The notes beneath the pieces were generated by a model. The model searched no databases. It saw only the letters and a list, made by a program, of their open reading frames with translations, and was not told the DNA's origin. Source: Stakelama portus (GTDB lineage Bacteria; Pseudomonadota; Alphaproteobacteria; Sphingomonadales; Sphingomonadaceae). Taken from it: a DNA stretch of 64,000 nt. This document shows positions 1-64,000 of the stretch, piece after piece. The stretch is taken from assembly GCF_003171655.1 (NCBI RefSeq), contig NZ_QFZL01000001.1, forward strand, positions 496,001-560,000. The letters are read 5' to 3'. The position numbers and the translations under genes are program-made. Each line of letters begins with the position of its first letter. The stretch's first letter is position 1.

Positions 1-227
1 ATGTGTTCCAGCCGGGGCACCGGATCCAGATCCAGATCCAGTCGAGCCTCTTCCCGCTCTATGACCGCAATCCGCAGAAATATGTCGACAATATCTTCTT
101 CGCCCAGCCGGAGGATTATCAGAAGGCGACGATCAGCGTCGAACGCGGCGCGGCGAATGCCAGTGCGGTGTGGCTGCCCGTCGTTCCGGTCGATCAGTCG
201 GCCGAAGTCGCTCCGGGTCCGAAATAA
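1..227 (+). CDS. CocE/NonD-type hydrolase, C-terminal fragment
   Basis: Only the last ~75 codons are present. The frame enters from the left edge (codons begin at base 3) and ends with TAA at 225-227. The pattern FQPGHRI followed by IQIQSS, FP and YDRNPQ is typical of the C-terminal jelly-roll (X-Pro dipeptidyl-peptidase C-terminal) domain of CocE/NonD serine hydrolases, which cleave esters or acyl-dipeptides. The catalytic domain lies outside the window, so substrate and activity cannot be judged. An out-of-frame ATG at base 1 gives an Arg/Ser-rich peptide that looks like a shadow. Family assignment rests on this short tail only. Confidence 0.6.
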   Translation, partial: VFQPGHRIQIQIQSSLFPLYDRNPQKYVDNIFFAQPEDYQKATISVERGAANASAVWLPVVPVDQSAEVAPGPK

Positions 228-245
228 AAATCGGGTATTTGTTGC

Positions 246-291
246 GTGAACGGCAGATGAACGCGGTATTTCATCGCTCCCTGCCGTTCAC
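246..291. repeat. Perfect 11-bp inverted repeat downstream of the hydrolase
   Basis: GTGAACGGCAG (246-256) is the exact reverse complement of CTGCCGTTCAC (281-291), with an inner ATGAA/TTCAT dyad (257-261/270-274). It lies 18 bp past the hydrolase stop and has no T-run, so it is a stem-loop that could stabilise or end the transcript rather than a classical terminator. A related arm pair occurs at 18808-18847. Confidence 0.6.
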
Positions 292-352
292 TTCATCGTG
301 GTTTTGAGTAATCACGGGAACTGTAGCAAGGGGATCGTATTGTCCCCTCGCT

Positions 353-1573
353 ATGAACAAGACGCGATATTATGCACAGACGGCTGCGGTGGCGTTTATT
401 GCTGCACTGGCCGTTTCCGCCCCCTCGGCTCAGGCCCAGGATGCTTCGTCCACCACGACGCAGAGCCCGCCCGCGACGCAGTCTGTGCCGGTACCGGCGG
501 TTTCGCCGTTGCCGCAGATTCCGGCGCCGCGGATAAGCCAGCCGTCCCAGCCCGCGACTACGCTTTCCGCGCCGACGGTGCCGCAGAGCGCGCCGAGTCC
601 CGCCACCGTATCGTCGCAGGCGCTCCCCAGCGGCGTGGGTGATCCCGAATCCGCTACCCCGGTGAATCAGGCTGCTGTTGCCCAGATCGAGGAAGAGCGC
701 GCTGCAGCGGCGCAAGCTGCGGCAGAGCGCCGTGCGGCGGCCCGCGAAGCTTCGCGGACATCGGCGACGGCCAGCACCGCTGCTGCTGCGCCTGCGACGT
801 CGGTCGCGAGCGAAACGGCCGCTACCAGCGGTCCCAACCTCGCCGACAGAGCGCTGACGCTCGACGCGGGTGCCGGCTCGGTCGCGCCGCTGAACCAGAG
901 CATTCAGCAGCAGGTCGGTCTGGAGCAGGCGCAGCCCGCTCCGGCTCCGGCGCCGGCTCCGGTGGCCGATCAGGCCTCGGCGGCGAATGACGGTATCGGC
1001 GACGACGTCGCACTGTGGGGCGGTCTTGCACTGATCCTCGGCCTGGGTGGCGTAGGTGCCGCTGCGGCGATGCGCCGCCGTTCGGATAGCGCCGAAACCA
1101 CCCCCGTGGTCGCCAAAACCGAGCCCGTCCGCGAACCGATGCCGGCACGCGACAGCGAACCCGTAGCTGCCAGGCCTGCGATGGCGCGCACGACGCCTGA
1201 ACCGGTGGTGCGGGAGCCTGCCCGCATGGCGCCGTCGGCGATGCCCGCTGCTGCGGTGGCGACAGGGTCGGCCGCCGGGATGGGCCGCCACCAGATCGCG
1301 GCGATGCGCGGCCCGACGTCGGACAACCCGTTCCTGACGCTGCGCAACCGGATGAAGCGCGCGCGCTTCTATGACCAGCGCGAACGTGCGGAAGGCATGG
1401 CGCCGGTCGAACACCGCGCTGTGGAGCAGGCCAGGGCTCCGGCGGCGGCCAAGGCCACGGCGCCTGCGCGCAAGCCGATGGCGGATCCGGTCGCTCGCGC
1501 AAAGGAGAAGATCGGTTCGATCACCGATGCTGCCGCGTGGCAGATCGGCGGAAAACCGTCCTATTCGAGCTAA
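353..1573 (+). CDS. Ala/Pro-rich secreted single-pass membrane protein, unknown function
   Basis: A 406-residue protein I cannot assign to a named family. It has a clear Sec signal peptide (residues 1-29, ending AQA), a long Ala/Pro/Ser/Gln-rich low-complexity region with an Arg/Ala-rich helical stretch near residues 105-125, one strong transmembrane segment (about 219-240, ALILGLGG core) followed by Arg-Arg-Arg, then a basic Ala/Pro-rich tail. Near the C-terminus is a better conserved-looking block, NPFLTLRNRMKRARFYDQ. The predicted topology puts the Ala/Pro segment in the periplasm and the basic tail in the cytoplasm. The ATG follows a small hairpin (329-348). It is monocistronic and is followed by a strong terminator. 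Confidence 0.75.
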   Translation: MNKTRYYAQTAAVAFIAALAVSAPSAQAQDASSTTTQSPPATQSVPVPAVSPLPQIPAPRISQPSQPATTLSAPTVPQSAPSPATVSSQALPSGVGDPESATPVNQAAVAQIEEERAAAAQAAAERRAAAREASRTSATASTAAAAPATSVASETAATSGPNLADRALTLDAGAGSVAPLNQSIQQQVGLEQAQPAPAPAPAPVADQASAANDGIGDDVALWGGLALILGLGGVGAAAAMRRRSDSAETTPVVAKTEPVREPMPARDSEPVAARPAMARTTPEPVVREPARMAPSAMPAAAVATGSAAGMGRHQIAAMRGPTSDNPFLTLRNRMKRARFYDQRERAEGMAPVEHRAVEQARAPAAAKATAPARKPMADPVARAKEKIGSITDAAAWQIGGKPSYSS

Positions 1574-1620
1574 GTCACAGCTCTACCGCGCTACCAGTTG
1601 CGTATCGTAGCGCAGGGGAG

Positions 1621-1656
1621 GGGGCGATCCGGTCAGGGATCGCCCCTTCTTTTTTG
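1621..1656 (+). terminator. Rho-independent terminator
   Basis: GGGGCGATCC (1621-1630) pairs with GGATCGCCCC (1637-1646), followed by a T-rich run (TTCTTTTTT). It lies 48 bp after the stop of the 406-residue protein gene and is read on the plus strand. Confidence 0.9.
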
Positions 1657-1818
1657 CGTGAACATCGCCGAGCCCGACAAGGATCGCACGCCAAGGTTCG
1701 GCCTAAAGGCACAATAAATCGGATATGGATTTGTAAAATAACCCCGATAGTATTTACGAGAATTCGCTTTCAGCGGTGAATAGCCGCGAAGCGATCCCGG
1801 GATGACAGGGGGGTATTG

Positions 1819-2685
1819 ATGCATTTCGGCGTGATGATGGGATTGTCGCTCGCTATTTTGGCCGGGCAACCGGAAACTGCCCGCGATCCGGAGATATTGC
1901 AGCGCGCCGGGCCCTGGAACCTGCATTATGACGAGGATGCCTGCTATCTCATCCGCAGCTTCGGCGAGGGGCGCGACCAGGTCACCATACGCATGGCCAA
2001 ATACGGCTTTGGCGATACGTTTGATTTGCTGCTGGTCGGCAGCCGGTTTCGGGATGGATCGGTATTTTCCGACGTCCGACTGGCCTTTGGAACCAATGGA
2101 ACGCCTTTTGAAAAAGGCGGCATTTACGGGACCGCCGGCGATTCGCGGATGGTGATGCTGAACAGTGTCCGCATGGACGGATATAGCGGCGATGCCGACG
2201 ACGAAGAGGCTCCGCCGATCACTGCCGAGCAGGAAGCGGCGATGGATCATATCGTCATGTCGGGCCGGCATTGGGGCGCCATCCAGCTGCAAACCGGGCC
2301 GCTCGACAAGCCGATGGCAGCATTGCGTCAATGCGTCAGCCATCTGGTCGAAAAGTGGGGATATGATCCGGAAGTCATTACCGGTCTGTCGCGACAGGCG
2401 AGGAAAGCGCCGGGTTCGCGCGACTGGCTACTGTACACCGATTATCCCGATTCTGCGCGCATGCGCGGCCAGAACGGCTCGATTCTCGTCCGGCTCGATG
2501 TCGATGCAACGGGCAAGGTGACGGGATGCAAGCTGCTGGAAAATGCCGGCCTGCCGCAATTTGGCGAGATTACCTGTCGCCGCATCGAGGAGCGGGCAGT
2601 GATCGAACCTGCACTGGACGCCAATGGCAATCCGGTTCCGGATTTCATTATCCAGCGGGTCAACTGGCAAATGGGCCGCTCCTGA
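1819..2685 (+). CDS. TonB-C-terminal-like secreted protein
   Basis: A 288-residue protein starting at the ATG at 1819, which has an AGGGGGG ribosome site 5 bp upstream (a TTG immediately before it is less likely). The N-terminus is a short hydrophobic leader (GVMMGLSLAILAG). The last ~80 residues (DYPDSARMRGQNGSILVRLDVDATG split by short loops, then W-Q-M) have the shape of a TonB C-terminal domain. The middle ~150 residues match no family I recognise. There is no ExbB/ExbD or receptor nearby, so a classical energy-transducing role is not supported; stand-alone TonB-C proteins of unknown role are common in sphingomonads. It converges on rplL across a shared terminator. Confidence 0.7.
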   Translation: MHFGVMMGLSLAILAGQPETARDPEILQRAGPWNLHYDEDACYLIRSFGEGRDQVTIRMAKYGFGDTFDLLLVGSRFRDGSVFSDVRLAFGTNGTPFEKGGIYGTAGDSRMVMLNSVRMDGYSGDADDEEAPPITAEQEAAMDHIVMSGRHWGAIQLQTGPLDKPMAALRQCVSHLVEKWGYDPEVITGLSRQARKAPGSRDWLLYTDYPDSARMRGQNGSILVRLDVDATGKVTGCKLLENAGLPQFGEITCRRIEERAVIEPALDANGNPVPDFIIQRVNWQMGRS

Positions 2686-2696
2686 CCCGGATGCAC

Positions 2697-2733
2697 GAAA
2701 AAGGGCGGCCCGTTTCCGGACCGCCCTTCTTTT
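2697..2733. terminator. Bidirectional terminator between the TonB-like gene and rplL
   Basis: The AAGGGCGG/CCGCCCTT arms (2701-2708/2721-2728), extended by two more pairs past one mismatch, are flanked by an A-run on the left and a T-run on the right. It can therefore end both the plus-strand gene and the minus-strand rplJ-rplL transcript. Confidence 0.9.
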
Positions 2734-2759
2734 CGTAGCTCGCAACGAGCCGTACGAGC

Positions 2760-3137
2760 TTACTTGAGCTCGACGGTGCCGCCGGCTGCTTCGATCTGAG
2801 CCTTGATCTTTTCGGCTTCGTCCTTCGACACGCCTTCCTTGACGGCCTTGGGAGCGCCTTCGACCAGCGCCTTGGCTTCGGTGAGGCCGAGACCGGTGAT
2901 CGCGCGGACTTCCTTGATCACGTTGATCTTCTTGCCACCGTCGCCGGTGAGAACAACGTCGAATTCGTCCTTCACTTCTTCAGCAGCCGCAGCAGCGCCG
3001 CCGCCAGCCGGGCCAGCAACCGCAACCGCGGCAGCAGCCGAAACGCCCCACTTTTCTTCGAGCATCTTCGAGAGCTCGGCAGCTTCGAGAACGGTCAGCT
3101 CGGAGAGCTGGTCGACAATAGCATTCAGGTCAGCCAT
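2760..3137 (-). CDS. rplL: Ribosomal protein L7/L12
   Basis: The 125-residue stalk protein of the 50S subunit, which recruits and activates translation GTPases. The layout is canonical: N-terminal dimerisation helix region (residues 1-33), Ala/Gly-rich hinge (about 35-55), and a C-terminal factor-binding domain carrying [21 protein letters not shown] and ending GGTVELK. ATG at 3137. It lies 53 nt downstream of rplJ in the same operon. Unusually, rpoB does not follow; the transcript stops at a bidirectional terminator. Confidence 0.98.
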
Positions 3138-3190
3138 TTTGATTTCCTTCGAAAAATCAGATTAATTCAGGGTAATTGGTCGCAAGCCGC

Positions 3191-3706
3191 TTATGCGGCG
3201 TCCTTCGCGCCATAGGCGCCGAACACACGCGCAAGCTGACCCGCCGGTGCCTGGGTGACAGAAGCCAGCTTCTGCGCCGGAGCCTGGATAAGGCCGACGA
3301 TCTTGCCGCGCAGTTCATCCAGCGACGGCAGCGAAGCGAGCGCTTTCACGCCTTCCACGTCGAGCATGGTGCTGCCCATCGCGCCGCCGACGATTTCGAG
3401 CTTGTCGTTCGTCTTGGCGAATTCGTTGACCACCTTGGCAGCAGCCACGGGGTCGACGGACGTGGACAGCGCCGTCGGACCGGTCAGCAGGTCGGAAAGA
3501 CCTGCGTAATCGGTGCCCTCGAGCGCGATCTTGGCAAGGCGGTTCTTGCTGACCTTGTAGCTCGCACCGGCTTCACGCATCTTGTTGCGCAGGTCCGTCG
3601 ACTGGGCGACGGTCATGCCAAGGTTGCGGGTGACAACCACCACGCCAACCTCGTTAAAGGTGCGATTCAGCTCGGCAACGGCTTCGGTCTTCTGGGAACG
3701 ATCCAT
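3191..3706 (-). CDS. rplJ: Ribosomal protein L10
   Basis: 171 residues; L10 anchors the L7/L12 dimers to 23S rRNA at the stalk base. I place the start at the ATG at 3706 (protein begins MDRSQK), which has a GGAGACC ribosome site; an in-frame upstream extension would run through the leader and is not L10-like. The RNA-binding N-terminal part contains [20 protein letters not shown] and the C-terminal helix that carries L7/L12 is present. First gene of rplJ-rplL. L10, or the L10-L12 complex, normally represses its own mRNA leader. Confidence 0.97.
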
Positions 3707-3950
3707 GCCGGTCTCCTCAATATGGGCCCCGAAAGGCCCGGTTGCGTCGAGCGACGGGCGACATGCCCGAAGCCCTCGTCCGAGGGGCATGATCGTCAGC
3801 GCCAGGGTTTCCCCGGGGCAGACCCGAACGCGACCATCGCTGGCAGCGGCCGGAAAAATCCTTCCCCGTCTCGGCGAGAAATCAAGACCGGCAGATTCCG
3901 GTCACTCGCTGTCTCGGACGGATGCCGACGGAGCAAGCTCCATCGGCGAA
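3707..3950 (-). promoter_or_regulatory. rplJ 5' leader (probable L10 autoregulatory region)
   Basis: About 240 nt between the inferred transcription start and the rplJ ATG holds no gene. On the minus strand it contains two compact hairpins near the start codon: ATGCCC...GGGCAT (3764-3792 region) and GGGCC-TTTC-GGGGCCC (3722-3738 region). Long structured leaders bound by L10 or L10(L12)4 are known for this operon in many bacteria. I infer the same here but did not fold it or match it to the Rfam model. Confidence 0.45.
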
Positions 3951-3956
3951 GCGCGC

Positions 3957-3984
3957 CAATTAGCGGCGCACCCGTGAAAGTCAA
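3957..3984 (-). promoter_or_regulatory. Putative sigma-70-type promoter of rplJ-rplL
   Basis: On the minus strand, TTGACT (3984-3979) and TAATTG (3962-3957) are separated by 16 bp. It sits directly upstream of the rplJ leader and downstream of the preceding minus-strand lipoprotein gene, which fits an independent rplJL promoter. Confidence 0.45.
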
Positions 3985-4006
3985 GCGAAACGCGCGTTAA
4001 AAGCGC

Positions 4007-4336
4007 CTAGTGGGCGGGAGCCTCGCTCCGGTCGACGCGCGACGTCATGCCGGTTGCGGCGGCGTCGTCGAGCATCATTTCATCCTCGCGCAGACCCGTG
4101 CTCGTGTTGCCGACGGGTGCGGCGGCGGGGGGCGTCGCGCTTGCCGTCGGTTCCGCCACCGGTTCGGCTTCCGGTTCGACGAAATTCGCCATCGGCGTAT
4201 CATAATTGATCGTTTCGACCACTTCGCCGGTGCTGTTGTCCGGTTCGGTGACATCTTCGGTCTTTACCGAGCACCCGGCGAGCGAAAGCGCCGCGACGAG
4301 CGCGAGCGGAGCAGTCCTGAGCATCAGTTTCGTCAT
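4007..4336 (-). CDS. Small lipoprotein, unknown function
   Basis: 109 residues starting at the ATG at 4336 (AGGAG 7 bp upstream; a GTG one codon earlier is possible). It has a lipoprotein signal peptide with lipobox LAGC, so the mature protein starts at that Cys and is lipid-anchored in the periplasm. The mature part is acidic and Pro/Ala-rich with no recognisable domain (PEAEPVAEPTASATPP). It lies 11 bp downstream of the L,D-transpeptidase on the same strand and is probably cotranscribed, which hints at an envelope role. Confidence 0.7.
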   Translation of the reverse strand: MTKLMLRTAPLALVAALSLAGCSVKTEDVTEPDNSTGEVVETINYDTPMANFVEPEAEPVAEPTASATPPAAAPVGNTSTGLREDEMMLDDAAATGMTSRVDRSEAPAH

Positions 4337-4347
4337 CACCCTTCTCC

Positions 4348-5886
4348 TCAGCGGTCGGCGATCTGTTGGGCCTGGGCGCGGCTTTCGATCTTGTCGGCAA
4401 GCTGTGCGTCCCAGCCATAGGGATCGTCGAGAAAATACATCGTCCCGTCAGAGCCGACATAGGACGTCCAGTAAAGCAGAAATACCGAGACCGGAGTCTT
4501 CAGCGGCGCGCGCACCGTTTCGCCCGACGCAATGGTCTCGTCGATCTTTGCGACCTGCCAGTCGGGATTGTCGGCAAGCAGCAGCCGCGCCAGCGCCGCC
4601 GGTCGCGACAGGCGGACACAGCCATGGCTCGCCAGACGATCGGTCCGGTCGAACGCGGCCTGTGCCGGCGTATCGTGCAGATAGACGGCATAGGGATTGT
4701 CGAAATCGAACTTGTAGCGACCAAGCGCGCTTTTCGATCCGGCGCGCTGTTGCAGCCGCGTCTGGCCATTGCCCAGTTCGATCACGCGGAAATCATTGGC
4801 CGCGAGATAGCCGGGGCGCGCCCGCTCCTTGGGCCAGAGTTCGTTGGCCGCGATCGAGGAGGGCACATTCCACGGAGGATTGAGCACCACGCTGGTGATC
4901 GTCGAAGAAAGCATCGGCGTTTCATGCCCCGGCGATCCGGTGACCACGGTCATCGATCCGACCGGATCGTCGCCCTTGAACAAGGTCAGCACTGCCGCGG
5001 CGATGTTCACCTGAATACGGTTCACCGGCAATTCGCGCGGAATCCAGCGCCAGCGCTCCATATTCGCCATGATCTGGCGAATGCGATCGCCCACCGGCAC
5101 GTTGATCGCGCGCAAGGTGGCAGGCCCGACGACACCGTCGACGGCCAGACCATAGCGGGCCTGGGCACGCTTCACCGCTTCGGCAAGGTCCGCGTCGAAC
5201 AATTTGGGATCGGCGGGGTCTTCCGCGGTCAGCGTGGCGACGGTGATCACCTGGCTATCCTCGATCGCCAGCCGCTTGCGCAGTGCCTCGACGCGCGGAT
5301 CGCTGTCGCCCTCGCGCAGCGAAGGGCCGGTCGCCACGGCCTGCCATCCGCCCGCCGCTTCGATCGAGCGATAGCGGGCAAGCCCGTCGCGCAATGCGTC
5401 ATAGCCGGCATAGGGCGGCGGCAGCGAACGGATCCACTGCGCCAGCCGATCCTCGCGCACTGCCGCGACGAAACCGGGAAGCGGGTCATATTCGGCCGGA
5501 CGCAGGCCCCAGTCGGATTCGAAATCCTCGGGCGCCAGACGGCCGCTATGCACTGCCTTGGCATAATCGAGCGCGGCGCTGACCAGTGCCGGACCGCCGC
5601 TGGGCAGAGGCGGGGGCTCGCTGTAGCGCAGCCCCTGGGTCAGATAGCGTTCGGCCAGCAATCCGGCGAGTTCGGTCTGTTGTCCGGCGGTGAGCGTCGG
5701 CAGTGCGACCGGCGCGGAAGCAGCCTGTTGTCCGGGCAGCGGTTGCACGATCGGGCTCGGCGCTGCGGTCGGCACCGGAGAGGGGGCAGGCGATGGCGTG
5801 CCCGATACCTGCGCGGCGGCAGGTACGGCGCCAAGTGCGAGTGCAGCCGTGGCCGCGATCCAGCGAATGCGCACGGATCGGGTCAT
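4348..5886 (-). CDS. Murein L,D-transpeptidase (YcbB/LdtD type)
   Basis: A 512-residue periplasmic enzyme that forms 3-3 peptide cross-links in peptidoglycan or attaches ligands to it. Start at the ATG at 5886, with GGAG upstream (a TTG four codons earlier is weaker). Features in order: signal peptide (1-25), Pro/Ser linker, large N-terminal region, peptidoglycan-binding helices (ARYGLAVDGVVGPATLRAIN), and the YkuD catalytic domain with HDTP and the SHGCVRLS motif. The nucleophile is Cys423. Length and order match the YcbB family. It sits as an insertion between rplA and rplJ together with a lipoprotein gene. Confidence 0.93.
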   Translation of the reverse strand: MTRSVRIRWIAATAALALGAVPAAAQVSGTPSPAPSPVPTAAPSPIVQPLPGQQAASAPVALPTLTAGQQTELAGLLAERYLTQGLRYSEPPPLPSGGPALVSAALDYAKAVHSGRLAPEDFESDWGLRPAEYDPLPGFVAAVREDRLAQWIRSLPPPYAGYDALRDGLARYRSIEAAGGWQAVATGPSLREGDSDPRVEALRKRLAIEDSQVITVATLTAEDPADPKLFDADLAEAVKRAQARYGLAVDGVVGPATLRAINVPVGDRIRQIMANMERWRWIPRELPVNRIQVNIAAAVLTLFKGDDPVGSMTVVTGSPGHETPMLSSTITSVVLNPPWNVPSSIAANELWPKERARPGYLAANDFRVIELGNGQTRLQQRAGSKSALGRYKFDFDNPYAVYLHDTPAQAAFDRTDRLASHGCVRLSRPAALARLLLADNPDWQVAKIDETIASGETVRAPLKTPVSVFLLYWTSYVGSDGTMYFLDDPYGWDAQLADKIESRAQAQQIADR

Positions 5887-6112
5887 TCCAGTCTCCAATT
5901 CACTACTCCCTCGATCGGCCGTCGTGGCGGCTGCCCGGCCGTGCCCTGTCGAACCTATGCAATATCCAGCCTGAACACGCCAGCGAAGGCGCGCTTTTTC
6001 CTTTTCGGCCGATGGCGGTGTTCAATCCCGGTCTATCGCAAAAACAGATTGTTTTTAACACGATAGGCGGGCGTTCGGTTCCCGGATCGCGTGCCGGGCC
6101 CGGATCGGGACA

Positions 6113-6146
6113 TGAAAAAAGGGCCGGGGTTTCCCCCGACCCTTCG
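6113..6146 (-). terminator. Terminator of the rplK-rplA operon
   Basis: Minus-strand hairpin AGGGTCGGGG/CCCCGGCCCT (bases 6120-6143, one mismatch) followed by a T-run (the AAAAAA at 6115-6120 on the plus strand). It lies 37 bp past the rplA stop. Confidence 0.88.
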
Positions 6147-6180
6147 TTCGTTGCTTTCAGTTCCTCCCCGAAAGCTCGTT

Positions 6181-6873
6181 TCAGGCAGCGCCGACTTCCG
6201 CGACGTCCACCTTCACGCCCGGGCCCATCGAAGACGACAGAGCGACCTTGCGCAGATACTTGCCCTTGGCCCCCGAGGGCTTGGCCTTGACCACGGCATC
6301 GACCAGCGCATCGAAATTCTTGCGCAGATCGTCGTTCGAGAAGCTGGCCTTGCCAATTCCCGAATGGATGATGCCGGCCTTTTCGACGCGATATTCGACC
6401 TGACCGCCCTTGGCGGCCTTCACCGCTTCGCCGACGTTCATGGTCACCGTGCCCAGCTTCGGGTTCGGCATCAGGCCCTTGGGGCCCAGAACCTTACCCA
6501 GACGGCCGACGACACCCATCATGTCGGGGGTCGCGATGCAGCGATCGAAATCGATGGTGCCGCCCTGAATGGTTTCCATCAGGTCTTCGGCGCCGACGAT
6601 GTCCGCACCGGCTTCCTTGGCTTCATCGGCCTTGGCGCCCTTGGCGAACACGGCGACGCGAACGGTCTTGCCGGTGCCGGCGGGCAGCGTGACGACGCCA
6701 CGGACCATCTGGTCGGCGTGACGCGGATCGACGCCCAGGTTCAGCGCGATTTCGATCGTTTCGTCGAACTTGGCGGTGGCGTTGTCCTTGACCAGCTTGA
6801 TGGCTTCATCGACGCCGTGCAGCTTGTCGCTGTCGATCGTCCAGGCCTTCTGCTTCTTGCTTACCTTAGCCAT
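6181..6873 (-). CDS. rplA: Ribosomal protein L1
   Basis: 230 residues; L1 forms the mobile stalk of the 50S subunit at the E site and usually represses its own operon. The hallmark block [12 protein letters not shown] and the C-terminal [17 protein letters not shown] are present. ATG at 6873, only 4 bp after the rplK stop, so the two are cotranscribed and probably translationally coupled. A terminator follows; rplJ is about 2.5 kb further on under its own promoter. Confidence 0.98.
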
Positions 6874-6877
6874 GGGA

Positions 6878-7309
6878 TCAGCCCTCCACCACTTCGAGGC
6901 CCATTGCGCGGGCGCTGCCTTCGATGATGCGGGTCGCCGCTTCGATATCGTTGGCGTTCAGATCCTTCATCTTCAGCTCGGCGATTTCGCTGAGCTTCGA
7001 TCGGGCGATCTTTCCGGCGGAAACCTTGCCCGGCTCCTTCGAACCCGACTTGAGGTTCGCGGCCTTCTTGATGAGGAAGGTTGCCGGCGGCGTCTTCGTG
7101 ACGAACGAGAACGAACGGTCGGCATAGACGGTGATGATCGTGGGGATCGGCATCGCCTTTTCCATGTCGCCGGTGGCGGCATTGAAAGCCTTGCAGAATT
7201 CCATGATGTTCACGCCGCGCTGACCCAAAGCGGGGCCGATCGGCGGCGAGGGGTTTGCGGCGCCCGCGGGCACCTGCAGCTTGATATAGCCGGTAATTTT
7301 CTTGGCCAT
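6878..7309 (-). CDS. rplK: Ribosomal protein L11
   Basis: 143 residues; L11 forms the GTPase-associated centre with 23S rRNA and is needed for RelA-type stringent sensing. The sequence is canonical: N-terminal [24 protein letters not shown], then an rRNA-binding C-terminal domain. ATG at 7309. First gene of rplK-rplA, here separated from nusG by about 5 kb of unrelated genes, whereas nusG-rplK are adjacent in most bacteria. Confidence 0.98.
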
Positions 7310-7410
7310 CTCTACTCACTCTGTTGCTGGTGTTGGCGTCGCGGAAATCCGCGCCGCAGCACCGGTTCAAGTTTAGCGGTCCGTGCGGCCGTCCCGTCGG
7401 GGCGACCTCC

Positions 7411-7437
7411 CGCAAATTCCATTGCGCCGCAAATTCC
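7411..7437. repeat. Short direct repeat in the rplK leader
   Basis: CGCAAATTCC occurs at 7411-7420 and again at 7428-7437, 17 bp apart, in the untranslated leader between the rplK start and its probable promoter. The significance is unknown. Confidence 0.4.
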
Positions 7438-7461
7438 TTTGCAATGCCATGGAAGCGCGCG

Positions 7462-7490
7462 CCTGTAGCGTAAGCCGTTGCCAAGTGCAA
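7462..7490 (-). promoter_or_regulatory. Putative promoter of rplK-rplA
   Basis: On the minus strand, TTGCAC (7490-7485) and TACAGG (7467-7462) are 17 bp apart. This would give a leader of roughly 145 nt before the rplK ATG. The match is moderate and inferred from position only. Confidence 0.35.
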
Positions 7491-7504
7491 CTGCGCGTCG
7501 ATAC

Positions 7505-7533
7505 TTGCGATTGCGCGGATCGCGGACTAAACG
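7505..7533 (+). promoter_or_regulatory. Putative promoter of the Mn riboswitch transcript
   Basis: TTGCGA (7505-7510), a 17-bp spacer, then TAAACG (7528-7533). A start near 7540 would begin the RNA almost exactly at the first paired base of the riboswitch (7542), which supports the call. Confidence 0.45.
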
Positions 7534-7541
7534 CAAGGCGT

Positions 7542-7652
7542 CATCTGGGGAGTAGCCAGTCGTCCGCAAGGACGGGCTCCGTCGTCAACATACTCGGTCG
7601 AGAGGCCGTGGCGCGGAGAGGGCGGCATTGTCCGTTCAGGCGAGACCAAATG
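7542..7652 (+). ncRNA. yybP-ykoY (manganese-sensing) riboswitch aptamer
   Basis: The conserved family elements occur in order: GGGGAGTAGC (7547-7556), GTCGTCAACA (7581-7590), and GGCGAGACC (7639-7647). The closing stem P1 is CATCTGG (7542-7548) with CCAAATG (7646-7652), one mismatch. Two internal helices lie between them. Members of this class bind Mn2+ through the two conserved loops and switch on Mn-exporter genes. The gene 79 bp downstream is a TMEM165/GDT1-family (MneA-type) transporter, one of the families known to be controlled by this RNA. Recognised by eye, without a covariance search. Confidence 0.85.
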
Positions 7653-7668
7653 GCATTGCACCTTCGCC

Positions 7669-7728
7669 CCGGCCGGGCGGAAGGCGCGATGCCGTTTGTT
7701 CGCCTGTCGCCCGGCCCGGAGATTTTTT
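7669..7728 (+). terminator. Riboswitch expression platform: terminator/sequestering hairpin before the exporter ATG
   Basis: GGCCGGGCG (7671-7679) pairs with CGCCCGGCC (7708-7716), continued inside by AGGCG/CGCCT (7682-7686/7701-7705). The stem is followed by GGAGATTTTTT and the ATG at 7731. The T-run makes it a plausible intrinsic terminator, and the GGAG ribosome site lies right at the hairpin foot, so control could be transcriptional, translational or both. Confidence 0.7.
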
Positions 7729-7730
7729 GC

Positions 7731-8303
7731 ATGGAAGCCTTTCTTACATCGACGGCGGTCGTCGCGCTTGCCGAGATCGGTGACAAGACGCAGCTGCTCG
7801 CGATTCTGCTCGCGACGCGGTTTCGCAAGCCGGTGCCGATCATCCTCGGCATTCTTTTCGCGACACTCGCCAACCATTTCCTCGCCGCGCTGGTGGGGCA
7901 CAGCGTCGCGTCGATCCTGCAGGGCGACTGGTTTCGCTATCTGATCGCGGCGTCGTTCATCGCCATGGGGCTGTGGACGCTGATCCCGGACAAGATGGAC
8001 GAGGATGACGCGCCGAAGGCATCGCGTTTCGGTGCCTTCGCGACAACGCTGGTCGCGTTCTTCCTCGTCGAAATGGGCGACAAGACCCAGGTTGCGACGG
8101 TGGCGCTCGGCGCGCAGTTCGACAATCTGTTCTTCGTCACTGCGGGCACGACATTGGGAATGATGATCGCCAATGTGCCGGCGGTGTTCCTGGGCGAAGC
8201 GTTGCTGAAGCGCGTGCCGATGCGCACGGTCCATCTGGCCGCCGCGGGATTGTTCATCGTCATCGGCCTTTGGGTGGTCGCCGAAACGGCGGGGCTGATC
8301 TAA
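7731..8303 (+). CDS. TMEM165/GDT1 family manganese exporter (MneA type)
   Basis: A 190-residue inner-membrane protein with about six transmembrane helices arranged as two homologous halves. Each half carries the family motif E-x-GDKTQ: EIGDKTQ at residue 15 and EMGDKTQ at residue 114. Family members (UPF0016; GDT1, TMEM165, MneA) are cation/H+ exchangers exporting Mn2+ or Ca2+. The start is the ATG at 7731; upstream in-frame ATGs fall inside the riboswitch. The manganese riboswitch argues for Mn2+ as substrate. Its TAA stop overlaps the stop of the convergent response-regulator gene. Confidence 0.92.
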   Translation: MEAFLTSTAVVALAEIGDKTQLLAILLATRFRKPVPIILGILFATLANHFLAALVGHSVASILQGDWFRYLIAASFIAMGLWTLIPDKMDEDDAPKASRFGAFATTLVAFFLVEMGDKTQVATVALGAQFDNLFFVTAGTTLGMMIANVPAVFLGEALLKRVPMRTVHLAAAGLFIVIGLWVVAETAGLI

Positions 8304-8689
8304 CGCACCAGCCGGTGCAGCGCGCCTTCTTCCAACAGTCGTTCGACGCAATCGACGAGTTCGGTCGTGTCGAACGGCTTGGTCAGATAGGCGTTGGCAC
8401 CGGCCTCTATCGCCGAATCGATGTCGCGTTCGCGGCGATGCCCGGTCAGCATCAGGATCGGCATCAGATAGGTCGCGCTGCTTCGCCGCAAGCGGCGCAA
8501 TATTTCGATTCCCGGCATGCCCGGAAGCGCGCAGTCGAGAATCACGAGATCGGGCGGTTTGAACGCGATCGTCTGCAACGCCAGCGCGCCGTTCGGGATT
8601 ACGCCGACCAGATGGCCCGCTCGCGTCAGTGCTGCGCTGAGCGGCACCGAAATAAGCTCATCGTCCTCGACGGAAATAATACGCGCCAT
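8300..8689 (-). CDS. Single-domain response regulator (CheY-like) 1
   Basis: 129 residues forming only a receiver domain: acidic pocket EDD (8-10), phosphoacceptor Asp52 in LVILDCALPGMPG, Thr in MLTG, Lys in TKPFD. There is no output domain. It is a close paralogue of the divergently transcribed regulator at 8789-9184, with Asp52 at the identical position. With no effector domain it probably relays phosphate to or from the hybrid kinase nearby, or acts by protein contact. Confidence 0.92.
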   Translation of the reverse strand: MARIISVEDDELISVPLSAALTRAGHLVGVIPNGALALQTIAFKPPDLVILDCALPGMPGIEILRRLRRSSATYLMPILMLTGHRRERDIDSAIEAGANAYLTKPFDTTELVDCVERLLEEGALHRLVR

Positions 8690-8788
8690 GAAATCCGGAT
8701 CTCGTGTCGCCGCGCAAGAGGTGCGCCGCTCCCTCTATAATAGAAGGAACGAAGGCACCCCGTGCGTGCCTGTAACGGGAGTTGCCGC

Positions 8789-9184
8789 ATGGCCCGGATC
8801 ATTATGGCCGAAGACGACGAACTGGTTTCCGGCGTGCTGCAGGTCAAGTTGATGGCGGCGGGACACGCAGTCGGCGTGGTCGACAACGGCACCGACGCGC
8901 TGGCGGTGATCAGTGCGAAGCTGCCCGATCTGGTAATCCTCGACTGCAATATGCCCGGCATGCCCGGGGTCGAACTGGTCCGCGAAATGCGCCGGTCCGA
9001 CCATATGTGGAACATCCCGGTGATGATGCTGACGGGGCGACGCAGCCGGGCCGACATGACCGCCGCGATGTATGCCGGGGCGGACGAATACGCCACCAAG
9101 CCGTTCGATCCCGACGACATGGTCTTCCGCGTCGAGCAATTGCTCGAAAGCTTCCGGAGCGGCGGTCCCGAACGACGCGCGTGA
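8789..9184 (+). CDS. Single-domain response regulator (CheY-like) 2
   Basis: 131 residues, receiver domain only: acidic pocket EDD (8-10), Asp52 in LVILDCNMPGMPG, Thr in MLTG, Lys in TKPFD. I chose the ATG at 8789 (GGGAG 6 bp upstream) because the homologous MARII N-terminus of the paralogue begins there; the in-frame codon at 8762 adds nine unlike residues. Its stop overlaps or abuts the start of the hybrid kinase gene, so the two are almost certainly cotranscribed and translationally coupled. Confidence 0.92.
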   Translation: MARIIMAEDDELVSGVLQVKLMAAGHAVGVVDNGTDALAVISAKLPDLVILDCNMPGMPGVELVREMRRSDHMWNIPVMMLTGRRSRADMTAAMYAGADEYATKPFDPDDMVFRVEQLLESFRSGGPERRA

Positions 9185-9186
9185 CG

Positions 9187-12100
9187 ATGGCCACGACATT
9201 CCAGCGGCCCGCCGAAGCGCGTGCATTTTCGCTCGCGCGGCTGGCGGTGCCCTTCGCGATCGCGATCGTTTACGCAACGATTGCCTGGGTCATGACGCTA
9301 TTGTCGGGCCGTACCGAGCGCGTGGATGTCGTGTGGCTTCCCAATGCGATGCTGCTAGGCATCATGTTCTGGCGTCGGCTGGAGGGCATGTACTCCATCG
9401 CGATCCTGTGCCTGATCGCCAAAACGACCAAGAACCTGCTGATCGGCGACGATTTCCTGACGGCGGCAGGATACAGCACCGCCAGCATCGCCGAGGTTCT
9501 GATCGCGGCGCGTCTGGCCTGTATCCTGTGTGCGGGGGCGCCGCGATGGAATGATCTCACCCAGCTGTTTCGCTTCGGGATCGCAGCCGGGGTGGTGGCA
9601 CCGGCGATTTCCGCCACCGTTGCCGCACTGGCGCTGGCGCAACCTCTCGGAAGTTTTGACTCGCATGTCTGGCTGGACTGGTTCACCACCGCTGGTCTTG
9701 GACTGGCGATGGGAACCCCGATCTTTGCCATCCTGATCGAATCGGCGCGCGGGCTCCACCGCGTCCCAGGGGTGACACTGGAACGATGGCTGCTGATCCT
9801 GGGTGGCGTGATTGTCGGCACGCTGGTGATTTTCACACAGACGCAATTCCCGTTGCTGTTCCTCGCCGGACCGCTGGCGCTGGTCGCGGCGTTTCAGCTG
9901 GGCGCGGCCGGGGCGGCATCGGCAACGCTGGTCATTGCTCTGATCGCCGCACTGGCGACGTCGCACGGCTATGGACCTATCCAGCTGGTCCACGGCACGC
10001 TGCATGACCGGGTGCTGGTGCTTCAAAGCTTTCTGCTGACGATATTCCTGTCGGCACTGCCGGTGACGGCGGCGCTATCGGCCCGTGCGCGTCTTGCCCG
10101 GGAGTTCGCCGAGAGCCGGGATTTCGCGCAATCGACGCTCGATGAGATCCGCGACATCATTTTCCGTACCGATGCCAAAGGACGTTGGACTTTCCTAAAT
10201 CCGGCCTGGGAGCGGATCACCGGCGCTCCGGTCGATCAATCGCTCGGTCGCCCGATCCGCGAATGGATGCCCGAGGATACCGAACTCGACCGCACTTTCG
10301 TCGAACAGGTGATTCAGGGAGAACAGATCGAGGCGCGATTCGACCAGAGTTTCCGCTATGCCGATGGCAGCACGCGTCAGGGCGAAGTGCATGTCCGCGC
10401 ATTGCATGATGCCGATGGCGCGCTGATCGGCACGATCGGCAATATCCGCGACGTTACAGAAGAGCGTATGGCCGCGCAGGCGATTGCCGAGGGGCGAAGA
10501 CGTCTGCAGACGCTGGCCGATGTTTCACCGGCGGGCATCCTGCGAACCGATCCCGAAGGCGGGCTGACCTTTGCCAATCCTGCATGGGAACACGTGAGCG
10601 GTCTGCGCTTCGTTGAGGCGCAAGGCGTTGGCTGGGCCCGGGCATTGCATCCGGACGACGCAGGGCGCGTGCAGCAGGAATGGGGCGAAGCCGTGCAGGC
10701 GGGGCGGAACTACACCGGCGAATTCCGCTTCGTCTGGCGCGACGGAACGGTGCGCTGGGTTGCCGCATCGGCAGCGCCCGAAGTCGATGAGCAAGGCAAT
10801 CTTGCCGGATTCGTTGCCATCACGCTCGACATCACCGATCGCAAGGCAATGGAGCGCGATATCGAGGCTGCGCGGGCGCAGGCCGAGGAAGCGGCGCGGG
10901 CCAAGTCACGCTTTCTGGCGAATATGAGCCACGAGATCCGCACGCCGATGAACGGCGTGATCGGTTTCACCGATATGCTGCTTGCCGGCGAACTGAGCGA
11001 CGAGCAACGCACCCGCGCCGAGGCGGTGGCCGGTTCCGGCAAGGCGATGATGCGGTTGCTAAACGATATCCTCGACCTGTCGAAGATCGAGGCGGGGCAA
11101 ATGACGATCACGCCTGAGCCCTATGAGATCGCGCGCGTCCTTAATCACACCGCAGCGCTGTTCGAACCGGTAGCCAGGACCAAGGGGTTGGCGCTCCGGA
11201 CGGAGCTTTCCGCCGATCTGCCGCCGTTCGTCCGTGGCGACAGCCTGCGTGTGCGCCAGATCGTGGCGAACCTGATCGGCAATGCTGTAAAGTTCACCGA
11301 GCGCGGCGGTGTGACGCTGAGCGCAGAAGTCGAAACTGGGCGAGGGGAGGCGTTGCTTGCCATATCCGTGAAGGACAGCGGGATCGGCGTGCCCCCTGAG
11401 CGGCAGGCAGCGGTTTTCGGGGAATTCACGCAGGCCGACGACGGCACCGCGCGCGTTTATGGCGGGACCGGCCTGGGCCTGTCGATCAGCCGCAGACTCG
11501 CCGAATTGATGGGCGGGACGCTTACACTGGAAAGCATCGTCGGGCTCGGTTCGGTCTTTTGTTTGCGCCTTCCGCTGGAAATTGCGGAGGGAGAGGCCGG
11601 GGCAGCGCCACATCCGCTCCATGCGGCCCCCGAAATACCCGAAGCTATCCCGGCGCGCGTGCTGGTGGCCGAGGATCACGATATCAATCAGCAGCTCGTG
11701 ACAGCGATGCTCGAACGGCTGGGGGCAACGGTGACGCTGGTGAAGGACGGCGGCGAGGCAGTCGCTGCGGTTGTGCAGGCGCACGCCGAGGGTGCGCTTC
11801 CCGATCTGATGCTGATGGACATGCAGATGCCGGTACTCGACGGGCTGGAAGCGGCGCGGCGTATTCGGGCGTCAGGGATCGACAGCGAAATGCTGCCGAT
11901 CGTGGCGGTCACTGCCAATGCCTATGGCGAGGATGTCCGTGCCTGTATCAATGCCGGGATGCAGGCACATGTCGCCAAGCCGTTGCGGCTCGACGCGCTG
12001 GCGTCGGCATTGCGTCGCTGGGCGAAGGCCCCCGGTGCCACGCCGATACATGCGGATGTGGCGTCACCTGCAGGGCAACGCGAAATCGATCCGGCGCTGG

Positions 12101-12426
12101 CACCCATGTGGCCGAAATTCGAAGCTTTATGCGAACGTTGCGCTCAGGCCGCGAACCGGGTGGCAGAGGCGCTGCCCGATGCCTCTCAAGAAATTCGCGA
12201 GGAACTGTATCAGGCGATGCACAAGCTGGCCGGATCGGCGGCGCTTTTCGGTGAAACCGAGCTGGGAGATGCAGCGCGTGCCGTGGAGGACGGGGTGCGG
12301 GGAGAGACCGAAAACGGCGATGCCGGCCTCCCGCTGGAGACCGGCATAGCGCATTTCATGGCCGCGCTCGTTCGGATGCGCGGCAATTTAGACCCGGACG
12401 ACGGACGCGGGCGGCCCATCGGCTGA
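9187..12426 (+). CDS. MASE1-PAS-PAS hybrid histidine kinase with receiver and HPt domains
   Basis: A 1079-residue multidomain sensor. The N-terminus (about 15-295) has roughly eight hydrophobic helices with the MASE1-like VVWLPNAMLLG segment. Two PAS domains follow (about 310-430 and 440-555, the second ending ITDRKAME), then HisKA with His582 in FLANMSHEIRTPMNG. The HATPase domain has NAVKF, DSGIGV and GGTGLGLSIS boxes. Next come a receiver with Asp878 in LMLMDMQMPVLDG and a C-terminal HPt with His1012 in MHKLAGSA. This gives a complete His-Asp-His relay in one chain. Start ATG at 9187 (a GTG at 9181 overlaps the upstream stop). The signal sensed is unknown. Confidence 0.93.
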   Translation: MATTFQRPAEARAFSLARLAVPFAIAIVYATIAWVMTLLSGRTERVDVVWLPNAMLLGIMFWRRLEGMYSIAILCLIAKTTKNLLIGDDFLTAAGYSTASIAEVLIAARLACILCAGAPRWNDLTQLFRFGIAAGVVAPAISATVAALALAQPLGSFDSHVWLDWFTTAGLGLAMGTPIFAILIESARGLHRVPGVTLERWLLILGGVIVGTLVIFTQTQFPLLFLAGPLALVAAFQLGAAGAASATLVIALIAALATSHGYGPIQLVHGTLHDRVLVLQSFLLTIFLSALPVTAALSARARLAREFAESRDFAQSTLDEIRDIIFRTDAKGRWTFLNPAWERITGAPVDQSLGRPIREWMPEDTELDRTFVEQVIQGEQIEARFDQSFRYADGSTRQGEVHVRALHDADGALIGTIGNIRDVTEERMAAQAIAEGRRRLQTLADVSPAGILRTDPEGGLTFANPAWEHVSGLRFVEAQGVGWARALHPDDAGRVQQEWGEAVQAGRNYTGEFRFVWRDGTVRWVAASAAPEVDEQGNLAGFVAITLDITDRKAMERDIEAARAQAEEAARAKSRFLANMSHEIRTPMNGVIGFTDMLLAGELSDEQRTRAEAVAGSGKAMMRLLNDILDLSKIEAGQMTITPEPYEIARVLNHTAALFEPVARTKGLALRTELSADLPPFVRGDSLRVRQIVANLIGNAVKFTERGGVTLSAEVETGRGEALLAISVKDSGIGVPPERQAAVFGEFTQADDGTARVYGGTGLGLSISRRLAELMGGTLTLESIVGLGSVFCLRLPLEIAEGEAGAAPHPLHAAPEIPEAIPARVLVAEDHDINQQLVTAMLERLGATVTLVKDGGEAVAAVVQAHAEGALPDLMLMDMQMPVLDGLEAARRIRASGIDSEMLPIVAVTANAYGEDVRACINAGMQAHVAKPLRLDALASALRRWAKAPGATPIHADVASPAGQREIDPALAPMWPKFEALCERCAQAANRVAEALPDASQEIREELYQAMHKLAGSAALFGETELGDAARAVEDGVRGETENGDAGLPLETGIAHFMAALVRMRGNLDPDDGRGRPIG

Positions 12427-12431
12427 GCAGG

Positions 12432-12968
12432 TTACTTGCTGAGTTCGACCTGTTCGAAATCGAGTTCGACCGGCGTCGCGCGGCCGAAGATCGAAACCGA
12501 CACCTTGACCTTGGCCTTGTCGAAATCGAGTTCCTCGACAATGCCGTTGAAGCTGGCGAAGGGGCCGTCGAGCACCTTGACGCTGTCGCCGATCTCGTAA
12601 TCGACATTGATCTGCTGCTTGGGCGCGGCCGCGGCTTCGTCACGGGTGTTGAGCATCCGCGCGGCTTCCGAATCGGGAATCGGCTGCGGCTTGCCCGAAG
12701 AGCCCAGGAAGCCCGTCACCTTCGGCGTGTTCTTTACCAGGTGATAGATGTCGTCGTTCATCGACAGCTTGGCGAGGACATAGCCGGGCATGTGCTTGCG
12801 CTCGGACTGAACCTTCTTGCCGCGACGCACCTCGGTCACGGTTTCGGTCGGGACTTCGATATCCTCGACGAGCTGTTCGAGGCCCATACGCGACGCTTCC
12901 GACATGATCGCGTCGCGAACCTTGTTCTCGAATCCCGAATAGGCTTGGATGATGTACCAGCGGGCCAT
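12432..12968 (-). CDS. nusG: Transcription termination/antitermination factor NusG
   Basis: 178 residues. NusG binds the RNA polymerase clamp, promotes elongation and links polymerase to Rho or ribosomal S10. The N-terminal NGN domain (WYIIQAYSGFENKV, then PGYVLAKL) and the C-terminal KOW domain (DSVKVLDGPFASFNGIVEEL) are both present. ATG at 12968, 4 bp after secE. It converges on the hybrid kinase gene with a 5-bp gap. Confidence 0.98.
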   Translation of the reverse strand: MARWYIIQAYSGFENKVRDAIMSEASRMGLEQLVEDIEVPTETVTEVRRGKKVQSERKHMPGYVLAKLSMNDDIYHLVKNTPKVTGFLGSSGKPQPIPDSEAARMLNTRDEAAAAPKQQINVDYEIGDSVKVLDGPFASFNGIVEELDFDKAKVKVSVSIFGRATPVELDFEQVELSK

Positions 12969-12972
12969 GATA

Positions 12973-13170
12973 TTACTCCGCGAGGCTCAAAAGGCCGCGC
13001 ACGATGACATCGAAAATCGTATCGACGCCGAAAAAGAAAATCGCGAGCAGCGACGTCATGATCATTACCATCACCGCAGTCATGATCGTTTCGCGCCGCG
13101 TCGGCCATACGACCTTCGCCGTTTCGGCGCGTACCTGACGCATGAATTCGACGGGAGAGGTTTTCGCCAC
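12973..13170 (-). CDS. secE: Preprotein translocase subunit SecE
   Basis: 65 residues, the short single-spanning SecE form found in most non-enteric bacteria. SecE clamps SecY in the SecYEG channel. Typical order: amphipathic helix with EFMRQVRAETAKVVWPTRRET, then one transmembrane helix (about 33-55). GTG start at 13170. Upstream of nusG in the same operon, as in most bacteria; tRNA-Trp, often directly upstream, is here 2 kb away. Confidence 0.97.
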   Translation of the reverse strand: MAKTSPVEFMRQVRAETAKVVWPTRRETIMTAVMVMIMTSLLAIFFFGVDTIFDVIVRGLLSLAE

Positions 13171-13392
13171 TGTGTCACTCGCTCGTTAGTTTCTCCGGCG
13201 CGGGACACAGGGCCGCTGCCCGTCCCTTCGATCAAGGGAACCGGTGCGGCCCATCCACGCTGTCGGATTGGGACCGGTATCTAGCGAGTTGCAGTGCCGC
13301 CTGCAAGCGGGGATGGGGTTTCGTTCCGCAGCAGCCGATCCTGTGCCGGGCGCGCGGGGTGATCGCCATCCGGAATCGCGGATATCCGACAA

Positions 13393-13430
13393 CGAAAAAG
13401 CGCGCCGACAGGGCCGACGCGCTCTTTGGT
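13393..13430 (-). terminator. Terminator of the first mini membrane protein gene
   Basis: On the minus strand, an imperfect GC-rich stem (arms around 13398-13408 and 13415-13426, core GCGCG/CGCGC) is followed by a T-run (AAAAA at 13395-13399 on the plus strand). It is about 24 bp past the stop at 13454. Confidence 0.75.
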
Positions 13431-13453
13431 TCTGTCAGGATCGGCTGAAACCC

Positions 13454-13702
13454 CTAGGGGCTTTCGGGTTCGTCATCACCGAAGATGTTGATCGCGCCGG
13501 TGACTTCGAGAATCCCCACCACCACGACAACGGCACCGAGGGCGTATAACGGCGAAAACCCGGCGATCTGCTTGTTCGATTTTTCTGCGGTCGTCGATGC
13601 CCGTGACAGCGACAGGTTGCTGGCGTTGACCGCCTGCGCAACCGGTGCCGCCGCGATCATTGAAGTTGCAGCGGCCAACGCTGCGATTTTTCCAAGTTTC
13701 AT
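13454..13702 (-). CDS. Mini membrane protein A (LSLSRAS motif), unknown function
   Basis: 82 residues starting at the ATG at 13702. It has a Sec signal peptide (cleavage after APVAQA), then the motif NLSLSRAST, a short polar stretch, one transmembrane helix (about 52-70, ALGAVVVVVGILEV) and an acidic tail (GDDEPESP). No family recognised. It is clearly paralogous to the next minus-strand gene (14158-14412): same signal peptide end, same SLSRAS motif, same layout. Each copy has its own terminator, so they are separate transcription units. Confidence 0.7.
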   Translation of the reverse strand: MKLGKIAALAAATSMIAAAPVAQAVNASNLSLSRASTTAEKSNKQIAGFSPLYALGAVVVVVGILEVTGAINIFGDDEPESP

Positions 13703-14099
13703 GGCCACGTCCTTCCCTTTAAAATGGTGGATTGGTCGAAACGATTCAAACGTTACAGCAATATCCGGCCATCTCAAGCAATGTTGTTGCGGCGCGGTAT
13801 AGAAATACTGTCAGCAGAGCGCTGCCTGCGACGGGCCGAGCGATATGGGTTTGACCCAGTCAATCGAGCTGGTCTTCGACGCGTTGCTATAGTGGACTGC
13901 CGATTCGTTTGCGCAATATAGCGACTGGAAGTACGCTGAATCGGCTGGCAACTATCGCCGGAAGCACGAACAGCGGGAAATTGAACGCGCAGGCCCGTTC
14001 GCGCATCTGGGATATGCTGACCGGCAGGGGTCCGTCATGCTTACCGGGCGGCGCGACCCGCACGAATCGCGAACCCGGATCTCCCGAAGGACCTGACAC
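13703..14099. other. Non-coding gap between the two mini membrane protein genes
   Basis: About 400 bp in which I find no convincing gene. It holds the upstream region of copy A, with a possible minus-strand promoter TTGAGA/TAACGT near 13750-13780 (weak). The short open frames here (13724-13921, 13887-14099 minus, 13909-14145) lack ribosome sites or sensible composition. Nothing else recognised. Confidence 0.4.
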
Positions 14100-14135
14100 A
14101 AAAAGAAAGCGCGCCGGAATGACCGGCGCGCTTTC
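14099..14135 (-). terminator. Terminator of the second mini membrane protein gene
   Basis: A perfect 13-bp stem GAAAGCGCGCCGG (14105-14117) with CCGGCGCGCTTTC (14123-14135) and a 5-nt loop, followed on the minus strand by a T-rich tract. It is 22 bp beyond the stop at 14158. Confidence 0.9.
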
Positions 14136-14157
14136 CGAAACCTGAATTCACGAAATA

Positions 14158-14412
14158 CTAGGGGCTGACAGGCTCCGGCGCAAGATCCGTTTCGTTGTCA
14201 TCGGTCGTTACCTGATAGATGGTGTAGCCGACGACAATGCCGCCAACGATGATCGGAATGATGACCGACCCCGCAAAATCATTCTTCTTGCTCTTGGCGC
14301 TGGTCGAAGCACGCGACAGGCTGAGCGAGCCCGCGTCGACGGCCTGAGCGACCGGAGCCGCAACCACCATTGCCGCAGCCGCTGCAAGCGCCAGTTTCTT
14401 TCCAAATGTCAT
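14158..14412 (-). CDS. Mini membrane protein B (LSLSRAS motif), unknown function
   Basis: 84 residues from the ATG at 14412. Signal peptide ending APVAQA, motif SLSLSRASTSAKSKKND, one transmembrane helix (about 50-70, IIPIIVGGIVVGYTIY) and an acidic C-terminus (DDNETDLAPEPVSP). Paralogue of the gene at 13454-13702. No family or function recognised; the conserved polar motif between signal peptide and membrane helix is the only obvious functional lead. Confidence 0.7.
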   Translation of the reverse strand: MTFGKKLALAAAAAMVVAAPVAQAVDAGSLSLSRASTSAKSKKNDFAGSVIIPIIVGGIVVGYTIYQVTTDDNETDLAPEPVSP

Positions 14413-14519
14413 AACCGCGATCTCCCTTTTTCGTCGCAGAATCAAGCCGCAGACAAACTGTTTCGTCTTTCGTTAATCGAAGCGTGTGCCGTAATCAACC
14501 CGCTTGTTGCAATGCGAAA

Positions 14520-15098
14520 TTAAAATAATGTAACCAGTGCGAAACCAGCGACGAGCAGTGCCAGAAAGCCCCATGCGAACAAATCGAGACGCTTCTCGAT
14601 GAACGCCTGAACCGGCTCGCCATAGCGTTTCAGCAACGCCGCTATCAGAAAGAAACGCGCGGCGCGGGTAACGGTTGCAGTCAAAATGAACAAAGGGAAG
14701 CTGAAGCCGGCGATGCCGCTTGCGATCGTCACGATCTTGAACGGAATCGGAGTCAGCCCCTTCAGCAGGATCACCGCCGCGCCATATTCCTGATACCAGT
14801 GGCGAAAGCTCTCGATCTTGTCGGTCATGCCGTACACGCCGATCAGCCACTGGCCGACGCTGTCATACAGCGCATATCCGATGAAATAGCCCAGAATGCC
14901 GCCCAGAATCGATGCGATCGTACATATGGTGGCGATGAAATAGGCCTTGTCGCGCCGGGCGAGGATCATCGGCACCAGCATCACGTCCGGCGGGATCGGA
15001 AAGAATGAGCTTTCGGCGAAGGAAACCGCCGCCATCGATGCCGTCGCGTGCCGATGATGCGCGAGACGCAGCACCCAATTGTACATTCCCCGGAACAT
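14520..15098 (-). CDS. YqaA-family (SNARE-associated/VTT-like) membrane protein
   Basis: 192 residues, about five transmembrane helices. Segments SFAESSFFPIPPDVMLVPMI and LLKGLTPIPFKIVTIASG are diagnostic of the YqaA/DedA-like VTT superfamily, whose members act in lipid scrambling or undecaprenyl-phosphate recycling; the function of the YqaA branch is not settled. Start at the ATG at 15098 with GGGAAG upstream; the frame continues upstream without a better start. It lies next to tRNA-Trp on the same strand. Confidence 0.85.
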   Translation of the reverse strand: MFRGMYNWVLRLAHHRHATASMAAVSFAESSFFPIPPDVMLVPMILARRDKAYFIATICTIASILGGILGYFIGYALYDSVGQWLIGVYGMTDKIESFRHWYQEYGAAVILLKGLTPIPFKIVTIASGIAGFSFPLFILTATVTRAARFFLIAALLKRYGEPVQAFIEKRLDLFAWGFLALLVAGFALVTLF

Positions 15099-15179
15099 GA
15101 ACTTCCCTTTTGCGGTCGCGCCTTCATCCCATACAGGACGCGTGGCGCGGTTCAATCTCGGAAACGGCGATGCGGAAGA

Positions 15180-15256
15180 TGGCAGGGGCGCTCGGATTCG
15201 AACCGAGGGCCTTCGGTTTTGGAGACCGACGCTCTAACCAGCTGAGCTACGCCCCT
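15180..15256 (-). tRNA. tRNA-Trp (anticodon CCA)
   Basis: A 77-nt cloverleaf on the minus strand: acceptor AGGGGCG/CGCCCCT, D arm AGCTCAGCTGGTTAGAGC, anticodon arm TCGGT-CTCCAAA-ACCGA (anticodon CCA), T arm with GGTTCGAATCC, discriminator G and an encoded CCA end (15180-15182). Confidence 0.98.
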
Positions 15257-15548
15257 GTGCGGAGCGCGCATGTAGCGTCCCGCCCCGCGCTCGGCAAGCG
15301 TACATGCGCATCGATGGGCCGCAACGGCGATAATCGCTTGCCCGGCCATGGCGGCCTGCCTAATCCCCGGACGTCGGGCGAGGGCGTATATTGTGCCGTT
15401 CCGCGCCATGACCTGTTGCGTTTCGTCGCCGAATCAGCCGATTTCGGTCAATCGACAGGGTGTCGCTGATGTCCCCGAAGTCCATGCGAATGACGCGGAT
15501 GCCGATGACGTGGATACCAATGCGCGGGCCGCGCCGAAGGAGCCCATC

Positions 15549-16319
15549 GTGACCAAGGCAGTGATATTGGCGGGCGGCCTGGGCAGCCGAATCGGAGAGG
15601 AAACCTCGATTCGACCCAAGCCGATGGTGGAAATCGGCGGGATGCCGATCATCTGGCACATCATGAAGATATATTCGACGCACGGCATCCGCGATTTCGT
15701 CGTCTGCCTTGGGTATAAAGGCTATATCCTCAAGGAATATTTCGCGAATTACTTCCTGCACACCGCCGATGTCACGATCGACCTGGAGAAGAACTCCATG
15801 GAGGTGCATCGTAACTGGAACGAAGGCTGGCGGATCACGCTGGTCGAAACCGGTGCCGACACGATGACCGGCGGCCGGCTCAAGGCGGTGCGCAACTATC
15901 TCGATCCCGACGCGCCGTTCTGCCTGACCTATGGCGACGGCGTTGCGGCGATCGACATCGCCGCGCTGATCGCATTCCACAAATCGCATGACGGGATGGC
16001 GACGGTTACTGCAGTGGCGCCGCCCGGACGGTTCGGTTCGCTCGAGACCGAAGGCGACCGGGTGACGAGCTGTCGCGAAAAGCCGCCGGGCGACGGCGGG
16101 CTGATCAATGGCGGCTTCTTCGTGCTCGATCCCGGCGTGATCGATTATATCGACGGACCGGATACGATCTGGGAGCGCGGCCCGATGGAGCGGCTCGCCG
16201 CCGACGGGCAACTCTATCGCTATCGCCACGATGGGTTCTGGCAGCCGATGGATACGCTGCGCGACAAGCTGTATCTTGAGGAACTCTGGAAGACGGAAGC
16301 GCCGTGGAAATCCTGGTAG
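15549..16319 (+). CDS. rfbF: Glucose-1-phosphate cytidylyltransferase
   Basis: 256 residues; makes CDP-glucose from CTP and glucose 1-phosphate, the first step toward CDP-3,6-dideoxyhexoses. The nucleotidyltransferase loop [17 protein letters not shown] with [10 protein letters not shown], the YGDGVA metal/sugar site and [11 protein letters not shown] are all present and match RfbF/DdhA. I start at the GTG at 15549 (AAGGAG 6 bp upstream); the frame extends upstream but the extra residues are unlike the family. Overlaps rfbG by 16 bp. The ~290 bp before it hold the tRNA-Trp upstream region and probably this operon's promoter. Confidence 0.95.
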
Positions 16320-17395
16320 ACAGCGAATTCTGGCGTGGCCGCCGGGTGTTCCTGACCGGCCATACGGGGTTCAAGGGCAGCTGGCTGGCGCTGTGGCTGG
16401 CGCGGATGGGCGCGCGGGTAACCGGGTTCGCGCTTCCGGCCGAAGACCCCAGCCTGTTCGATCAGGCGCAGGTCGGCGAGCTGATGACGCATGTCGAAGG
16501 GGATATTCGCGACCTGGCGGTGCTGGAAGCCGCGATGCGGGCGAGCGAACCGCAAACGGTGTTTCACCTTGCCGCGCAGCCGCTGGTCCGCAAATCCTAT
16601 GAGGATCCGGTCGGCACCTATGCCGTCAATGTTCAGGGCACGGTGCATGTGCTCGATGTCTGTCGGCGGTTGCGCGGGCTTGAATCGGTGGTCTGCGTCA
16701 CCAGCGACAAATGCTATGAAAATCGCGAATGGGTATGGCCCTATCGCGAGAACGACCCGATGGGCGGGCACGATCCCTATAGTTCCAGCAAGGGTGCGGC
16801 CGAACTGGTGATCGCGGCCTATCGCCGTTCCTATTTTCAGGCTGCCGACAGCGCGGGAATCGCTTCGGTTCGCGCGGGCAATGTGATCGGCGGCGGGGAT
16901 TGGGCGCAGGACCGGCTGGTGCCGGACATCATCCGCGCGCTGATCGCAGGCACCCCGGTACATATCCGATCGCCCCAGGCCGTGCGCCCGTGGCAGCATG
17001 TGCTGGAGGCGCTGGGCGGCTATCTGGCGATCGCGCAGCGGCTGGCACAGGGCGAACGGCAATTTGCCGATGCATGGAATTTCGGCCCCTCGGACAAGGA
17101 TGTCCGCACTGTCGGCTGGATGGTCGAACGGCTGGTGCGCAGCTGGGGCAAGGGAAGTTTCCTGCTCGACGAAGGGCCGCAGCCGCACGAGGCCGAGCTG
17201 TTGCGCCTCGACAGTTCGAAAATCCGCGCCGCGCTCGACTGGCGCCCGGCGATGAACGTCAAAACCGCGCTCGATTGGGTGGTGCGGTGGCACCAGTCGG
17301 TACGCGACGGCGCCCGCCCGCGCGAAATCTGCCACGAACAGATCGACGAATATCGCGCGCTGATCGCGCCGAACGAGAAAGAGCCCGTCCGATGA
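16304..17395 (+). CDS. rfbG: CDP-glucose 4,6-dehydratase
   Basis: 363 residues; NAD-dependent extended SDR converting CDP-glucose to CDP-4-keto-6-deoxyglucose. Rossmann motif TGHTGFKG near residue 20, catalytic Thr-Ser-Asp in VTSDK, YxxxK as YSSSKGAAE, and HVLEALGGY as in RfbG/DdhB. Start ATG overlaps the end of rfbF by 16 bp, and the TGA overlaps the rfbH ATG. Confidence 0.96.
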
Positions 17396-18747
17396 CCGAT
17401 CTCGCTGCGCTTCGCGATGCCGCGAACGGCCTGTCCGAAGCCGAATTGCGCAAGCTGATCGTCGATCTGACCGGGCAATATGCGCGCGATTTTCACGGGG
17501 CGAAGGACTTCGTGCCCGGCGAAAGCCCGGTGCCGGTTGCGGGCAAGGTCTATGGCGACACCGACATGCAGCTGCTGGTCGAAAGCGCGCTCGATTTCTG
17601 GCTGACGACGGGCCGGTTCAACGCCGAGTTCGAAGCGAAGCTGGCGGAGCGCATCGGCGTACGCCATGCGATCACCGTCAATTCGGGCAGTTCGGCCAAT
17701 CTGGTCGCGTTCAACACACTGACCTCGCATTATCTGCGCGCCGATGCGATCAGGCCGGGCGACGAAGTCATCACCGTCGCCACCGGATTTCCGACGACGG
17801 TGAACCCGGTGCTGCAATATGGCGCGGTGCCGGTGTTCGTCGATGTCGATATCCCGACCTACAACATCCAGCCGGAGATGATCGAAGCGGCGGTGACCGA
17901 CCGGACGCGCGCGATCATGATCGCGCACACGCTCGGCAATCCCTTCGACCTGGCCGAAGTGATGCGCGTTGCCGAAAAGCACAATCTGTTCGTGGTCGAG
18001 GATTGCTGCGACGCGCTCGGTTCCACTTATGACGGGCGGCATGTCGGCACCTTCGGGCATTTGGGTACGCTCAGCTTCTATCCCGCGCATCACATCACGA
18101 TGGGTGAGGGCGGGGCGGTGTTCACCGACAAGCCGCGTCTCAAGCGCGTGATGGAATCGATGCGTGACTGGGGCCGCGATTGCTGGTGCGCGCCGGGGCA
18201 GGACAATACCTGCGGCAAGCGGTTCGCGCGGCGGCTAGGCGATCTGCCGTACGGATATGACCATAAATATACCTACAGCCATTGCGGCTATAATCTGAAG
18301 ATCACCGACATGCAGGCGGCGGTCGGCGTGGCGCAGCTCGACCGGGCCGACGGCTTCATCGACGCGCGGCGGCGCAATTTCGCGCTGCTGACGCAGATGC
18401 TGAGCGATCTCGAAGACGTGATGATCCTGCCAAAGGCTACGCCGGGCAGCGATCCGAGCTGGTTCGGCTATCCGATCACGCTGCGCGAGGGGCTTTCGTT
18501 CACGCGCGACGAACTGGTCCAGTATCTCAATGCGAAGAATATCGGCACGCGGTTGTTGTTCGGCGGCAATCTGACGCGCCAGCCCTATATGAAGGATCGC
18601 AACTGGCACGTGGTCGGCGATCTGGCCAACGCCGATATCATCACCGAACGCTGCTTCTGGATCGGCCTCTATCCGGGGCTGACCCCGTCACATCTCGAAT
18701 ATGCCGCCGGCGCGATCCGCGATTTCATTGCGGGGAAGCGCGGCTGA
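17392..18747 (+). CDS. rfbH: CDP-6-deoxy-4-hexulose 3-dehydrase (E1/DdhC)
   Basis: 451 residues. This PMP-dependent [2Fe-2S] enzyme removes the 3-hydroxyl of CDP-4-keto-6-deoxyglucose, giving a glucoseen that a reductase (E3) reduces to the 3,6-dideoxy sugar. Where ordinary DegT aminotransferases have the PLP lysine, this protein has His233 ([11 protein letters not shown]), the signature of a 3-dehydrase. The cysteines Cys206, Cys264, Cys266 and Cys274 keep the C-X57-C-X1-C-X7-C spacing described for the E1 iron-sulfur site. ATGA overlap with rfbG. No E3 (RfbI/DdhD) gene is in the window. Confidence 0.95.
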
Positions 18748-18807
18748 GTTCTGGAAGTGCCTTACGTGTGTGCCGCCGGTCGGTGAGGGCAGGTTCCATA
18801 GTTGTTT

Positions 18808-18847
18808 GAACGGCAGCTAACCCCTCCCGTATGAAAGCTTGCCGTTC
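18808..18847. repeat. Stem-loop after rfbH
   Basis: GAACGGCAGCT (18808-18818) pairs with AGCTTGCCGTTC (18836-18847) with one bulge. There is no T-run. The arms share GAACGGCAG/TGCCGTTC with the hairpin at 246-291, suggesting a small repeat family placed at gene ends. Confidence 0.5.
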
Positions 18848-18923
18848 CGGATGCGAAACAATTGCAGACGCACTATGAATCGGTTCTATTTGTCCGACGG
18901 ACCGTTTACATTAAAGTGAGATT

Positions 18924-19508
18924 ATGGCCGCGCTCAAAAACCGGCTCAAGGCAGCTGCATTGGGCTTTGGCATTACGGTTGCGCCGTTGGCCATTGTCGC
19001 AATAGCGCAGTTCATTTTCATGCCACAGATTGTCGCGGCTGGGGAAGGTCTGGACAGTAACGATAAGGCTCTGGCGCTTTCGTATCAGCAAATGTTGTGG
19101 TTTACCGCGCATACTATTGTAGCGATACTATTCGCGATTTACTGGTTTCTGGTGGCTTTACTCGGGAAAGGGCAAATCCTGAGATGCAGGGCAGCTAATA
19201 GAATTCTGAATTTTTGCGTCGTCGCGTATCTGACGATAACTCTATACTCGATTTTGCTCTGGACCGACGGCGAAGGGGCCGTATGCTCTTTTCTAGGTAT
19301 TTCTGACACGGACGCACTCCCCTATGTCCTCGACGCCATGTCATCATGCGATAGTTTCTTTTTCGATATCACCCAATTTTTAGGGTTCGGCCTGTTGGGA
19401 TTGATCGTGCCCTTCATCATAAGCCTGATTGTCCGGATAGTTTCATCTCGTCGCGTATATAAGCTACAGAATGACGCGCCTCTTTCGTCGGCCGGTCCCG
19501 CCGCCTGA
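18924..19508 (+). CDS. Four-helix membrane protein, unknown; composition unlike neighbours
   Basis: 194 residues with about four transmembrane helices (near 12-32, 58-80, 95-115 and 150-172) and a short charged tail. No family recognised. The stretch from about 18750 to 19500 is visibly richer in A/T than the flanking operon and uses many codons avoided elsewhere here (ATA, TTA, AGA, CTA), suggesting recent acquisition. It interrupts rfbFGH and the downstream sugar genes on the same strand, but its gaps (176 bp before, 150 bp after) contrast with the tight overlaps around it. Confidence 0.7.
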   Translation: MAALKNRLKAAALGFGITVAPLAIVAIAQFIFMPQIVAAGEGLDSNDKALALSYQQMLWFTAHTIVAILFAIYWFLVALLGKGQILRCRAANRILNFCVVAYLTITLYSILLWTDGEGAVCSFLGISDTDALPYVLDAMSSCDSFFFDITQFLGFGLLGLIVPFIISLIVRIVSSRRVYKLQNDAPLSSAGPAA

Positions 19509-19658
19509 AATTTCGACGCGGCTTAACCCACCCTCGACGCAATCCCACGAGAACCCGGAGCCGCCGGTTAATTTTGCGTTTACCAATGGCCTTTACCGAT
19601 GCTGGTGGCGGGTTTGGCACAAGGGCAAGCCGTCGCCGAAAAGCGAGGTGCCAGCGCG

Positions 19659-20387
19659 ATGGACGTAAAGTTTATCCTCGATTTCGACGGGGTTCTCTTC
19701 AACAGCGCCTTTGAGGCGTACAGCGTTTGCGAATATGCCACCAAGGGGCAGTCGGGCTTTCGACAGGATGTCGATTTCGATGCCTTCATGGCGTTTCGCC
19801 CGGCGGTAACTGACGCCTGGCAATATCATCGCCTGTACAGCGACAGCAGCGCCGTGGCGCCCGATGCGCTTGCATCGATCGAACCGGACGAGGCTGACCG
19901 GGCGTTCGCGACGCGCTTTTTCGCTGCGCGTGCCGAGATGATGGCGGATGCCGAATGGGCCAAGGTGATGCCGCCCTATCCCTTTTTCGCGAAGCTGAAG
20001 CCGGTGATACTGGCGCATCCGGACCGGTTCGCGATCCTTTCGACGCGCAATGTCGAATCGATCCGTCGCACGCTGGCGTGGCATGGCATCGATGGAATCG
20101 CGATATTCGGACAGGAACATGTCCGCGAACAGGGCGGCAAGCTGGGCGTCGCAAAGGCGCAGGGCTGGTGCGACCGCGAACGCCATATGGCGATCTATAT
20201 CGACGATATGACCGGCCATCTCGCGCCGTTCGAGGGGCAGGTGCTGCTGCCGCTACACGCCGACTGGGGCTATGACGCTGCCACGCCGACCAGCATTTCG
20301 CAAGGGCAGGCGATGCGCATCATCACGTCGCTGCTGGTGCTGGCGCAGCAGGTGCCCGAAGCGCGATGGCAGGGCATTGCCGCGTGA
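19659..20387 (+). CDS. HAD-superfamily hydrolase-like protein
   Basis: 242 residues from the ATG at 19659 (GAGGTG upstream). HAD motif I is FILDFDGVLF (Asp8, Asp10), motif II STRN, a candidate motif III Lys in GVAKAQG, and motif IV YIDDMTG (Asp182, Asp183). All catalytic positions of a phosphatase are present. Substrate unknown; position in the operon suggests a sugar-phosphate or pathway phosphatase. Its TGA overlaps the GTG of the next gene (GTGA). Confidence 0.85.
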   Translation: MDVKFILDFDGVLFNSAFEAYSVCEYATKGQSGFRQDVDFDAFMAFRPAVTDAWQYHRLYSDSSAVAPDALASIEPDEADRAFATRFFAARAEMMADAEWAKVMPPYPFFAKLKPVILAHPDRFAILSTRNVESIRRTLAWHGIDGIAIFGQEHVREQGGKLGVAKAQGWCDRERHMAIYIDDMTGHLAPFEGQVLLPLHADWGYDAATPTSISQGQAMRIITSLLVLAQQVPEARWQGIAA

Positions 20388-22129
20388 AATATGCCGATCA
20401 GATCGGCGCCTGGCTTCGGGCCGCCGGTTACACCCATTATTTCTATGTGGGTGGGGGCAATATCATGCACCTCACCGAAAGCCTCGACCGCTATCTGACC
20501 GGGGTGCCGGTGGTGCATGAAGTCGCTGCCGGGATCGGCGCGGAATATTTCAACGAAATCGCCGATGGCGCGAAAGCGCTGGCGCTGGTCACTGCCGGGC
20601 CGGGGCTGACCAATATCGTCACTGCGATCAGCGGCGCGTGGCTGGAAAGCCGCGAATTGCTGGTGATTGGCGGGCAGGTGAAGACCAGCGATCTGGCGCG
20701 CGGGCAAGTGCGTTCGCGCGGGATTCAGGAAATTGACGGCGTTGCGCTGGTGCAATCGACGACCAAGGTCTCGCATCGCCTGGAAGCGCCGGTTTCGGGC
20801 GGGGAATTCCTGTCGCTGATCGCGCAGAGCTGGACGCCGCGCAAGGGGCCGGTGTTCGTGGAAATACCGCTCGACGTGCAGGCGGCGAGCGTTGCGGAAA
20901 CGCCGCTGCCGGCAATCGAAGCGCCGGTGCTGCCGGTTGCGACCGACGACGAAATCGCGCGGATCGCCAATCTATATGCGCAGGCCGAGCGCCCGGTGCT
21001 GCTGATCGGCGGCGGTGTCGATCGCCAGACTGCGGATGCGGTGCGTGACGGGCTGGAAGCGCTCGGCGTGCCGGTGATGACCACCTATAACGGCGCCGAT
21101 CGTATCGATGGCGATGCCGCCAATTATCTTGGCCGTCCCAACACCTGGGGCCAGCGCAGTTCGAACATCGCGATCCAGCAAAGCGACCTGATCATCGCGG
21201 TCGGCACCCGGCTGGGGCTGCAACAGACCGGGTTCAACTGGCAGGAATTTGGTCGCGACGCCGCGATCGTGCAGGTCGAGATTGATCCGGGCGAACTCGC
21301 CAAGGGCCATCCGCGCGTCGATCACCCGATCCGCGCCGACGCCAATGACTTTCTCACGCGGCTGCTTGCGCATGATCTTCCGCGCAAGGACGCATGGCTG
21401 GCGCAGGCGCAGGAAATCCGCGCCGCGGTGCCGCGCGTCGAGGAGGTCAACAACACGGGGCCGGGCTATCTCTCGCCCTATGATTTCATCGTCGCACTCG
21501 AAAGCCTGACGACGCCCGACGACCTGATCATCCCCTGTTCGAGCGGCAGCGCCTTCACTTTGTCGATGCAGCTCTACAAGCAGAAGCTGGGGCAGCGGAT
21601 GCTGACCAACAAATCGCTCGCATCGATGGGCTATGGCCTGTCGGGGGCTATCGGCGCGGCGCTTGCGGGGCAGGGGCGGCGGACGATCCTGATCGAAGGC
21701 GATGGCGGCTTTGCGCAGAATATGCAGGAGGTCGGCACCGCCGCGATCAACGGGCTCAACCTAAAGATCTTCATTTTCGACGATCAGGGCCATGCCTCGA
21801 TCCGCATGACCCAGCAGAATTATTTCGACGGCAAATATCTCGGCTGCGACCGCAAATCGGGGCTTGGCCTGCCGCGTTGGGAAAAATTGTTCGCCGCCTG
21901 GGACGTGCCCGTCGTTCGCCTGCCGCTCGATTTTACCGAAGACGCCGAAATCCGCCGCCGTATGGCCGAACCGGGGTTGCAGGCGTTCATCGTGCCGGTC
22001 GATCCCGCGCAAACCTATTTCCCCAAGATCAGCAGCCGGATCACCGCCAGCGGATCGATGGAATCGAACCCGATCGACCGGATGACTCCCGAAATCGATT
22101 ATCTGGCCAAAGCGGGGATCGGGGTCTGA
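20384..22129 (+). CDS. Thiamine-diphosphate enzyme, acetolactate-synthase-like (possibly YerE-type)
   Basis: 581 residues in the three-domain TPP-enzyme layout. The N-terminal Pyr domain has the cofactor-activating Glu46 (VVHEVAAGIG), the central FAD-like domain has GGGVDRQ, and the C-terminal PP domain has GDG (Asp440). The usual Asn-Asn after the GDG helix is Asp466-Asp467 (FIFDDQGHASIR), a change at the Mg/diphosphate site. Although like acetolactate synthase large subunit, it lies in a CDP-dideoxysugar operon without a small subunit. YerE in Yersinia is such an enzyme and adds a two-carbon unit from pyruvate to the 4-keto sugar. The YerE role is an inference. Confidence 0.85.
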   Translation: MKYADQIGAWLRAAGYTHYFYVGGGNIMHLTESLDRYLTGVPVVHEVAAGIGAEYFNEIADGAKALALVTAGPGLTNIVTAISGAWLESRELLVIGGQVKTSDLARGQVRSRGIQEIDGVALVQSTTKVSHRLEAPVSGGEFLSLIAQSWTPRKGPVFVEIPLDVQAASVAETPLPAIEAPVLPVATDDEIARIANLYAQAERPVLLIGGGVDRQTADAVRDGLEALGVPVMTTYNGADRIDGDAANYLGRPNTWGQRSSNIAIQQSDLIIAVGTRLGLQQTGFNWQEFGRDAAIVQVEIDPGELAKGHPRVDHPIRADANDFLTRLLAHDLPRKDAWLAQAQEIRAAVPRVEEVNNTGPGYLSPYDFIVALESLTTPDDLIIPCSSGSAFTLSMQLYKQKLGQRMLTNKSLASMGYGLSGAIGAALAGQGRRTILIEGDGGFAQNMQEVGTAAINGLNLKIFIFDDQGHASIRMTQQNYFDGKYLGCDRKSGLGLPRWEKLFAAWDVPVVRLPLDFTEDAEIRRRMAEPGLQAFIVPVDPAQTYFPKISSRITASGSMESNPIDRMTPEIDYLAKAGIGV

Positions 22130-23121
22130 TGGGTCAGTTCGCTCCCTTGCCGCCGCTTGCCGAAACGCTGCGTTTCGATCCTGCGGCGCGTGAAGCGATT
22201 GCCGCCGATACGCGCCGCATCATCGTCGTCGGAGCGGGCGGCTGGATCGGTCGCATGGCGCTGGCCGGGCTGCACGATGCGCTCGGCGAAGCGGCGATGC
22301 ACCGCCGCGTCGTCGCGTTCGGTTCTGCAACGCGCGGCATCGATATCGGCCTGGGGCGGTGCGTTACCCAGCATCCGCTCCACCGGCTCGGCGATCTTCC
22401 CGAAGCGCCGACGATGTTGTTGCATCTGGCGTTCCTGACCAAGGACAAGGCCGCGGGCATGGCGCCCGACGCCTATTGCGTCGCCAATCGCGCGCTGTCG
22501 AAAACCGTGCTCGGCGCGCTCGACCGGATCGGTGTCGACCGGCTGTTTCTCGCCTCGTCGGGCGCCGCTGCCCATGCCGCCGACGTTCAGGCCGATGCGG
22601 CGCTGCGCCTCTATGGCGCGCTCAAGGCAGAGGATGAGGCGCGGTTCGGCGACTGGGCGCGGGCGGGCGAGGATCGACGCGCGGTGATCGCCCGCATCTT
22701 CAATCTCTCCGGCCCGTTCATCAACAAGCATCAGACCTATGCGCTGGCTAGCTTCATTCGCGATGCGCTGGCGCACCGCCCGATCGAAGTGCGCGCGCCG
22801 GTGCGCGTCGTGCGCAGCTATGTCGCGCTGCGTGAATTGCTGTCGCTGGTGCTGGTCAAGCTGATGGCGGAACAATGCGCAGCCGTAACCCGGTTCGACA
22901 GCGGCGGCACGCCGGTCGAACTGGGCGAAGTGGCAGTGGAAGTCGCCAGCCGGTTCGGCACCCGCGTCGCGCGCCAGCCGCTCGGCGACGGTCAGGCGAA
23001 TATCTATGCCGGCGATGGCGATGGCTATGCCCGGCTGCTCGAACGGTACGGCATCACGCCGGTCCCATTTCCCGACCAGATTGCAGAGACGGCGAGCTTC
23101 CTCGCCGCATATGCGGAGTAG
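22129..23121 (+). CDS. NAD(P)-dependent epimerase/reductase (extended SDR)
   Basis: 330 residues from the ATG at 22129, overlapping the upstream TGA by one base. Rossmann motif VVGAGGWIG (about 27-35), Ser-Ser-Gly in FLASSGAA, catalytic YGALK (YxxxK). Divergent from RfbG and from RmlD. In the yersiniose pathway a reductase (YerF) acts right after YerE on the acetyl-branched sugar; this gene occupies the matching position. Alternatives are a 4-keto-reductase or epimerase on an unbranched sugar. Confidence 0.82.
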   Translation: MGQFAPLPPLAETLRFDPAAREAIAADTRRIIVVGAGGWIGRMALAGLHDALGEAAMHRRVVAFGSATRGIDIGLGRCVTQHPLHRLGDLPEAPTMLLHLAFLTKDKAAGMAPDAYCVANRALSKTVLGALDRIGVDRLFLASSGAAAHAADVQADAALRLYGALKAEDEARFGDWARAGEDRRAVIARIFNLSGPFINKHQTYALASFIRDALAHRPIEVRAPVRVVRSYVALRELLSLVLVKLMAEQCAAVTRFDSGGTPVELGEVAVEVASRFGTRVARQPLGDGQANIYAGDGDGYARLLERYGITPVPFPDQIAETASFLAAYAE

Positions 23122-23126
23122 CCGAT

Positions 23127-24143
23127 ATGGCTGAACTATCCCCGATCGATACCCGCCGCATGCTCGAACTGGTCGAGGCGCAACGCGCCGACGGCCTGAT
23201 CCGCAATCCGGAAGTCACTGTCTGCGTCGCCTGCCGCAACGAAGCGGCGAATGCGCAGGCGATCGCCGCAGCGATCATCGAGAATATGGAGAGCGTCGAT
23301 GCGGATTTCGACATCATCTTCATCGACAATGAATCGACCGATGAAACGGTCGAGATCGTCAAGGGCATGTGTGCGCGCGACCCGCGGATCAAGCTGATCG
23401 TCAACACACGCAATTTCGGCCAGATGCGCTCACCGACGCACGCGATATACGAAGCGGGCGGCCGCGCGATCATTTCGATGTGCGCCGATTTTCAGGATTC
23501 ACCCGCATTGCTCCCCGAATTCGTCCGTCGCTGGCGCGCGGGGGTGCCCATCGTGCTGGGGGTCCGCGAAAGCGAGAAGAGCGGCATGGCGCTCACGGCC
23601 GTCCGGTCGATGTCGTACAAGCTTCAGGAAACCTTCGGCGATTACAAGATCATCCCCAATGCCACCGGCTTCGGCATTTACGATGCTGCGGTGGTCAATG
23701 CGATCAAACAGCTGAACGAGCCGGACCCGTTTTTTCGCGGGCTGCTGGTCGAAACCGGCTATCGGATCGAGACGATCCCGTTCAAACGCCCGCCGCGCGC
23801 GGGCGGCAAATCGAACAACAACTTCTTCACCTTGCTCGATTTCGCACTCAACGGCCTGGCCGGATCGTCGGCGGGCCTGCTGCGCGCGCCGCTCTATGTC
23901 GCCTTTGCCTTTGCGGTGCTGACGGTGATCTGCCTCGGCGGATCGGTGTTCGCTGCCTTTACCGGCCGGTCGGTCCAGCTCTGGCTGTTCGCGGCGATGC
24001 TCGAAGGGCAGTTCACGATGCTGTTCCTGTTCCTGGGACTGCTCGGCGTGCAGGTACGGCTGATCGCCGACCGGACGCGCAACCAGCCGCTGGTGCTCGA
24101 GCGCGAGCGCATCAATTTCCCCGACGATTACCGGCAGAAATAA
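23127..24143 (+). CDS. GT2-family glycosyltransferase (GtrB/dolichol-phosphate-mannose-synthase-like)
   Basis: 338 residues. The GT-A core has VCVACRNEAAN and IIFIDNESTDET, the DxD-equivalent is CADFQDSP, then come two C-terminal transmembrane helices (about 254-280 and 288-312). This architecture matches GtrB/ArnC enzymes that load a sugar onto undecaprenyl phosphate at the inner membrane. ATG at 23127, 5 bp after the reductase stop. Its TAA overlaps the ATG of the GtrA gene (TAATG), linking the pair. Confidence 0.92.
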   Translation: MAELSPIDTRRMLELVEAQRADGLIRNPEVTVCVACRNEAANAQAIAAAIIENMESVDADFDIIFIDNESTDETVEIVKGMCARDPRIKLIVNTRNFGQMRSPTHAIYEAGGRAIISMCADFQDSPALLPEFVRRWRAGVPIVLGVRESEKSGMALTAVRSMSYKLQETFGDYKIIPNATGFGIYDAAVVNAIKQLNEPDPFFRGLLVETGYRIETIPFKRPPRAGGKSNNNFFTLLDFALNGLAGSSAGLLRAPLYVAFAFAVLTVICLGGSVFAAFTGRSVQLWLFAAMLEGQFTMLFLFLGLLGVQVRLIADRTRNQPLVLERERINFPDDYRQK

Positions 24144-24535
24144 TGGCAGCCTGGCGCTCGCTCGCCGAATGGCAACGGATCTTCCGCTATTATCAGGCGG
24201 GTCTGGTCAACACCGTTTTCGGCTTTGGCCTTTATGCGCTGCTTGTCTGGGCGGGGCTCAACCTGTTCGTCGCGCAGATCCTGGCGCATATCGCCGGAGT
24301 GGCGTTCAACTATGTCACCTATAGCCGCTATGCCTTTGCCGGGCATCGCGCGAGCAAGCGCAATTTCGTTGCGTCCTATGCGTTCAATTATCTGCTCAAT
24401 CTGGGCATTCTGTGGGCGCTGCACCGCGTGATCGCGTCGCCTTATCTGGCCGGCTTCGTCACTATCGTGATCGTTTCGGCGCTCAATTATCTGGTGCTGC
24501 GCCGCTTCGTGTTTCTGCGCGGCGAAGCGGCCTGA
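24143..24535 (+). CDS. GtrA-family membrane protein (lipid-linked sugar flippase)
   Basis: 130 residues with four transmembrane helices and the GtrA signature GLVNTVFGFGLYALL, FNYVTYSRYAFAG, and a basic C-terminal RRFVFLRG. GtrA proteins are thought to move undecaprenyl-phosphate-linked sugars to the periplasmic side for polysaccharide decoration. Last gene of the sugar operon; stop is 4 bp from the convergent GGDEF/EAL gene. Confidence 0.93.
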   Translation: MAAWRSLAEWQRIFRYYQAGLVNTVFGFGLYALLVWAGLNLFVAQILAHIAGVAFNYVTYSRYAFAGHRASKRNFVASYAFNYLLNLGILWALHRVIASPYLAGFVTIVIVSALNYLVLRRFVFLRGEAA

Positions 24536-24539
24536 CCGT

Positions 24540-26897
24540 TCAGGCGGCGACCGAACTGCCGGTCGCGCGGGTCGCCAGCGCGCGGGCTTCCTCGACGGGC
24601 AGGGGGCGTCCGAAATAATAGCCCTGGACCTTCGAACATCCCAGCGCCTGCACCAGATGATGTTCTTCTTCGGTTTCGACGCCTTCGGCCGTCGTCGCCA
24701 TGCCCAGGCTCTGTGCCAGCGCGACGACGGCGCGGATGATCGCGATCGCCTCACGCTCGCCCTTTGACGCGCCCTGCACGAAGCTGCGGTCGATCTTGAT
24801 CGAGGAAAAACGCGTGCGGCTGAGATAGCCGAGCGAGGAATAGCCGGTGCCGAAATCGTCGAGGCTCAGGCGCACGCCCAGATCGAGGATCTTTTCGAGC
24901 ACCTGCACCGCCATCGTGCCTTCGTGCATGAAGACGCTTTCGGTGACTTCCAGCTCCAGCCGCTCGGGCGGCAGGCCTGATTGGACGAGCGCCTGTGCCA
25001 CGAATTTCGCGAAGGCCGGATTGTGAAGCTGTTCGGCGCTGACGTTGACGGCGACGCGGATATTGCTGTTCCAGCGCGCGGCTTCGTGGCACGCAGCGCG
25101 CAGCACCCATTCGCCGATCGGCGCGATCAGTCGCGCTTCCTCGGCCAGCGGCACGAATTTGGCGGGGGAGACATTGCCGAATTCGGGATGCGTCCAGCGC
25201 AGCAGCGCCTCGAACCCGGTCAACTGGCCGGTTTCGGCGTTCACCACCGGCTGATAATTGAGGTGCATCTCGTTATTCTCGACCGCGCTGCGCAGCGCGA
25301 TTTCGAGTACGCGGCGTTCCTCGGCGGCGACATGCAGCTTGGGCTCATAGGCGTGGAACACGCCGCCGCCCGCATCCTTTGAGCGATAGAGCGCCAGATC
25401 CGCCGAGCGGATGAGCATTTCCGCAGTGCGCCCATCGCGCGGGCCGATCGCGACCCCGACGCTGGCGCCGATATAGAGCGTGTTCTGATCGACTTCATAG
25501 GGGCGCGAGATATATTCGATGATCTTGTGCGCCAGCCGTTCGACCGCCGCCGAATCGCTCGCATCCTTGACCACCACGGCAAATTCGTCGCCGCCCAGCC
25601 GGCCCACGACTTCATTGGGCGTGCGCAATTGCTCGATCCGTTCGGCAACCCGCCCCAGCAGCCGGTCTCCGACCGGGTGGCCCAGCGTATCGTTGACTGC
25701 CTTGAAGCGATCGAGATCGATCATCATGAAGGCGCAGCGCGTACCCCATCTGTCCGCTTCCGCCATCGCGCTGGTCAGCGTTTCCTGAATCATCAGGCGG
25801 TTGGGCAGGCCGGTCAGCGCGTCGTACCGCGCCATGCGGTTGATCTGATCGGCGGAGCGGCGCGCTTCGGTAACGTCGGAGCCGACGCCGCGAAAGCCGC
25901 GAAAAACGCCGCGATCGTCGAAGCGCGGCGTGGCCGACATTTCCCACCAGCGCACTTCCTGGCCGACATAGACCGGCAGCAGCAATCCGTGAAACGCTTC
26001 GCGCCCCTTCAACCGTTCGGCCAGTTCGCGCAGGCCCGCCGCGAAATTCCCCGCTTCCCAGGTGGGGCCGGCCAGCAGCTGAAGGAACGGCATGCCGTTG
26101 ATCGCCTTGGGATCGACGCCCAGCGACACGGCAAAACGCGGATTGGCGCGGACAACGCGGCGCTGTGCATCGATTTCCCACAGCCAGTCGCCGCTGTCGT
26201 CCTCGCATTCGCGCAGCAACAGGCTGACCGTCTCGTCGCGCTCCATCAGGCCGATTTCGCCCGCGCGAATGACCACCAGCGCCTTGCCGCCGCGAAACGT
26301 CGCCAGGACCAGCAGCACGGTGAAAAGCGCGGCGGCGGCAACCAGCATCGGCGAGGCGGCAAGCGCCAGCATCGTCATGATCGCGCCGCCGACGATCGTA
26401 ATGAACACGATCGTTGCGAGCGGCAGCGCCGCCATGGCGACTGCCGACGCCGTCATCAGAAGCGACAGGACGATCCAGAGGCCCAGCGCGATTTCACTGG
26501 TCGCGGCGTGCCCGAATGCGAGCGGCGGCACCGACCATATGGCGCCCAGCGCAATGCCGTCGAGCACGGTATCGCGGACATGGCCCAGCGTGGCGGTAAC
26601 CGCAGTGCGATGGCGCACGTGCAGCCTGCGAAACGCCACTGCCGATGCAACTGCGGCGACCAACGCGCCCCAGCTGGCGAGCTGCCATTGCGGAATCGCG
26701 TTGGCGAGCAGCAGCGCGACCATCGCCGCGCCGATCACATTGGCGCCGAGCATGAACAGCGCGAGCTGGCTGCCCGCCTGCATCTGCGCAGCACGAATCG
26801 GCCCCCAGTCGGTGGTATCCGCCGGGTCGTACAAGCCAAGCAGGGCGCGCGCATCGATGCGCGGCCGTGCGAATTGGGAAGTGGTCTGACTCGTCAC
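24540..26897 (-). CDS. Membrane PAS-GGDEF-EAL protein (cyclic-di-GMP turnover)
   Basis: 785 residues: N-terminal membrane region with about six helices (45-205), a PAS domain (about 240-365), GGDEF domain with intact GGDEF at 435-439, and EAL domain starting at EALLRW (Glu563) with VNVS, LEVTES, DDFGTGYSS, IKID and AEGVET all kept. Both diguanylate cyclase and phosphodiesterase sites look competent, so net activity cannot be told from sequence. GTG start at 26897; no ATG lies nearby in frame. c-di-GMP often controls surface polysaccharide, and the sugar operon converges on this gene. Confidence 0.95.
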   Translation of the reverse strand: MTSQTTSQFARPRIDARALLGLYDPADTTDWGPIRAAQMQAGSQLALFMLGANVIGAAMVALLLANAIPQWQLASWGALVAAVASAVAFRRLHVRHRTAVTATLGHVRDTVLDGIALGAIWSVPPLAFGHAATSEIALGLWIVLSLLMTASAVAMAALPLATIVFITIVGGAIMTMLALAASPMLVAAAALFTVLLVLATFRGGKALVVIRAGEIGLMERDETVSLLLRECEDDSGDWLWEIDAQRRVVRANPRFAVSLGVDPKAINGMPFLQLLAGPTWEAGNFAAGLRELAERLKGREAFHGLLLPVYVGQEVRWWEMSATPRFDDRGVFRGFRGVGSDVTEARRSADQINRMARYDALTGLPNRLMIQETLTSAMAEADRWGTRCAFMMIDLDRFKAVNDTLGHPVGDRLLGRVAERIEQLRTPNEVVGRLGGDEFAVVVKDASDSAAVERLAHKIIEYISRPYEVDQNTLYIGASVGVAIGPRDGRTAEMLIRSADLALYRSKDAGGGVFHAYEPKLHVAAEERRVLEIALRSAVENNEMHLNYQPVVNAETGQLTGFEALLRWTHPEFGNVSPAKFVPLAEEARLIAPIGEWVLRAACHEAARWNSNIRVAVNVSAEQLHNPAFAKFVAQALVQSGLPPERLELEVTESVFMHEGTMAVQVLEKILDLGVRLSLDDFGTGYSSLGYLSRTRFSSIKIDRSFVQGASKGEREAIAIIRAVVALAQSLGMATTAEGVETEEEHHLVQALGCSKVQGYYFGRPLPVEEARALATRATGSSVAA

Positions 26898-26976
26898 CGC
26901 CCCGGCATAGCGCAGCGCAGGTTAGCGAGAGGTTAGGCGCAGCGGCGAAAGCGGTATTTTTCGTCCCGTGTTCGCC

Positions 26977-28128
26977 CTATCGCGACGGCCATGTCCATCG
27001 CGGGCTCTCGCCGCCGGTCGCCAGCGTCTCGCCCAGCCGCTTTTCAAGCTGAATTTCGATCGTCTGTCGATCGCCATGCAGCGATTCGCGCAGCGCGACG
27101 CTGTGCGTCACCACGATGATCTGGCTGTGGCGCGATGCCGTGAGCAACAATCGCGCGAGCGGCGGGATCAATGCCGGATGCAGGCTCGATTCAGGCTCGT
27201 TGAGCACGATCAGTTCCGAGGGGCGCGGTGACAGCAAGGCAGCGCACAACAACAGATATCGCAACGTGCCGTCGGACAGTTCGGCGGTGCTCAGCGGTCG
27301 CAGCAGCCCCGGTTGCCGCATCTCCAGCGCGGCCAGATCCTCTCCGGATATCCGCACCCTCGATCCGGGGAAGGCGTCATCGACGGCCGCACCGAAAGCC
27401 GACGCGTCGCCGATCGCCTGAATCGTCAGGATCGCTGCGGCCAGATCGGCGCCATCGGCGGCAAGTTGCGGGGTGAAGGTCGGGACTTGCGGGCGGCGCG
27501 CCGGGGCATCGCGATCGGCGCGCAGATTGTCATAGAAGCGCCAGCCGCGCATTCGTTCGCGCAGCATCAGCAATTCGATGCCGTCGCGCGGATCGGCGGC
27601 CTGAGTCATCATGCTGTCGAAACTGGCAATATCCTGGTGCACGACGCGCCATTCGCCGCTTTCTTCGCTACGCAGCCGGACCATCGGCCCGCGCCGTTCG
27701 GCGATCGCGCCCGAACGCGACAATTCCGGCCCCATCCACAGCGCCTCGGCCTTGATTTCCGGGTCGTGCGCAAACACTGCCGGCGGCACCGGCAACCCCA
27801 GATCGACCGCATAGCCATAGTCCGACGTGGAGAAACCCAGGCGCAGGTGAACCGGCGCGGTGCGGACCAGGCCTTGCACCGGGGCTTCGCCCGACAGCAT
27901 GTCGCGTGAGAATTTCTCGGGCCCGGCCCATAAGGTCGAGGAGAGGCCGCCCTCGCGCGCGATCGATCCGATCAACTGGCCCTGCGCGACTTCGGCGAGC
28001 AGCCGCAGCGCCCGATAGAGGCTCGATTTCCCGCTGCCATTGGCACCGGTGATCAGCGTCAGCGGGGCAGGGGCGATCACCAGATCGCGCAACGAGCGAT
28101 AGCCGGATACGGCAAGGCGCTCGATCAC
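26977..28128 (-). CDS. AAA/ABC-type ATPase (AAA_15/21-like)
   Basis: 383 residues. Walker A GANGSGKSS at 28-36, signature-like LSDGTLRYL, Walker B LIVLNEPESSLHP and a switch His in VVTHS near the C-terminus, as in stand-alone RecF/SMC-like AAA_21 ATPases. GTG start at 28128. There is no nuclease or toxin partner next to it (neighbours are a GGDEF/EAL protein and an acyl-AMP ligase), so an anti-phage system is not supported. Function unknown. Confidence 0.88.
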   Translation of the reverse strand: MIERLAVSGYRSLRDLVIAPAPLTLITGANGSGKSSLYRALRLLAEVAQGQLIGSIAREGGLSSTLWAGPEKFSRDMLSGEAPVQGLVRTAPVHLRLGFSTSDYGYAVDLGLPVPPAVFAHDPEIKAEALWMGPELSRSGAIAERRGPMVRLRSEESGEWRVVHQDIASFDSMMTQAADPRDGIELLMLRERMRGWRFYDNLRADRDAPARRPQVPTFTPQLAADGADLAAAILTIQAIGDASAFGAAVDDAFPGSRVRISGEDLAALEMRQPGLLRPLSTAELSDGTLRYLLLCAALLSPRPSELIVLNEPESSLHPALIPPLARLLLTASRHSQIIVVTHSVALRESLHGDRQTIEIQLEKRLGETLATGGESPRWTWPSR

Positions 28129-28171
28129 CGGATCGAGCGCCCCGAATTTGCGTCATGCCGCCGCAGCATGA

Positions 28172-29941
28172 TCAGGCTGCGATGCTGTAGGGCTTGATCT
28201 CGCCGTTGAGATAGAGGTTGCGCGCCTTGGCCCGGCTGAGCTTGCCTGAACTGGTGCGCGGCAGCGTGCGCGGCGGGACCAGTTCGATGACGCAGTTCAT
28301 GCCGGTCACTGACCGCACGCGCTCGCGAATTTCGTCGCGCAGGCGGATGCGTTCGCCTTCGTCCGACGTGCGGCACTGGACCAGTACCGCCGGCGTTTCC
28401 TCGCCACCCGGAGTGGTGATCGCGAAAGCGGCGATATCGCCTTGTTTGAAGCCGGGAAGCTGTTCCACGGCCCATTCGATATCCTGCGGCCAATGGTTGC
28501 GACCATTGACGATGATCATGTCCTTGGCGCGGCCGACGATATAGATATAGCCTTCGGAAATATAACCCATATCTCCGGTGTCGAGCCACCCGTCCTTCAT
28601 ACAGGCGGCGGTCGCTTCCTCGTCGCGGAAATAGCCGACCATGACGCTGAGGCCCTTGCACCACACCTTGCCGATCGCCTTTTCCGGAAGCGGGGTGCCG
28701 TCTTCCTCGCGGATTTCGACGATCATGTCCTTGACCGGCTTGCCGCAGTTGACGATCGCGCGGAAGCGCTGCGGACGACCTGCGCCGTGCGACCCGCCGG
28801 AAAGCTGCGTTTCCTCGACCAGTTCCACCTGAATGCCTTCGCCCGGCGGCATGATCGACACCGCCAGCGTCGCTTCGGCCAGGCCATAGCTGGGCAGGAA
28901 CGCCGATGCCTGGAAACCCGCATCGGCAAATGCGTCGACGAACGACTGCATCACGTCCGGGCGAATCATGTCGGCGCCATTGCCCGCCACGCGCCAGCGG
29001 CTGAGGTCGAAACGATCGCTCGCCTTGGTCTGGCTCGACATGCGGCGCGCGCAGATATCGTAGCCGAAGGTCGGCGAATAGGAGAGGGTGTTGTCCGGGT
29101 TGCGGCTGATCATGTCGAGCCATGCCAGCGGACGCCGGGCGAAATCCTCGGTCTTGAGGTAATCGGTCGAAACCTGATTCGCGACCGGCGACAGGAAACA
29201 GCCGACCAGACCCATATCGTGATACCAGGGCAGCCAGCTGACGCAGCGGTCGCCGTCGGTCACGTGCATCCCGTGGCTGTGCGCCGACAGATTGTTGAGC
29301 AGCGCCTCATGCGTGATCGCCACACCATGCGGGAAGCGCGTCGAGCCGCTCGAATATTGCAGATAGGCAATATCGTCCTTGGTCGGGCTGGGAAGCTCTG
29401 CCGCCGGTGCATCGCGACTGCCAAACTCTTCCCAGTCGATACCCTCGACACCCAGCAGACGGGCGGCTTCGCCGGCCATCGCCGCCAGTTCGGCGGGATA
29501 GATCAGCATCTTCGGATCGCAGCTTTCCAGCTGGACGCGAAGCTGATCGATATAGGATTGCGCCCCGCCGAAGCTGGTCGGCAGCGGCAGCGGTACCGGC
29601 CATGCACCGGCATAGACCACGCCGAAGAACAGGCTGGCGAATTCCGGGCCGGTTTCGGCGATCAGCGCGATCCGATCCTCGGGTTTCACACCCGCCGCGA
29701 TCAGGCGATTCGCCTGGGCCAGCGCATCCTCGCGCAGGCGCGCGAAGCTGTACGGCAATTTCAGATTGCCGCGCGCATCGTGAAAATTGAGTCCGCGTAC
29801 ACCGCGCGCCGCATAATCGAGCGCTTCACCGAGCGTGTCGAAATCAGCCAGACGGCGCGGCAAGCTGGCGTCGTCGGTCGGCGTCGGTGCAATCGATGTT
29901 GCCGAACTGGCTTCAGGCGATCCCGTAACGTGCAATTCCAT
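28172..29941 (-). CDS. Fatty acyl-AMP ligase (FAAL)
   Basis: 589 residues of the ANL adenylating superfamily. P-loop-like YSSGSTRFPHGVAI, the SWLPWYHDMGL motif typical of FAALs, DTGDMGYI, and the C-terminal catalytic Lys in LPRTSSGKLSR. FAALs activate fatty acids as acyl-adenylates and pass them to an acyl carrier protein rather than CoA. No PKS/NRPS or carrier-protein gene is nearby, so a free-standing lipid role is likelier; a related enzyme takes part in bacterial ceramide synthesis in Caulobacter, and sphingomonads make sphingolipids. That link is inference. Confidence 0.92.
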   Translation of the reverse strand: MELHVTGSPEASSATSIAPTPTDDASLPRRLADFDTLGEALDYAARGVRGLNFHDARGNLKLPYSFARLREDALAQANRLIAAGVKPEDRIALIAETGPEFASLFFGVVYAGAWPVPLPLPTSFGGAQSYIDQLRVQLESCDPKMLIYPAELAAMAGEAARLLGVEGIDWEEFGSRDAPAAELPSPTKDDIAYLQYSSGSTRFPHGVAITHEALLNNLSAHSHGMHVTDGDRCVSWLPWYHDMGLVGCFLSPVANQVSTDYLKTEDFARRPLAWLDMISRNPDNTLSYSPTFGYDICARRMSSQTKASDRFDLSRWRVAGNGADMIRPDVMQSFVDAFADAGFQASAFLPSYGLAEATLAVSIMPPGEGIQVELVEETQLSGGSHGAGRPQRFRAIVNCGKPVKDMIVEIREEDGTPLPEKAIGKVWCKGLSVMVGYFRDEEATAACMKDGWLDTGDMGYISEGYIYIVGRAKDMIIVNGRNHWPQDIEWAVEQLPGFKQGDIAAFAITTPGGEETPAVLVQCRTSDEGERIRLRDEIRERVRSVTGMNCVIELVPPRTLPRTSSGKLSRAKARNLYLNGEIKPYSIAA

Positions 29942-30057
29942 CCTAATCCCGTGCCCCTACCGTGGCAGGCCGATTTTCCCCCACGCAGCAAACTACGCTC
30001 GGCTCTGCAACGCACTGTCGTTCAAAATCGGATGTCAGTGTGGCACAATCATGGCGC

Positions 30058-30594
30058 ATGCGGCGCAGATCCTCTCAACCCCGTCCCTTGACCAGCCCGG
30101 CGCTGGAGCAACTCGCGCTGCGATATGTCGAGCGCTATGCGACGACCCGGGCGAAACTGGCGGCCTATCTGGAGCGTAAGCTCTATGAACGCGGGTGGGA
30201 AGGGGCGGACCAGGCCGATCCGCACGGGCTTGCCGAACGCATGGCCGAACTCGGCTATATCGACGATCGCGGCTTTGCCGAAGCGCGTGCCGCCGCGATG
30301 GGCAGGCGCGGGCTGGGCGCGCGGCGGGTGGCGGCGGCGTTGCGCCATGCCGGAATCGAAGCCGATGACGCCGATGCGATTGCGCCTGCGATCGAGGCAA
30401 ATGCCGTCGAAAGCGCGCTCACCTTTGCGCGGAAACGGCGAATCGGGCCCTATTCTGAAGAAGTTGCGGACCGGCAACTGCGTGAAAAGCAACTGGCGGC
30501 GATGGTGCGCGCCGGACATGGTTTCGATCTGGCGAGGAAAATCGTCTCGATGACTCCGGGCGAGGAAACCGAAACCCTGCTTTTAGCCCATTAA
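30058..30594 (+). CDS. recX: RecX-family regulatory protein
   Basis: 178 residues. The RecX three-helix repeats are visible: ALRYVERYATTRAKLAAYLERKL, then MAELGYIDDRGFAEARA and GRRGLGARRVAAALRHAGI. RecX blocks RecA filament growth. Start ATG at 30058; the frame is open further upstream without a better start. No recA nearby. A double cold-shock protein gene follows in the same direction. Confidence 0.88.
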   Translation: MRRRSSQPRPLTSPALEQLALRYVERYATTRAKLAAYLERKLYERGWEGADQADPHGLAERMAELGYIDDRGFAEARAAAMGRRGLGARRVAAALRHAGIEADDADAIAPAIEANAVESALTFARKRRIGPYSEEVADRQLREKQLAAMVRAGHGFDLARKIVSMTPGEETETLLLAH

Positions 30595-30656
30595 CACAAA
30601 GCAATTCCCATTTTCGGTAATAGTGTGTTAATGGTTACCGCTGGGGGAATAGGATA

Positions 30657-31241
30657 ATGCGTGCTGATAGCCAGCAGGCGCGTAACGATTACGCAATCGA
30701 CGCGTCTGGTTCTGCCAGGTCGGATGTAGCGGTCGAAGAAGAGGGGCAGGCCCTCTCGGGCGTCGTGAAATGGTTCGACGTTACGCGGGGATTCGGCTTT
30801 CTCGTTCCGGATGTCGACGGATTCGGCGACGTCCTTATCCATTTCTCGGTTCTGCAGGATCATGGCCGGCGCAGCCTGCCCGAAGGGGCGCGGCTCGATT
30901 GTATCGCGGTCCGTCGCGATCGCGGGCTTCAGGCGCGTGAGGTGCTCGCGATCGACCTGACCGAAGCGGTCGAACCGGCGCGGCGCGCGACCGATCGCGG
31001 CGAGCGGTTGCGGATGATCGACGATGCCGGCCCCTATGAGTCAGTGACGGTAAAGTGGTTCAATCGCCTAAAGGGCTATGGTTTTCTGGTGCGCGATGCG
31101 GCGGACGGGGATATATTCGTCCATATGGAAACGCTGCGCAGCGCGGAAATCGAAGAAGTCGAGCCCGGCCAATCGCTTCGCGCGCGCATTGTGGATGGCG
31201 AAAAAGGGCCGCTTGCCGTGGCCGTCGAAAGGACCGACTGA
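30657..31241 (+). CDS. Double cold-shock-domain protein (CspA family)
   Basis: 194 residues with two cold-shock domains. The first (about 33-100) has [17 protein letters not shown] and the second (about 127-193) has [16 protein letters not shown] and [10 protein letters not shown], so the RNP1/RNP2 aromatic residues are kept in both. Two-CSD proteins are typical of alphaproteobacteria and bind single-stranded nucleic acids. ATG at 30657 after GGGGGAATAGGATA. It is 4 bp from the DUF192 gene, so they are cotranscribed. Confidence 0.94.
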
Positions 31242-31245
31242 ACTC

Positions 31246-31755
31246 ATGATCCGAACCGGTGTAATTCGTTCGGCGCTTGCCGCCGCGATGGTGCTTGCTC
31301 TTTCCGCGTGCAGCGGCGATTCGAGCGGAAACGCCTCGGCAGGGACTGCCGCTGCGGAACGGATTTCGGTGACGATCACCTCGGCGGACGGCACCAAGCA
31401 CCTTTTCAACACCGAACGGGCGATCACGCGCGAGCAACAGGATCGCGGCTATATGTACCGCACCGATATCGGTGCGGATGATGCGATGCTCTTCTATCCC
31501 TATCCGGCCGAAGGCGGCGGCCCGCGCGAGGCAAGTTTCTGGATGAAGAACACGCCCACCGCGCTCGACATCATCTTCATCCGTCCCGACGGATCGATCG
31601 CGCGGATCGCGGAAAACACCATTCCCTATTCGACCGATCAGGTGCGTTCGGGCGAACCGGTTGCCGCCGTGCTCGAAGTGCTGGGCGGGCGTACCGCGGA
31701 ACTGGGCATTTCTCCGGGCGACAAGGTCAGCTGGCCGGGGCAGGGCGGCGACTGA
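31246..31755 (+). CDS. DUF192 lipoprotein
   Basis: 169 residues. Lipoprotein signal peptide with LSAC lipobox, then a DUF192 domain (about 40-165) carrying the hallmark blocks ITREQQDRGYMYR, FWMKNTPTALDIIFI and AVLEVLGG. DUF192 proteins are small beta-rich periplasmic proteins of unknown function, often linked to cold-shock-protein genes in this group. ATG at 31246, 4 bp after the double cold-shock gene. Confidence 0.9.
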   Translation: MIRTGVIRSALAAAMVLALSACSGDSSGNASAGTAAAERISVTITSADGTKHLFNTERAITREQQDRGYMYRTDIGADDAMLFYPYPAEGGGPREASFWMKNTPTALDIIFIRPDGSIARIAENTIPYSTDQVRSGEPVAAVLEVLGGRTAELGISPGDKVSWPGQGGD

Positions 31756-31796
31756 CATCGCCGCCGCCAGGTCCGGCACCCCACTTGCACATGGCT

Positions 31797-31837
31797 CTTG
31801 CCTGATATAATGATGATATCACATTATATCAGGCAAG
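31797..31837. promoter_or_regulatory. Perfect 15-bp dyad upstream of the alpha/beta hydrolase
   Basis: CTTGCCTGATATAAT (31797-31811) is the exact reverse complement of ATTATATCAGGCAAG (31823-31837), with an 11-bp spacer containing GATATC. It contains TATAAT-like hexamers and ends on the ribosome site (AAGGA) of the gene starting at 31846. It is either a repressor operator overlapping the promoter or an RNA hairpin hiding the ribosome site. The A/T richness of the arms stands out in this GC-rich region. Confidence 0.75.
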
Positions 31838-31845
31838 GATGTGTC

Positions 31846-32838
31846 ATGCGCATTGCAAAATCTCTGGTGAAGTCGGCAATTCTGGCGGGTGCCGCGGCTG
31901 CGGCGATGGTGGGATCGGTGCCGGTTCAGGCCCAGAATGCCGGAAACGAAAGCGAAATAACCGCGCCCGGTCCGATCGGCCCGCTTGCCGGATCGATGAT
32001 CGATGCCGGACAGGGCACTCCGGTGGTGCTGATTATTCCGGGATCAGGGCCGACCGACCGCAATGGCGACGATCCGATGGGATCGTCGGGCGGCGTCCTG
32101 CGCCAGCTGGCGCAGGGGCTGGCCGATGCGGGCGTCAGCAGCGTCCGGATCGACAAGCGCGGCATGTTCGGCAGCGCAGGCGCGGTTGCGAATGCCAATC
32201 GCGATTCGAGCATTGCCGGATATGTCGACGACACCAAAAGCTGGATCGGCGTGATTCGCGCCAAAACCGGCGCGCCCTGTGTCTGGCTGCTCGGCCATAG
32301 CGAAGGCGGCCTGGTCGCATTGAAGGCCGCGACGACGCTCGACGGCGTCTGCGGCGTGATCGAAGTCGAGGGCGCCGGGCGCAAGCTGGGCGATGTGCTG
32401 CGCGCGCAATTCCGCGCCAATCCCGCAAATGCACCGGTGCTCGACCAGTTGCTCTCCATCGTCGACCGCTTCGAAGCGGGCGATACGGTCGATCCGGCAA
32501 CGCTGCACCCGGCGCTTCGCGCGATCTTCAATGCCGATATCCAGCCTTACTGGATCGACTTGCTGTCGCACGACCCGGCTGCGCTTGCCGCCGCCTATTC
32601 GGGACCGATGATGGTGGTGCAGGGGACCAACGATGTTCAGGTCACCCAGGCCGATTCGCAGGCGCTGATGGCGGCGCGGCCCGACGCCACGCTGCTGCTG
32701 GTGCCCGACATGACGCATGTCCTGAAAATCGCCCAGGGCGAGGGGCGTGCGGCGAGCCTCGCCACCTATACCGACGCCACGATGCCGATCGCGCCGCAGC
32801 TTACCCCTGCGATCGCCGAATTCATAAAGACACATTGA
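31846..32838 (+). CDS. Secreted alpha/beta hydrolase
   Basis: 330 residues from the ATG at 31846 (AAGGA upstream). Signal peptide (1-29, ending VQAQ). Fold landmarks: PGSGPTDRNGDD (oxyanion region), nucleophile elbow GHSEGG (Ser), Asp in QGTNDVQV and His in PDMTHVLK, giving a complete Ser-Asp-His triad. The PGSGPTDRNGD block is common in periplasmic alpha/beta hydrolases of sphingomonads. Substrate unknown. Likely controlled through the dyad just upstream. Confidence 0.9.
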   Translation: MRIAKSLVKSAILAGAAAAAMVGSVPVQAQNAGNESEITAPGPIGPLAGSMIDAGQGTPVVLIIPGSGPTDRNGDDPMGSSGGVLRQLAQGLADAGVSSVRIDKRGMFGSAGAVANANRDSSIAGYVDDTKSWIGVIRAKTGAPCVWLLGHSEGGLVALKAATTLDGVCGVIEVEGAGRKLGDVLRAQFRANPANAPVLDQLLSIVDRFEAGDTVDPATLHPALRAIFNADIQPYWIDLLSHDPAALAAAYSGPMMVVQGTNDVQVTQADSQALMAARPDATLLLVPDMTHVLKIAQGEGRAASLATYTDATMPIAPQLTPAIAEFIKTH

Positions 32839-32896
32839 TCGCATGAAGTGACGCTCGCCAGTTGCCGGAGGCGCGCTGGCGAGCTAATCGGCGCTC

Positions 32897-33289
32897 ATGG
32901 GCATTTTGAAGTCGATCTTCACCTGGTGGGATGGCGCCACCATTGGCACGGGCCTCGCCGCGCGCGGGATGAACAATGTCGGCGAGGATTCGCTCGGCAA
33001 TGTTTATTATGAAGGGGGCAAGGATACGTCCGGCCGCCCCCGCCGCTGGGTGATCTATAACGGCCCCAATGACGCCAGCCGGGTGCCGCCCGAATGGTTC
33101 GGATGGCTGCATCATCAGGTCGACGACGTGCCGGGCGAATCGCTCCCGCCGCGCCGCGACTGGCAACAGCCCGCCGTGCCGAATCTGACCGGCACCGCGC
33201 TTGCCTATCGTCCGCCGGGCGCGCTCGATGTGGGCGGCCAGCGGGTTCGCGCGACGGGCGATTATGAGGCCTGGACGCCCGACGCATGA
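32897..33289 (+). CDS. NDUFA12-family NADH:ubiquinone oxidoreductase subunit
   Basis: 130 residues matching the complex I accessory subunit NDUFA12 (B17.2), which alphaproteobacteria share with mitochondria: FTWWDGATIGT, GNVYYEGG, RRWVIYNG, SRVPPEWFGWLHHQ. It sits on the matrix/cytoplasmic arm of complex I. It overlaps the next gene by ATGA. The order NDUFA12-DUF2155-aat is widely kept in alphaproteobacteria. Confidence 0.95.
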   Translation: MGILKSIFTWWDGATIGTGLAARGMNNVGEDSLGNVYYEGGKDTSGRPRRWVIYNGPNDASRVPPEWFGWLHHQVDDVPGESLPPRRDWQQPAVPNLTGTALAYRPPGALDVGGQRVRATGDYEAWTPDA

Positions 33290-33960
33290 CCGTTCGCCCG
33301 TCGCTATTCGCCGGCGCGGCGCTGCTGCTTGCGCTGGGCGCCTGTTCCGGCGGCGATGAAGGCGGCAATAACAGCATCGACGAAATCCTGACCGAGCCGC
33401 TCGGCAGCGCGGGTTCGTCGGGTGCGGAAATCGTCGATGCGGGGGGCGATCTTGCGCTGGCGACCCAGGGCACGACGCCAATGGCCGAGCGCGAGGCCGT
33501 GCTCGGCTTTCTGAACAAGCGCAACGGCGAAACCCGCGAGATCAAGCTCAAGCCCGGTCAGTCGATTCGTATCGGCGAGGATGTCGTGGTGCGGCTGCGC
33601 GCGTGCGAACGCACCGCTCCCTGGGAGCCGGAGGAATATACCGGCGCCTTTGTTCAGCTCGACGTGCGCGATTTCGAAGGCAAATGGGGCCGGGTCTTCT
33701 CCGGATGGCTTTATAAGGAGCGGCCTTCGCTCAACGTCGTCCAGCACGGCATTTACGATATATGGCCCAAAAGCTGTGCGATGACTTTCCCCGATGGCGG
33801 GCCCGACACGGTTTCGGCGTCCTCGGTCGGACGGTCGGGCGCGGCGCCCAGCCGGTCGAGAGCGTCGAACACGCCCGCGCCGTCTCCGGCGCCTTCGGCC
33901 TCGCCCGAGCCCCAGGCGGCCGTGGCGCCGGCCACTGCCGAATCGAGCAACCCCAGATAA
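33286..33960 (+). CDS. DUF2155 lipoprotein
   Basis: 224 residues. Lipobox LGAC near residue 20, then a DUF2155 core (about 65-175) with LNKRNGETREIKLKPGQ, FSGWLYKERPSLNVVQHGIYDIWPKSC, and a ~50-residue Ser/Ala/Pro-rich tail. Function unknown; DUF2155 is alphaproteobacterial. ATG at 33286 overlaps the NDUFA12 stop. Its last ~208 bp are antisense to the 3' end of aat, and the low-complexity tail lies wholly inside that overlap. Confidence 0.88.
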   Translation: MTVRPSLFAGAALLLALGACSGGDEGGNNSIDEILTEPLGSAGSSGAEIVDAGGDLALATQGTTPMAEREAVLGFLNKRNGETREIKLKPGQSIRIGEDVVVRLRACERTAPWEPEEYTGAFVQLDVRDFEGKWGRVFSGWLYKERPSLNVVQHGIYDIWPKSCAMTFPDGGPDTVSASSVGRSGAAPSRSRASNTPAPSPAPSASPEPQAAVAPATAESSNPR

Positions 33961-34517
33961 TCGTCACGCGGAATCTCGATCGCGCCGAGCGATTCGAGAT
34001 GCTCGGTCTGAAACTGACAATCGAGCAGCGTGAACCCGCCCACCTTCAACCGGGCGACCAGCCATGCGAGCGCCACTTTGGAGGCATCGCGGACGCGCGT
34101 GACCATGCTTTCCCCGAAAAACGCCCGGCCGAGCGCAAGTCCATAGAGCCCGCCGGCCAGCCGGTCGCCATCCCAGCATTCGATCGAATGCGCCATGCCG
34201 CGTCGGTGCAGGTCGATGAAGACGCGCTCGATCGGACCGTTGATCCAGGTGTCGGGCCGGTCCTCCGCCGATTCGGCGCATAGCGCGAGGATGCGTTCGA
34301 ACGCAGTGTCGGCAGTCACGCGAAACCGTTCGCCGACGATCGTCTTGCGCAGCGAGCGCGAGAGATGAAAGCCATCGAGCGGCAGGATGCCGCGCAGCTT
34401 GGGCTCGACCCAGTAAATGCTTTCCGCATCGCGATGGTCGGACATCGGGAAAACGCCCATCGCATAGGCCCGCAGGACCAGGTCGGGATGAAGTTCGAGA
34501 TTGGGCAGCGGACGCAT
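33753..34517 (-). CDS. aat: Leucyl/phenylalanyl-tRNA-protein transferase
   Basis: 254 residues; adds Leu or Phe to N-terminal Arg/Lys, marking proteins for ClpAP. Core features: YAMGVFPMSD, YWVEPKLRGILPLDGFHLSRS, TWINGPIERVFIDLHRRGMAHSIE, LAGGLYGLALGRAFFGESM, LDCQFQTEHLESLGA. Start ATG at 34517; upstream in-frame sequence belongs to parA antisense-free space and is not Aat-like. The ~50-residue C-terminal tail is longer than in E. coli Aat (234 aa), is low-complexity, and overlaps the DUF2155 gene. Confidence 0.95.
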   Translation of the reverse strand: MRPLPNLELHPDLVLRAYAMGVFPMSDHRDAESIYWVEPKLRGILPLDGFHLSRSLRKTIVGERFRVTADTAFERILALCAESAEDRPDTWINGPIERVFIDLHRRGMAHSIECWDGDRLAGGLYGLALGRAFFGESMVTRVRDASKVALAWLVARLKVGGFTLLDCQFQTEHLESLGAIEIPRDDYLGLLDSAVAGATAAWGSGEAEGAGDGAGVFDALDRLGAAPDRPTEDAETVSGPPSGKVIAQLLGHIS

Positions 34518-34524
34518 GGCGATC

Positions 34525-35262
34525 TCAGCGAAGGTCGCGATCGGCGAGTTTGCGCTCGACCGCTTGCCACAGGGCGGCGAACGCCCGTGCACCCGTGCTG
34601 CGGGCGGCGAAGGCACCCACCGGCCGGCGCCGCGCCGACATCGTTTCGACGATGCTCGCCATCGGGATGACCGGCCAGTCGGGATGGCGCGCAATCGCTT
34701 CGCCATGCAGCTTGCGGCGGCGATCGACCATCGAATGCACCGGCATCAGCCCCGCCTTGAAGCCGCGCCCGGCGAAATAGGCGGAGACTTCCTCGAATGC
34801 GCGTTGCGAGAGCGGGCTGGGGATCACCGGAATGAGGATGATGTCCGCGGCGCGCATCGCCTGTTCGCTGGTTTCGGTGAGCCCCGGCGGGCAATCGAGC
34901 AGCAGCCGGTCATAATCGCCGTCGAGCCGTTCGAGCAGCTTTGCCAGCCGCTTCTTCTTGTCGAGTTCGTGAAACAGCTGGTCGAGCGCGCGCAGCGACG
35001 TATCGGCGGGGATCAGGTCCAGCTGTGCGATATCGGTCTGCTGGATCAGGTCGACCGGATCGAGGTCGCGCGTGAACACTGCCTGCGCCTTGCGCCTGGC
35101 CTTGGGCGCCACACCCAGCAGATAGGTCGAGGCCGCCTGGGGATCGAGATCCCATAACAAGGTCCGGCGCGCCGATTGCGTCGCGGAACACCATGCCAGA
35201 TTGACGGCAAGCGTGGTTTTGCCGACGCCGCCCTTCAGGCTGTAGACTGCGATCCGCGCCAC
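34525..35262 (-). CDS. Orphan ParA/MinD-family ATPase
   Basis: 245 residues from the GTG at 35262 (AAGGAG upstream). Deviant Walker A YSLKGGVGKTT, Walker A' DLDPQAAST and Walker B LLLDCPPGLT. No parB, minE or cargo gene is adjacent; it is followed after 7 bp by aat on the same strand. Likely a positioning ATPase of unknown cargo rather than the chromosomal ParA. Confidence 0.9.
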   Translation of the reverse strand: MARIAVYSLKGGVGKTTLAVNLAWCSATQSARRTLLWDLDPQAASTYLLGVAPKARRKAQAVFTRDLDPVDLIQQTDIAQLDLIPADTSLRALDQLFHELDKKKRLAKLLERLDGDYDRLLLDCPPGLTETSEQAMRAADIILIPVIPSPLSQRAFEEVSAYFAGRGFKAGLMPVHSMVDRRRKLHGEAIARHPDWPVIPMASIVETMSARRRPVGAFAARSTGARAFAALWQAVERKLADRDLR

Positions 35263-35342
35263 CGAGGCTCCTTCCGATCGGGAGTTGTGCCTTTCGACAA
35301 AGGGTGGCGTTTCGCTCCGACGCTGGCAAGCCCGCGCGCATG

Positions 35343-35373
35343 AAAAAGGGCCGGCGGAACGTGCCGCCGGCCC
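35343..35373 (-). terminator. Terminator of the MliC-like lipoprotein gene
   Basis: Stem GGGCCGGCGG (35348-35357) with CCGCCGGCCC (35364-35373), followed on the minus strand by a T-run (AAAAA at 35343-35347). It separates the lipoprotein gene from parA. Confidence 0.88.
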
Positions 35374-35397
35374 CATATGGCTTTGCGAAGAAAGGCC

Positions 35398-35784
35398 TCA
35401 GGCCTTGCAGGTGAGCGTATCGCCGTCCGGCTGCTCGACCGTGACCGAGCTGGGCGTGCCGGTGACGGTATAGCCTTCGCCGGTGAACGGCTGGCCGGCT
35501 TCCTCTGCCTTCAGCGTCTTGCCGACCGGTGCTTCGACATCGGTCTTCAGCGTGATCATCTTGTCACCGGTGAAGAAATCGACGGCGACGAGCTTGTTGC
35601 CCGGCTGGCAGCGGAAGGTGACCGAGTCCGCGATCGAGGGCGGCGGTTCGACCGGAGTGGCGTTGCGGAGTTCAGCGGCCATGGGATCTGGAGCCCGGCT
35701 ATCGACTTCTTCGACTTTGTTCTGACAGGCCGAAAGCGAAAGCAGCGCGACCGCGGCGAGGGGGGCGAGTTTGAGATTGTTCAT
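35398..35784 (-). CDS. Small lipoprotein, MliC-like
   Basis: 128 residues from the ATG at 35784. Signal peptide with LSAC lipobox. The last ~75 residues, starting VTFRCQPGNKLVAVDF and ending DGDTLTCKA, have the two-Cys beta-sandwich pattern of MliC (membrane-bound C-type lysozyme inhibitor) proteins. The resemblance is moderate; a general envelope lipoprotein is the alternative. Followed by its own terminator. Confidence 0.65.
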   Translation of the reverse strand: MNNLKLAPLAAVALLSLSACQNKVEEVDSRAPDPMAAELRNATPVEPPPSIADSVTFRCQPGNKLVAVDFFTGDKMITLKTDVEAPVGKTLKAEEAGQPFTGEGYTVTGTPSSVTVEQPDGDTLTCKA

Positions 35785-35891
35785 GACGGCGCAGTGCTTC
35801 GCGCACGCAGCACGAATCGTCAAGGCTCTGCATGGTCTGCCGACGCGAAGCGTTTTGCACCGCAATGATACGATATAACGAAAAACCCCCG

Positions 35892-37229
35892 TTATTCGTG
35901 AAATTCATGGCGCTCGGGAATGCGTCCGAACGCAATTTTTGTTCCTACCGCATCGACGCGCCCGCCATGGAGCGGGCCCACCGAAACCGCGTTTCGCCCG
36001 AATCGCTCATTGAGCCGGTCCATCGCCCGGCTGAGCGCGAGCGACCGCGTTTCGCGTGCCAGCGGGTCGTCGGGATCGCGTTCGGCGAACAGCGATCCCT
36101 GTTCGCCCTGCTGCGGTTCGATCTCGGCCAGCGTCACGCCCACCATGCGCAGGCAAAATCCGCCGGGATGGTTGCGGCCAGCATCGACCAGCCGCGGAAA
36201 GACCGTGTCGAGCGCCGCAAGCACGGCGAAACTGTCCTGCGTCGCGGGCAACCGGATCGCCGTGCGCCAGCGCGACTTGTCGTCCTCGAACCGCCCGTGC
36301 AGCACCAGCAGCCGCGCACGATAGCCTTTGCGTCGCAACCGGCTCGCCGCCTTGAGCGCCAGCCGCCGGGCGGTCAGTCGCACTGCCTCGCGTCCGCGCT
36401 TTCGCGGGCTCAGCACATGGCTGTGGCCGATCGACCGGCTGGCACTGGGCTTTTCGGGCAAGTCGACGCCGTGGAGCAGATACCATAGCCGATCGCCGTT
36501 GGTGCCGCCCCAGGCCGTGCCTGCGTCGCGCGGACGACGTGCGCAGAGCTGGCGGATGTCGAGGATGCCGTCGCGCGCCAGCCGTCGCTCCATCTTCGCG
36601 CCGATCCCGGCAATGTCGCGCAGTTTCAGGTCGAACAATGCGTGCGGCAGGTCCTGTGCTTCGAACACTACCAGCCCGTCGGGCTTTTGCAGGTCGGAAG
36701 CCAGCTTGGCGAGCAAGCGGTTGGGCGCGATGCCGACCGAGCTGGTCAGGCAATCGCCGACATGCGCGCGAATGCCCTGTTTGATCCGGTGCGCGATCGC
36801 CACCGCCGCCGCGCGGCTGTTTTCATTGTCGAGCAGCCGGCACGCCACTTCGTCGATCGAACAGACCCGCGTCACGGGAATATGCCGCCAGATTTCCGCG
36901 ACGATCGCTTCGTGAAATTCGACATAGCGTTCGTGACGCGCCGGCGTGACGATCAGTTCGCGGCACCGGCGTTTTGCCTCCCACACCGGGGTTCCGGTGC
37001 CGATGCCATAGCGTTTTGCCTGCACCGACGCGGCGATCGCCACGGTGGTATCGGCATCGACCGGCGCGACGATCACCGGCTTGCCGCGCAATTCGGGCTG
37101 AAGTTGTTGCTCGACGCTGGCGAAATAGCTGTTGAGATCGAGGAAGAGCCAGCGCAGCGGCCGGCGCGGCAGCGCAAACTCCGGCACAGGCGGGGGCGCG
37201 GCGGTCATGGTCCTGGCGACATCGGTCAT
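35892..37229 (-). CDS. Y-family DNA polymerase (UmuC/DinB-like)
   Basis: 445 residues. Catalytic acids are kept: Asp31 in FLDLNSYFASVE and Asp126-Glu127 in CSIDEVA, so it should be an active translesion polymerase, unlike ImuB. The palm/thumb helix-hairpin-helix is RDIAGIGAKMERRL and a little-finger domain follows. Asn33 replaces the usual Asp/Cys next to the first acid but is not a metal ligand. Length fits stand-alone alphaproteobacterial Y-polymerases. ATG at 37229 with AGGAAG upstream. A LexA box lies 28 bp before the start, so SOS induction is likely. Confidence 0.92.
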   Translation of the reverse strand: MTDVARTMTAAPPPVPEFALPRRPLRWLFLDLNSYFASVEQQLQPELRGKPVIVAPVDADTTVAIAASVQAKRYGIGTGTPVWEAKRRCRELIVTPARHERYVEFHEAIVAEIWRHIPVTRVCSIDEVACRLLDNENSRAAAVAIAHRIKQGIRAHVGDCLTSSVGIAPNRLLAKLASDLQKPDGLVVFEAQDLPHALFDLKLRDIAGIGAKMERRLARDGILDIRQLCARRPRDAGTAWGGTNGDRLWYLLHGVDLPEKPSASRSIGHSHVLSPRKRGREAVRLTARRLALKAASRLRRKGYRARLLVLHGRFEDDKSRWRTAIRLPATQDSFAVLAALDTVFPRLVDAGRNHPGGFCLRMVGVTLAEIEPQQGEQGSLFAERDPDDPLARETRSLALSRAMDRLNERFGRNAVSVGPLHGGRVDAVGTKIAFGRIPERHEFHE

Positions 37230-37256
37230 GGCGCTTCCTGCTCATCGAGTGCATGA

Positions 37257-37271
37257 GAACAATAGCAGAAC
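37257..37271 (-). promoter_or_regulatory. LexA (SOS) box, alphaproteobacterial direct-repeat type
   Basis: Minus strand GTTC-TGCTATT-GTTC (37271-37257), an exact match to the GTTC-N7-GTTC operator established for alphaproteobacterial LexA. It is 28 bp upstream of the Y-family polymerase ATG, a fitting SOS target. The divergent lipoprotein gene starts 95 bp away and could also be affected. Confidence 0.75.
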
Positions 37272-37365
37272 ATTGCGCGGCAGGACAGCCCGGATGGTTT
37301 CGCGGGCGTCGCGAAACTTGCGTCCGAAGGCCGAACCGCGCACCATGGGGCGCGGGAGACAAAAC

Positions 37366-37875
37366 ATGCGCAGCATATGCATCGCCGGGCTGCTGGTCGC
37401 GCTCACGGCGTGCGGCGGGGGTGAGCCGCCCGAAAATCTGACCAACGAAGCCGCGCAGAATGTCGTGGTGCCCGAAACGGGCCCCGTCATCGGCGGCGTC
37501 GATCTGTCCCAGCCGGTTCGGGCATGGGGCACCGAACCCTATTGGTCGCTCGATCTGTTGCCAGGCACCATCTATTTCACCGATCGCAGCGCGCTGTCGG
37601 AAGAGCCCGATCAATTCTATTATGTGGCGCCGGAGGCAACCGCCGCGACGGCGGTGTACCGGACACAGGATATCGCAGGGGCCAGCGTGGTCATCACGCT
37701 GACGGCGGCGCGGTGTCAGACCGGCGGCAACGCCGATCTGGTCCCGCTCGCGGTCGAAATCCGCCGTGGTGATCAGGTGCTGCGCGGCTGCGCCGATCAG
37801 GCGCCGGGCGAAATCGACCTTGGCGACAATGCCAGCGAGGAAAACGGCTCCATCGCGAACATCCAGGGCGAATAG
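37366..37875 (+). CDS. COG3650-like lipoprotein
   Basis: 169 residues from the ATG at 37366 (GGGAG upstream). Lipobox LTAC, so lipid-anchored. The core VRAWGTEPYWSLDLLPGTIYF is typical of COG3650 putative lipoproteins, and the two later Cys (ARCQ, LRGCAD) may form a disulfide. Function unknown. Divergent from the polymerase gene. Confidence 0.75.
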   Translation: MRSICIAGLLVALTACGGGEPPENLTNEAAQNVVVPETGPVIGGVDLSQPVRAWGTEPYWSLDLLPGTIYFTDRSALSEEPDQFYYVAPEATAATAVYRTQDIAGASVVITLTAARCQTGGNADLVPLAVEIRRGDQVLRGCADQAPGEIDLGDNASEENGSIANIQGE

Positions 37876-37936
37876 GAAGGGGAAGCGGCTATACGCCGCC
37901 TCCCGCTGAGTCCGCGCCCGGGTGCACCATCGCCGA

Positions 37937-39526
37937 TCAGGAGTCGCGCGCGCGCGCTCGTCCGCCGCTCTGCGTTTCGGCCAGGCCGATCAGCTTGATG
38001 AATTCCTGCCGCCAGTAATTGTGCGGATTGCCCGCCAGCGTGCGGATATCGGCCCAGCCCATATCGCCCAGCCGTGTGTCGCCGCGCAGCTTTTGCCCGA
38101 ACGCAGCCACGCTGACGGCGAAGGCCATGTCGCCCTGTGGCGCGCGGGCCGACGCGATCGCCGATGCGGGGATCGGGCGCTCGATCAGCCGCGACCGTTC
38201 CTCGCCCGGAAGCTTGTAGCGCAGCTTGACGAAGGCGAGTTCGTCGCCCCCGGCACCCACAGCCGGGCGATTTGCTTCATAGCGGCGCCCGGGCAGCCAT
38301 CCCTGCGCCCCGGCGGGCACGATTTCGTAAATCGCGGTTACCTGATGCCCGGCGCCGATTTCGCCGGCATCGACCTTGTCATTGTCGAAATCCTCTTCGC
38401 GCAACACGCGATTCTCATAACCGATCAGGCGATATTCGCTGACATGGGCCGGGTTGAACTCGACCTGGATCTTCACGTCGCCGGCGATGGTGAACAGCGT
38501 GGAGGAGAGTTCCTCGCCCAGCACCTTCTGCGCTTCCATCGCGCTGTCGATATAGGCGTAGTTGCCGTTGCCCAGATCGGCGATCGATTCCATCAGCGCT
38601 TCGTTGTAATTGCCGGTGCCGAAACCGAGCGTGGTCAGCGTGATGCCGCTGTCGCGATTGCGCTCGACCATGTCCTCCAGCTGGCGCTGATCGGTGACGC
38701 CGACATTGAAGTCGCCATCGGTCGCGACGATGATCCGGTTGATGCCGTTTTCGATGAAGCTTGCCCGCGCGGTGGCATAGGCGAGCGCGATCCCCTGACC
38801 GCCCGCAGTCGATCCGCCCGCTGCCAGTTCTTCCAGCGCGGCCTTGATCTTTGCCGGGTCGTTGGTGGGTTTGAGGACGACGCCCGCCGCACCGGCATAG
38901 ACGACGATCGAAACCTTGTCCTGCGGGCGAAGGCCATCAGCGAGCATCGACAGCGCGGTCTTGACCAGCCCCAGCTTGTCGGGTGTCGCCATCGATCCCG
39001 ACACGTCGATCAGAAATACCAGGTTCGCCGCCGGGCGCTCGTCATAGGAAATGTCATAGCCGCGCAGGCCGATGCGGAGCAGCCGGGTGTTGGGGTTCCA
39101 CGGCGTCGTCGAAACATCCGTGGTCACGCTGAACGGCTGGCTGCGATCGGTCGGCAGGGGATAATCATAGCGGAAATAGTTGATGAACTCTTCGGTGCGC
39201 ACGGCATCCTGCGGCGGCATCGCGCCCTGTGTCAGGAACCGGCGCGCATTGGCATAGGCGCCGGTATCGACATCGATCGAAAAGGTCGAAACCGGCGCGT
39301 CGGCAACCGACAGAACTGGCGATACCTCGTTTTCCGCATAGCGTTCGCGATCCTCCGATTGCGGCACGGCCACGCGGTTCGCCGTGACGGCGAATTCGGC
39401 AGACGGCATGTAAACGGGGGACGCGAGCGGCGGGGGATTGGGACCATAATCCGCTGACTTGTCTGCCGGGGAGCATGCGGAAATCAGGGCCGCAAGCATC
39501 GTTCCGGTCAAAAGCTTCTGGCGCAT
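37937..39526 (-). CDS. von Willebrand factor A domain lipoprotein (YfbK-like)
   Basis: 529 residues. Lipoprotein signal with ISAC lipobox, an N-terminal vWF_A-N region (VSTFSIDVDTGAYANARRFL, then PQDAVRTEEFINYF), a vWA domain with MIDAS motif DVSGSM and Thr/Asp partners (ATDGDFNVG), and a C-terminal DUF3520 region ending NYWRQEFIKLIGLAE. Typical of YfbK; role unknown, presumed envelope protein-binding. ATG at 39526 with GGAG upstream. Monocistronic. Confidence 0.93.
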   Translation of the reverse strand: MRQKLLTGTMLAALISACSPADKSADYGPNPPPLASPVYMPSAEFAVTANRVAVPQSEDRERYAENEVSPVLSVADAPVSTFSIDVDTGAYANARRFLTQGAMPPQDAVRTEEFINYFRYDYPLPTDRSQPFSVTTDVSTTPWNPNTRLLRIGLRGYDISYDERPAANLVFLIDVSGSMATPDKLGLVKTALSMLADGLRPQDKVSIVVYAGAAGVVLKPTNDPAKIKAALEELAAGGSTAGGQGIALAYATARASFIENGINRIIVATDGDFNVGVTDQRQLEDMVERNRDSGITLTTLGFGTGNYNEALMESIADLGNGNYAYIDSAMEAQKVLGEELSSTLFTIAGDVKIQVEFNPAHVSEYRLIGYENRVLREEDFDNDKVDAGEIGAGHQVTAIYEIVPAGAQGWLPGRRYEANRPAVGAGGDELAFVKLRYKLPGEERSRLIERPIPASAIASARAPQGDMAFAVSVAAFGQKLRGDTRLGDMGWADIRTLAGNPHNYWRQEFIKLIGLAETQSGGRARARDS

Positions 39527-39747
39527 CCAAGTCTCCTATGCCTTAATTGCGCCACATTGTTGCCATGTTTTCTTTCGGCAGCGCAAGCGATTTCCCATTT
39601 TTGGAGTGGGAATTAGGAACCGGCCCGAAAACTCTGGACAGACCAAAGCTGGCGCCGCACGCATGAACGCCAAATGAAGCGGGGGGAGTGGCGGCGCCAA
39701 GCAACGCTTGCTTGCCGGCTATGGCCCGGCGCACCTATCTATCGGCC

Positions 39748-40737
39748 ATGATTGCAACCAAAGACACGCTCTCGCTGATCGGCAACACGCCGCTCGTCCG
39801 CCTGAACGGGCCGAGCGCGGAATGCGGCGGCGAGATTTACACCAAGTGCGAATTCGCCAATCCCGGCGCGTCGGTAAAGGATCGCGCCGCGCTGTTCATC
39901 GTCGAGGATGCCGAGGAGCGGGGGCTGATCGCGCCCGGCGGCACCATTGTCGAAGGGACGGCGGGCAATACCGGCATCGGCCTGGCGCTGGTCGCCAATG
40001 CCAAGGGGTATAAGACGATCATCGTCATGCCCGAAACGCAGAGCCGCGAGAAAATGGACACGCTGCGCGCGCTGGGCGCCGAACTGGTGCTCGTGCCCGC
40101 CGCGCCTTATTCGAACCCCGGCCATTTCGTGCACACCAGCCGCCGCATCGCCGAGGAAACCCCCAATGCGATCTGGGCCAACCAGTTCGACAATATCGCC
40201 AACCGCAAGGCGCATATCGTCGGCACGGCCGAGGAAATCTGGGAGCAGATGGAGGGCCGCATCGACGGCTTTACCTGCGCTGCGGGCACCGGCGGCACGA
40301 TCGCGGGCGTGGGTCTGGGCCTCAAGGGCAAGGACGAAAATGTGACGATCGCGCTCAGCGATCCGCACGGCGCCGCGCTGTACGAATATTATGCCTGTGG
40401 CGAATTGAAGTCCGAAGGGTCGTCGGTTGCCGAAGGGATCGGGCAGGGGCGCATTACCGCCAATCTGGAAGGCGCGCCGATCGACACCCAGTTCCGCATT
40501 TCGGACGAAGAGGGGCTCTATTGGGTCCGCCGCCTGCTTGCCGAAGAGGGGCTGTGCCTTGGCCTGTCCTCGGGCATCAATGTTGCCGGTGCGGTGGCGT
40601 TGGCAAAACGGCTCGGGCCGGGCAGCCGCGTCGCGACCATCCTGTGCGATACCGGCTTTCGCTATCTTTCGACGCTGTACAATCGCGAATGGCTCGAAGC
40701 GAAAGGGCTGAGCGTGCCGGAGTGGCTCAGGAAATAG
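39748..40737 (+). CDS. cysK: Cysteine synthase A (O-acetylserine sulfhydrylase)
   Basis: 329 residues; PLP enzyme making cysteine from O-acetylserine and sulfide. PLP Lys44 in PGASVKDRAA, substrate loop EGTAGNTGIG, phosphate loop AAGTGGTIAG, and C-terminal GLSSGINVAGA. The family-like N-terminus DTLSLIGNTPLVRL supports the ATG at 39748; an ATG at 39721 would add nine residues. No ribosome site is strong for either. CysK rather than cystathionine beta-synthase by length and absence of CBS domains. Confidence 0.9.
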   Translation: MIATKDTLSLIGNTPLVRLNGPSAECGGEIYTKCEFANPGASVKDRAALFIVEDAEERGLIAPGGTIVEGTAGNTGIGLALVANAKGYKTIIVMPETQSREKMDTLRALGAELVLVPAAPYSNPGHFVHTSRRIAEETPNAIWANQFDNIANRKAHIVGTAEEIWEQMEGRIDGFTCAAGTGGTIAGVGLGLKGKDENVTIALSDPHGAALYEYYACGELKSEGSSVAEGIGQGRITANLEGAPIDTQFRISDEEGLYWVRRLLAEEGLCLGLSSGINVAGAVALAKRLGPGSRVATILCDTGFRYLSTLYNREWLEAKGLSVPEWLRK

Positions 40738-40892
40738 CCGCGCGACCCCGGTTTGGGAGCGTCAGCCAGCAGCGCGTTCCGCCGAAAAACCGGTCATTTG
40801 CGAGTAGATGCGTCATGCCGACTTTATCGGCTTGCCGACTCATGCGGTGATCGACAAGCTGTGTCCGCCGTCTTACATCGCTTGTTGTCGCC

Positions 40893-41240
40893 ATGAAAAC
40901 TGTCTCGCCCGATACGGCGCAAGCCATGCAGCGGGTCCGCGTCGGGATGACCGGGCTGGCGATGGTGCTGACTTTGATCGGTCTGGCCAGCGCGATCTTC
41001 AGTTCGGCCAATCGTGACGAGCCGGTCGATGCGGTCGGCGCGCCCAAGGCGGATGTCGTCGCCAACATGACCGACGAGATGGGCAACGCCATGGTCGCCA
41101 AGCCCAAGCCCGATGAGCCGCTCGCCGAACTGGGCGTCGCACCGAGCACCGCGTCGCAGGAACCGGTCGATGCGGCGGCGGTGGCGCGGCGGATCGAGGC
41201 GCAGCGCCAGGCGGAAGTCGCGAAACCCGACGCGCAATAG
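40893..41240 (+). CDS. Small single-pass membrane protein upstream of the dcw cluster
   Basis: 115 residues: short basic N-terminus, one transmembrane helix (about 18-38, GMTGLAMVLTLIGLASAIF), then an acidic/Pro-Ala periplasmic tail ending in a charged helix (AAAVARRIEAQRQAEVA). No family recognised. It lies between cysK and the dcw regulatory region, reading toward mraZ. Confidence 0.65.
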   Translation: MKTVSPDTAQAMQRVRVGMTGLAMVLTLIGLASAIFSSANRDEPVDAVGAPKADVVANMTDEMGNAMVAKPKPDEPLAELGVAPSTASQEPVDAAAVARRIEAQRQAEVAKPDAQ

Positions 41241-41258
41241 CAGCAGCGCGGAAGCGGG

Positions 41259-41275
41259 TTAACCATCGCGTTTAA
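41259..41275 (+). promoter_or_regulatory. Putative CtrA-binding half-site
   Basis: TTAACCAT (41259-41266), the conserved CtrA half-site sequence in alphaproteobacteria, followed by a second TTAA at 41272-41275. The spacer is 9 bp rather than the usual 7, so a full site is doubtful. Confidence 0.35.
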
Positions 41276-41281
41276 AGCGTC

Positions 41282-41339
41282 GACTCGCCGCAAATCCGCG
41301 ATTCCTTGCCGCCTCGCGCTGTCGTTTGGCGCCGGAATC
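41282..41339. promoter_or_regulatory. Cluster of three GANTC (CcrM methylation) sites
   Basis: GACTC (41282-41286), GATTC (41300-41304) and GAATC (41335-41339) within 58 bp. GANTC is the CcrM target in alphaproteobacteria, and methylated sites recruit GcrA to cell-cycle promoters. Confidence 0.5.
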
Positions 41340-41495
41340 GGCTAAACTCAGCCACTTGTGAGGGTATAGCGGCGAACCATCGCCGCCCGATCCGTCAAAA
41401 CAATATTTCGCAGGCATCGATCAGGCCGCCCGAAAATCGCTTCGGGCGGAAAAACGAAAAATTGGATCAAATACGGAACAGACCATAAAAATTAC

Positions 41496-41542
41496 TTGAA
41501 CATAGGTTCCAAATGGGGTCTAGTGGTGGCTAATCCCCATTT
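41496..41542 (+). promoter_or_regulatory. Putative mraZ promoter with MraZ-box-like repeat and dyad
   Basis: TTGAAC (41496-41501), 17 bp, TCTAGT (41519-41524). Overlapping it are TGGGG-N5-TGGTG (41514-41528), resembling the TGGGN-N5 repeats bound by MraZ, and a dyad AAATGGGG (41511-41518)/CCCCATTT (41535-41542). MraZ autorepression is established in E. coli; here only two repeats are seen and one is imperfect. Confidence 0.35.
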
Positions 41543-41569
41543 CAGGCATTGCTTCCCATCGTCTATACT

Positions 41570-41587
41570 GTTACCGAACATGGTAAC
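41570..41587. promoter_or_regulatory. GTTACC/GGTAAC dyad upstream of mraZ
   Basis: GTTACC (41570-41575) and GGTAAC (41582-41587) form a perfect 6-bp inverted repeat with a 6-bp spacer, 73 bp before the mraZ start. Possible operator; no regulator identified. Confidence 0.35.
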
Positions 41588-41659
41588 GGGGGCACGACCC
41601 GTACTCGTCGATCATCAGCAAACCGGGATGCGGTCAGGGCCGTTTCTCCAGGCGGGTAG

Positions 41660-42169
41660 GTGCGTGCCTCGAAATGGGGCAGTGCGTTGCAGGATCGGGA
41701 CCTCTACGAAGGATTTGCGCTCCAGGCGGTCGACGAAAAAGGTCGTGTCGCCATACCCGCAGACCTGCGCAGCGCCGCCGAACGCAATTCCGACGTTCGC
41801 CAGGTCGTTGTGGGCGTGCACCCCTTCGACCCCTGCCTTTCGGTTCATGATCTTGGCTGGTCGCAAACCAAATATGCGCGCGTCGATCGCGAGGAATCGC
41901 CGTTCGAGGGCGATGGCAGCACCGTGCGCGCCAAGCGTCGCGCCTTTGGCGCTGTCGAGCGTGCGCAGTTCGATGCCAGCGGGCGGTTCGTGATCCCGCC
42001 CTTTTTCCGCAAAAAGGCAAAGATTGCGCGCCTGGCCTTCTTCAATGGCGCCGGCGAGACGTTCGACATCTGGGCGCCCGAAGTGCTGATGGCGGACACC
42101 GATCCGGCCAATGCCGACATTCGCGAAATCTGCGAATTCCTTCTCGAACAAAAGGGCGTGACGCTGTGA
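41660..42169 (+). CDS. mraZ: Transcriptional regulator MraZ
   Basis: 169 residues, first gene of dcw. Two AbrB/SpoVT-like swapped-hairpin motifs ([14 protein letters not shown] and [17 protein letters not shown]) build the DNA-binding ring. MraZ binds the TGGGN repeats upstream of itself and represses dcw expression. GTG start at 41660; the N-terminal leader before YEGF is slightly long, so a later start is possible. Overlaps rsmH by 4 bp. Confidence 0.95.
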
Positions 42170-43104
42170 CTGCGGGCGCGCCGCATATCCCCGTGCTTCG
42201 CGACGAAGTCGTCGAAGCGCTCGCCATCGTGCCCGGCGAGCGCCATGTCGACGCGACGTTCGGAGCCGGTGGCTACACCCGGGCAATCCTCGAGCGGGGT
42301 GCCGAGGTGGCCGCTTTCGATCGCGACTCCCGGGCGATCGAAGGCGGCCATGATCTTGTCGCTGCAAGCGGCGGGCGGCTGATCCTGATCGAAGCGCCAT
42401 TCTCTGCGCTCGACAGCGAGCTCGAACGGCGCGGTTTCGTGCCGGTCGACGGCGTGACGATGGATATCGGGGTTTCCTCGATGCAGCTCGATCAGGCCGA
42501 GCGCGGCTTTTCGTTTCAGCAGGACGGGCCGCTCGACATGCGAATGGCGCCCGAAGGGCTGACTGCGGCCGAATGGCTCAACAGCGCCGACGAGGTCGAA
42601 ATCGCCGATATTCTCTATCGGTACGGCGAAGAACCGCGCTCGCGGCGCGTCGCCAGGGCGATCGTCTCCGCACGACCCCTTACGCGAACTTCCGAACTGG
42701 CAAATGTGGTTAGGAAGGCGTTAGGACATCGTCCGCACGACAAGAAAGACCCGGCGACCCGGACCTTTCAGGCGGTGCGCATCCATATCAATCGCGAGCT
42801 GGACGAGCTGGCGGAAGGGCTTGCCGCGGCGGAACGCGTGCTGAAGCCGGGCGGTCGGCTGGCAGTGGTGACGTTCCACAGCCTTGAGGATCGTCTGGTC
42901 AAGCGCTTCCTGCGCGAACGCAGCGGCGCGATGCCCGGTGGATCGCGGCATCGCCCCAGCGAGGCGCCGCGTGCCGCCCCCAGTTTTGAGTCTCTGCAAC
43001 GGGCCGTTCGCCCGGGCGAGGCGGAAGTTGCCCGCAATCCCCGGGCCCGTTCGGCCACGCTGCGCGTCGCGCGGCGTACCGATGCGGCGCCCTGGTCGTC
43101 ATGA
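42166..43104 (+). CDS. rsmH: 16S rRNA (cytosine1402-N4)-methyltransferase
   Basis: 312 residues. SAM-binding motif [14 protein letters not shown], catalytic/recognition blocks [15 protein letters not shown] and [13 protein letters not shown], and the conserved [14 protein letters not shown] toward the end. Methylates N4 of C1402 in the decoding centre. GTG start in a GTGA overlap with mraZ. Confidence 0.97.
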
Positions 43105-43123
43105 GTATGAGTAAGGAGTTGAA

Positions 43124-43687
43124 ATGATGGCAGGCTATGGACTGAAAGGCTTCGGCTGGTTCCTGTGCGGCGTCGTCGTGGCGCCCGCATGCTATATGGT
43201 GACCAGCCAGGTAGCGGCCGAGCGCGTTCAGCTTGAGGCGATGGATCGTGCGATCGCGCAGGCGCACAAGGATATCCGCTCGCTGGAAACCGAGTTCAAC
43301 ACGCGCGCGAGCATGGCGCAGATCGAACGCTGGAACGGCGATTTCCTGGCGCTGGCTTCGCCCGCCCCGGACCAGTTTCTGAGCGATGAGAACCAGCTTG
43401 CCAGCCTCGACGCCACCATGGGCGGCGAAATGCAGCATGCTTCGATGATTGTGCCCAAGGGCGGAAGCCAGGGCCGCGACGTCGTTGCGCCCGAATCCGC
43501 TTCGGCGCCGGTCGCCACGGCTTCGGCAGCGCCGACCGCTGCGCCGCGTGCCGATGCCGCCGCTGCTTCGCAGAGCGCGCGCGGTGGCAGCGATCAGGTT
43601 GCGATGCTCGACACGCGCCTCCTCTCCAGCTCGACGATGGAGGATCTGCAGCGTCGCGCGAATATCGAGCGGCTGGCACTGCGGTGA
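43124..43687 (+). CDS. FtsL-type bitopic division protein (probable)
   Basis: 187 residues: short cytoplasmic end, one transmembrane helix (about 9-28), a predicted coiled coil (about 30-70, AAERVQLEAMDRAIAQAHKDI), then an Ala/Pro/Ser-rich periplasmic tail longer than E. coli FtsL. Sequence similarity to FtsL is weak, but the position between rsmH and ftsI, size and TM-plus-coil plan fit the FtsL/FtsB-interacting subunit. ATG at 43124 after AAGGAG (43127 also possible). GTGA overlap with ftsI. Confidence 0.75.
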   Translation: MMAGYGLKGFGWFLCGVVVAPACYMVTSQVAAERVQLEAMDRAIAQAHKDIRSLETEFNTRASMAQIERWNGDFLALASPAPDQFLSDENQLASLDATMGGEMQHASMIVPKGGSQGRDVVAPESASAPVATASAAPTAAPRADAAAASQSARGGSDQVAMLDTRLLSSSTMEDLQRRANIERLALR

Positions 43688-45384
43688 TCGTCCTCGTCGC
43701 CCCGCCGGCGGAATCGCGCCGGGCCGGCAATGGGCGGCAGGCGATGGTTGCGGTCGCGCAGGTGCGGCTGATGATCCTGCTGCTCGCGTTCGGCGCGGGC
43801 ATTTTCGCGATTCTGGCGCGGCTTGCCGTGCTCGCCATCTGGGCCGAGCCGGCATCGGCGCGCAATGCGGTCGCGGTGGTCAAGCCGTTGCGCGGCGACA
43901 TTGCCGACCGTAATGGCGAACCGCTGGCGCGGACGATCGACGCCTGGACCATCGGCGTGCACCCCGAAAAGATCATCGGCGACCGGCAGGAGCTGGCGCG
44001 CAAGCTGGCCGAACTGATGCCCGAACGCAGTGCCGCGGAATATTTCCAGCTGCTCAACGCCAAGGGCTTTCGCTATCTGAAGCGTCGCGCGCGTCCCGAA
44101 CTGGTCAGCGCGGTCAATGCGCTGGGCGAGCCGGGCATCGGCTTCAATCGCGAGCCCGAGCGGCTTTATACCCAGGGCGACCTTGCCGCCTATGTGCTCG
44201 GGCATCTTCACTATGACGGCTATGGCGTGCGCGGCATGGAGCGGGTGCTCGAAAAGCGCCTGACCGATCCGGCCCAGGCCGGAACCCCGGTCGAGCTTTC
44301 GATCGACGTGCGGGTGCAGGCGGCGCTGCGCAGCGAGCTTGGCGAAGCGATGGAATCGTTTCAGGCCAAGGGCGCGGCCGGGCTGATCCTCGATGTCGAT
44401 ACCGGCGAAGTGCTGGCGATGGTGTCGCTGCCCAGCTTCAATCCCAATGATGTGAACGGGACGATCCCGCCCAATAATGTGACGCAGAGCGTCTATGAGC
44501 TTGGGTCGACCTTCAAGCCGATCACTGCCGCCGCCGCGATCGACCGCGGCGTGGTCACGTCGATGTCGCGCCGTTTCGACGCGACCGAGCCGCTGCGGAT
44601 CGGCCGGTTCAGCATCGGCGACGATCACCCCCAGCGCCGCTGGCTCAACATCCCCGAAACGCTGATCTATTCCTCGAACATCGCCACTGCGCGGATCGGC
44701 GAGGAACTGGGGCAGGAGGGGTTCGAGGATATTTTCCGCAAATTCCATTTCGACGAGCGCGCGCCGATCGATCTGGAAGGCGGCGGAACGCTCTGGCCGC
44801 ATTATTGGGGCCGGGCGACGACAATGACCGTCGGCTATGGCCATGGCATCGCCGTTACGCCGCTGCATCTCGCGCTTGCCTATGCCGCGATGGTCAATGG
44901 CGGCGTGTGGCGCCCCGCGACGATGCTGAAGGTCGAGCCGGGCCATGCCGTACCCGGCGAACGCGTGCTTTCCGAAGCGACCAGCGCGCGGATGCGCCAG
45001 CTGCTGCGGCTGATCGTGACCGACGGCACGGGCAAGAACGCGAACGTCGCGGGCTATCGCGTCGGCGGCAAGACCGGGACGGCGGAGAAGCCGGGCGATC
45101 ACGGATATTCGGCCACCAAGAATGTTTCTACCTTCGCAGCGGCTTTCCCCATGGACGCACCGCGCTATGTGGTGATTGCCATGCTCGATTCGCCTATCGG
45201 AAACGCCCAAAGCTACGGCCAGCGCACTGCCGGCTGGACCTCGGTTCCCCTTGTCGGCCGCGTGATTCAGCGCACCGGCCCGATGCTCGGCGTCATTCCC
45301 GACGCCAATCGCGACGTGGATCTTTCCGAATTCGCGTCGTTGATCTGGCACGGTTCGCAGGATCACGAGGCATCGGACCAATGA
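43684..45384 (+). CDS. ftsI: Septal peptidoglycan transpeptidase FtsI (PBP3)
   Basis: 566 residues. Transmembrane helix (about 31-54), PBP dimerisation/pedestal domain beginning PLRGDIADRNGEPLA, and a transpeptidase domain with catalytic Ser275 (GSTFKPIT), SSN at 330-332, and KTGT at 463-466. Class B PBP that cross-links septal murein with FtsW. GTG start. ATGA overlap with murE. Confidence 0.97.
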   Translation: MIVLVAPPAESRRAGNGRQAMVAVAQVRLMILLLAFGAGIFAILARLAVLAIWAEPASARNAVAVVKPLRGDIADRNGEPLARTIDAWTIGVHPEKIIGDRQELARKLAELMPERSAAEYFQLLNAKGFRYLKRRARPELVSAVNALGEPGIGFNREPERLYTQGDLAAYVLGHLHYDGYGVRGMERVLEKRLTDPAQAGTPVELSIDVRVQAALRSELGEAMESFQAKGAAGLILDVDTGEVLAMVSLPSFNPNDVNGTIPPNNVTQSVYELGSTFKPITAAAAIDRGVVTSMSRRFDATEPLRIGRFSIGDDHPQRRWLNIPETLIYSSNIATARIGEELGQEGFEDIFRKFHFDERAPIDLEGGGTLWPHYWGRATTMTVGYGHGIAVTPLHLALAYAAMVNGGVWRPATMLKVEPGHAVPGERVLSEATSARMRQLLRLIVTDGTGKNANVAGYRVGGKTGTAEKPGDHGYSATKNVSTFAAAFPMDAPRYVVIAMLDSPIGNAQSYGQRTAGWTSVPLVGRVIQRTGPMLGVIPDANRDVDLSEFASLIWHGSQDHEASDQ

Positions 45385-46796
45385 AGCTGGGCGCCTTGAC
45401 CGGCGGCGCGGAGGCGGCCGTCGTCACCGGGTTCGCCATCGACCATCGCAAGGTCGCGCCCGGCACCATTTTCGGTGCGTTTCGCGGTGCGCGGTTCAAC
45501 GGCGAGGATTTCATCGCCGATGCGGTGAAGAGCGGCGCGATCGCGATTGTCGCCGCACCCGATGCGAAGGTGGAAGGCGCGGTGCATATCGCCGCCGAAA
45601 ATCCACGCGAGAAATTCGCGCAGCTTGCCGCCAGATTCTTTGCGCCCTTCCCGGCGACGGCGGTCGCGGTTACCGGCACCAACGGCAAGACGTCGACGGT
45701 CGAAATGACGCGGCAATTGTGGCGGATGGCGGGCGAACATGCCGCGTCGATCGGCACGCTCGGCGTCACCACGGCGGACGAAAGCGTCTATACCGGGCTC
45801 ACCACCCCCGACATCGTCACGTTCCTTTCCAATGTCGCGGGGCTTGCACGCGAGGGCGTGACGCATCTGGCGTTCGAGGCGTCGAGCCACGGCCTGACCC
45901 AATATCGTACCGAAGGGATTCCGGTCGCGGCGGCGGCGTTCACCAATCTCAGCCGCGATCACCTCGATTATCATGGCGACATGGCCGCTTATTTCTGTGC
46001 CAAGCTGCGGCTGTTCGCCGATGTGCTCGACGCCGATGGCGCTTCGGTGATCTGGATGGACGATCCCAATGCCGATCGCGTGATCGATCTGGCGCGGGTG
46101 CGCGGCAATCGCATCGTCAGTGTCGGCGAACATGGCGATACGCTGCGCCTCGTTTCGCGCGATCCGACGTTGCTGGGGCAGGGGCTGGTGATCGAGGCCG
46201 AAGGTGCGCAGCACAAGGTGATGCTGCCGCTGATCGGCGCCTATCAAGCCGCCAATGCGCTGGTCGCGGCGGGGCTGGTGATCGCCACCGGCGGGGACGT
46301 GGCAACGACGCTCGCCAATCTCGCCCGGCTGCAGCCGGTTCGCGGACGGCTCGAACGCGCCGTCATCACGCGCAGCGGCGCGCCGGTCTATGTCGATTAT
46401 GCCCATACGCCCGACGCGCTGGAAGCGGCGATCGCGGCGCTGAAGCCGCATGCCAAGGGTCGTCTGATCGTCGTGTTCGGCGCGGGCGGGGACCGCGACA
46501 CCGGCAAGCGCGAACCGATGGGCACGGTTGCGCGGCAGGGGGCCGATCTCGCCATCGTCACCGACGATAATCCGCGTACCGAAGATCCCGCGTCGATCCG
46601 TGCCGAAATCCTCAAGGGCTGCCCCGATGCTCGCGAAGTCGCCGGCCGCCGCGAAGCGATTGCGCTGGCGATTGCCGAGGCCGGGCCGGAAGATATCGTG
46701 CTGATCGCCGGCAAGGGGCATGAGCAGGGGCAGATTGTCGGCGAACTGGTGTTGCCGTTCGACGATGTCACGGTCGCGCGCGAGTGTGCGGCATGA
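45381..46796 (+). CDS. murE: UDP-MurNAc-tripeptide ligase MurE (meso-DAP adding)
   Basis: 471 residues. ATP loop GTNGKTSTVEMTR, carbamylated-Lys region YFCAKLRLF, and the DNPRTEDP motif that selects meso-diaminopimelate over lysine, as expected for Gram-negative murein. GAGGDRDTGKR and GKGHE complete the ligase signature. ATGA overlaps at both ends. Confidence 0.97.
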   Translation: MKLGALTGGAEAAVVTGFAIDHRKVAPGTIFGAFRGARFNGEDFIADAVKSGAIAIVAAPDAKVEGAVHIAAENPREKFAQLAARFFAPFPATAVAVTGTNGKTSTVEMTRQLWRMAGEHAASIGTLGVTTADESVYTGLTTPDIVTFLSNVAGLAREGVTHLAFEASSHGLTQYRTEGIPVAAAAFTNLSRDHLDYHGDMAAYFCAKLRLFADVLDADGASVIWMDDPNADRVIDLARVRGNRIVSVGEHGDTLRLVSRDPTLLGQGLVIEAEGAQHKVMLPLIGAYQAANALVAAGLVIATGGDVATTLANLARLQPVRGRLERAVITRSGAPVYVDYAHTPDALEAAIAALKPHAKGRLIVVFGAGGDRDTGKREPMGTVARQGADLAIVTDDNPRTEDPASIRAEILKGCPDAREVAGRREAIALAIAEAGPEDIVLIAGKGHEQGQIVGELVLPFDDVTVARECAA

Positions 46797-48169
46797 GCGC
46801 ATTATGGACTTCCTCCGAAATCGCTGCCGCCACCGGCGGTACGGCATCGGGGGCATTCGCGGTTTCGGGCGTCACCTTCGACAGCCGCGAAGTCGGGCGG
46901 GGCGACTTGTTCCTTGCGCTGAAAGGCGAGGCGACCGACGGCCATCGTTTTCTGGACCAGGCATTTACCCAGGGCGCGGCCGGTGCAGTGGTGAGCGCCG
47001 ATACGCCGCACGCCCATGTCCGCGTCGCCGATACGATGGCTGCGCTCGAGGATCTGGGCCGGGCATCGCGCGCGCGGATGCAGGGCAGGGTGATCGGCGT
47101 AACCGGGTCGGTCGGCAAGACCGGCACCAAGGAAGCGCTGTTCGCCGCGCTCGACCGCCCCGAACCGGGCCGGGCGCATCGCTCGGTCAAAAGCTATAAC
47201 AACCATACCGGCGTGCCGCTCAGCCTTGCCCGCATGCCGCGCGAAACCCGCTTCGGCGTGTTCGAAATGGGAATGAACCATGCCGGCGAACTCGCCGCGC
47301 TGACGCAAATCGTGCGGCCGCATGTCGCGATCGTCACCGCCATCGCCCCCGCGCATACCGAATTCTTCAGGGATGAAAGCGCGATTGCCGATGCCAAGGG
47401 CGAGATTTTCCAGGGGCTGGAATCGGGCGGCACTGCGATCGTTCCGTTCGACAGCCCGCACCGCGACCGGCTGATCGCTGCGGCGCAGCCGCATGCCGCG
47501 CGGATCGTCACCTTCGGCCTTGGCGAAGGGGCCGATGTCCGCGCGATCGAAACGATGCGCACGCGCACCGGCGGCACGTTCGTCACCGCGCGGCTGGGCG
47601 AGCGCGAACTCAGCTTCACATTGTCGCAGCCGGGCGAACATTGGGTTGCCAACGCGATGGCGATCCTTGCCGCTGTCGATGCGGTGGGCAGCGATCTGGA
47701 ACTTGCCGGGCTGGCGCTGGCCGAAATGGGCGGGCTGCCCGGGCGCGGCGCGCGGTTTCTGGCGAAAGTCGATGGCGGCGAAGCGCTGGTGATCGACGAA
47801 AGCTATAACGCCAATCCCGCGTCGATGCGTGCGACGCTGGCCGTGCTGCGCGCCGAACCGGCCGATGCGCGGCGGATCGTCCTGCTCGGCGAAATGCGCG
47901 AACTGGGTGCGGAAAGCGATGCCTATCATGCCGCGCTTGCCGATCCGATTCGCGCCGCCGGGGTGAGCCGTGCCATTTTGGTGGGTGAAGGGATGGCGGC
48001 GCTTGCAAAGGCGCTTGAGGGCCAGATTGATTTCGTCCATGTGCCCGACGCCGCATCCGCGCGGGCGAGCCTGGAATCCATGCTTGCGCCCGGCGATGCG
48101 GTCCTCGTCAAGGGATCGAACGCAGTGGGGCTGGCGAGCGTTGTCGCATCGCTGGCGGGAAGGGGCTAA
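46793..48169 (+). CDS. murF: UDP-MurNAc-tripeptide:D-Ala-D-Ala ligase MurF
   Basis: 458 residues from the ATG at 46793 (ATGA overlap with murE). Mur-ligase motifs: [18 protein letters not shown] loop [26 protein letters not shown], and [11 protein letters not shown]. Adds D-Ala-D-Ala to complete the pentapeptide. TAATG overlap with mraY. Confidence 0.97.
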
Positions 48170-49236
48170 TGCTTTACTGGATCGCGGAGCTGCTGGATTT
48201 TACCGGCGCTTTCAATCTCTTCCGCTATCTTTCCTTCCGCACCGGCGGCGCGGTGGCGACGGCGCTGCTGCTCGGCCTGATCGTCGGCCCGCGTTTCATC
48301 GGCTGGCTGCGCGTCCGTCAGGGCAAGGGGCAACCGATCCGCAGCGACGGCCCGCAAAGCCATCTCGCCAAGCGCGGAACGCCGACCATGGGCGGGCTGA
48401 TGATCCTGACCAGCCTGATGGTGTCGCTGATCCTGTGGATGGACCTCAGCAATCCCTTTGTCTGGGCGTGCATGTTCGTGACGTTCGGTTTCGGAATGAT
48501 CGGGTTCCTCGACGATTATGACAAGGTGCGCAAGGCAAGCACCGCAGGCGTTTCGGGCAAGGTGCGCCTCGCGGGCGAGTTCCTGATCGCCGGCGTCGCG
48601 GCGTGGATCATTACCCAGCAGAACGGGACCGAACTTTACCTGCCGTTCGTCACCCATCGCATCGATCTGGGCCCCTTCTATATCGTCTTCGCCGCTTTCA
48701 CGATCGTGGCGTTCGGCAATGCCGTGAATTTGACCGACGGGCTCGACGGCCTCGCGACCATGCCGGTGATCATCGCCAGCCTGGCGTTCATGATGATCGT
48801 CTATCTGGTCGGCCGCGCGGACTATGCCAGCTATCTTGGCATTCCGCATGTTCCGGGCGCGGGCGATCTTGCCATTTTCTGTGGCGCGATGATCGGGGCA
48901 GGGCTTGCGTTCCTCTGGTTCAACGCCCCTCCGGCCGCGGTGTTCATGGGCGATACCGGCAGCCTCGCATTGGGCGGCGCGCTCGGCGCGATTGCCGTTA
49001 CTTCGCACCATGAAATCGTGCTCGGCATCATCGGCGGCCTGTTCGTGATCGAAGCGATGAGCGTCATCATTCAGGTCTTCTTCTACAAACGGACTGGCAA
49101 GCGCGTGTTCCGCATGGCGCCGATCCACCATCATTTCGAACAACTCGGCTGGAGCGAACCCACGGTGGTGATCCGTTTCTGGATCATTGCCTTTGTTCTG
49201 GCGCTGGCGGGGCTTTCCACACTCAAGCTGCGATGA
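48169..49236 (+). CDS. mraY: Phospho-MurNAc-pentapeptide transferase MraY
   Basis: 355 residues, ten transmembrane helices; makes lipid I at the inner membrane. Conserved blocks: [20 protein letters not shown] (DDxxD-like), [25 protein letters not shown], and [14 protein letters not shown] overlaps the murF TAA. Confidence 0.98.
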
Positions 49237-50603
49237 TCACGAGCACGACCTGGAGCGGAAAACGCTACGCCGTGCTGGGGCTGGCACGCTCCGGGCAAGC
49301 GAGCGTGGCTGCGCTGCTGGCAAGCGGGGCGCGGGTTGTTGCGTGGGACAATAGCGAGGAACGGCGTGAAGCCACCCGTTCGTCCCGAGCGCAGTCGAGG
49401 GACGGGGCGCACGGCCAACGTGTCTCGACTTCGCTCGACACAAACGGTTCGTTGGAGCTTGCCGACCCACTCGAAACCGATCTCTCCGGCTTTGCGGGCG
49501 TCGTCGTTTCCCCCGGCGTGCCGATCAATCGCCACCCGATTGCCGCGCATGCCGCAGCAGCAGGCGTTCCGCTGATCGGCGACATCGAGCTCTTCGCACA
49601 GGCGCGCGCCGAACTCCCGGCGCACAAGGTCGTCGGTATCACCGGCACCAACGGCAAATCGACCACGACCGCGTTGATCCACCACATCCTCGACAGCGCC
49701 GGCATCTCCGCACGGATGGGCGGCAATATCGGCCTGCCGATCCTCGGACAGGAGCCGCTGACGCCAAATGACAACGGCGCCGGCGTCTATGTCCTCGAAC
49801 TGTCGAGCTATCAGATCGATCTGACCCAGAGCCTCGATTGCGATGTCGCGGTGCTGACCAACATCACCCCCGATCATCTCGATCGCTACGCCGGATTCGA
49901 CGCCTATGCCGCGTCCAAGGCACGGCTGTTCGCGATGCAGTCGCCCGATCATGCCGCGATCATCGGCATCGGCGACATCCCCTCGGCCAATATCGCGCGA
50001 AACCTCGCAAAATCTGGCCGGTCGGAGGCGCTGACCAAGATCGCGCCCGGCGTCTGTATGGATCAGTCGCGCTGGCCGAGCCTGCAAGGGCCGCACAACG
50101 CGCAGAACGCACTCGCTGCGATCGCCGCGTGCGAAGCGTTGGGCCTGTCGCGCGACGCGATTGATGCAGGGCTGGAAAGCTTCCCCGGCCTGCCGCACCG
50201 GATGGAGCGGCTCGGCGTCCATAAGGGGCTGCTCTGGGTCAATGACAGCAAGGCGACCAACCCGACCAGCACCGCGCCCGCGCTGCAGGCCTTTGGTCGC
50301 ATCCACTGGATCCTGGGCGGGCAGGCCAAGACGGATGATCTGGAGGCGTGCCGCCCCGGCTTCGGTAATGTGGTACAGGCCTATACAATCGGCGAAGCCG
50401 CCGAATTGTTCGAAACGCTGCTGCGCCCGGAAATGCCGGTGGCGCGCGTCGATACGCTCGACGCAGCGGTGCATGCGGCGCTGACCGTTGCGCAGCCCGG
50501 TGATACCGTGCTGCTCTCGCCCGCCTGCGCCTCGTTCGACCAGTTTCGCGACTTCGAAGCGCGCGGCGATGCGTTTCGCGCGCTGGTGGAGGGGCTGGAG
50601 TGA
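49233..50603 (+). CDS. murD: UDP-MurNAc-alanine:D-glutamate ligase MurD, with in-frame repeat insertion
   Basis: 456 residues. The core is standard: GLARSGQAS dinucleotide loop, VVSPGVP, ATP loop [34 protein letters not shown], and C-terminal [12 protein letters not shown]. Between WDNSEE and ELADPLE the usual short linker is replaced by about 24-28 Arg/Ser-rich residues encoded by a palindromic repeat (49376-49447). The frame is kept and all catalytic motifs lie downstream, so the enzyme should be functional. GTGA overlap with ftsW. Confidence 0.96.
49376..49447. repeat. Palindromic REP-like element inside murD
   Basis: Arm 1 (49376-49403) and the reverse complement of arm 2 (49420-49447) match at about 23 of 28 positions, both starting CCGTT and centred on CGAGCG-AGTCGAG, with a 16-bp spacer. 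The element is 72 bp (24 codons), so the frame is preserved. I associate this GTCGAGCGAAGTCGAG-type palindrome with dispersed intergenic repeats in sphingomonads (recalled, not searched). Confidence 0.8.
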
Positions 50604-51823
50604 GCGATATGGCGGAACAGGCACCCAAGGGCTTTCGCAGCCGTGTCGCCCAGCAAATGGGCCGCACCGGCCGCTCGCCTGCGGGCATGTGGTTCTGGGA
50701 AATCGATCGCGTGCTGCTGCTGCTGGCGCTGTCGCTGATGGCGATCGGCCTGATCGCGGTTGCGGCGGCTTCGCCTGCCACGGCGCATCGCTATTCGGGC
50801 GGATCGGTGACGATTCCGCCGATGTATTATTTCTGGCGACAGGTGGCCTGGGTGGCGGTGTCGGTGCCGGTGATGCTGATCGTTTCGATGCTGCCGATCC
50901 GCTTTGCGCGGCGCTGCTCGCTGATCGGCGCCGCGATCTTCTTCGTGCTGCTCGCCGCGACGCCGTTTCTGGGTGCGGAAGTCAATGGCGCGAAACGGTG
51001 GATCGATCTTGGCGTGTCCGAGCTTCAGCCGTCCGAATTTCTGAAACCGCTGTTCATTGTCGCGATTGCTTGGCTGTTGTCGTTCCGGGCAAAGGATCCG
51101 CAGCTTCCCGTGCTGTTCATCACCGGCGCTCTAACCGCGTGTATCGCCGCGCTGTTGATGATGCAGCCCGATTTCGGCCAGACGATCGTGTTCGTCCTGG
51201 TCTGGCTGGTGCTGCTGTTGCTTTCGGGGGTTTCGGCCACTGCGATCGCAGGGCTGATGGCCAGCGGGGTCGGCTGCGTCGTCGCCGCCTATCTGTTTTA
51301 CGATACTGCCCGGATCCGCATCGACAGCTTCCTTTTTCCCGACAAGGAAAAGGCGCTGGCCGAACATTATCAGACCGATATGGCGCATGCGACGCTGACG
51401 GCGGGCGGGGCGACGGGCACCGGGCCGGGCGGCGGGACGTTCAAATTCCGTCTCCCAGAGGCACATAATGATTATATTTTCTCGGTCGTAGGCGAGGAAT
51501 TCGGGCTTATCACCTGTGGGGTGATTGCGATTCTCTATCTCGCCATCGTCGTGCGGGTGGTGATGAAACTCATTGACGAGGAAGACGCTTTTCGCCTTCT
51601 CGCCGCTGCCGGCCTTGCCGCGCAGTTCGGCGTGCAGGCGCTGATCAACATGGCGGTGAACACGGGGCTTGCGCCGTCCAAGGGCATGACGCTGCCGTTC
51701 ATCAGCTATGGCGGCTCTTCCATGATCGCGCTGTCGGTCGGGTTCGGACTGCTGCTCGCATTCACGCGCAGGAACCCGTATCTGACGCGCTCACCCTATA
51801 CCGTGCGCGGGAGCGGTTCATGA
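50600..51823 (+). CDS. ftsW: Septal peptidoglycan glycosyltransferase FtsW
   Basis: 407 residues, about ten transmembrane helices, SEDS family. Conserved [18 protein letters not shown], and [22 protein letters not shown] near the end. Polymerises septal glycan from lipid II together with FtsI. GTG start (GTGA overlap with murD); ATG at 50609 is an alternative. Confidence 0.97.
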
Positions 51824-52971
51824 CACGATCGAAGAATTACGTCCTCGCCGCCGGTGGTACCGGTGGGCATATGGTACCCGCGGCGGCGCTGGCGGCCGAA
51901 CTGATCGAGCGCGGCCATCGCGTCGCGTTGGTCAGCGACGATCGCGGCGTGCGCTTTCCCGGACTGTTCGAGGATATCGAAACCCATGTGCTTCCGGCCG
52001 GGCGGCTGGGCGGCGGTCCGCTCGGGTGGCTGCGTGCGGCGCGCGAAGTGATGGCGGGGCGCAGGATGGCGCTGCGCTTCTTCCGCGAATATCGCCCGGC
52101 GGCCGTGATCGGTTTCGGCGGTTATCCGGCAATGCCGTCGCTGATGGCGGCGTTCCGCGCGGGCATTCCCACCGTGATTCACGAACAAAATGCAGTGCTG
52201 GGCCGCGTCAACCGCCATGTCGCGAACAAGGTCGATGCGATCGCCACGGCATATGCAAATGTCGAACGGCTTCAGGACAAGTGGAAGGCCAAGACCACGT
52301 TGGTCGGCAATCCGGTCCGCGAAGCGGTGCTCGCGCTGCGCCAGCGGCCCTATCCGATGCTGGAGGAAGACGGGATTTTCCGCGTGCTGGTAACCGGCGG
52401 CAGCCAGGGCGCGTCGATCCTCAGCCAGGTCGTGCCCGATGGCCTCGCGCTGCTTCCCCCTCATTTCCGCCGCCGCATGCAGGTTACGCATCAGGCGCGG
52501 CCGGAGGATATCGATCGCGTCCGCCAGAAATATTCCGAACACGGCATTCCCGCCGAAATCGCGACCTATCTGGCCGACATGCCCGAACAACTCGCCTGGG
52601 CGCATATTGTCATCGCGCGCGCGGGCGCTTCGACCATTGCCGAACTGACGGCAGCGGGCCGTCCGGCGATTCTGGTTCCCTATCCCAGCGCCGCCGACGA
52701 TCACCAGACCGCCAATGCGCGCGAAATGAGCGAAGCGGGCGGCGCGCGGACGATCAAGCAGACCGGCTTCACGCCCACCGAACTCGCCAAGCAGATTCAG
52801 CGGCTCGGCCTCGATACCGAAGGGCTGGAGGCCGCTGCCGCGCGCGCCAAGAGCTGTGGCCGGCCCAACGCCGCGCGCGATCTCGCCAATCTGGTCGAAA
52901 GCGTCGATGCGCCGTGGGAATCCGCAGGGCTGGGCCTTGCCAAACAGGCCGTGGAGGGCAGCGCGGCATGA
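51820..52971 (+). CDS. murG: UDP-GlcNAc:lipid I N-acetylglucosaminyltransferase MurG
   Basis: 383 residues, GT-B fold. Glycine loop [43 protein letters not shown] and [11 protein letters not shown]. Makes lipid II on the cytoplasmic face. ATGA overlaps on both sides. Confidence 0.97.
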
Positions 52972-54398
52972 AGGGTGTTGCCACTGACATCGGCACGATT
53001 CACTTCGTGGGCATCGGCGGCATCGGCATGTCGGGCATTGCCGAAGTGATGCACAATCTGGGCTATCAGGTTCAGGGGTCGGACATCGCCGAAGGCTATG
53101 TCGTTCAGGGCCTGCAAAAGCGTGGCATTCCCGTGCTGATCGGGCACAAGGCCGAAAATCTGGGCGATGCTGCGGTGGTCGTGGTTTCCACGGCGATCCA
53201 GCGCGGCAATCCGGAAGTCGAGGCGGCGCTCGAACGCCGCATCCCGGTGGTGCGCCGTGCCGAAATGCTCGCCGAGCTGATGCGCCTCAAATCCACGGTC
53301 GCGGTGGCGGGTACGCATGGCAAGACGACGACGACGTCGATGATCGCGGCGTTGCTCGATGTCGGCGGAGTAGATCCCACCGTCATCAATGGCGGCATCA
53401 TCAACAGCTATGGTTCGAACGCCCGGCTCGGCGCCTCGGACTGGATGGTGATCGAAGCCGATGAGAGCGACGGCAGCTTCCTGCGGCTCGACGGGACGAT
53501 CGCGGTCGTCACCAATATCGATCCCGAACATCTCGATCATTATGGCAGTTTCGACCGGGTGAAGGACGCCTTCATCGAATTCGTCGAAAATGTGCCTTTC
53601 TATGGCGCGGCCTTGCTCTGCCTCGACCATCCCGAGGTGCAGAACATCATCCCGCGCGTGCGCGACCGGCGGATCGTCACTTATGGTTTCGCCGCCAGCG
53701 CCGATATTCGCGGCATCAACGTGACGCCGCATACCGGCGGCAATCGTTTCGACGCGGTGATCCGCGCGCGCGACGGCGCCACCCGGACGCTCGAAGGGAT
53801 CGAATTGCCGATGCCCGGCCGCCACAATGTCCAGAACGCGCTCGCCGCGATCGGTGTGGCGCTGGAACTGGGTATCGAGGATAAGACGATCATCACCGGC
53901 TTTGCGAAGTTCGGCGGGGTCAAGCGGCGCTTCACCACGGTCGGCGAAGTCGCTTGCGAAGGCGGCAAGGCGATCGTCATCGACGATTACGGCCATCACC
54001 CGGTGGAAATCCGCGCCGTCCTGTCCGCCGCGCGCGAAAGTGCGCAGGGCCGCGTCATCGCCGTGATGCAGCCGCATCGTTATTCGCGGCTCGGCAATCT
54101 GATGGATGAGTTTTCCCAGGCGTTCAACGATGCCGATATGGTGTTCGTGACGCCCGTCTATCCGGCGGGCGAAGCCCCGATCGAAGGCGTCGATGCGCGC
54201 GCGCTGGCGGACAAGGTGAAGGAACGGGGGCATCGTTCGGCAGCGACCGTGGACGATGCTGCGGCGCTGGCGCAGACATTGGCCGGAACGATCCGGGGTG
54301 GCGATCTGATCGTGTGCCTGGGCGCCGGCGACATTACCCGCTGGGCAGCCAATCTTGCCCCGGCGATTACCGAGGCAGTTGCGGGAGCGGACGCATGA
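52968..54398 (+). CDS. murC: UDP-N-acetylmuramate:L-alanine ligase MurC
   Basis: 476 residues. Rossmann-like [19 protein letters not shown] loop [33 protein letters not shown], and [10 protein letters not shown]. First amino-acid ligase of the stem peptide. ATGA overlap with murG and with the small ORF that follows. Confidence 0.98.
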
Positions 54399-54631
54399 CG
54401 GACTGGTTTGCCAAGGCCACCGAGATGCAGCGCGAACTCTATCGCGCGCAGCAATCGCATATGGAAACCGTCGAACGGATGATGCGCGCGCAACAGGCGC
54501 AGTTCGAAGACGCGCAGAAGATGTTCGATCCGGGCAAGCAGATGGAAGAGATGCGCAAGGCAGGCGAAGCCGCTGCCGAAGCCAATCTCGACGCGTGGAA
54601 GGCATGGGCAAAATTCTGGGGGTGGGAGTGA
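54395..54631 (+). CDS. 78-residue coiled-coil protein embedded in the dcw cluster
   Basis: Unrecognised small protein. Almost entirely alpha-helical with heptad-like spacing ([19 protein letters not shown] and similar), rich in Gln/Met/Glu, no membrane segment, ending in an aromatic cluster [13 protein letters not shown] overlap with murC and GTGA overlap with murB, so it is translated as part of the cluster. A cytoplasmic scaffold or regulator of Mur enzymes is conceivable, but there is no direct evidence. Confidence 0.75.
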
Positions 54632-55554
54632 GCGAACACGACACTGCCACAGCGCTGGAGACGATTGCCGAGCTGCCCGAAGTGACGGGCAAGGTCGAAC
54701 ATCATGGCAGCCTGGCCGACTTCATCTGGTTTCGTACCGGCGGCCCGGCCGAATGGCTGGTGCGGCCCGACAGCGTCGATGCGCTTTCCGAATTTCTGAA
54801 GGCGCTGCCGCGCGATGTGCCGGTGCTGCCCGTCGGCGTCGGATCGAACCTGATCGTCCGCGACGGCGGCGTGCCGGGCGTGGTCATTCGCCTGCCCAAG
54901 GCGATGGCCAAGCTGCAGGTCGAACCGGGCAACCGCATTCGCGTCGGCGCCGCGGCGATGGGCATCACCGTCGCCAGCGCGGCGCGCGATGCGGGGATTG
55001 CGGGGCTTGAATTTCTGCGCGGCATTCCCGGCACGGTTGGTGGGGCGGTGCGGATGAACGCAGGCGCCTATGGCCGCGAAACCGCCGATATCCTGATCGA
55101 AGCGATGGTGGTCGAGCGCGACGGCACGATCCGCACCTGGTCGCGCGAACAGCTTGGCTTCACCTATCGCCATTCGGCGCTGCCCGACGGTGCAGTGGTG
55201 ATCGGCGCGCTGTTCGAAGGGACAGCGGGCGATCGGGCAGAAATCGGCGCGGAAATGGACCGCATCGCCGCCGAGCGCGAAGCCAGCCAGCCGCTGCGCA
55301 GCCGCACCGGCGGTTCGACGTTCAAGAACCCGCCGGGCGAAAAGGCGTGGCAGCTGGTCGATGCCGCCGGATGTCGCGGCCTGCGCATCGGCGATGCGCA
55401 GGTTTCGGAAAAGCACACCAATTTCCTGCTCAATCTCGACAAGGCGACCAGCGCCGATATCGAAGCGCTCGGCGAAGAGGTTCGCACCCGGGTAAAGGCG
55501 AATTCGGGGATCGAGCTGGAATGGGAAATTCAGCGCGTGGGGGTCAGCAAGTGA
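54628..55554 (+). CDS. murB: UDP-N-acetylenolpyruvoylglucosamine reductase MurB
   Basis: 308 residues from the GTG at 54628 (GTGA overlap, consistent with the cluster; an ATG at 54604 would overlap more). FAD-binding FRTGGPAEWLV, GVGSNLIVRDGG, GIPGTVGGAVRMNAGAYG, and the catalytic Ser/Glu region RTGGSTFKNP and QVSEKHTNFL. A type I MurB. Overlaps the DUF4262 gene by 4 bp. Confidence 0.96.
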   Translation: MSEHDTATALETIAELPEVTGKVEHHGSLADFIWFRTGGPAEWLVRPDSVDALSEFLKALPRDVPVLPVGVGSNLIVRDGGVPGVVIRLPKAMAKLQVEPGNRIRVGAAAMGITVASAARDAGIAGLEFLRGIPGTVGGAVRMNAGAYGRETADILIEAMVVERDGTIRTWSREQLGFTYRHSALPDGAVVIGALFEGTAGDRAEIGAEMDRIAAEREASQPLRSRTGGSTFKNPPGEKAWQLVDAAGCRGLRIGDAQVSEKHTNFLLNLDKATSADIEALGEEVRTRVKANSGIELEWEIQRVGVSK

Positions 55555-56045
55555 TCTGGCGCAAATCCCTCAATCGTGCCGAACGCAAGATCGTCGATAC
55601 TGTCGCGCGCACCGGATGCCATATCAATGTCGTCTGGGATCCTGACAGCGATGGTTCGGCATGGGCATATTCGGTCGGCTTTCCCGAAACCGTCGATCAG
55701 CCCGAAGTGATCGTGATCGGTCTGGACGGCCAGTTGATGGGGGCCATGATCAACGACACGATGCAGCTGTGCAAGAACGGCTTAACCCTCTCTGATGGTG
55801 TGGAAATCGACAGCCTTTTGCAGGACCATGTTGTCGTCGTTCGTTCGGTTCCGACTGAGAATATCGTCCCTGACTATCTCAATTCCGCGATCTGGTATGA
55901 AAAGCGGCGCACGGGCCAGGCGCTGAGCCGCGTTGTTCAGTTGGTCTGGCCGGATCTGAACGGGCGGTATCCCTGGGATGCCGATTGCGACGCCGCTGTG
56001 ATGAAAGCACAGCCCGCCCTCTACGAACGGAGTTTGAATTCGTGA
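55551..56045 (+). CDS. DUF4262-family protein within the dcw cluster
   Basis: 164 residues. The pattern GCHINVVWDPDSDGSAWAYSVGFPE and QPEVIVIGL matches DUF4262 proteins (small soluble alpha/beta proteins of unknown function). GTGA overlaps with murB upstream and ddl downstream place it firmly in the operon, which is not a usual dcw location. The Tyr-Ser-Val-Gly-Phe-Pro core is intact. Confidence 0.82.
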   Translation: MIWRKSLNRAERKIVDTVARTGCHINVVWDPDSDGSAWAYSVGFPETVDQPEVIVIGLDGQLMGAMINDTMQLCKNGLTLSDGVEIDSLLQDHVVVVRSVPTENIVPDYLNSAIWYEKRRTGQALSRVVQLVWPDLNGRYPWDADCDAAVMKAQPALYERSLNS

Positions 56046-56977
56046 CTCCCCTTCACATTGCAGTGCTGATGGGCGGGTGGTCCGCCGAGCGCGACGTGTC
56101 ACTGATGTCGGGCAAGGGCATCGCCGAGGCGCTGGAATCGCTCGGGCATCGCGTCACGCGCATCGACATGGGCCGTGACGTCGCGGCAAAGCTGGCCGAG
56201 GCGAAACCCGATGTCGTGTTCAATGCGCTCCACGGTACGCCGGGCGAAGACGGCACGGTGCAGGGCATGCTCGACCTGATGGGGCTGCGCTATACGCATA
56301 GCGGCCTCGTCACGTCGGTGATCGCGATCGACAAGCAGCTCACCAAACAGGCGCTGGTGCCGCATGGCATACCGATGCCCGGCGGGCGCATCGTCCGGAC
56401 CGAAGGGCTGTACGAAGCCGATCCGCTGCCGCGCCCCTATGTGCTCAAACCGGTCAATGAAGGGTCGTCGGTCGGGGTCGCGATCGTCACCGACGAAGCC
56501 AATTACGGCAATCCGATCAGCCGCGATGCAAAGGGTCCGTGGCAGGAATTCGACGAACTGCTCGCCGAGCCGTTCATTCGCGGCCGCGAACTGACCACGG
56601 CAGTGCTCGGCGACAAGGCGCTGGGCGTCACCGAACTGAAGCCCAAGGCGGGCTTTTACGACTATGACGCCAAATATACCGATGGCCTGACCGAACATGT
56701 CTGCCCCGCGCAGATTCCCGATGAAATCACGCAGGCATGCATGGCGATCGCTGTCGAGGCGCATCGCCTGCTGGGCTGCAAGGGCGCCTCGCGCACCGAT
56801 TTCCGCTGGGACGACAATCAGGGCGTCGCGGGGCTGTTCGTGCTCGAAGTGAACACCCAGCCGGGGATGACGCCGCTCAGCCTCGTCCCCGAACAGGCAA
56901 AGCATATCGGCATGACCTATCCGCAGCTGGTGCAGGCGATTGTCGAGGAAGCGATGAAGGAGGATGCCAGGGGGTGA
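56042..56977 (+). CDS. ddl: D-alanine:D-alanine ligase
   Basis: 311 residues, ATP-grasp fold. N-terminal VLMGGWSAERDVSLMSG, HGTPGEDGTVQGML, ATP site VLKPVNEGSSVGV, and metal/substrate EVNTQPGMTPLSLVPEQA. Makes the D-Ala-D-Ala used by MurF. GTG start in a GTGA overlap; same type of overlap with ftsQ. Confidence 0.97.
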   Translation: MTPLHIAVLMGGWSAERDVSLMSGKGIAEALESLGHRVTRIDMGRDVAAKLAEAKPDVVFNALHGTPGEDGTVQGMLDLMGLRYTHSGLVTSVIAIDKQLTKQALVPHGIPMPGGRIVRTEGLYEADPLPRPYVLKPVNEGSSVGVAIVTDEANYGNPISRDAKGPWQEFDELLAEPFIRGRELTTAVLGDKALGVTELKPKAGFYDYDAKYTDGLTEHVCPAQIPDEITQACMAIAVEAHRLLGCKGASRTDFRWDDNQGVAGLFVLEVNTQPGMTPLSLVPEQAKHIGMTYPQLVQAIVEEAMKEDARG

Positions 56978-57891
56978 GCAAGCGCCCGACCACGCGCAAA
57001 TCTCCCGCCCGGCGGCCGCAGACCAGGAAGCGGCCGACGCAGAAGGGCCGCGTGCGCAAGAAACAGCCCGGTTTCCTCGAGCGCAGCATTGCGTCGCTGC
57101 CGATCAGCGAAGCGACGTTGCGGCGGATCATGACATGGGCAATCGTGCTGTTCGTCGGGGCAGTGGCGCTGGCGATCGGTGCATGGTTCGGCGTGCCGCA
57201 AAAGGCCGGCGTCGCCGTTGCCGAAGGCGTCGGTCGCGCGGGCTTTCGCGTCCAGCAGATCGAAATCACCGGGCTCAAGCGGATGGACCGCATGTCGGTC
57301 TATGCCCAGGCGCTCGACCAGCAATCGCGGGCGATGCCGCTGGTCGATCTCGATGTCGTGCGCCAGCGGCTGACTGCCTATAGCTGGATCGCCGATGCCA
57401 GTGTTTCGCGGCGTCTGCCCGACACGCTCGCGATCCACATTACCGAGCGTGAGCCCGCCGCAGTATGGCAGAATAATCGCCAGCTGATGCTGGTCGACCC
57501 GTCGGGCGAACTGCTTGAGCCGGTGGCGCGCGAAAAAATGCCCGATCTGCCGCTGCTGATCGGCGAAGGCGCCAATAGCGAGGAAATGGCGCGACGCCGG
57601 CTGATGGAAGCGGCGCCCGCGCTCAATCCGATGGTGCGCGCGTGGAGCTGGATCGGCAATCGCCGCTGGGATCTGCTGTTCGACAGCGGCGAACGGCTGC
57701 AGCTTCCCGAAGGCGAAGCCGCAGCCGCGACTGCGCTGGCGAAATTCGCGCGACTGGATGCGACACAAAGATTGCTGGGCAAGGGCTATGTCGGGTTCGA
57801 CATGCGCGACCCGGAAAAACTGGTGATCCGGCGGCAGGGGGGCGCGGAGGAATCGCGCGCGACAGGGCTTGCCACGCGGAGCGATATTTGA
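56974..57891 (+). CDS. ftsQ: Cell division protein FtsQ
   Basis: 305 residues. Very basic cytoplasmic N-terminus (Arg/Lys-rich, 1-33), one transmembrane helix (about 53-75), POTRA domain (FRVQQIEITGLKRMD onward) and beta domain with YSWIADASVSRRLPDTL. Divisome scaffold linking FtsL/B. GTG start with GTGA overlap to ddl. A 107-bp gap follows, unlike the tight overlaps elsewhere, so a promoter before ftsA is possible. Confidence 0.95.
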   Translation: MSKRPTTRKSPARRPQTRKRPTQKGRVRKKQPGFLERSIASLPISEATLRRIMTWAIVLFVGAVALAIGAWFGVPQKAGVAVAEGVGRAGFRVQQIEITGLKRMDRMSVYAQALDQQSRAMPLVDLDVVRQRLTAYSWIADASVSRRLPDTLAIHITEREPAAVWQNNRQLMLVDPSGELLEPVAREKMPDLPLLIGEGANSEEMARRRLMEAAPALNPMVRAWSWIGNRRWDLLFDSGERLQLPEGEAAAATALAKFARLDATQRLLGKGYVGFDMRDPEKLVIRRQGGAEESRATGLATRSDI

Positions 57892-57998
57892 TTCACCATC
57901 GCAAAGGCTCCGTGGTTTACCGGGTCTTTGCAGCGTTGGTTAACTGCATCATGGGGTTGATCGGGCCGTGGCGGCGCGATCGGTTGGAGTACAGGGAA

Positions 57999-59258
57999 AT
58001 GGCGAAGGCGGCACCCGAAGGCTTGATTACCGCGCTCGACGTGGGTTCGTCGAAAGTCTGTGCGCTGATCGCGCAGCGCGGCGATGGCGGCGAACTGATC
58101 GTGCTCGGCACCGGACAGCGCGAAAGCAAGGGCGTGAAGCGCGGCTATGTCGCCGACATGCAATCGACCGAACTGGCGATCCGCGAGGCAGTGGAACAGG
58201 CCGAGCGCATCGCCGGGACCAATATCGAGGATGTGTGGGTCAGCTTTTCCGCAGGCGGACTGATCTCGGACATCGTCAAGCTCGAAGTCGATCTGGGCGG
58301 GCATCGCGTCGAACAGGGCGATATCGACGCGCTGCTGCGCGCCGGCCGCGACGCGATCGACCCGATGGGCCGCATGGTGCTCCATGCCCAGCCGACGCGC
58401 TATACGCTCGACGGGCTTGCCGGCGTGAAGCGCCCGCTCGGCCTCCATGCCGACCGGCTCGGCGTCGATGTGCATATCGTCGCTACCGAAGGGTCGCCGG
58501 TCCGCAATCTCGACATGTGCGTCCGCTCCGCGCATCTCGAAGTCAAATCGATCATCGCCGCGCCGGTCGCGACCGGGCTTGCCTGCCTGTCGGAGGAGGA
58601 GCGCGAACTGGGCGTCGCATTGGTCGAGATCGGCGCTGCCGTCACCAATGTTTCGGTATTCGAAGGCGGGGTACTCGCGGGGCTCGCGTCGATCCCGATG
58701 GGGTCGGCGGACATTACCGACGATGTCGCTTCGGCGTTCGGCACGCGTCGCACCTGGGCCGAGCGCACCAAATGCTTCCACGGTTCGGCAAATATGACGC
58801 CGCGCGACAATCACGACATGATCGATGTCGTGCCTGTCAATGCCGAGGACGGGGCCGAGGGCAATCGCATCACCAAGGCTCAGCTGATCGCGGTTATCCG
58901 CCAGCGGCTCGACCGGCTGATGCAGGAAATCCAGAAGGAGCTGGTCAAGCTCAAATTCGAAGATCCGGTCGGTCGCCAGATCGTGCTCACCGGCGGCGGT
59001 GCGGAGCTGAAGGGGATCGCCGATTATGCGCAGACGGCGCTGGGATGCGCGGTGCGCGTCGGTCGTCCGCGCGGGCTGACGGCGCTGCCCGACGCGCATT
59101 CGGGTCCGGCCTTTGCCACGATGGCGGGTCTGGCCCGGTTCGCGGCGAGCGATCCGGTCGATCTGCGCGCGCTGGAATCGCCGCATCAGCTGGTGACCCG
59201 GACCAGCCCGATGGCCATGTTTCACCGCCTTATGGCGGCGTTTCGGGCGAATTATTAA
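57999..59258 (+). CDS. ftsA: Cell division protein FtsA
   Basis: 419 residues, actin fold with SHS2/1C domain. ALDVGSSKVCALIA phosphate-1 loop, connecting KRGYVADMQSTELAIREAVEQAE, VEIGAAVTNVSVFE phosphate-2 and VLTGGGAELKGI. The C-terminus ends in an amphipathic membrane-targeting helix (MAMFHRLMAAFRANY). I start at the ATG at 57999 because the preceding in-frame ATG at 57951 adds 16 unlike residues. Tethers FtsZ to the membrane. Confidence 0.95.
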   Translation: MAKAAPEGLITALDVGSSKVCALIAQRGDGGELIVLGTGQRESKGVKRGYVADMQSTELAIREAVEQAERIAGTNIEDVWVSFSAGGLISDIVKLEVDLGGHRVEQGDIDALLRAGRDAIDPMGRMVLHAQPTRYTLDGLAGVKRPLGLHADRLGVDVHIVATEGSPVRNLDMCVRSAHLEVKSIIAAPVATGLACLSEEERELGVALVEIGAAVTNVSVFEGGVLAGLASIPMGSADITDDVASAFGTRRTWAERTKCFHGSANMTPRDNHDMIDVVPVNAEDGAEGNRITKAQLIAVIRQRLDRLMQEIQKELVKLKFEDPVGRQIVLTGGGAELKGIADYAQTALGCAVRVGRPRGLTALPDAHSGPAFATMAGLARFAASDPVDLRALESPHQLVTRTSPMAMFHRLMAAFRANY

Positions 59259-59289
59259 AGAAATGCGACGATTGTCCGTCTTTGCACTA

Positions 59290-59294
59290 GAGTC
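59290..59294. promoter_or_regulatory. GANTC site upstream of ftsZ
   Basis: GAGTC at 59290-59294, 78 bp before the ftsZ ATG, within the only clear gap (113 bp) between ftsA and ftsZ. In Caulobacter a GANTC site in the ftsZ promoter links its expression to CcrM/GcrA; the same is inferred here. Confidence 0.4.
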
Positions 59295-59371
59295 GCTCCG
59301 AAGGTTCGTGCAAAACAGCCGGTAATTTTACGCGCTCCGGCGTTCCGGGAGCGCGAGGGGAGAACAAGGCG

Positions 59372-60880
59372 ATGAGTATCGATTTCCTTCCGCCCGATGT
59401 GGACGAGCTGACACCGAAGATCACGGTGATCGGCGTCGGCGGTGCCGGCGGCAACGCGATCGCGAACATGATCCGTGCCGATGTGCAGGGCGTGGAGTTC
59501 CTGGTGGCGAACACCGACGCACAGGCGCTCAAGCTTTCCGAAGCGGGGCATCGCATCCAGCTGGGTGCGAAGATCACCCAGGGTCTGGGTGCCGGTTCGC
59601 GGCCCGAAATCGGCCGCGCGGCCGCCGAGGAAACGATCGAACAGGTGCAGAAGGCACTGGATGGATCGCACATGGTGTTCCTCGCCGCCGGCATGGGCGG
59701 CGGCACGGGAACCGGCGCGGCCCCCGTGATTGCCAAGGCGGCCCGCGATATGGGCATCCTGACCGTCGGCGTCGTCACCAAGCCGTTCGCATTCGAAGGC
59801 AAGCGTCGCGCCCAATCGGCCGAGCGCGGGATCGAAGAGCTGCAGCAATATGTCGATACGCTGATCGTCATCCCCAACCAGAATCTGTTCCTGATCGCCA
59901 ATGCGAACACGACCTTCAAGGAAGCGTTCGAAATGGCGGACGAGGTGCTGCAACAGGGCGTTCGCGGCATCACCGATCTGATGGTCATGCCGGGCCTCAT
60001 CAACCTCGACTTTGCCGATGTCCGTTCGGTGATGCAGGAAATGGGCAAGGCGATGATGGGCACCGGCGAAGCCGAAGGCGACACCCGCGCCATCGACGCC
60101 GCGCAAAAGGCAATTGCCAACCCCCTGCTCGACGGCGTCAGCATGAACGGTGCCAAGGGCGTGATCGTGTCGATCACCGGTGGCGAGGACATGCGCCTGC
60201 TGGAAGTCGACGAAGCCGCGAACCATATCCGCGAGCTGGTCGATCCCGACGCCAACATCATCTGGGGTTCGGCGTTCAATCCCGAGCTGGAAGGCCGGAT
60301 TCGCGTGTCGGTGGTCGCCACCGGTATCGAAGCCGATGCCGAAGCGCAGCCTGCCGCGCCGGCAGCCGCGACCGAACAGCCGCGCGTCTTCTCGTTCAAC
60401 ACGCCGCGTCGCCCCGCCGCCGCGCCGGGATTTACCAGCGCGCCGGCCGCCGATGAAACGGCTGCTCCGGTGCCCGAGGAATATGCGCCCGAGGCCGAAG
60501 CCGCTGCCGAACCGGCGCCCGAACCCGAAGCACCGGTCGAAACCAGCGTGGCGACCGAAAGCGACGAGCTGGTGCTCGGCAGCGATGCCGAAGTGCCGGA
60601 ATCCGCTGCTTCCGAACCGGCTCCTGTGGTCGTGCCCGAGCCCGAAGCTCCGGTGACGCCCGCCGCACCCGAATTCGGAAGCCGCCGCCGCTGGCTGACG
60701 TCCGAAGACGATGAAGCGCAGCCCGAAGCCGAGGCTCCGGCGCCCAAGCCCGCACGCAAGTCGGGTGGCACCCTGTTCGAACGGATGGCCTCGGCGTCGC
60801 GCGGATCGCGCGGTGATGAGGATGAGGACAAGGACCCGCTCGACATTCCGCGCTTCCTGCACCGCCAGAATAATCAGTAA
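59372..60880 (+). CDS. ftsZ: Cell division protein FtsZ
   Basis: 502 residues. Tubulin GTP site [11 protein letters not shown]7 loop [14 protein letters not shown], conserved core to about residue 320. Then a long intrinsically disordered Ala/Pro/Glu-rich linker (about 325-475), and a C-terminal conserved peptide ([12 protein letters not shown]) that binds FtsA and other partners. The long linker is typical of alphaproteobacteria. Own upstream gap with a GANTC site. Followed by a stem-loop. Confidence 0.98.
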
Positions 60881-60892
60881 GCCGCTTGTCGC

Positions 60893-60927
60893 CCATCGGC
60901 CCCGGTTGACCGTGACCGGGCCGATGG
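60893..60927 (+). other. Stem-loop after ftsZ
   Basis: CCATCGGCCCCGGT (60893-60906) pairs with ACCGGGCCGATGG (60915-60927), one bulge. It is not followed by a T-run, so it is more likely an mRNA-stabilising or partial termination structure at the end of the dcw transcript. Confidence 0.6.
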
Positions 60928-61044
60928 TTCATTGCCCGTTATGCCAAAGCGCGGTGTAACGCCGCTTTCGCATGCGTGACCGGTGTCACCCATGCGATTG
61001 CCACGACGCGGTGGACGGAAACCGGTTCCGTCCGGAAAGGATTC

Positions 61045-62835
61045 ATGACTCCCTGGCTGCCGTTTCGGACCATGGCCGTTTCGTTCGCGCTTGCCGCGAC
61101 GGCGAACGCGCTGCCGGCCATGGCGCAACAGGTTCCCGGGGAAGTCGTCGCGCCGCCCAGTCCGCTGGCGGACGAACTGGGCGACCAGATCCGCATCCTC
61201 ACCAATGAACCGCGCAATGTCGAAGCGCTGATCCGCGCCGGCAAGCTCAGCGTCCGGCTCGACGATCCGGTCGCTGCGCTGGCCTTTTTCTCGCGCGCGG
61301 ACGAAGAGGCGCCCGATGACCCGCGTGTTGCGGCGGGCCGGGGGGCGGCCTTGGTCCTGCTCGGCCGTCCGGGCGAAGCGCTCGGCCTTTTCGCCAGGGC
61401 GGAACAGGGCGGCCTCGCGCTTTCGGACTATGCCGCCGATCGCGGCTTTGCCTATGATCTTCTCGGTGCGCCCGAACTTGCCCAGCGCGATTATCGCGTG
61501 GCGATGTCGGGCCCCCATGACGATGAAACAACGCGCCGCTACGCCCTGTCGCTCGGCATCACGGGCAAGGTCGAAGCGGCGATGGCGCAGCTCGAACCGT
61601 TGTTGCGCACCTCCGATCGTGCGGCATGGCGCGCGCGGGCATTCATCCTGGCGATGAACGGCGATGTTCCCGGTGCCGAACGGATCGCCGAGAATATGAT
61701 GCCCAACAATATGGGCGGCGCGCTTGCCCCCTATTTCCGGCGGTTGCAGACGATGTCCGCCGTCGATCGCGCCTTCGCAGTGCATTTCGGCCAGCTTTCG
61801 CCGACGCCCGAACGCATTGCCGATGCCGAGCTGGCGCCGCCGCTGCCCCGCACGACCGAAGTTGCCGCGCCGGTACAAACCGCGCAGGTTCCGCCGCCGG
61901 CACCGCCCCGAACCGATCGCCGGACGCGGCGCGAGGAAGAGCGCCGTCGCACGGCACAGGAAGCTGCTGCGCGGCGTCAGGCCGAGGATGCGGCGCAGCG
62001 GGAGGCCGCGCAAACCGCGCAGCGCGAGCGCGAGGCTGCTGAGGCCGCCCAGCGCGAGCGCGACGCTGCTGAGGCCGCCCAGCGCGAACGTGCCGCTGCC
62101 GAAGCCGCGCAACGCGAACGTGCCGCCGCCGAAACCGCGCAACGCGAACGCGAGGCCGCGCAAGCCGCCCAGCGCGAGCGCGAAGCCGCAGAAACTGCGC
62201 AACGTGAGCGCGACGCTGCCGAAGCTGCGCAACGCGCGCGGGACGCTGCCGCCGCAACGCCGGCGCCGGTCCCGCAACCGCGCGAGCAAGCGGCATCGGT
62301 CGACACGGTTGCGCAGCCGCCGGCCGATACGCCGCCTGCATCGGTGCCGATCGTCGCCAGCCAGCGGGTCGAAAGCCCCGCGCTCGACGCCATTGTCGGC
62401 AGCATCACAATCCCTGCGTCCGAGCTCGGTGTCGCGCCGATGCCCGGCCAGACCCCGGCAAGCGCCACTGCCGAACCCGATCCCGCGCCTGCGCAAAATG
62501 TGGCGCCCGCACCGGCGGCAACGAACCGAACCACGCCGCGCTCCGACCCGGCCGCCGCCGAACCGGCGCGCCATTGGGTGCAGGTCGCGGGCGGATCGGA
62601 CGCGTCGGCGCTGCCCTTTACCTGGCGCCGCCTGGCGGAACAGGCACCCGATCTGTTCAAGGGCAAACAGGCGTGGACGACGCCGCTGCGCTTTACCAAC
62701 CGGTTGCTCACCGGGCCGTTCGACAGCAGCAGCGCGGCGCAGGAATTCGTCAACGCGCTCGCTGCCGAGGGTATCGACGCCTTTGCCTGGACCAGCGAGG
62801 CGGGGCAGCAAATCCGTCGGCTCGAGGTGCGATGA
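61045..62835 (+). CDS. SPOR-domain protein with TPR-like N-terminus and decapeptide repeats
   Basis: 596 residues from the ATG at 61045 (GGAAAGGA upstream). Signal peptide (1-29), TPR-like helices (about 45-230, [20 protein letters not shown]), then eight 10-residue repeats AQRERxAAEx (residues 325-404) forming a predicted long helix. A Pro/Ala linker follows, then a C-terminal SPOR-like domain (about 515-596, [11 protein letters not shown]) that would bind denuded septal glycan. Position after ftsZ supports a division-site periplasmic role. ATGA overlap with dgt. Confidence 0.85.
62017..62256 (+). repeat. Eight tandem 30-bp repeats in the SPOR protein gene
   Basis: Eight imperfect copies of a 30-bp unit encoding AQRERxAAEx. 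Copies differ mainly at silent or E/D/A positions. The period is whole codons, so copy-number change would keep the frame. Confidence 0.85.
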
Positions 62836-63998
62836 GCGTGCGTGCGCCCTGGGCGTGCGAACCCGATCACAGCCGCGGCCGCCTGTATGAAGAACAGAAG
62901 GGGCCCGAGCGTGGTCCGCGCGATGCGTTTCAGCGCGATCGCGATCGCATCATCCATTCGATCAGCTTCCGGCGCCTGCGGCACAAGACGCAGGTGTTCC
63001 TGGCACCCGACGGCGATCATTTCCGCGTCCGCCTGACGCATAGTCTCGAAGTCGCGCAGATCGGGCGAACCGTGGCGCGTGTGCTGGGCCTGAACGAAGA
63101 TCTGACCGAGGCTTTGTGCCTGGCGCATGACATCGGCCATCCGCCGTTCGGCCATGCCGGCGAAAAGGCGCTCGACGAAGCCTTGGCGGGGCGGGGCGGG
63201 TTCGATCACAACGGCAATACGCTGCGCGCGCTGATGGTGATCGACAGCCCCTATCCGCGCTGGGACGGGCTCAACCTCACCTGGGAAACGCTTGAGGGGC
63301 TGGCCAAGCATAACGGGCCGGTCGGCGATCCGGGCTGGGCGCTGGCCGCCGCCGATACTGCGTTCCCGCTCGAGCTGCGGCAGTTTTCGTCGCTGGAGGC
63401 ACAGGTCGCGGCGATCGCCGACGATATCGCTTATGACAATCACGACATTGACGACGGGATCCGCGCCGGGCTGCTGACGCTCGAACAATTGCTCGATCAG
63501 CCGATGGTCGCCGATGGCTGGCGGCGCGTGGAAAGCAATTTCCCCGGCGTATCGCGCAAGCGGCTGATCGGCGAACTCACCCGGTCGCAGATCGGGGCGA
63601 TGGTCAATGATCTGATCGATCAGACGCGCAGGAACATCGCCGAGGCCGGAATAGAAACCGCGGCGGATGTCCGCGCGGCGGGGGTTCAGCTCGCGCAATT
63701 CTCGCCCGCGATGCAGGAATCCGAACGCCGCCTGAAACGCTTCATGTACGCCAATCTCTATCACCACCCGCATCAGCTGGAGGCGGCGGATCTGGCGCAT
63801 GGCGTGGTCGCGGGTCTGTTCGCGGCCTATGCCGCCGATCCCGCGCTGATGCCCGACAAATGGAGTGAGACGATCCCGGCGGACGAGCCCTGGCGCAGCC
63901 GCCATATCGCCGATTTCATTGCGGGGATGACCGATCGCTATGCGATTGCCCGTTATCGCGAATGCGTCGGCCCGATCGACCTGCCCGACGGGTTCTGA
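62832..63998 (+). CDS. dgt: Deoxyguanosinetriphosphate triphosphohydrolase-like protein (HD domain)
   Basis: 388 residues; hydrolyses dGTP/dNTPs to nucleoside and triphosphate. HD motif residues: [13 protein letters not shown] (His), [15 protein letters not shown] (His-Asp), [13 protein letters not shown] (Asp). N-terminal [25 protein letters not shown] split by conserved Arg, typical of the Dgt-like (type 2) clade. Complete; the stop is 2 bp from the window edge. ATGA overlap with the SPOR gene. Confidence 0.95.
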
Positions 63999-64000
63999 TC

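Follow-up and report, generated by a model that had tools for sequence, protein, structure and literature searches.

A palindromic element in frame within murD

The host gene, murD, occupies positions 49233..50603 (+ strand) of the window, by which we mean the whole 64,000-nucleotide stretch of Stakelama portus DNA that was analyzed, and encodes UDP-N-acetylmuramoyl-L-alanine--D-glutamate ligase in one uninterrupted frame of 456 amino acids. This frame scores 369.9 bits against the NCBIfam murD model TIGR01087 (cut-off 211.95), and E. coli MurD was the first match in a Foldseek search with the model structure. The frames on either side, at 48169..49236 (+) and 50600..51823 (+), each overlap murD by 4 bases and are, judging by gene order, presumably mraY and ftsW.

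Inside murD lies a 72-bp palindromic element (49376..49447), a REP-like hetero-dimer of a repeat family that we call family A, which contributes 24 residues to MurD, beginning at base 3 of codon 48 and ending at base 2 of codon 72. It consists of a 29-nt left arm of the GTCCC/GGGAC type (49376..49404), a 14-nt spacer (49405..49418), and an inverted 29-nt right arm of the GTGTC/GACAC type (49419..49447), all annotated without strand; the murD copy is 6 nt shorter than the commonest copies of 78 bp. A previous sequence-only reading had described inverted arms of about 28 bp and a repeat-derived peptide read in frame, and both descriptions hold, with the arm length corrected by one nucleotide. 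The predicted folding energy of the element as a single strand is −42.2 kcal/mol, whereas 200 dinucleotide shuffles gave −25.09 (sd 3) and none equalled it (z = −5.70). An exact-seed inverted-repeat finder reported no inverted pair here because the arms are imperfect, and an Rfam search of positions 49200-49700 with E up to 1 gave no match. The LGLARSG motif lies upstream of the element in the same frame, so the element cannot be accounted for by a start codon further downstream. The interval between the WD and SPG motifs of this murD is 55 residues, and subtracting 24 leaves 31, one below the commonest length (32 residues, in 21 of 118 murD); a native codon or two may therefore have been lost, or the element ends may be off by a few bases.

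An AlphaFold2 model of the window MurD, built with 43 aligned MurD sequences, has a mean pLDDT of 90, and its sole segment under 50, residues 58-68, falls within the insert. The insert forms a predicted loop between a helix (residues 42-56, extending into the insert) and a strand (73-76) of the N-terminal domain. The low score is a weak sign that the loop may be disordered, since few aligned rows cover the insert. The surface linker proposed earlier is thus borne out by the model as a low-confidence loop from helix to strand in the first domain, and its surface exposure is presumed.

Family A elsewhere in the genome

That the element resembles a dispersed palindrome, as had been suggested, is confirmed by BLAST in its own 3.85-Mb genome, where 27 matches correspond by hand count to 21 distinct places (6 matches are the second strand of a place), 20 of them in addition to murD. 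The murD copy is the only one within the window. Matches spanning the element measure 68-79 bp, with 78 bp the commonest length, and 16 of 19 copies read by eye join one GTCCC/GGGAC-type arm to one GTGTC/GACAC-type arm; the exceptions are L245, L246, which is cut, and L247. Ten of the 21 places lie 7-40 nt past the stop codon of the best-scoring + strand frame, a distance computed only where the best-scoring frame is on that strand.

Five of the 21 places, murD included, are intragenic and in frame. Extending the sequence-only reading, the same element occurs in four further places in long frames: twice in rnr, once in hrpB (a helicase), and once in glyS (glycyl-tRNA synthetase beta subunit). 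A place was counted when a long frame was open through the element and the same frame had the best coding score on both sides, frames merely open through the element being left out; murD itself failed the left-hand score, its left side being short and overlapping mraY, and rests on homology. HrpB and glyS exceed their model cut-offs, and RNase R scores 597.0 against 597.85 but exceeds a superfamily cut-off. The two rnr elements (L002 and L243, at G000:C16:167074 and 167611) lie in frame 0.5 kb apart in one RNase R gene, and the one at 167074 sits at the recurrent rnr site described below.

The murD loop across sphingomonads

The murD loci were drawn from the best 80 of 562 named genomes, from a set of 30 loci, and from regions up to 19.5 kb. 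Of the 170 loci read (L011-L180), 167 yielded a MurD frame; the two motifs shared a frame in 159, among which there were 118 distinct genes. The strict motif rule cost L088, which is short, and L170, which carries a D insert, and L179 was dropped as a fragment. Eight loci had no N-terminal motif in the same frame by this rule: L165 and L166, which are in fact short; L082, L103, L117, L173, and L178, which lie at contig ends; and L071, discussed below.

In the 118 distinct murD genes the WD-to-SPG interval is sharply bimodal, with 31-48 residues in 77, 55-109 in 41, and nothing between, so that insert-free intervals also vary in length. A fold z below −3 (40 shuffles each) was found for 38 of the 41 long intervals and for 1 of the 77 short ones (L047, −3.01). 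The long intervals above this threshold were L020 (−2.88), L044 (−2.83), and that of the window (−1.7 for the whole interval, compared with −5.7 for the element by itself).

By script, the 41 inserts fall into classes C (17), B (11), D (9), A (2), and other (2; L048 and L055). In local alignments against shuffles, B and C came out as versions of a single type (z 13 to 20), D was weakly similar to B/C in a G-rich core (z 1.2 to 6.2), L055 reached z 6.4 with one D, and A showed no similarity above shuffles to B, C, D, L048, or L055 (z at most 0.5). The kinship of B with C and the weak likeness of D mean that there are fewer independent types than the class names imply; treating B, C, and D as unrelated is ruled out by these alignments. 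The murD inserts comprise at least three separable types, A, B/C, and D, so that the murD site, beyond what had been noted before, is common to several kinds of repeat. The second A case is in Sphingobium boeckii (L042); its MurD shares 66% identity with that of the window, and the case probably represents an independent insertion. Further palindromes are nested within the inserts of L037, L134, and L138.

Several of these repeats are dispersed in their own right. With about 14 candidates scored per genome, matches were found among 61 genus genomes in 30 for family A, 46 for family C, and 55 for family D, the last being a dispersed repeat on its own account. Outside murD, 3 of 26 family C copies from two genomes lie in frame: one in valS, one close to the N-terminus of gcvPB, and one in a gene for a 2-oxoacid dehydrogenase E2 component, which scores under the cut-off with all 11 of its models.

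The expectation that most relatives would lack the segment is supported by the 77 of 118 sphingomonad murD without it and by the wider family, for which 119 genomes were listed: 2 were already in the set, 88 were fetched and 29 were not, and 12 of the 88 were unreadable. Among the 76 readable loci, 67 have intervals of 32-46 residues and 9, from 7 genus codes, have at least 55, one of the latter (L344) being the same record as L042. Rather than carrying the same segment encoded by unrelated DNA throughout the order, 52 of the 76 have an interval of 32-33 residues. A few records merit separate mention. The interval of L350 is 46 residues long and includes the repeat-like peptide PSGEGPGVGPH, perhaps what remains of an insert that decayed. 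The murD of L022, L064, L092, and L098 have longer palindrome-free intervals with a VQEL-like stretch common to distant species, possibly old domesticated inserts. L056 is titled Microvirga sp. SRT01, a name that looks wrong: its MurD is sphingomonad-like and has an insert of class D. In G059, murD lies near both ends of one 3.67-Mb contig (G059:C1:10429-11814 and 3658370-3659755), which is probably an untrimmed circular overlap.

It is hardly conceivable that the inserts are artefacts of assembly or frame assignment. In G053 (C7/C8) and G056 (C6/C7), contig ends close to the insert do divide murD, in L082 a contig begins with the gene, and in L071 it is frame-shifted at the insert. Against this, the window lies on a 1.16-Mb contig, inserts occur in the single-contig genomes G020, G032, and G153, and all 41 long genes are open through the insert, a set that admitted only one-frame genes and so leaves L071 and split genes outside it. 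In L071 (locus 1501-2810) a C-type insert appears collapsed, with a frame shift and a stop, which is either an assembly error or real damage. The breaks in G053, G056, and L082 raise the possibility that such repeats cut short-read assemblies within an essential gene.

The inserts begin at closely similar points. In the 40 cases with a rule, the recognized core starts 10.3-15.3 codons past the start of the WD tryptophan codon, a distance that refers to recognized sequence, the true element ends possibly lying elsewhere; L048 matched none of the rules, and in L102, L055, and L029 the right junction could not be placed by rule. The starts cluster tightly by type, at 10.3-10.7 codons for D (9/9) and 12-13 for C (17/17), as would be expected if a mobilizing enzyme read a DNA motif at this point in murD. 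We consider such site-specific insertion improbable, because the starts differ between types and spread from 11.3 to 15.3 codons in B, a common flank was not seen by eye, and without motif statistics, in 19 A and 26 C copies, and a search for RAYT-type transposases (PF01797, Y1_Tnp) found no match in the window's own genome and matches in only 4 of 61 genomes.

Probable recurrent entry and possible loss of the insert

The distribution of inserts was compared with a tree built by a quick method from seven other dcw genes of 58 genomes (40 of 55 inner branches starred, 9 open); the set excludes L145, and the regions of G007 and G034 were never fetched. States were assigned to 56 genomes, 37 without and 19 with an insert, and L173 and L178 have no state. 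Inserted and short genomes stand side by side on this tree. The fewest changes needed are 15 for insert versus none and 17 when types are distinguished, still 17 with B and C merged, counts that carry no direction of gain or loss. One clade with end branches of 0.009-0.014 contains C in L142 and D in L152 and L174.

A single ancient insertion followed by strong divergence and many lineage losses could draw on the relatedness of B and C, on the lack of direction in parsimony, and on the sharing of the insert within single clades, where it is probably inherited. The murD copies of the C clade differ less among themselves than from the other copies in their own genomes (0.045 versus 0.099 for L113; 0.086 versus 0.153 for L112), which favours inheritance at this level. 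For the site as a whole we nonetheless regard one ancient insertion as very improbable: A is unrelated to the other types, 67 of the 76 readable wider-family genomes have intervals of 32-46 residues, a single gain would need 26 losses (midpoint root) compared with 15 changes, and close relatives carry C and D, each of them separately a dispersed repeat. The murD sites of sphingomonads favour recurrent insertion, and most of the changes on the tree are probably gains.

Inserts may be lost through internal deletions that leave brief in-frame scars. This is suggested by L047, in which only the outer stem of a D element remains, and by short, possibly derived stretches at the insert site in L128, L060, and L080.

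Sequence evolution of the insert

In the C clade (7 murD), the proportion of synonymous differences (pS) is 0.109 in the insert, compared with 0.550 and 0.514 in the adjoining codons, and none of the 118 overlapping windows of that size taken from other parts of the gene falls so low (minimum 0.166, median 0.322). The corresponding nonsynonymous values are 0.042 for the insert and 0.089 and 0.041 for its flanks. The D clade (3 genes) behaves alike: pS is 0.035 in the insert, while the windows have a minimum of 0.084 and a median of 0.236. The insert has a dN/dS ratio of 0.36 in C and 0.64 in D, above the 0.08 and 0.10 of the remaining murD sequence, suggesting that the peptide is not strongly constrained although its DNA changes little.

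Change is unevenly spread along the C-clade element, with variable sites at 3 of 73 positions in the arms and 11 of 28 in the spacer. By eye, the arms are near-constant among other genomic and intergenic copies as well, which argues against a cause specific to murD. The low synonymous change means that plain neutrality is insufficient as an explanation, and gene conversion between copies, re-insertion, or constraint on the hairpin could each account for it.

Relation to known palindromic repeats

Family A resembles REP/BIME sequences in being dispersed (21 places in its own genome), in its organization, since such repeats are 20-40-nt imperfect palindromes in inverted pairs and family A has two 29-nt arms with paired types in 16 of 19 copies, and in its mostly extragenic position near gene 3' ends (10 of 21 at 7-40 nt past a stop). 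The parts of Di Nocera 2013 (PMC3733652) used here describe GTAG/CGTC-tagged REP dimers in Alphaproteobacteria that are mostly intergenic near gene 3' ends, with some intragenic, among them copies in tRNA synthetases of E. lithoralis and S. alaskensis. They report CGTC REPs without a transposase, and different REPs at about the same site in recB of X. campestris and X. oryzae. As characterized there, a CGTC REP has an unpaired CGTC tag, an 8-9-bp stem starting from A-T pairs, a 4-5-nt loop, and a tail that is mostly CCA. Compared with that description, family A has neither an unpaired CGTC tag nor an A-T stem start; by inspection its CGTC lies within a stem, CGTCCC/GGGACG, and its outer ends are CCGTT/AACGG. 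The parts of PMC3733652 used here do not name murD. RAYT mobilization as the current means of spread is unsupported by the PF01797 search described above (0 in the own genome, 4/61 genomes).

In-frame palindromes are known from Rickettsia, according to the portions of PMC10969869 and PMC2229807 that treat them. In the excerpted parts of the R. japonica paper (PMC3767692), some orthologues hold different groups of RPE-4/6/7 near each other, and hotspots or one diverged insertion are considered, with a common origin favoured and hotspots called "not negligible"; a guanylate kinase carrying an RPE is, according to sections of PMC2229807, active with changed affinity. The likeness to RPE, drawn from such descriptions and not from RPE sequence, lies in dispersed palindromes read in frame in housekeeping and other conserved genes (A in murD, rnr twice, hrpB, and glyS; C in valS, E2, and gcvPB). 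The sphingomonad case differs in that the hosts are free-living and that close relatives alternate between short sites and plainly distinct repeats. A further comparison is with MITEs, which the relevant parts of PMC10969869 describe as short repeats with inverted ends, non-autonomous and able to form in-frame fusions with genes. Inspection of the flanks of families A and C by eye, without statistics, showed no target-site duplication, and a parent transposon was sought by the PF01797 search only.

The element is thus best described as a REP-like dimer that acts like an RPE at a recurrently used loop. A literature search of titles and abstract openings, with most subscription papers beyond reach, returned no description of an insert in sphingomonad murD. 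The Rickettsia question of hotspots versus one old diverged insertion, as posed in the excerpted parts of PMC3767692, becomes directly testable here, because different types in one loop and alternating short sites in close relatives make recurrent entry visible. These genes offer, in free-living hosts, a whole series of natural experiments on the remodelling of core proteins by selfish repeats, on which loops tolerate them, and on mobility without a known transposase.

Presumed tolerant loops in murD, rnr, and glyS

As a control, the same inter-anchor interval test was applied across eleven dcw genes. The murD interval is at least 15 residues above its minimum in 27 of 57 genomes, some of these being longer insert-free loops. 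In murE, murF, ftsW, murG, murC, and ddl, the test found no interval with a spread of at least 12 residues. One ftsI interval varies with a spread of 14, individual genomes show longer stretches in mraY, murB is extended at its N-terminus in 5 of 54 and carries a stretch of 17 residues in 2, and the ftsZ linker is variable throughout. Within the dcw cluster, murD is the sole frequent site in a folded part, though not the sole irregularity.

Outside the cluster there are comparable cases, and murD is one of several recurrently entered sites. Around the second rnr insert of the window's genome, the interval ranges from 21 to 74 residues in 30 loci, with A, B/C, and D types recognizable by eye. 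In glyS, the stretch from KLARW to the next conserved block is 50-85 residues in 27 of 27 aligned loci. Many repeat peptides can be recognized in it, including type A in the genome of the window as well as B/C and D, so that the murD pattern recurs with a still wider range of repeats. These loci (L284-L313) are the best 30 by score to an insert-carrying query, which biases them toward inserted genes, and 3 of the 30 failed. In 16 genomes the flanking glyS matches nearly touch (gap ≤18 nt), leaving no space for an insert. A second glyS interval, closer to the C-terminus, is at least 15 residues above its minimum in 15 of 27, and unalignable sequence at reference residue ~597 was not counted.

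One could suppose a selected function, in which an mRNA hairpin or the peptide is useful, so that suitably shaped repeats of any kind are taken up and retained. The variety of repeat types at a single place in murD, arms conserved at synonymous sites, and the presence of an insert in 27 of 27 glyS among the best-scoring loci would all agree with this. We think it unlikely, given that 77 of 118 murD do without the insert in a pattern that is patchy among close relatives, that glyS has no room for one in at least 16 genomes, that the remainder of murD has a lower dN/dS than the insert, and that the arms are near-constant among intergenic copies too, as judged by eye. A related and likewise doubtful proposition is that the murD, rnr, and glyS loops are standing docking sites where families turn over and hairpins are kept because the host uses a structured insert. 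If true, a structured insert in the transcript or protein would be used by the host, and hairpins would be held against synonymous drift.

The most likely explanation is that mobile repeats repeatedly fill a few tolerant loops of core proteins. For murD in particular, we put at roughly 0.7 the probability that a REP-like palindromic dimer inserted and was retained thanks to its open reading frame, its length in whole codons, and its landing in a disordered loop. A copy of the dispersed family would have inserted into the gene at the predicted disordered loop between helix 42-56 and strand 73-76 of the N-terminal domain, and its open frame and length in multiples of three would have allowed it to be kept. 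Recurrence would then reflect a high insertion rate filtered by tolerance at very few positions, and inserts may be lost again by internal deletion to short in-frame scars. MurD is probably made and working with the added peptide, which would be neutral or nearly so. The glyS KLARW site, with many repeats at one point in 27 of 27 loci, is perhaps a better case than murD.
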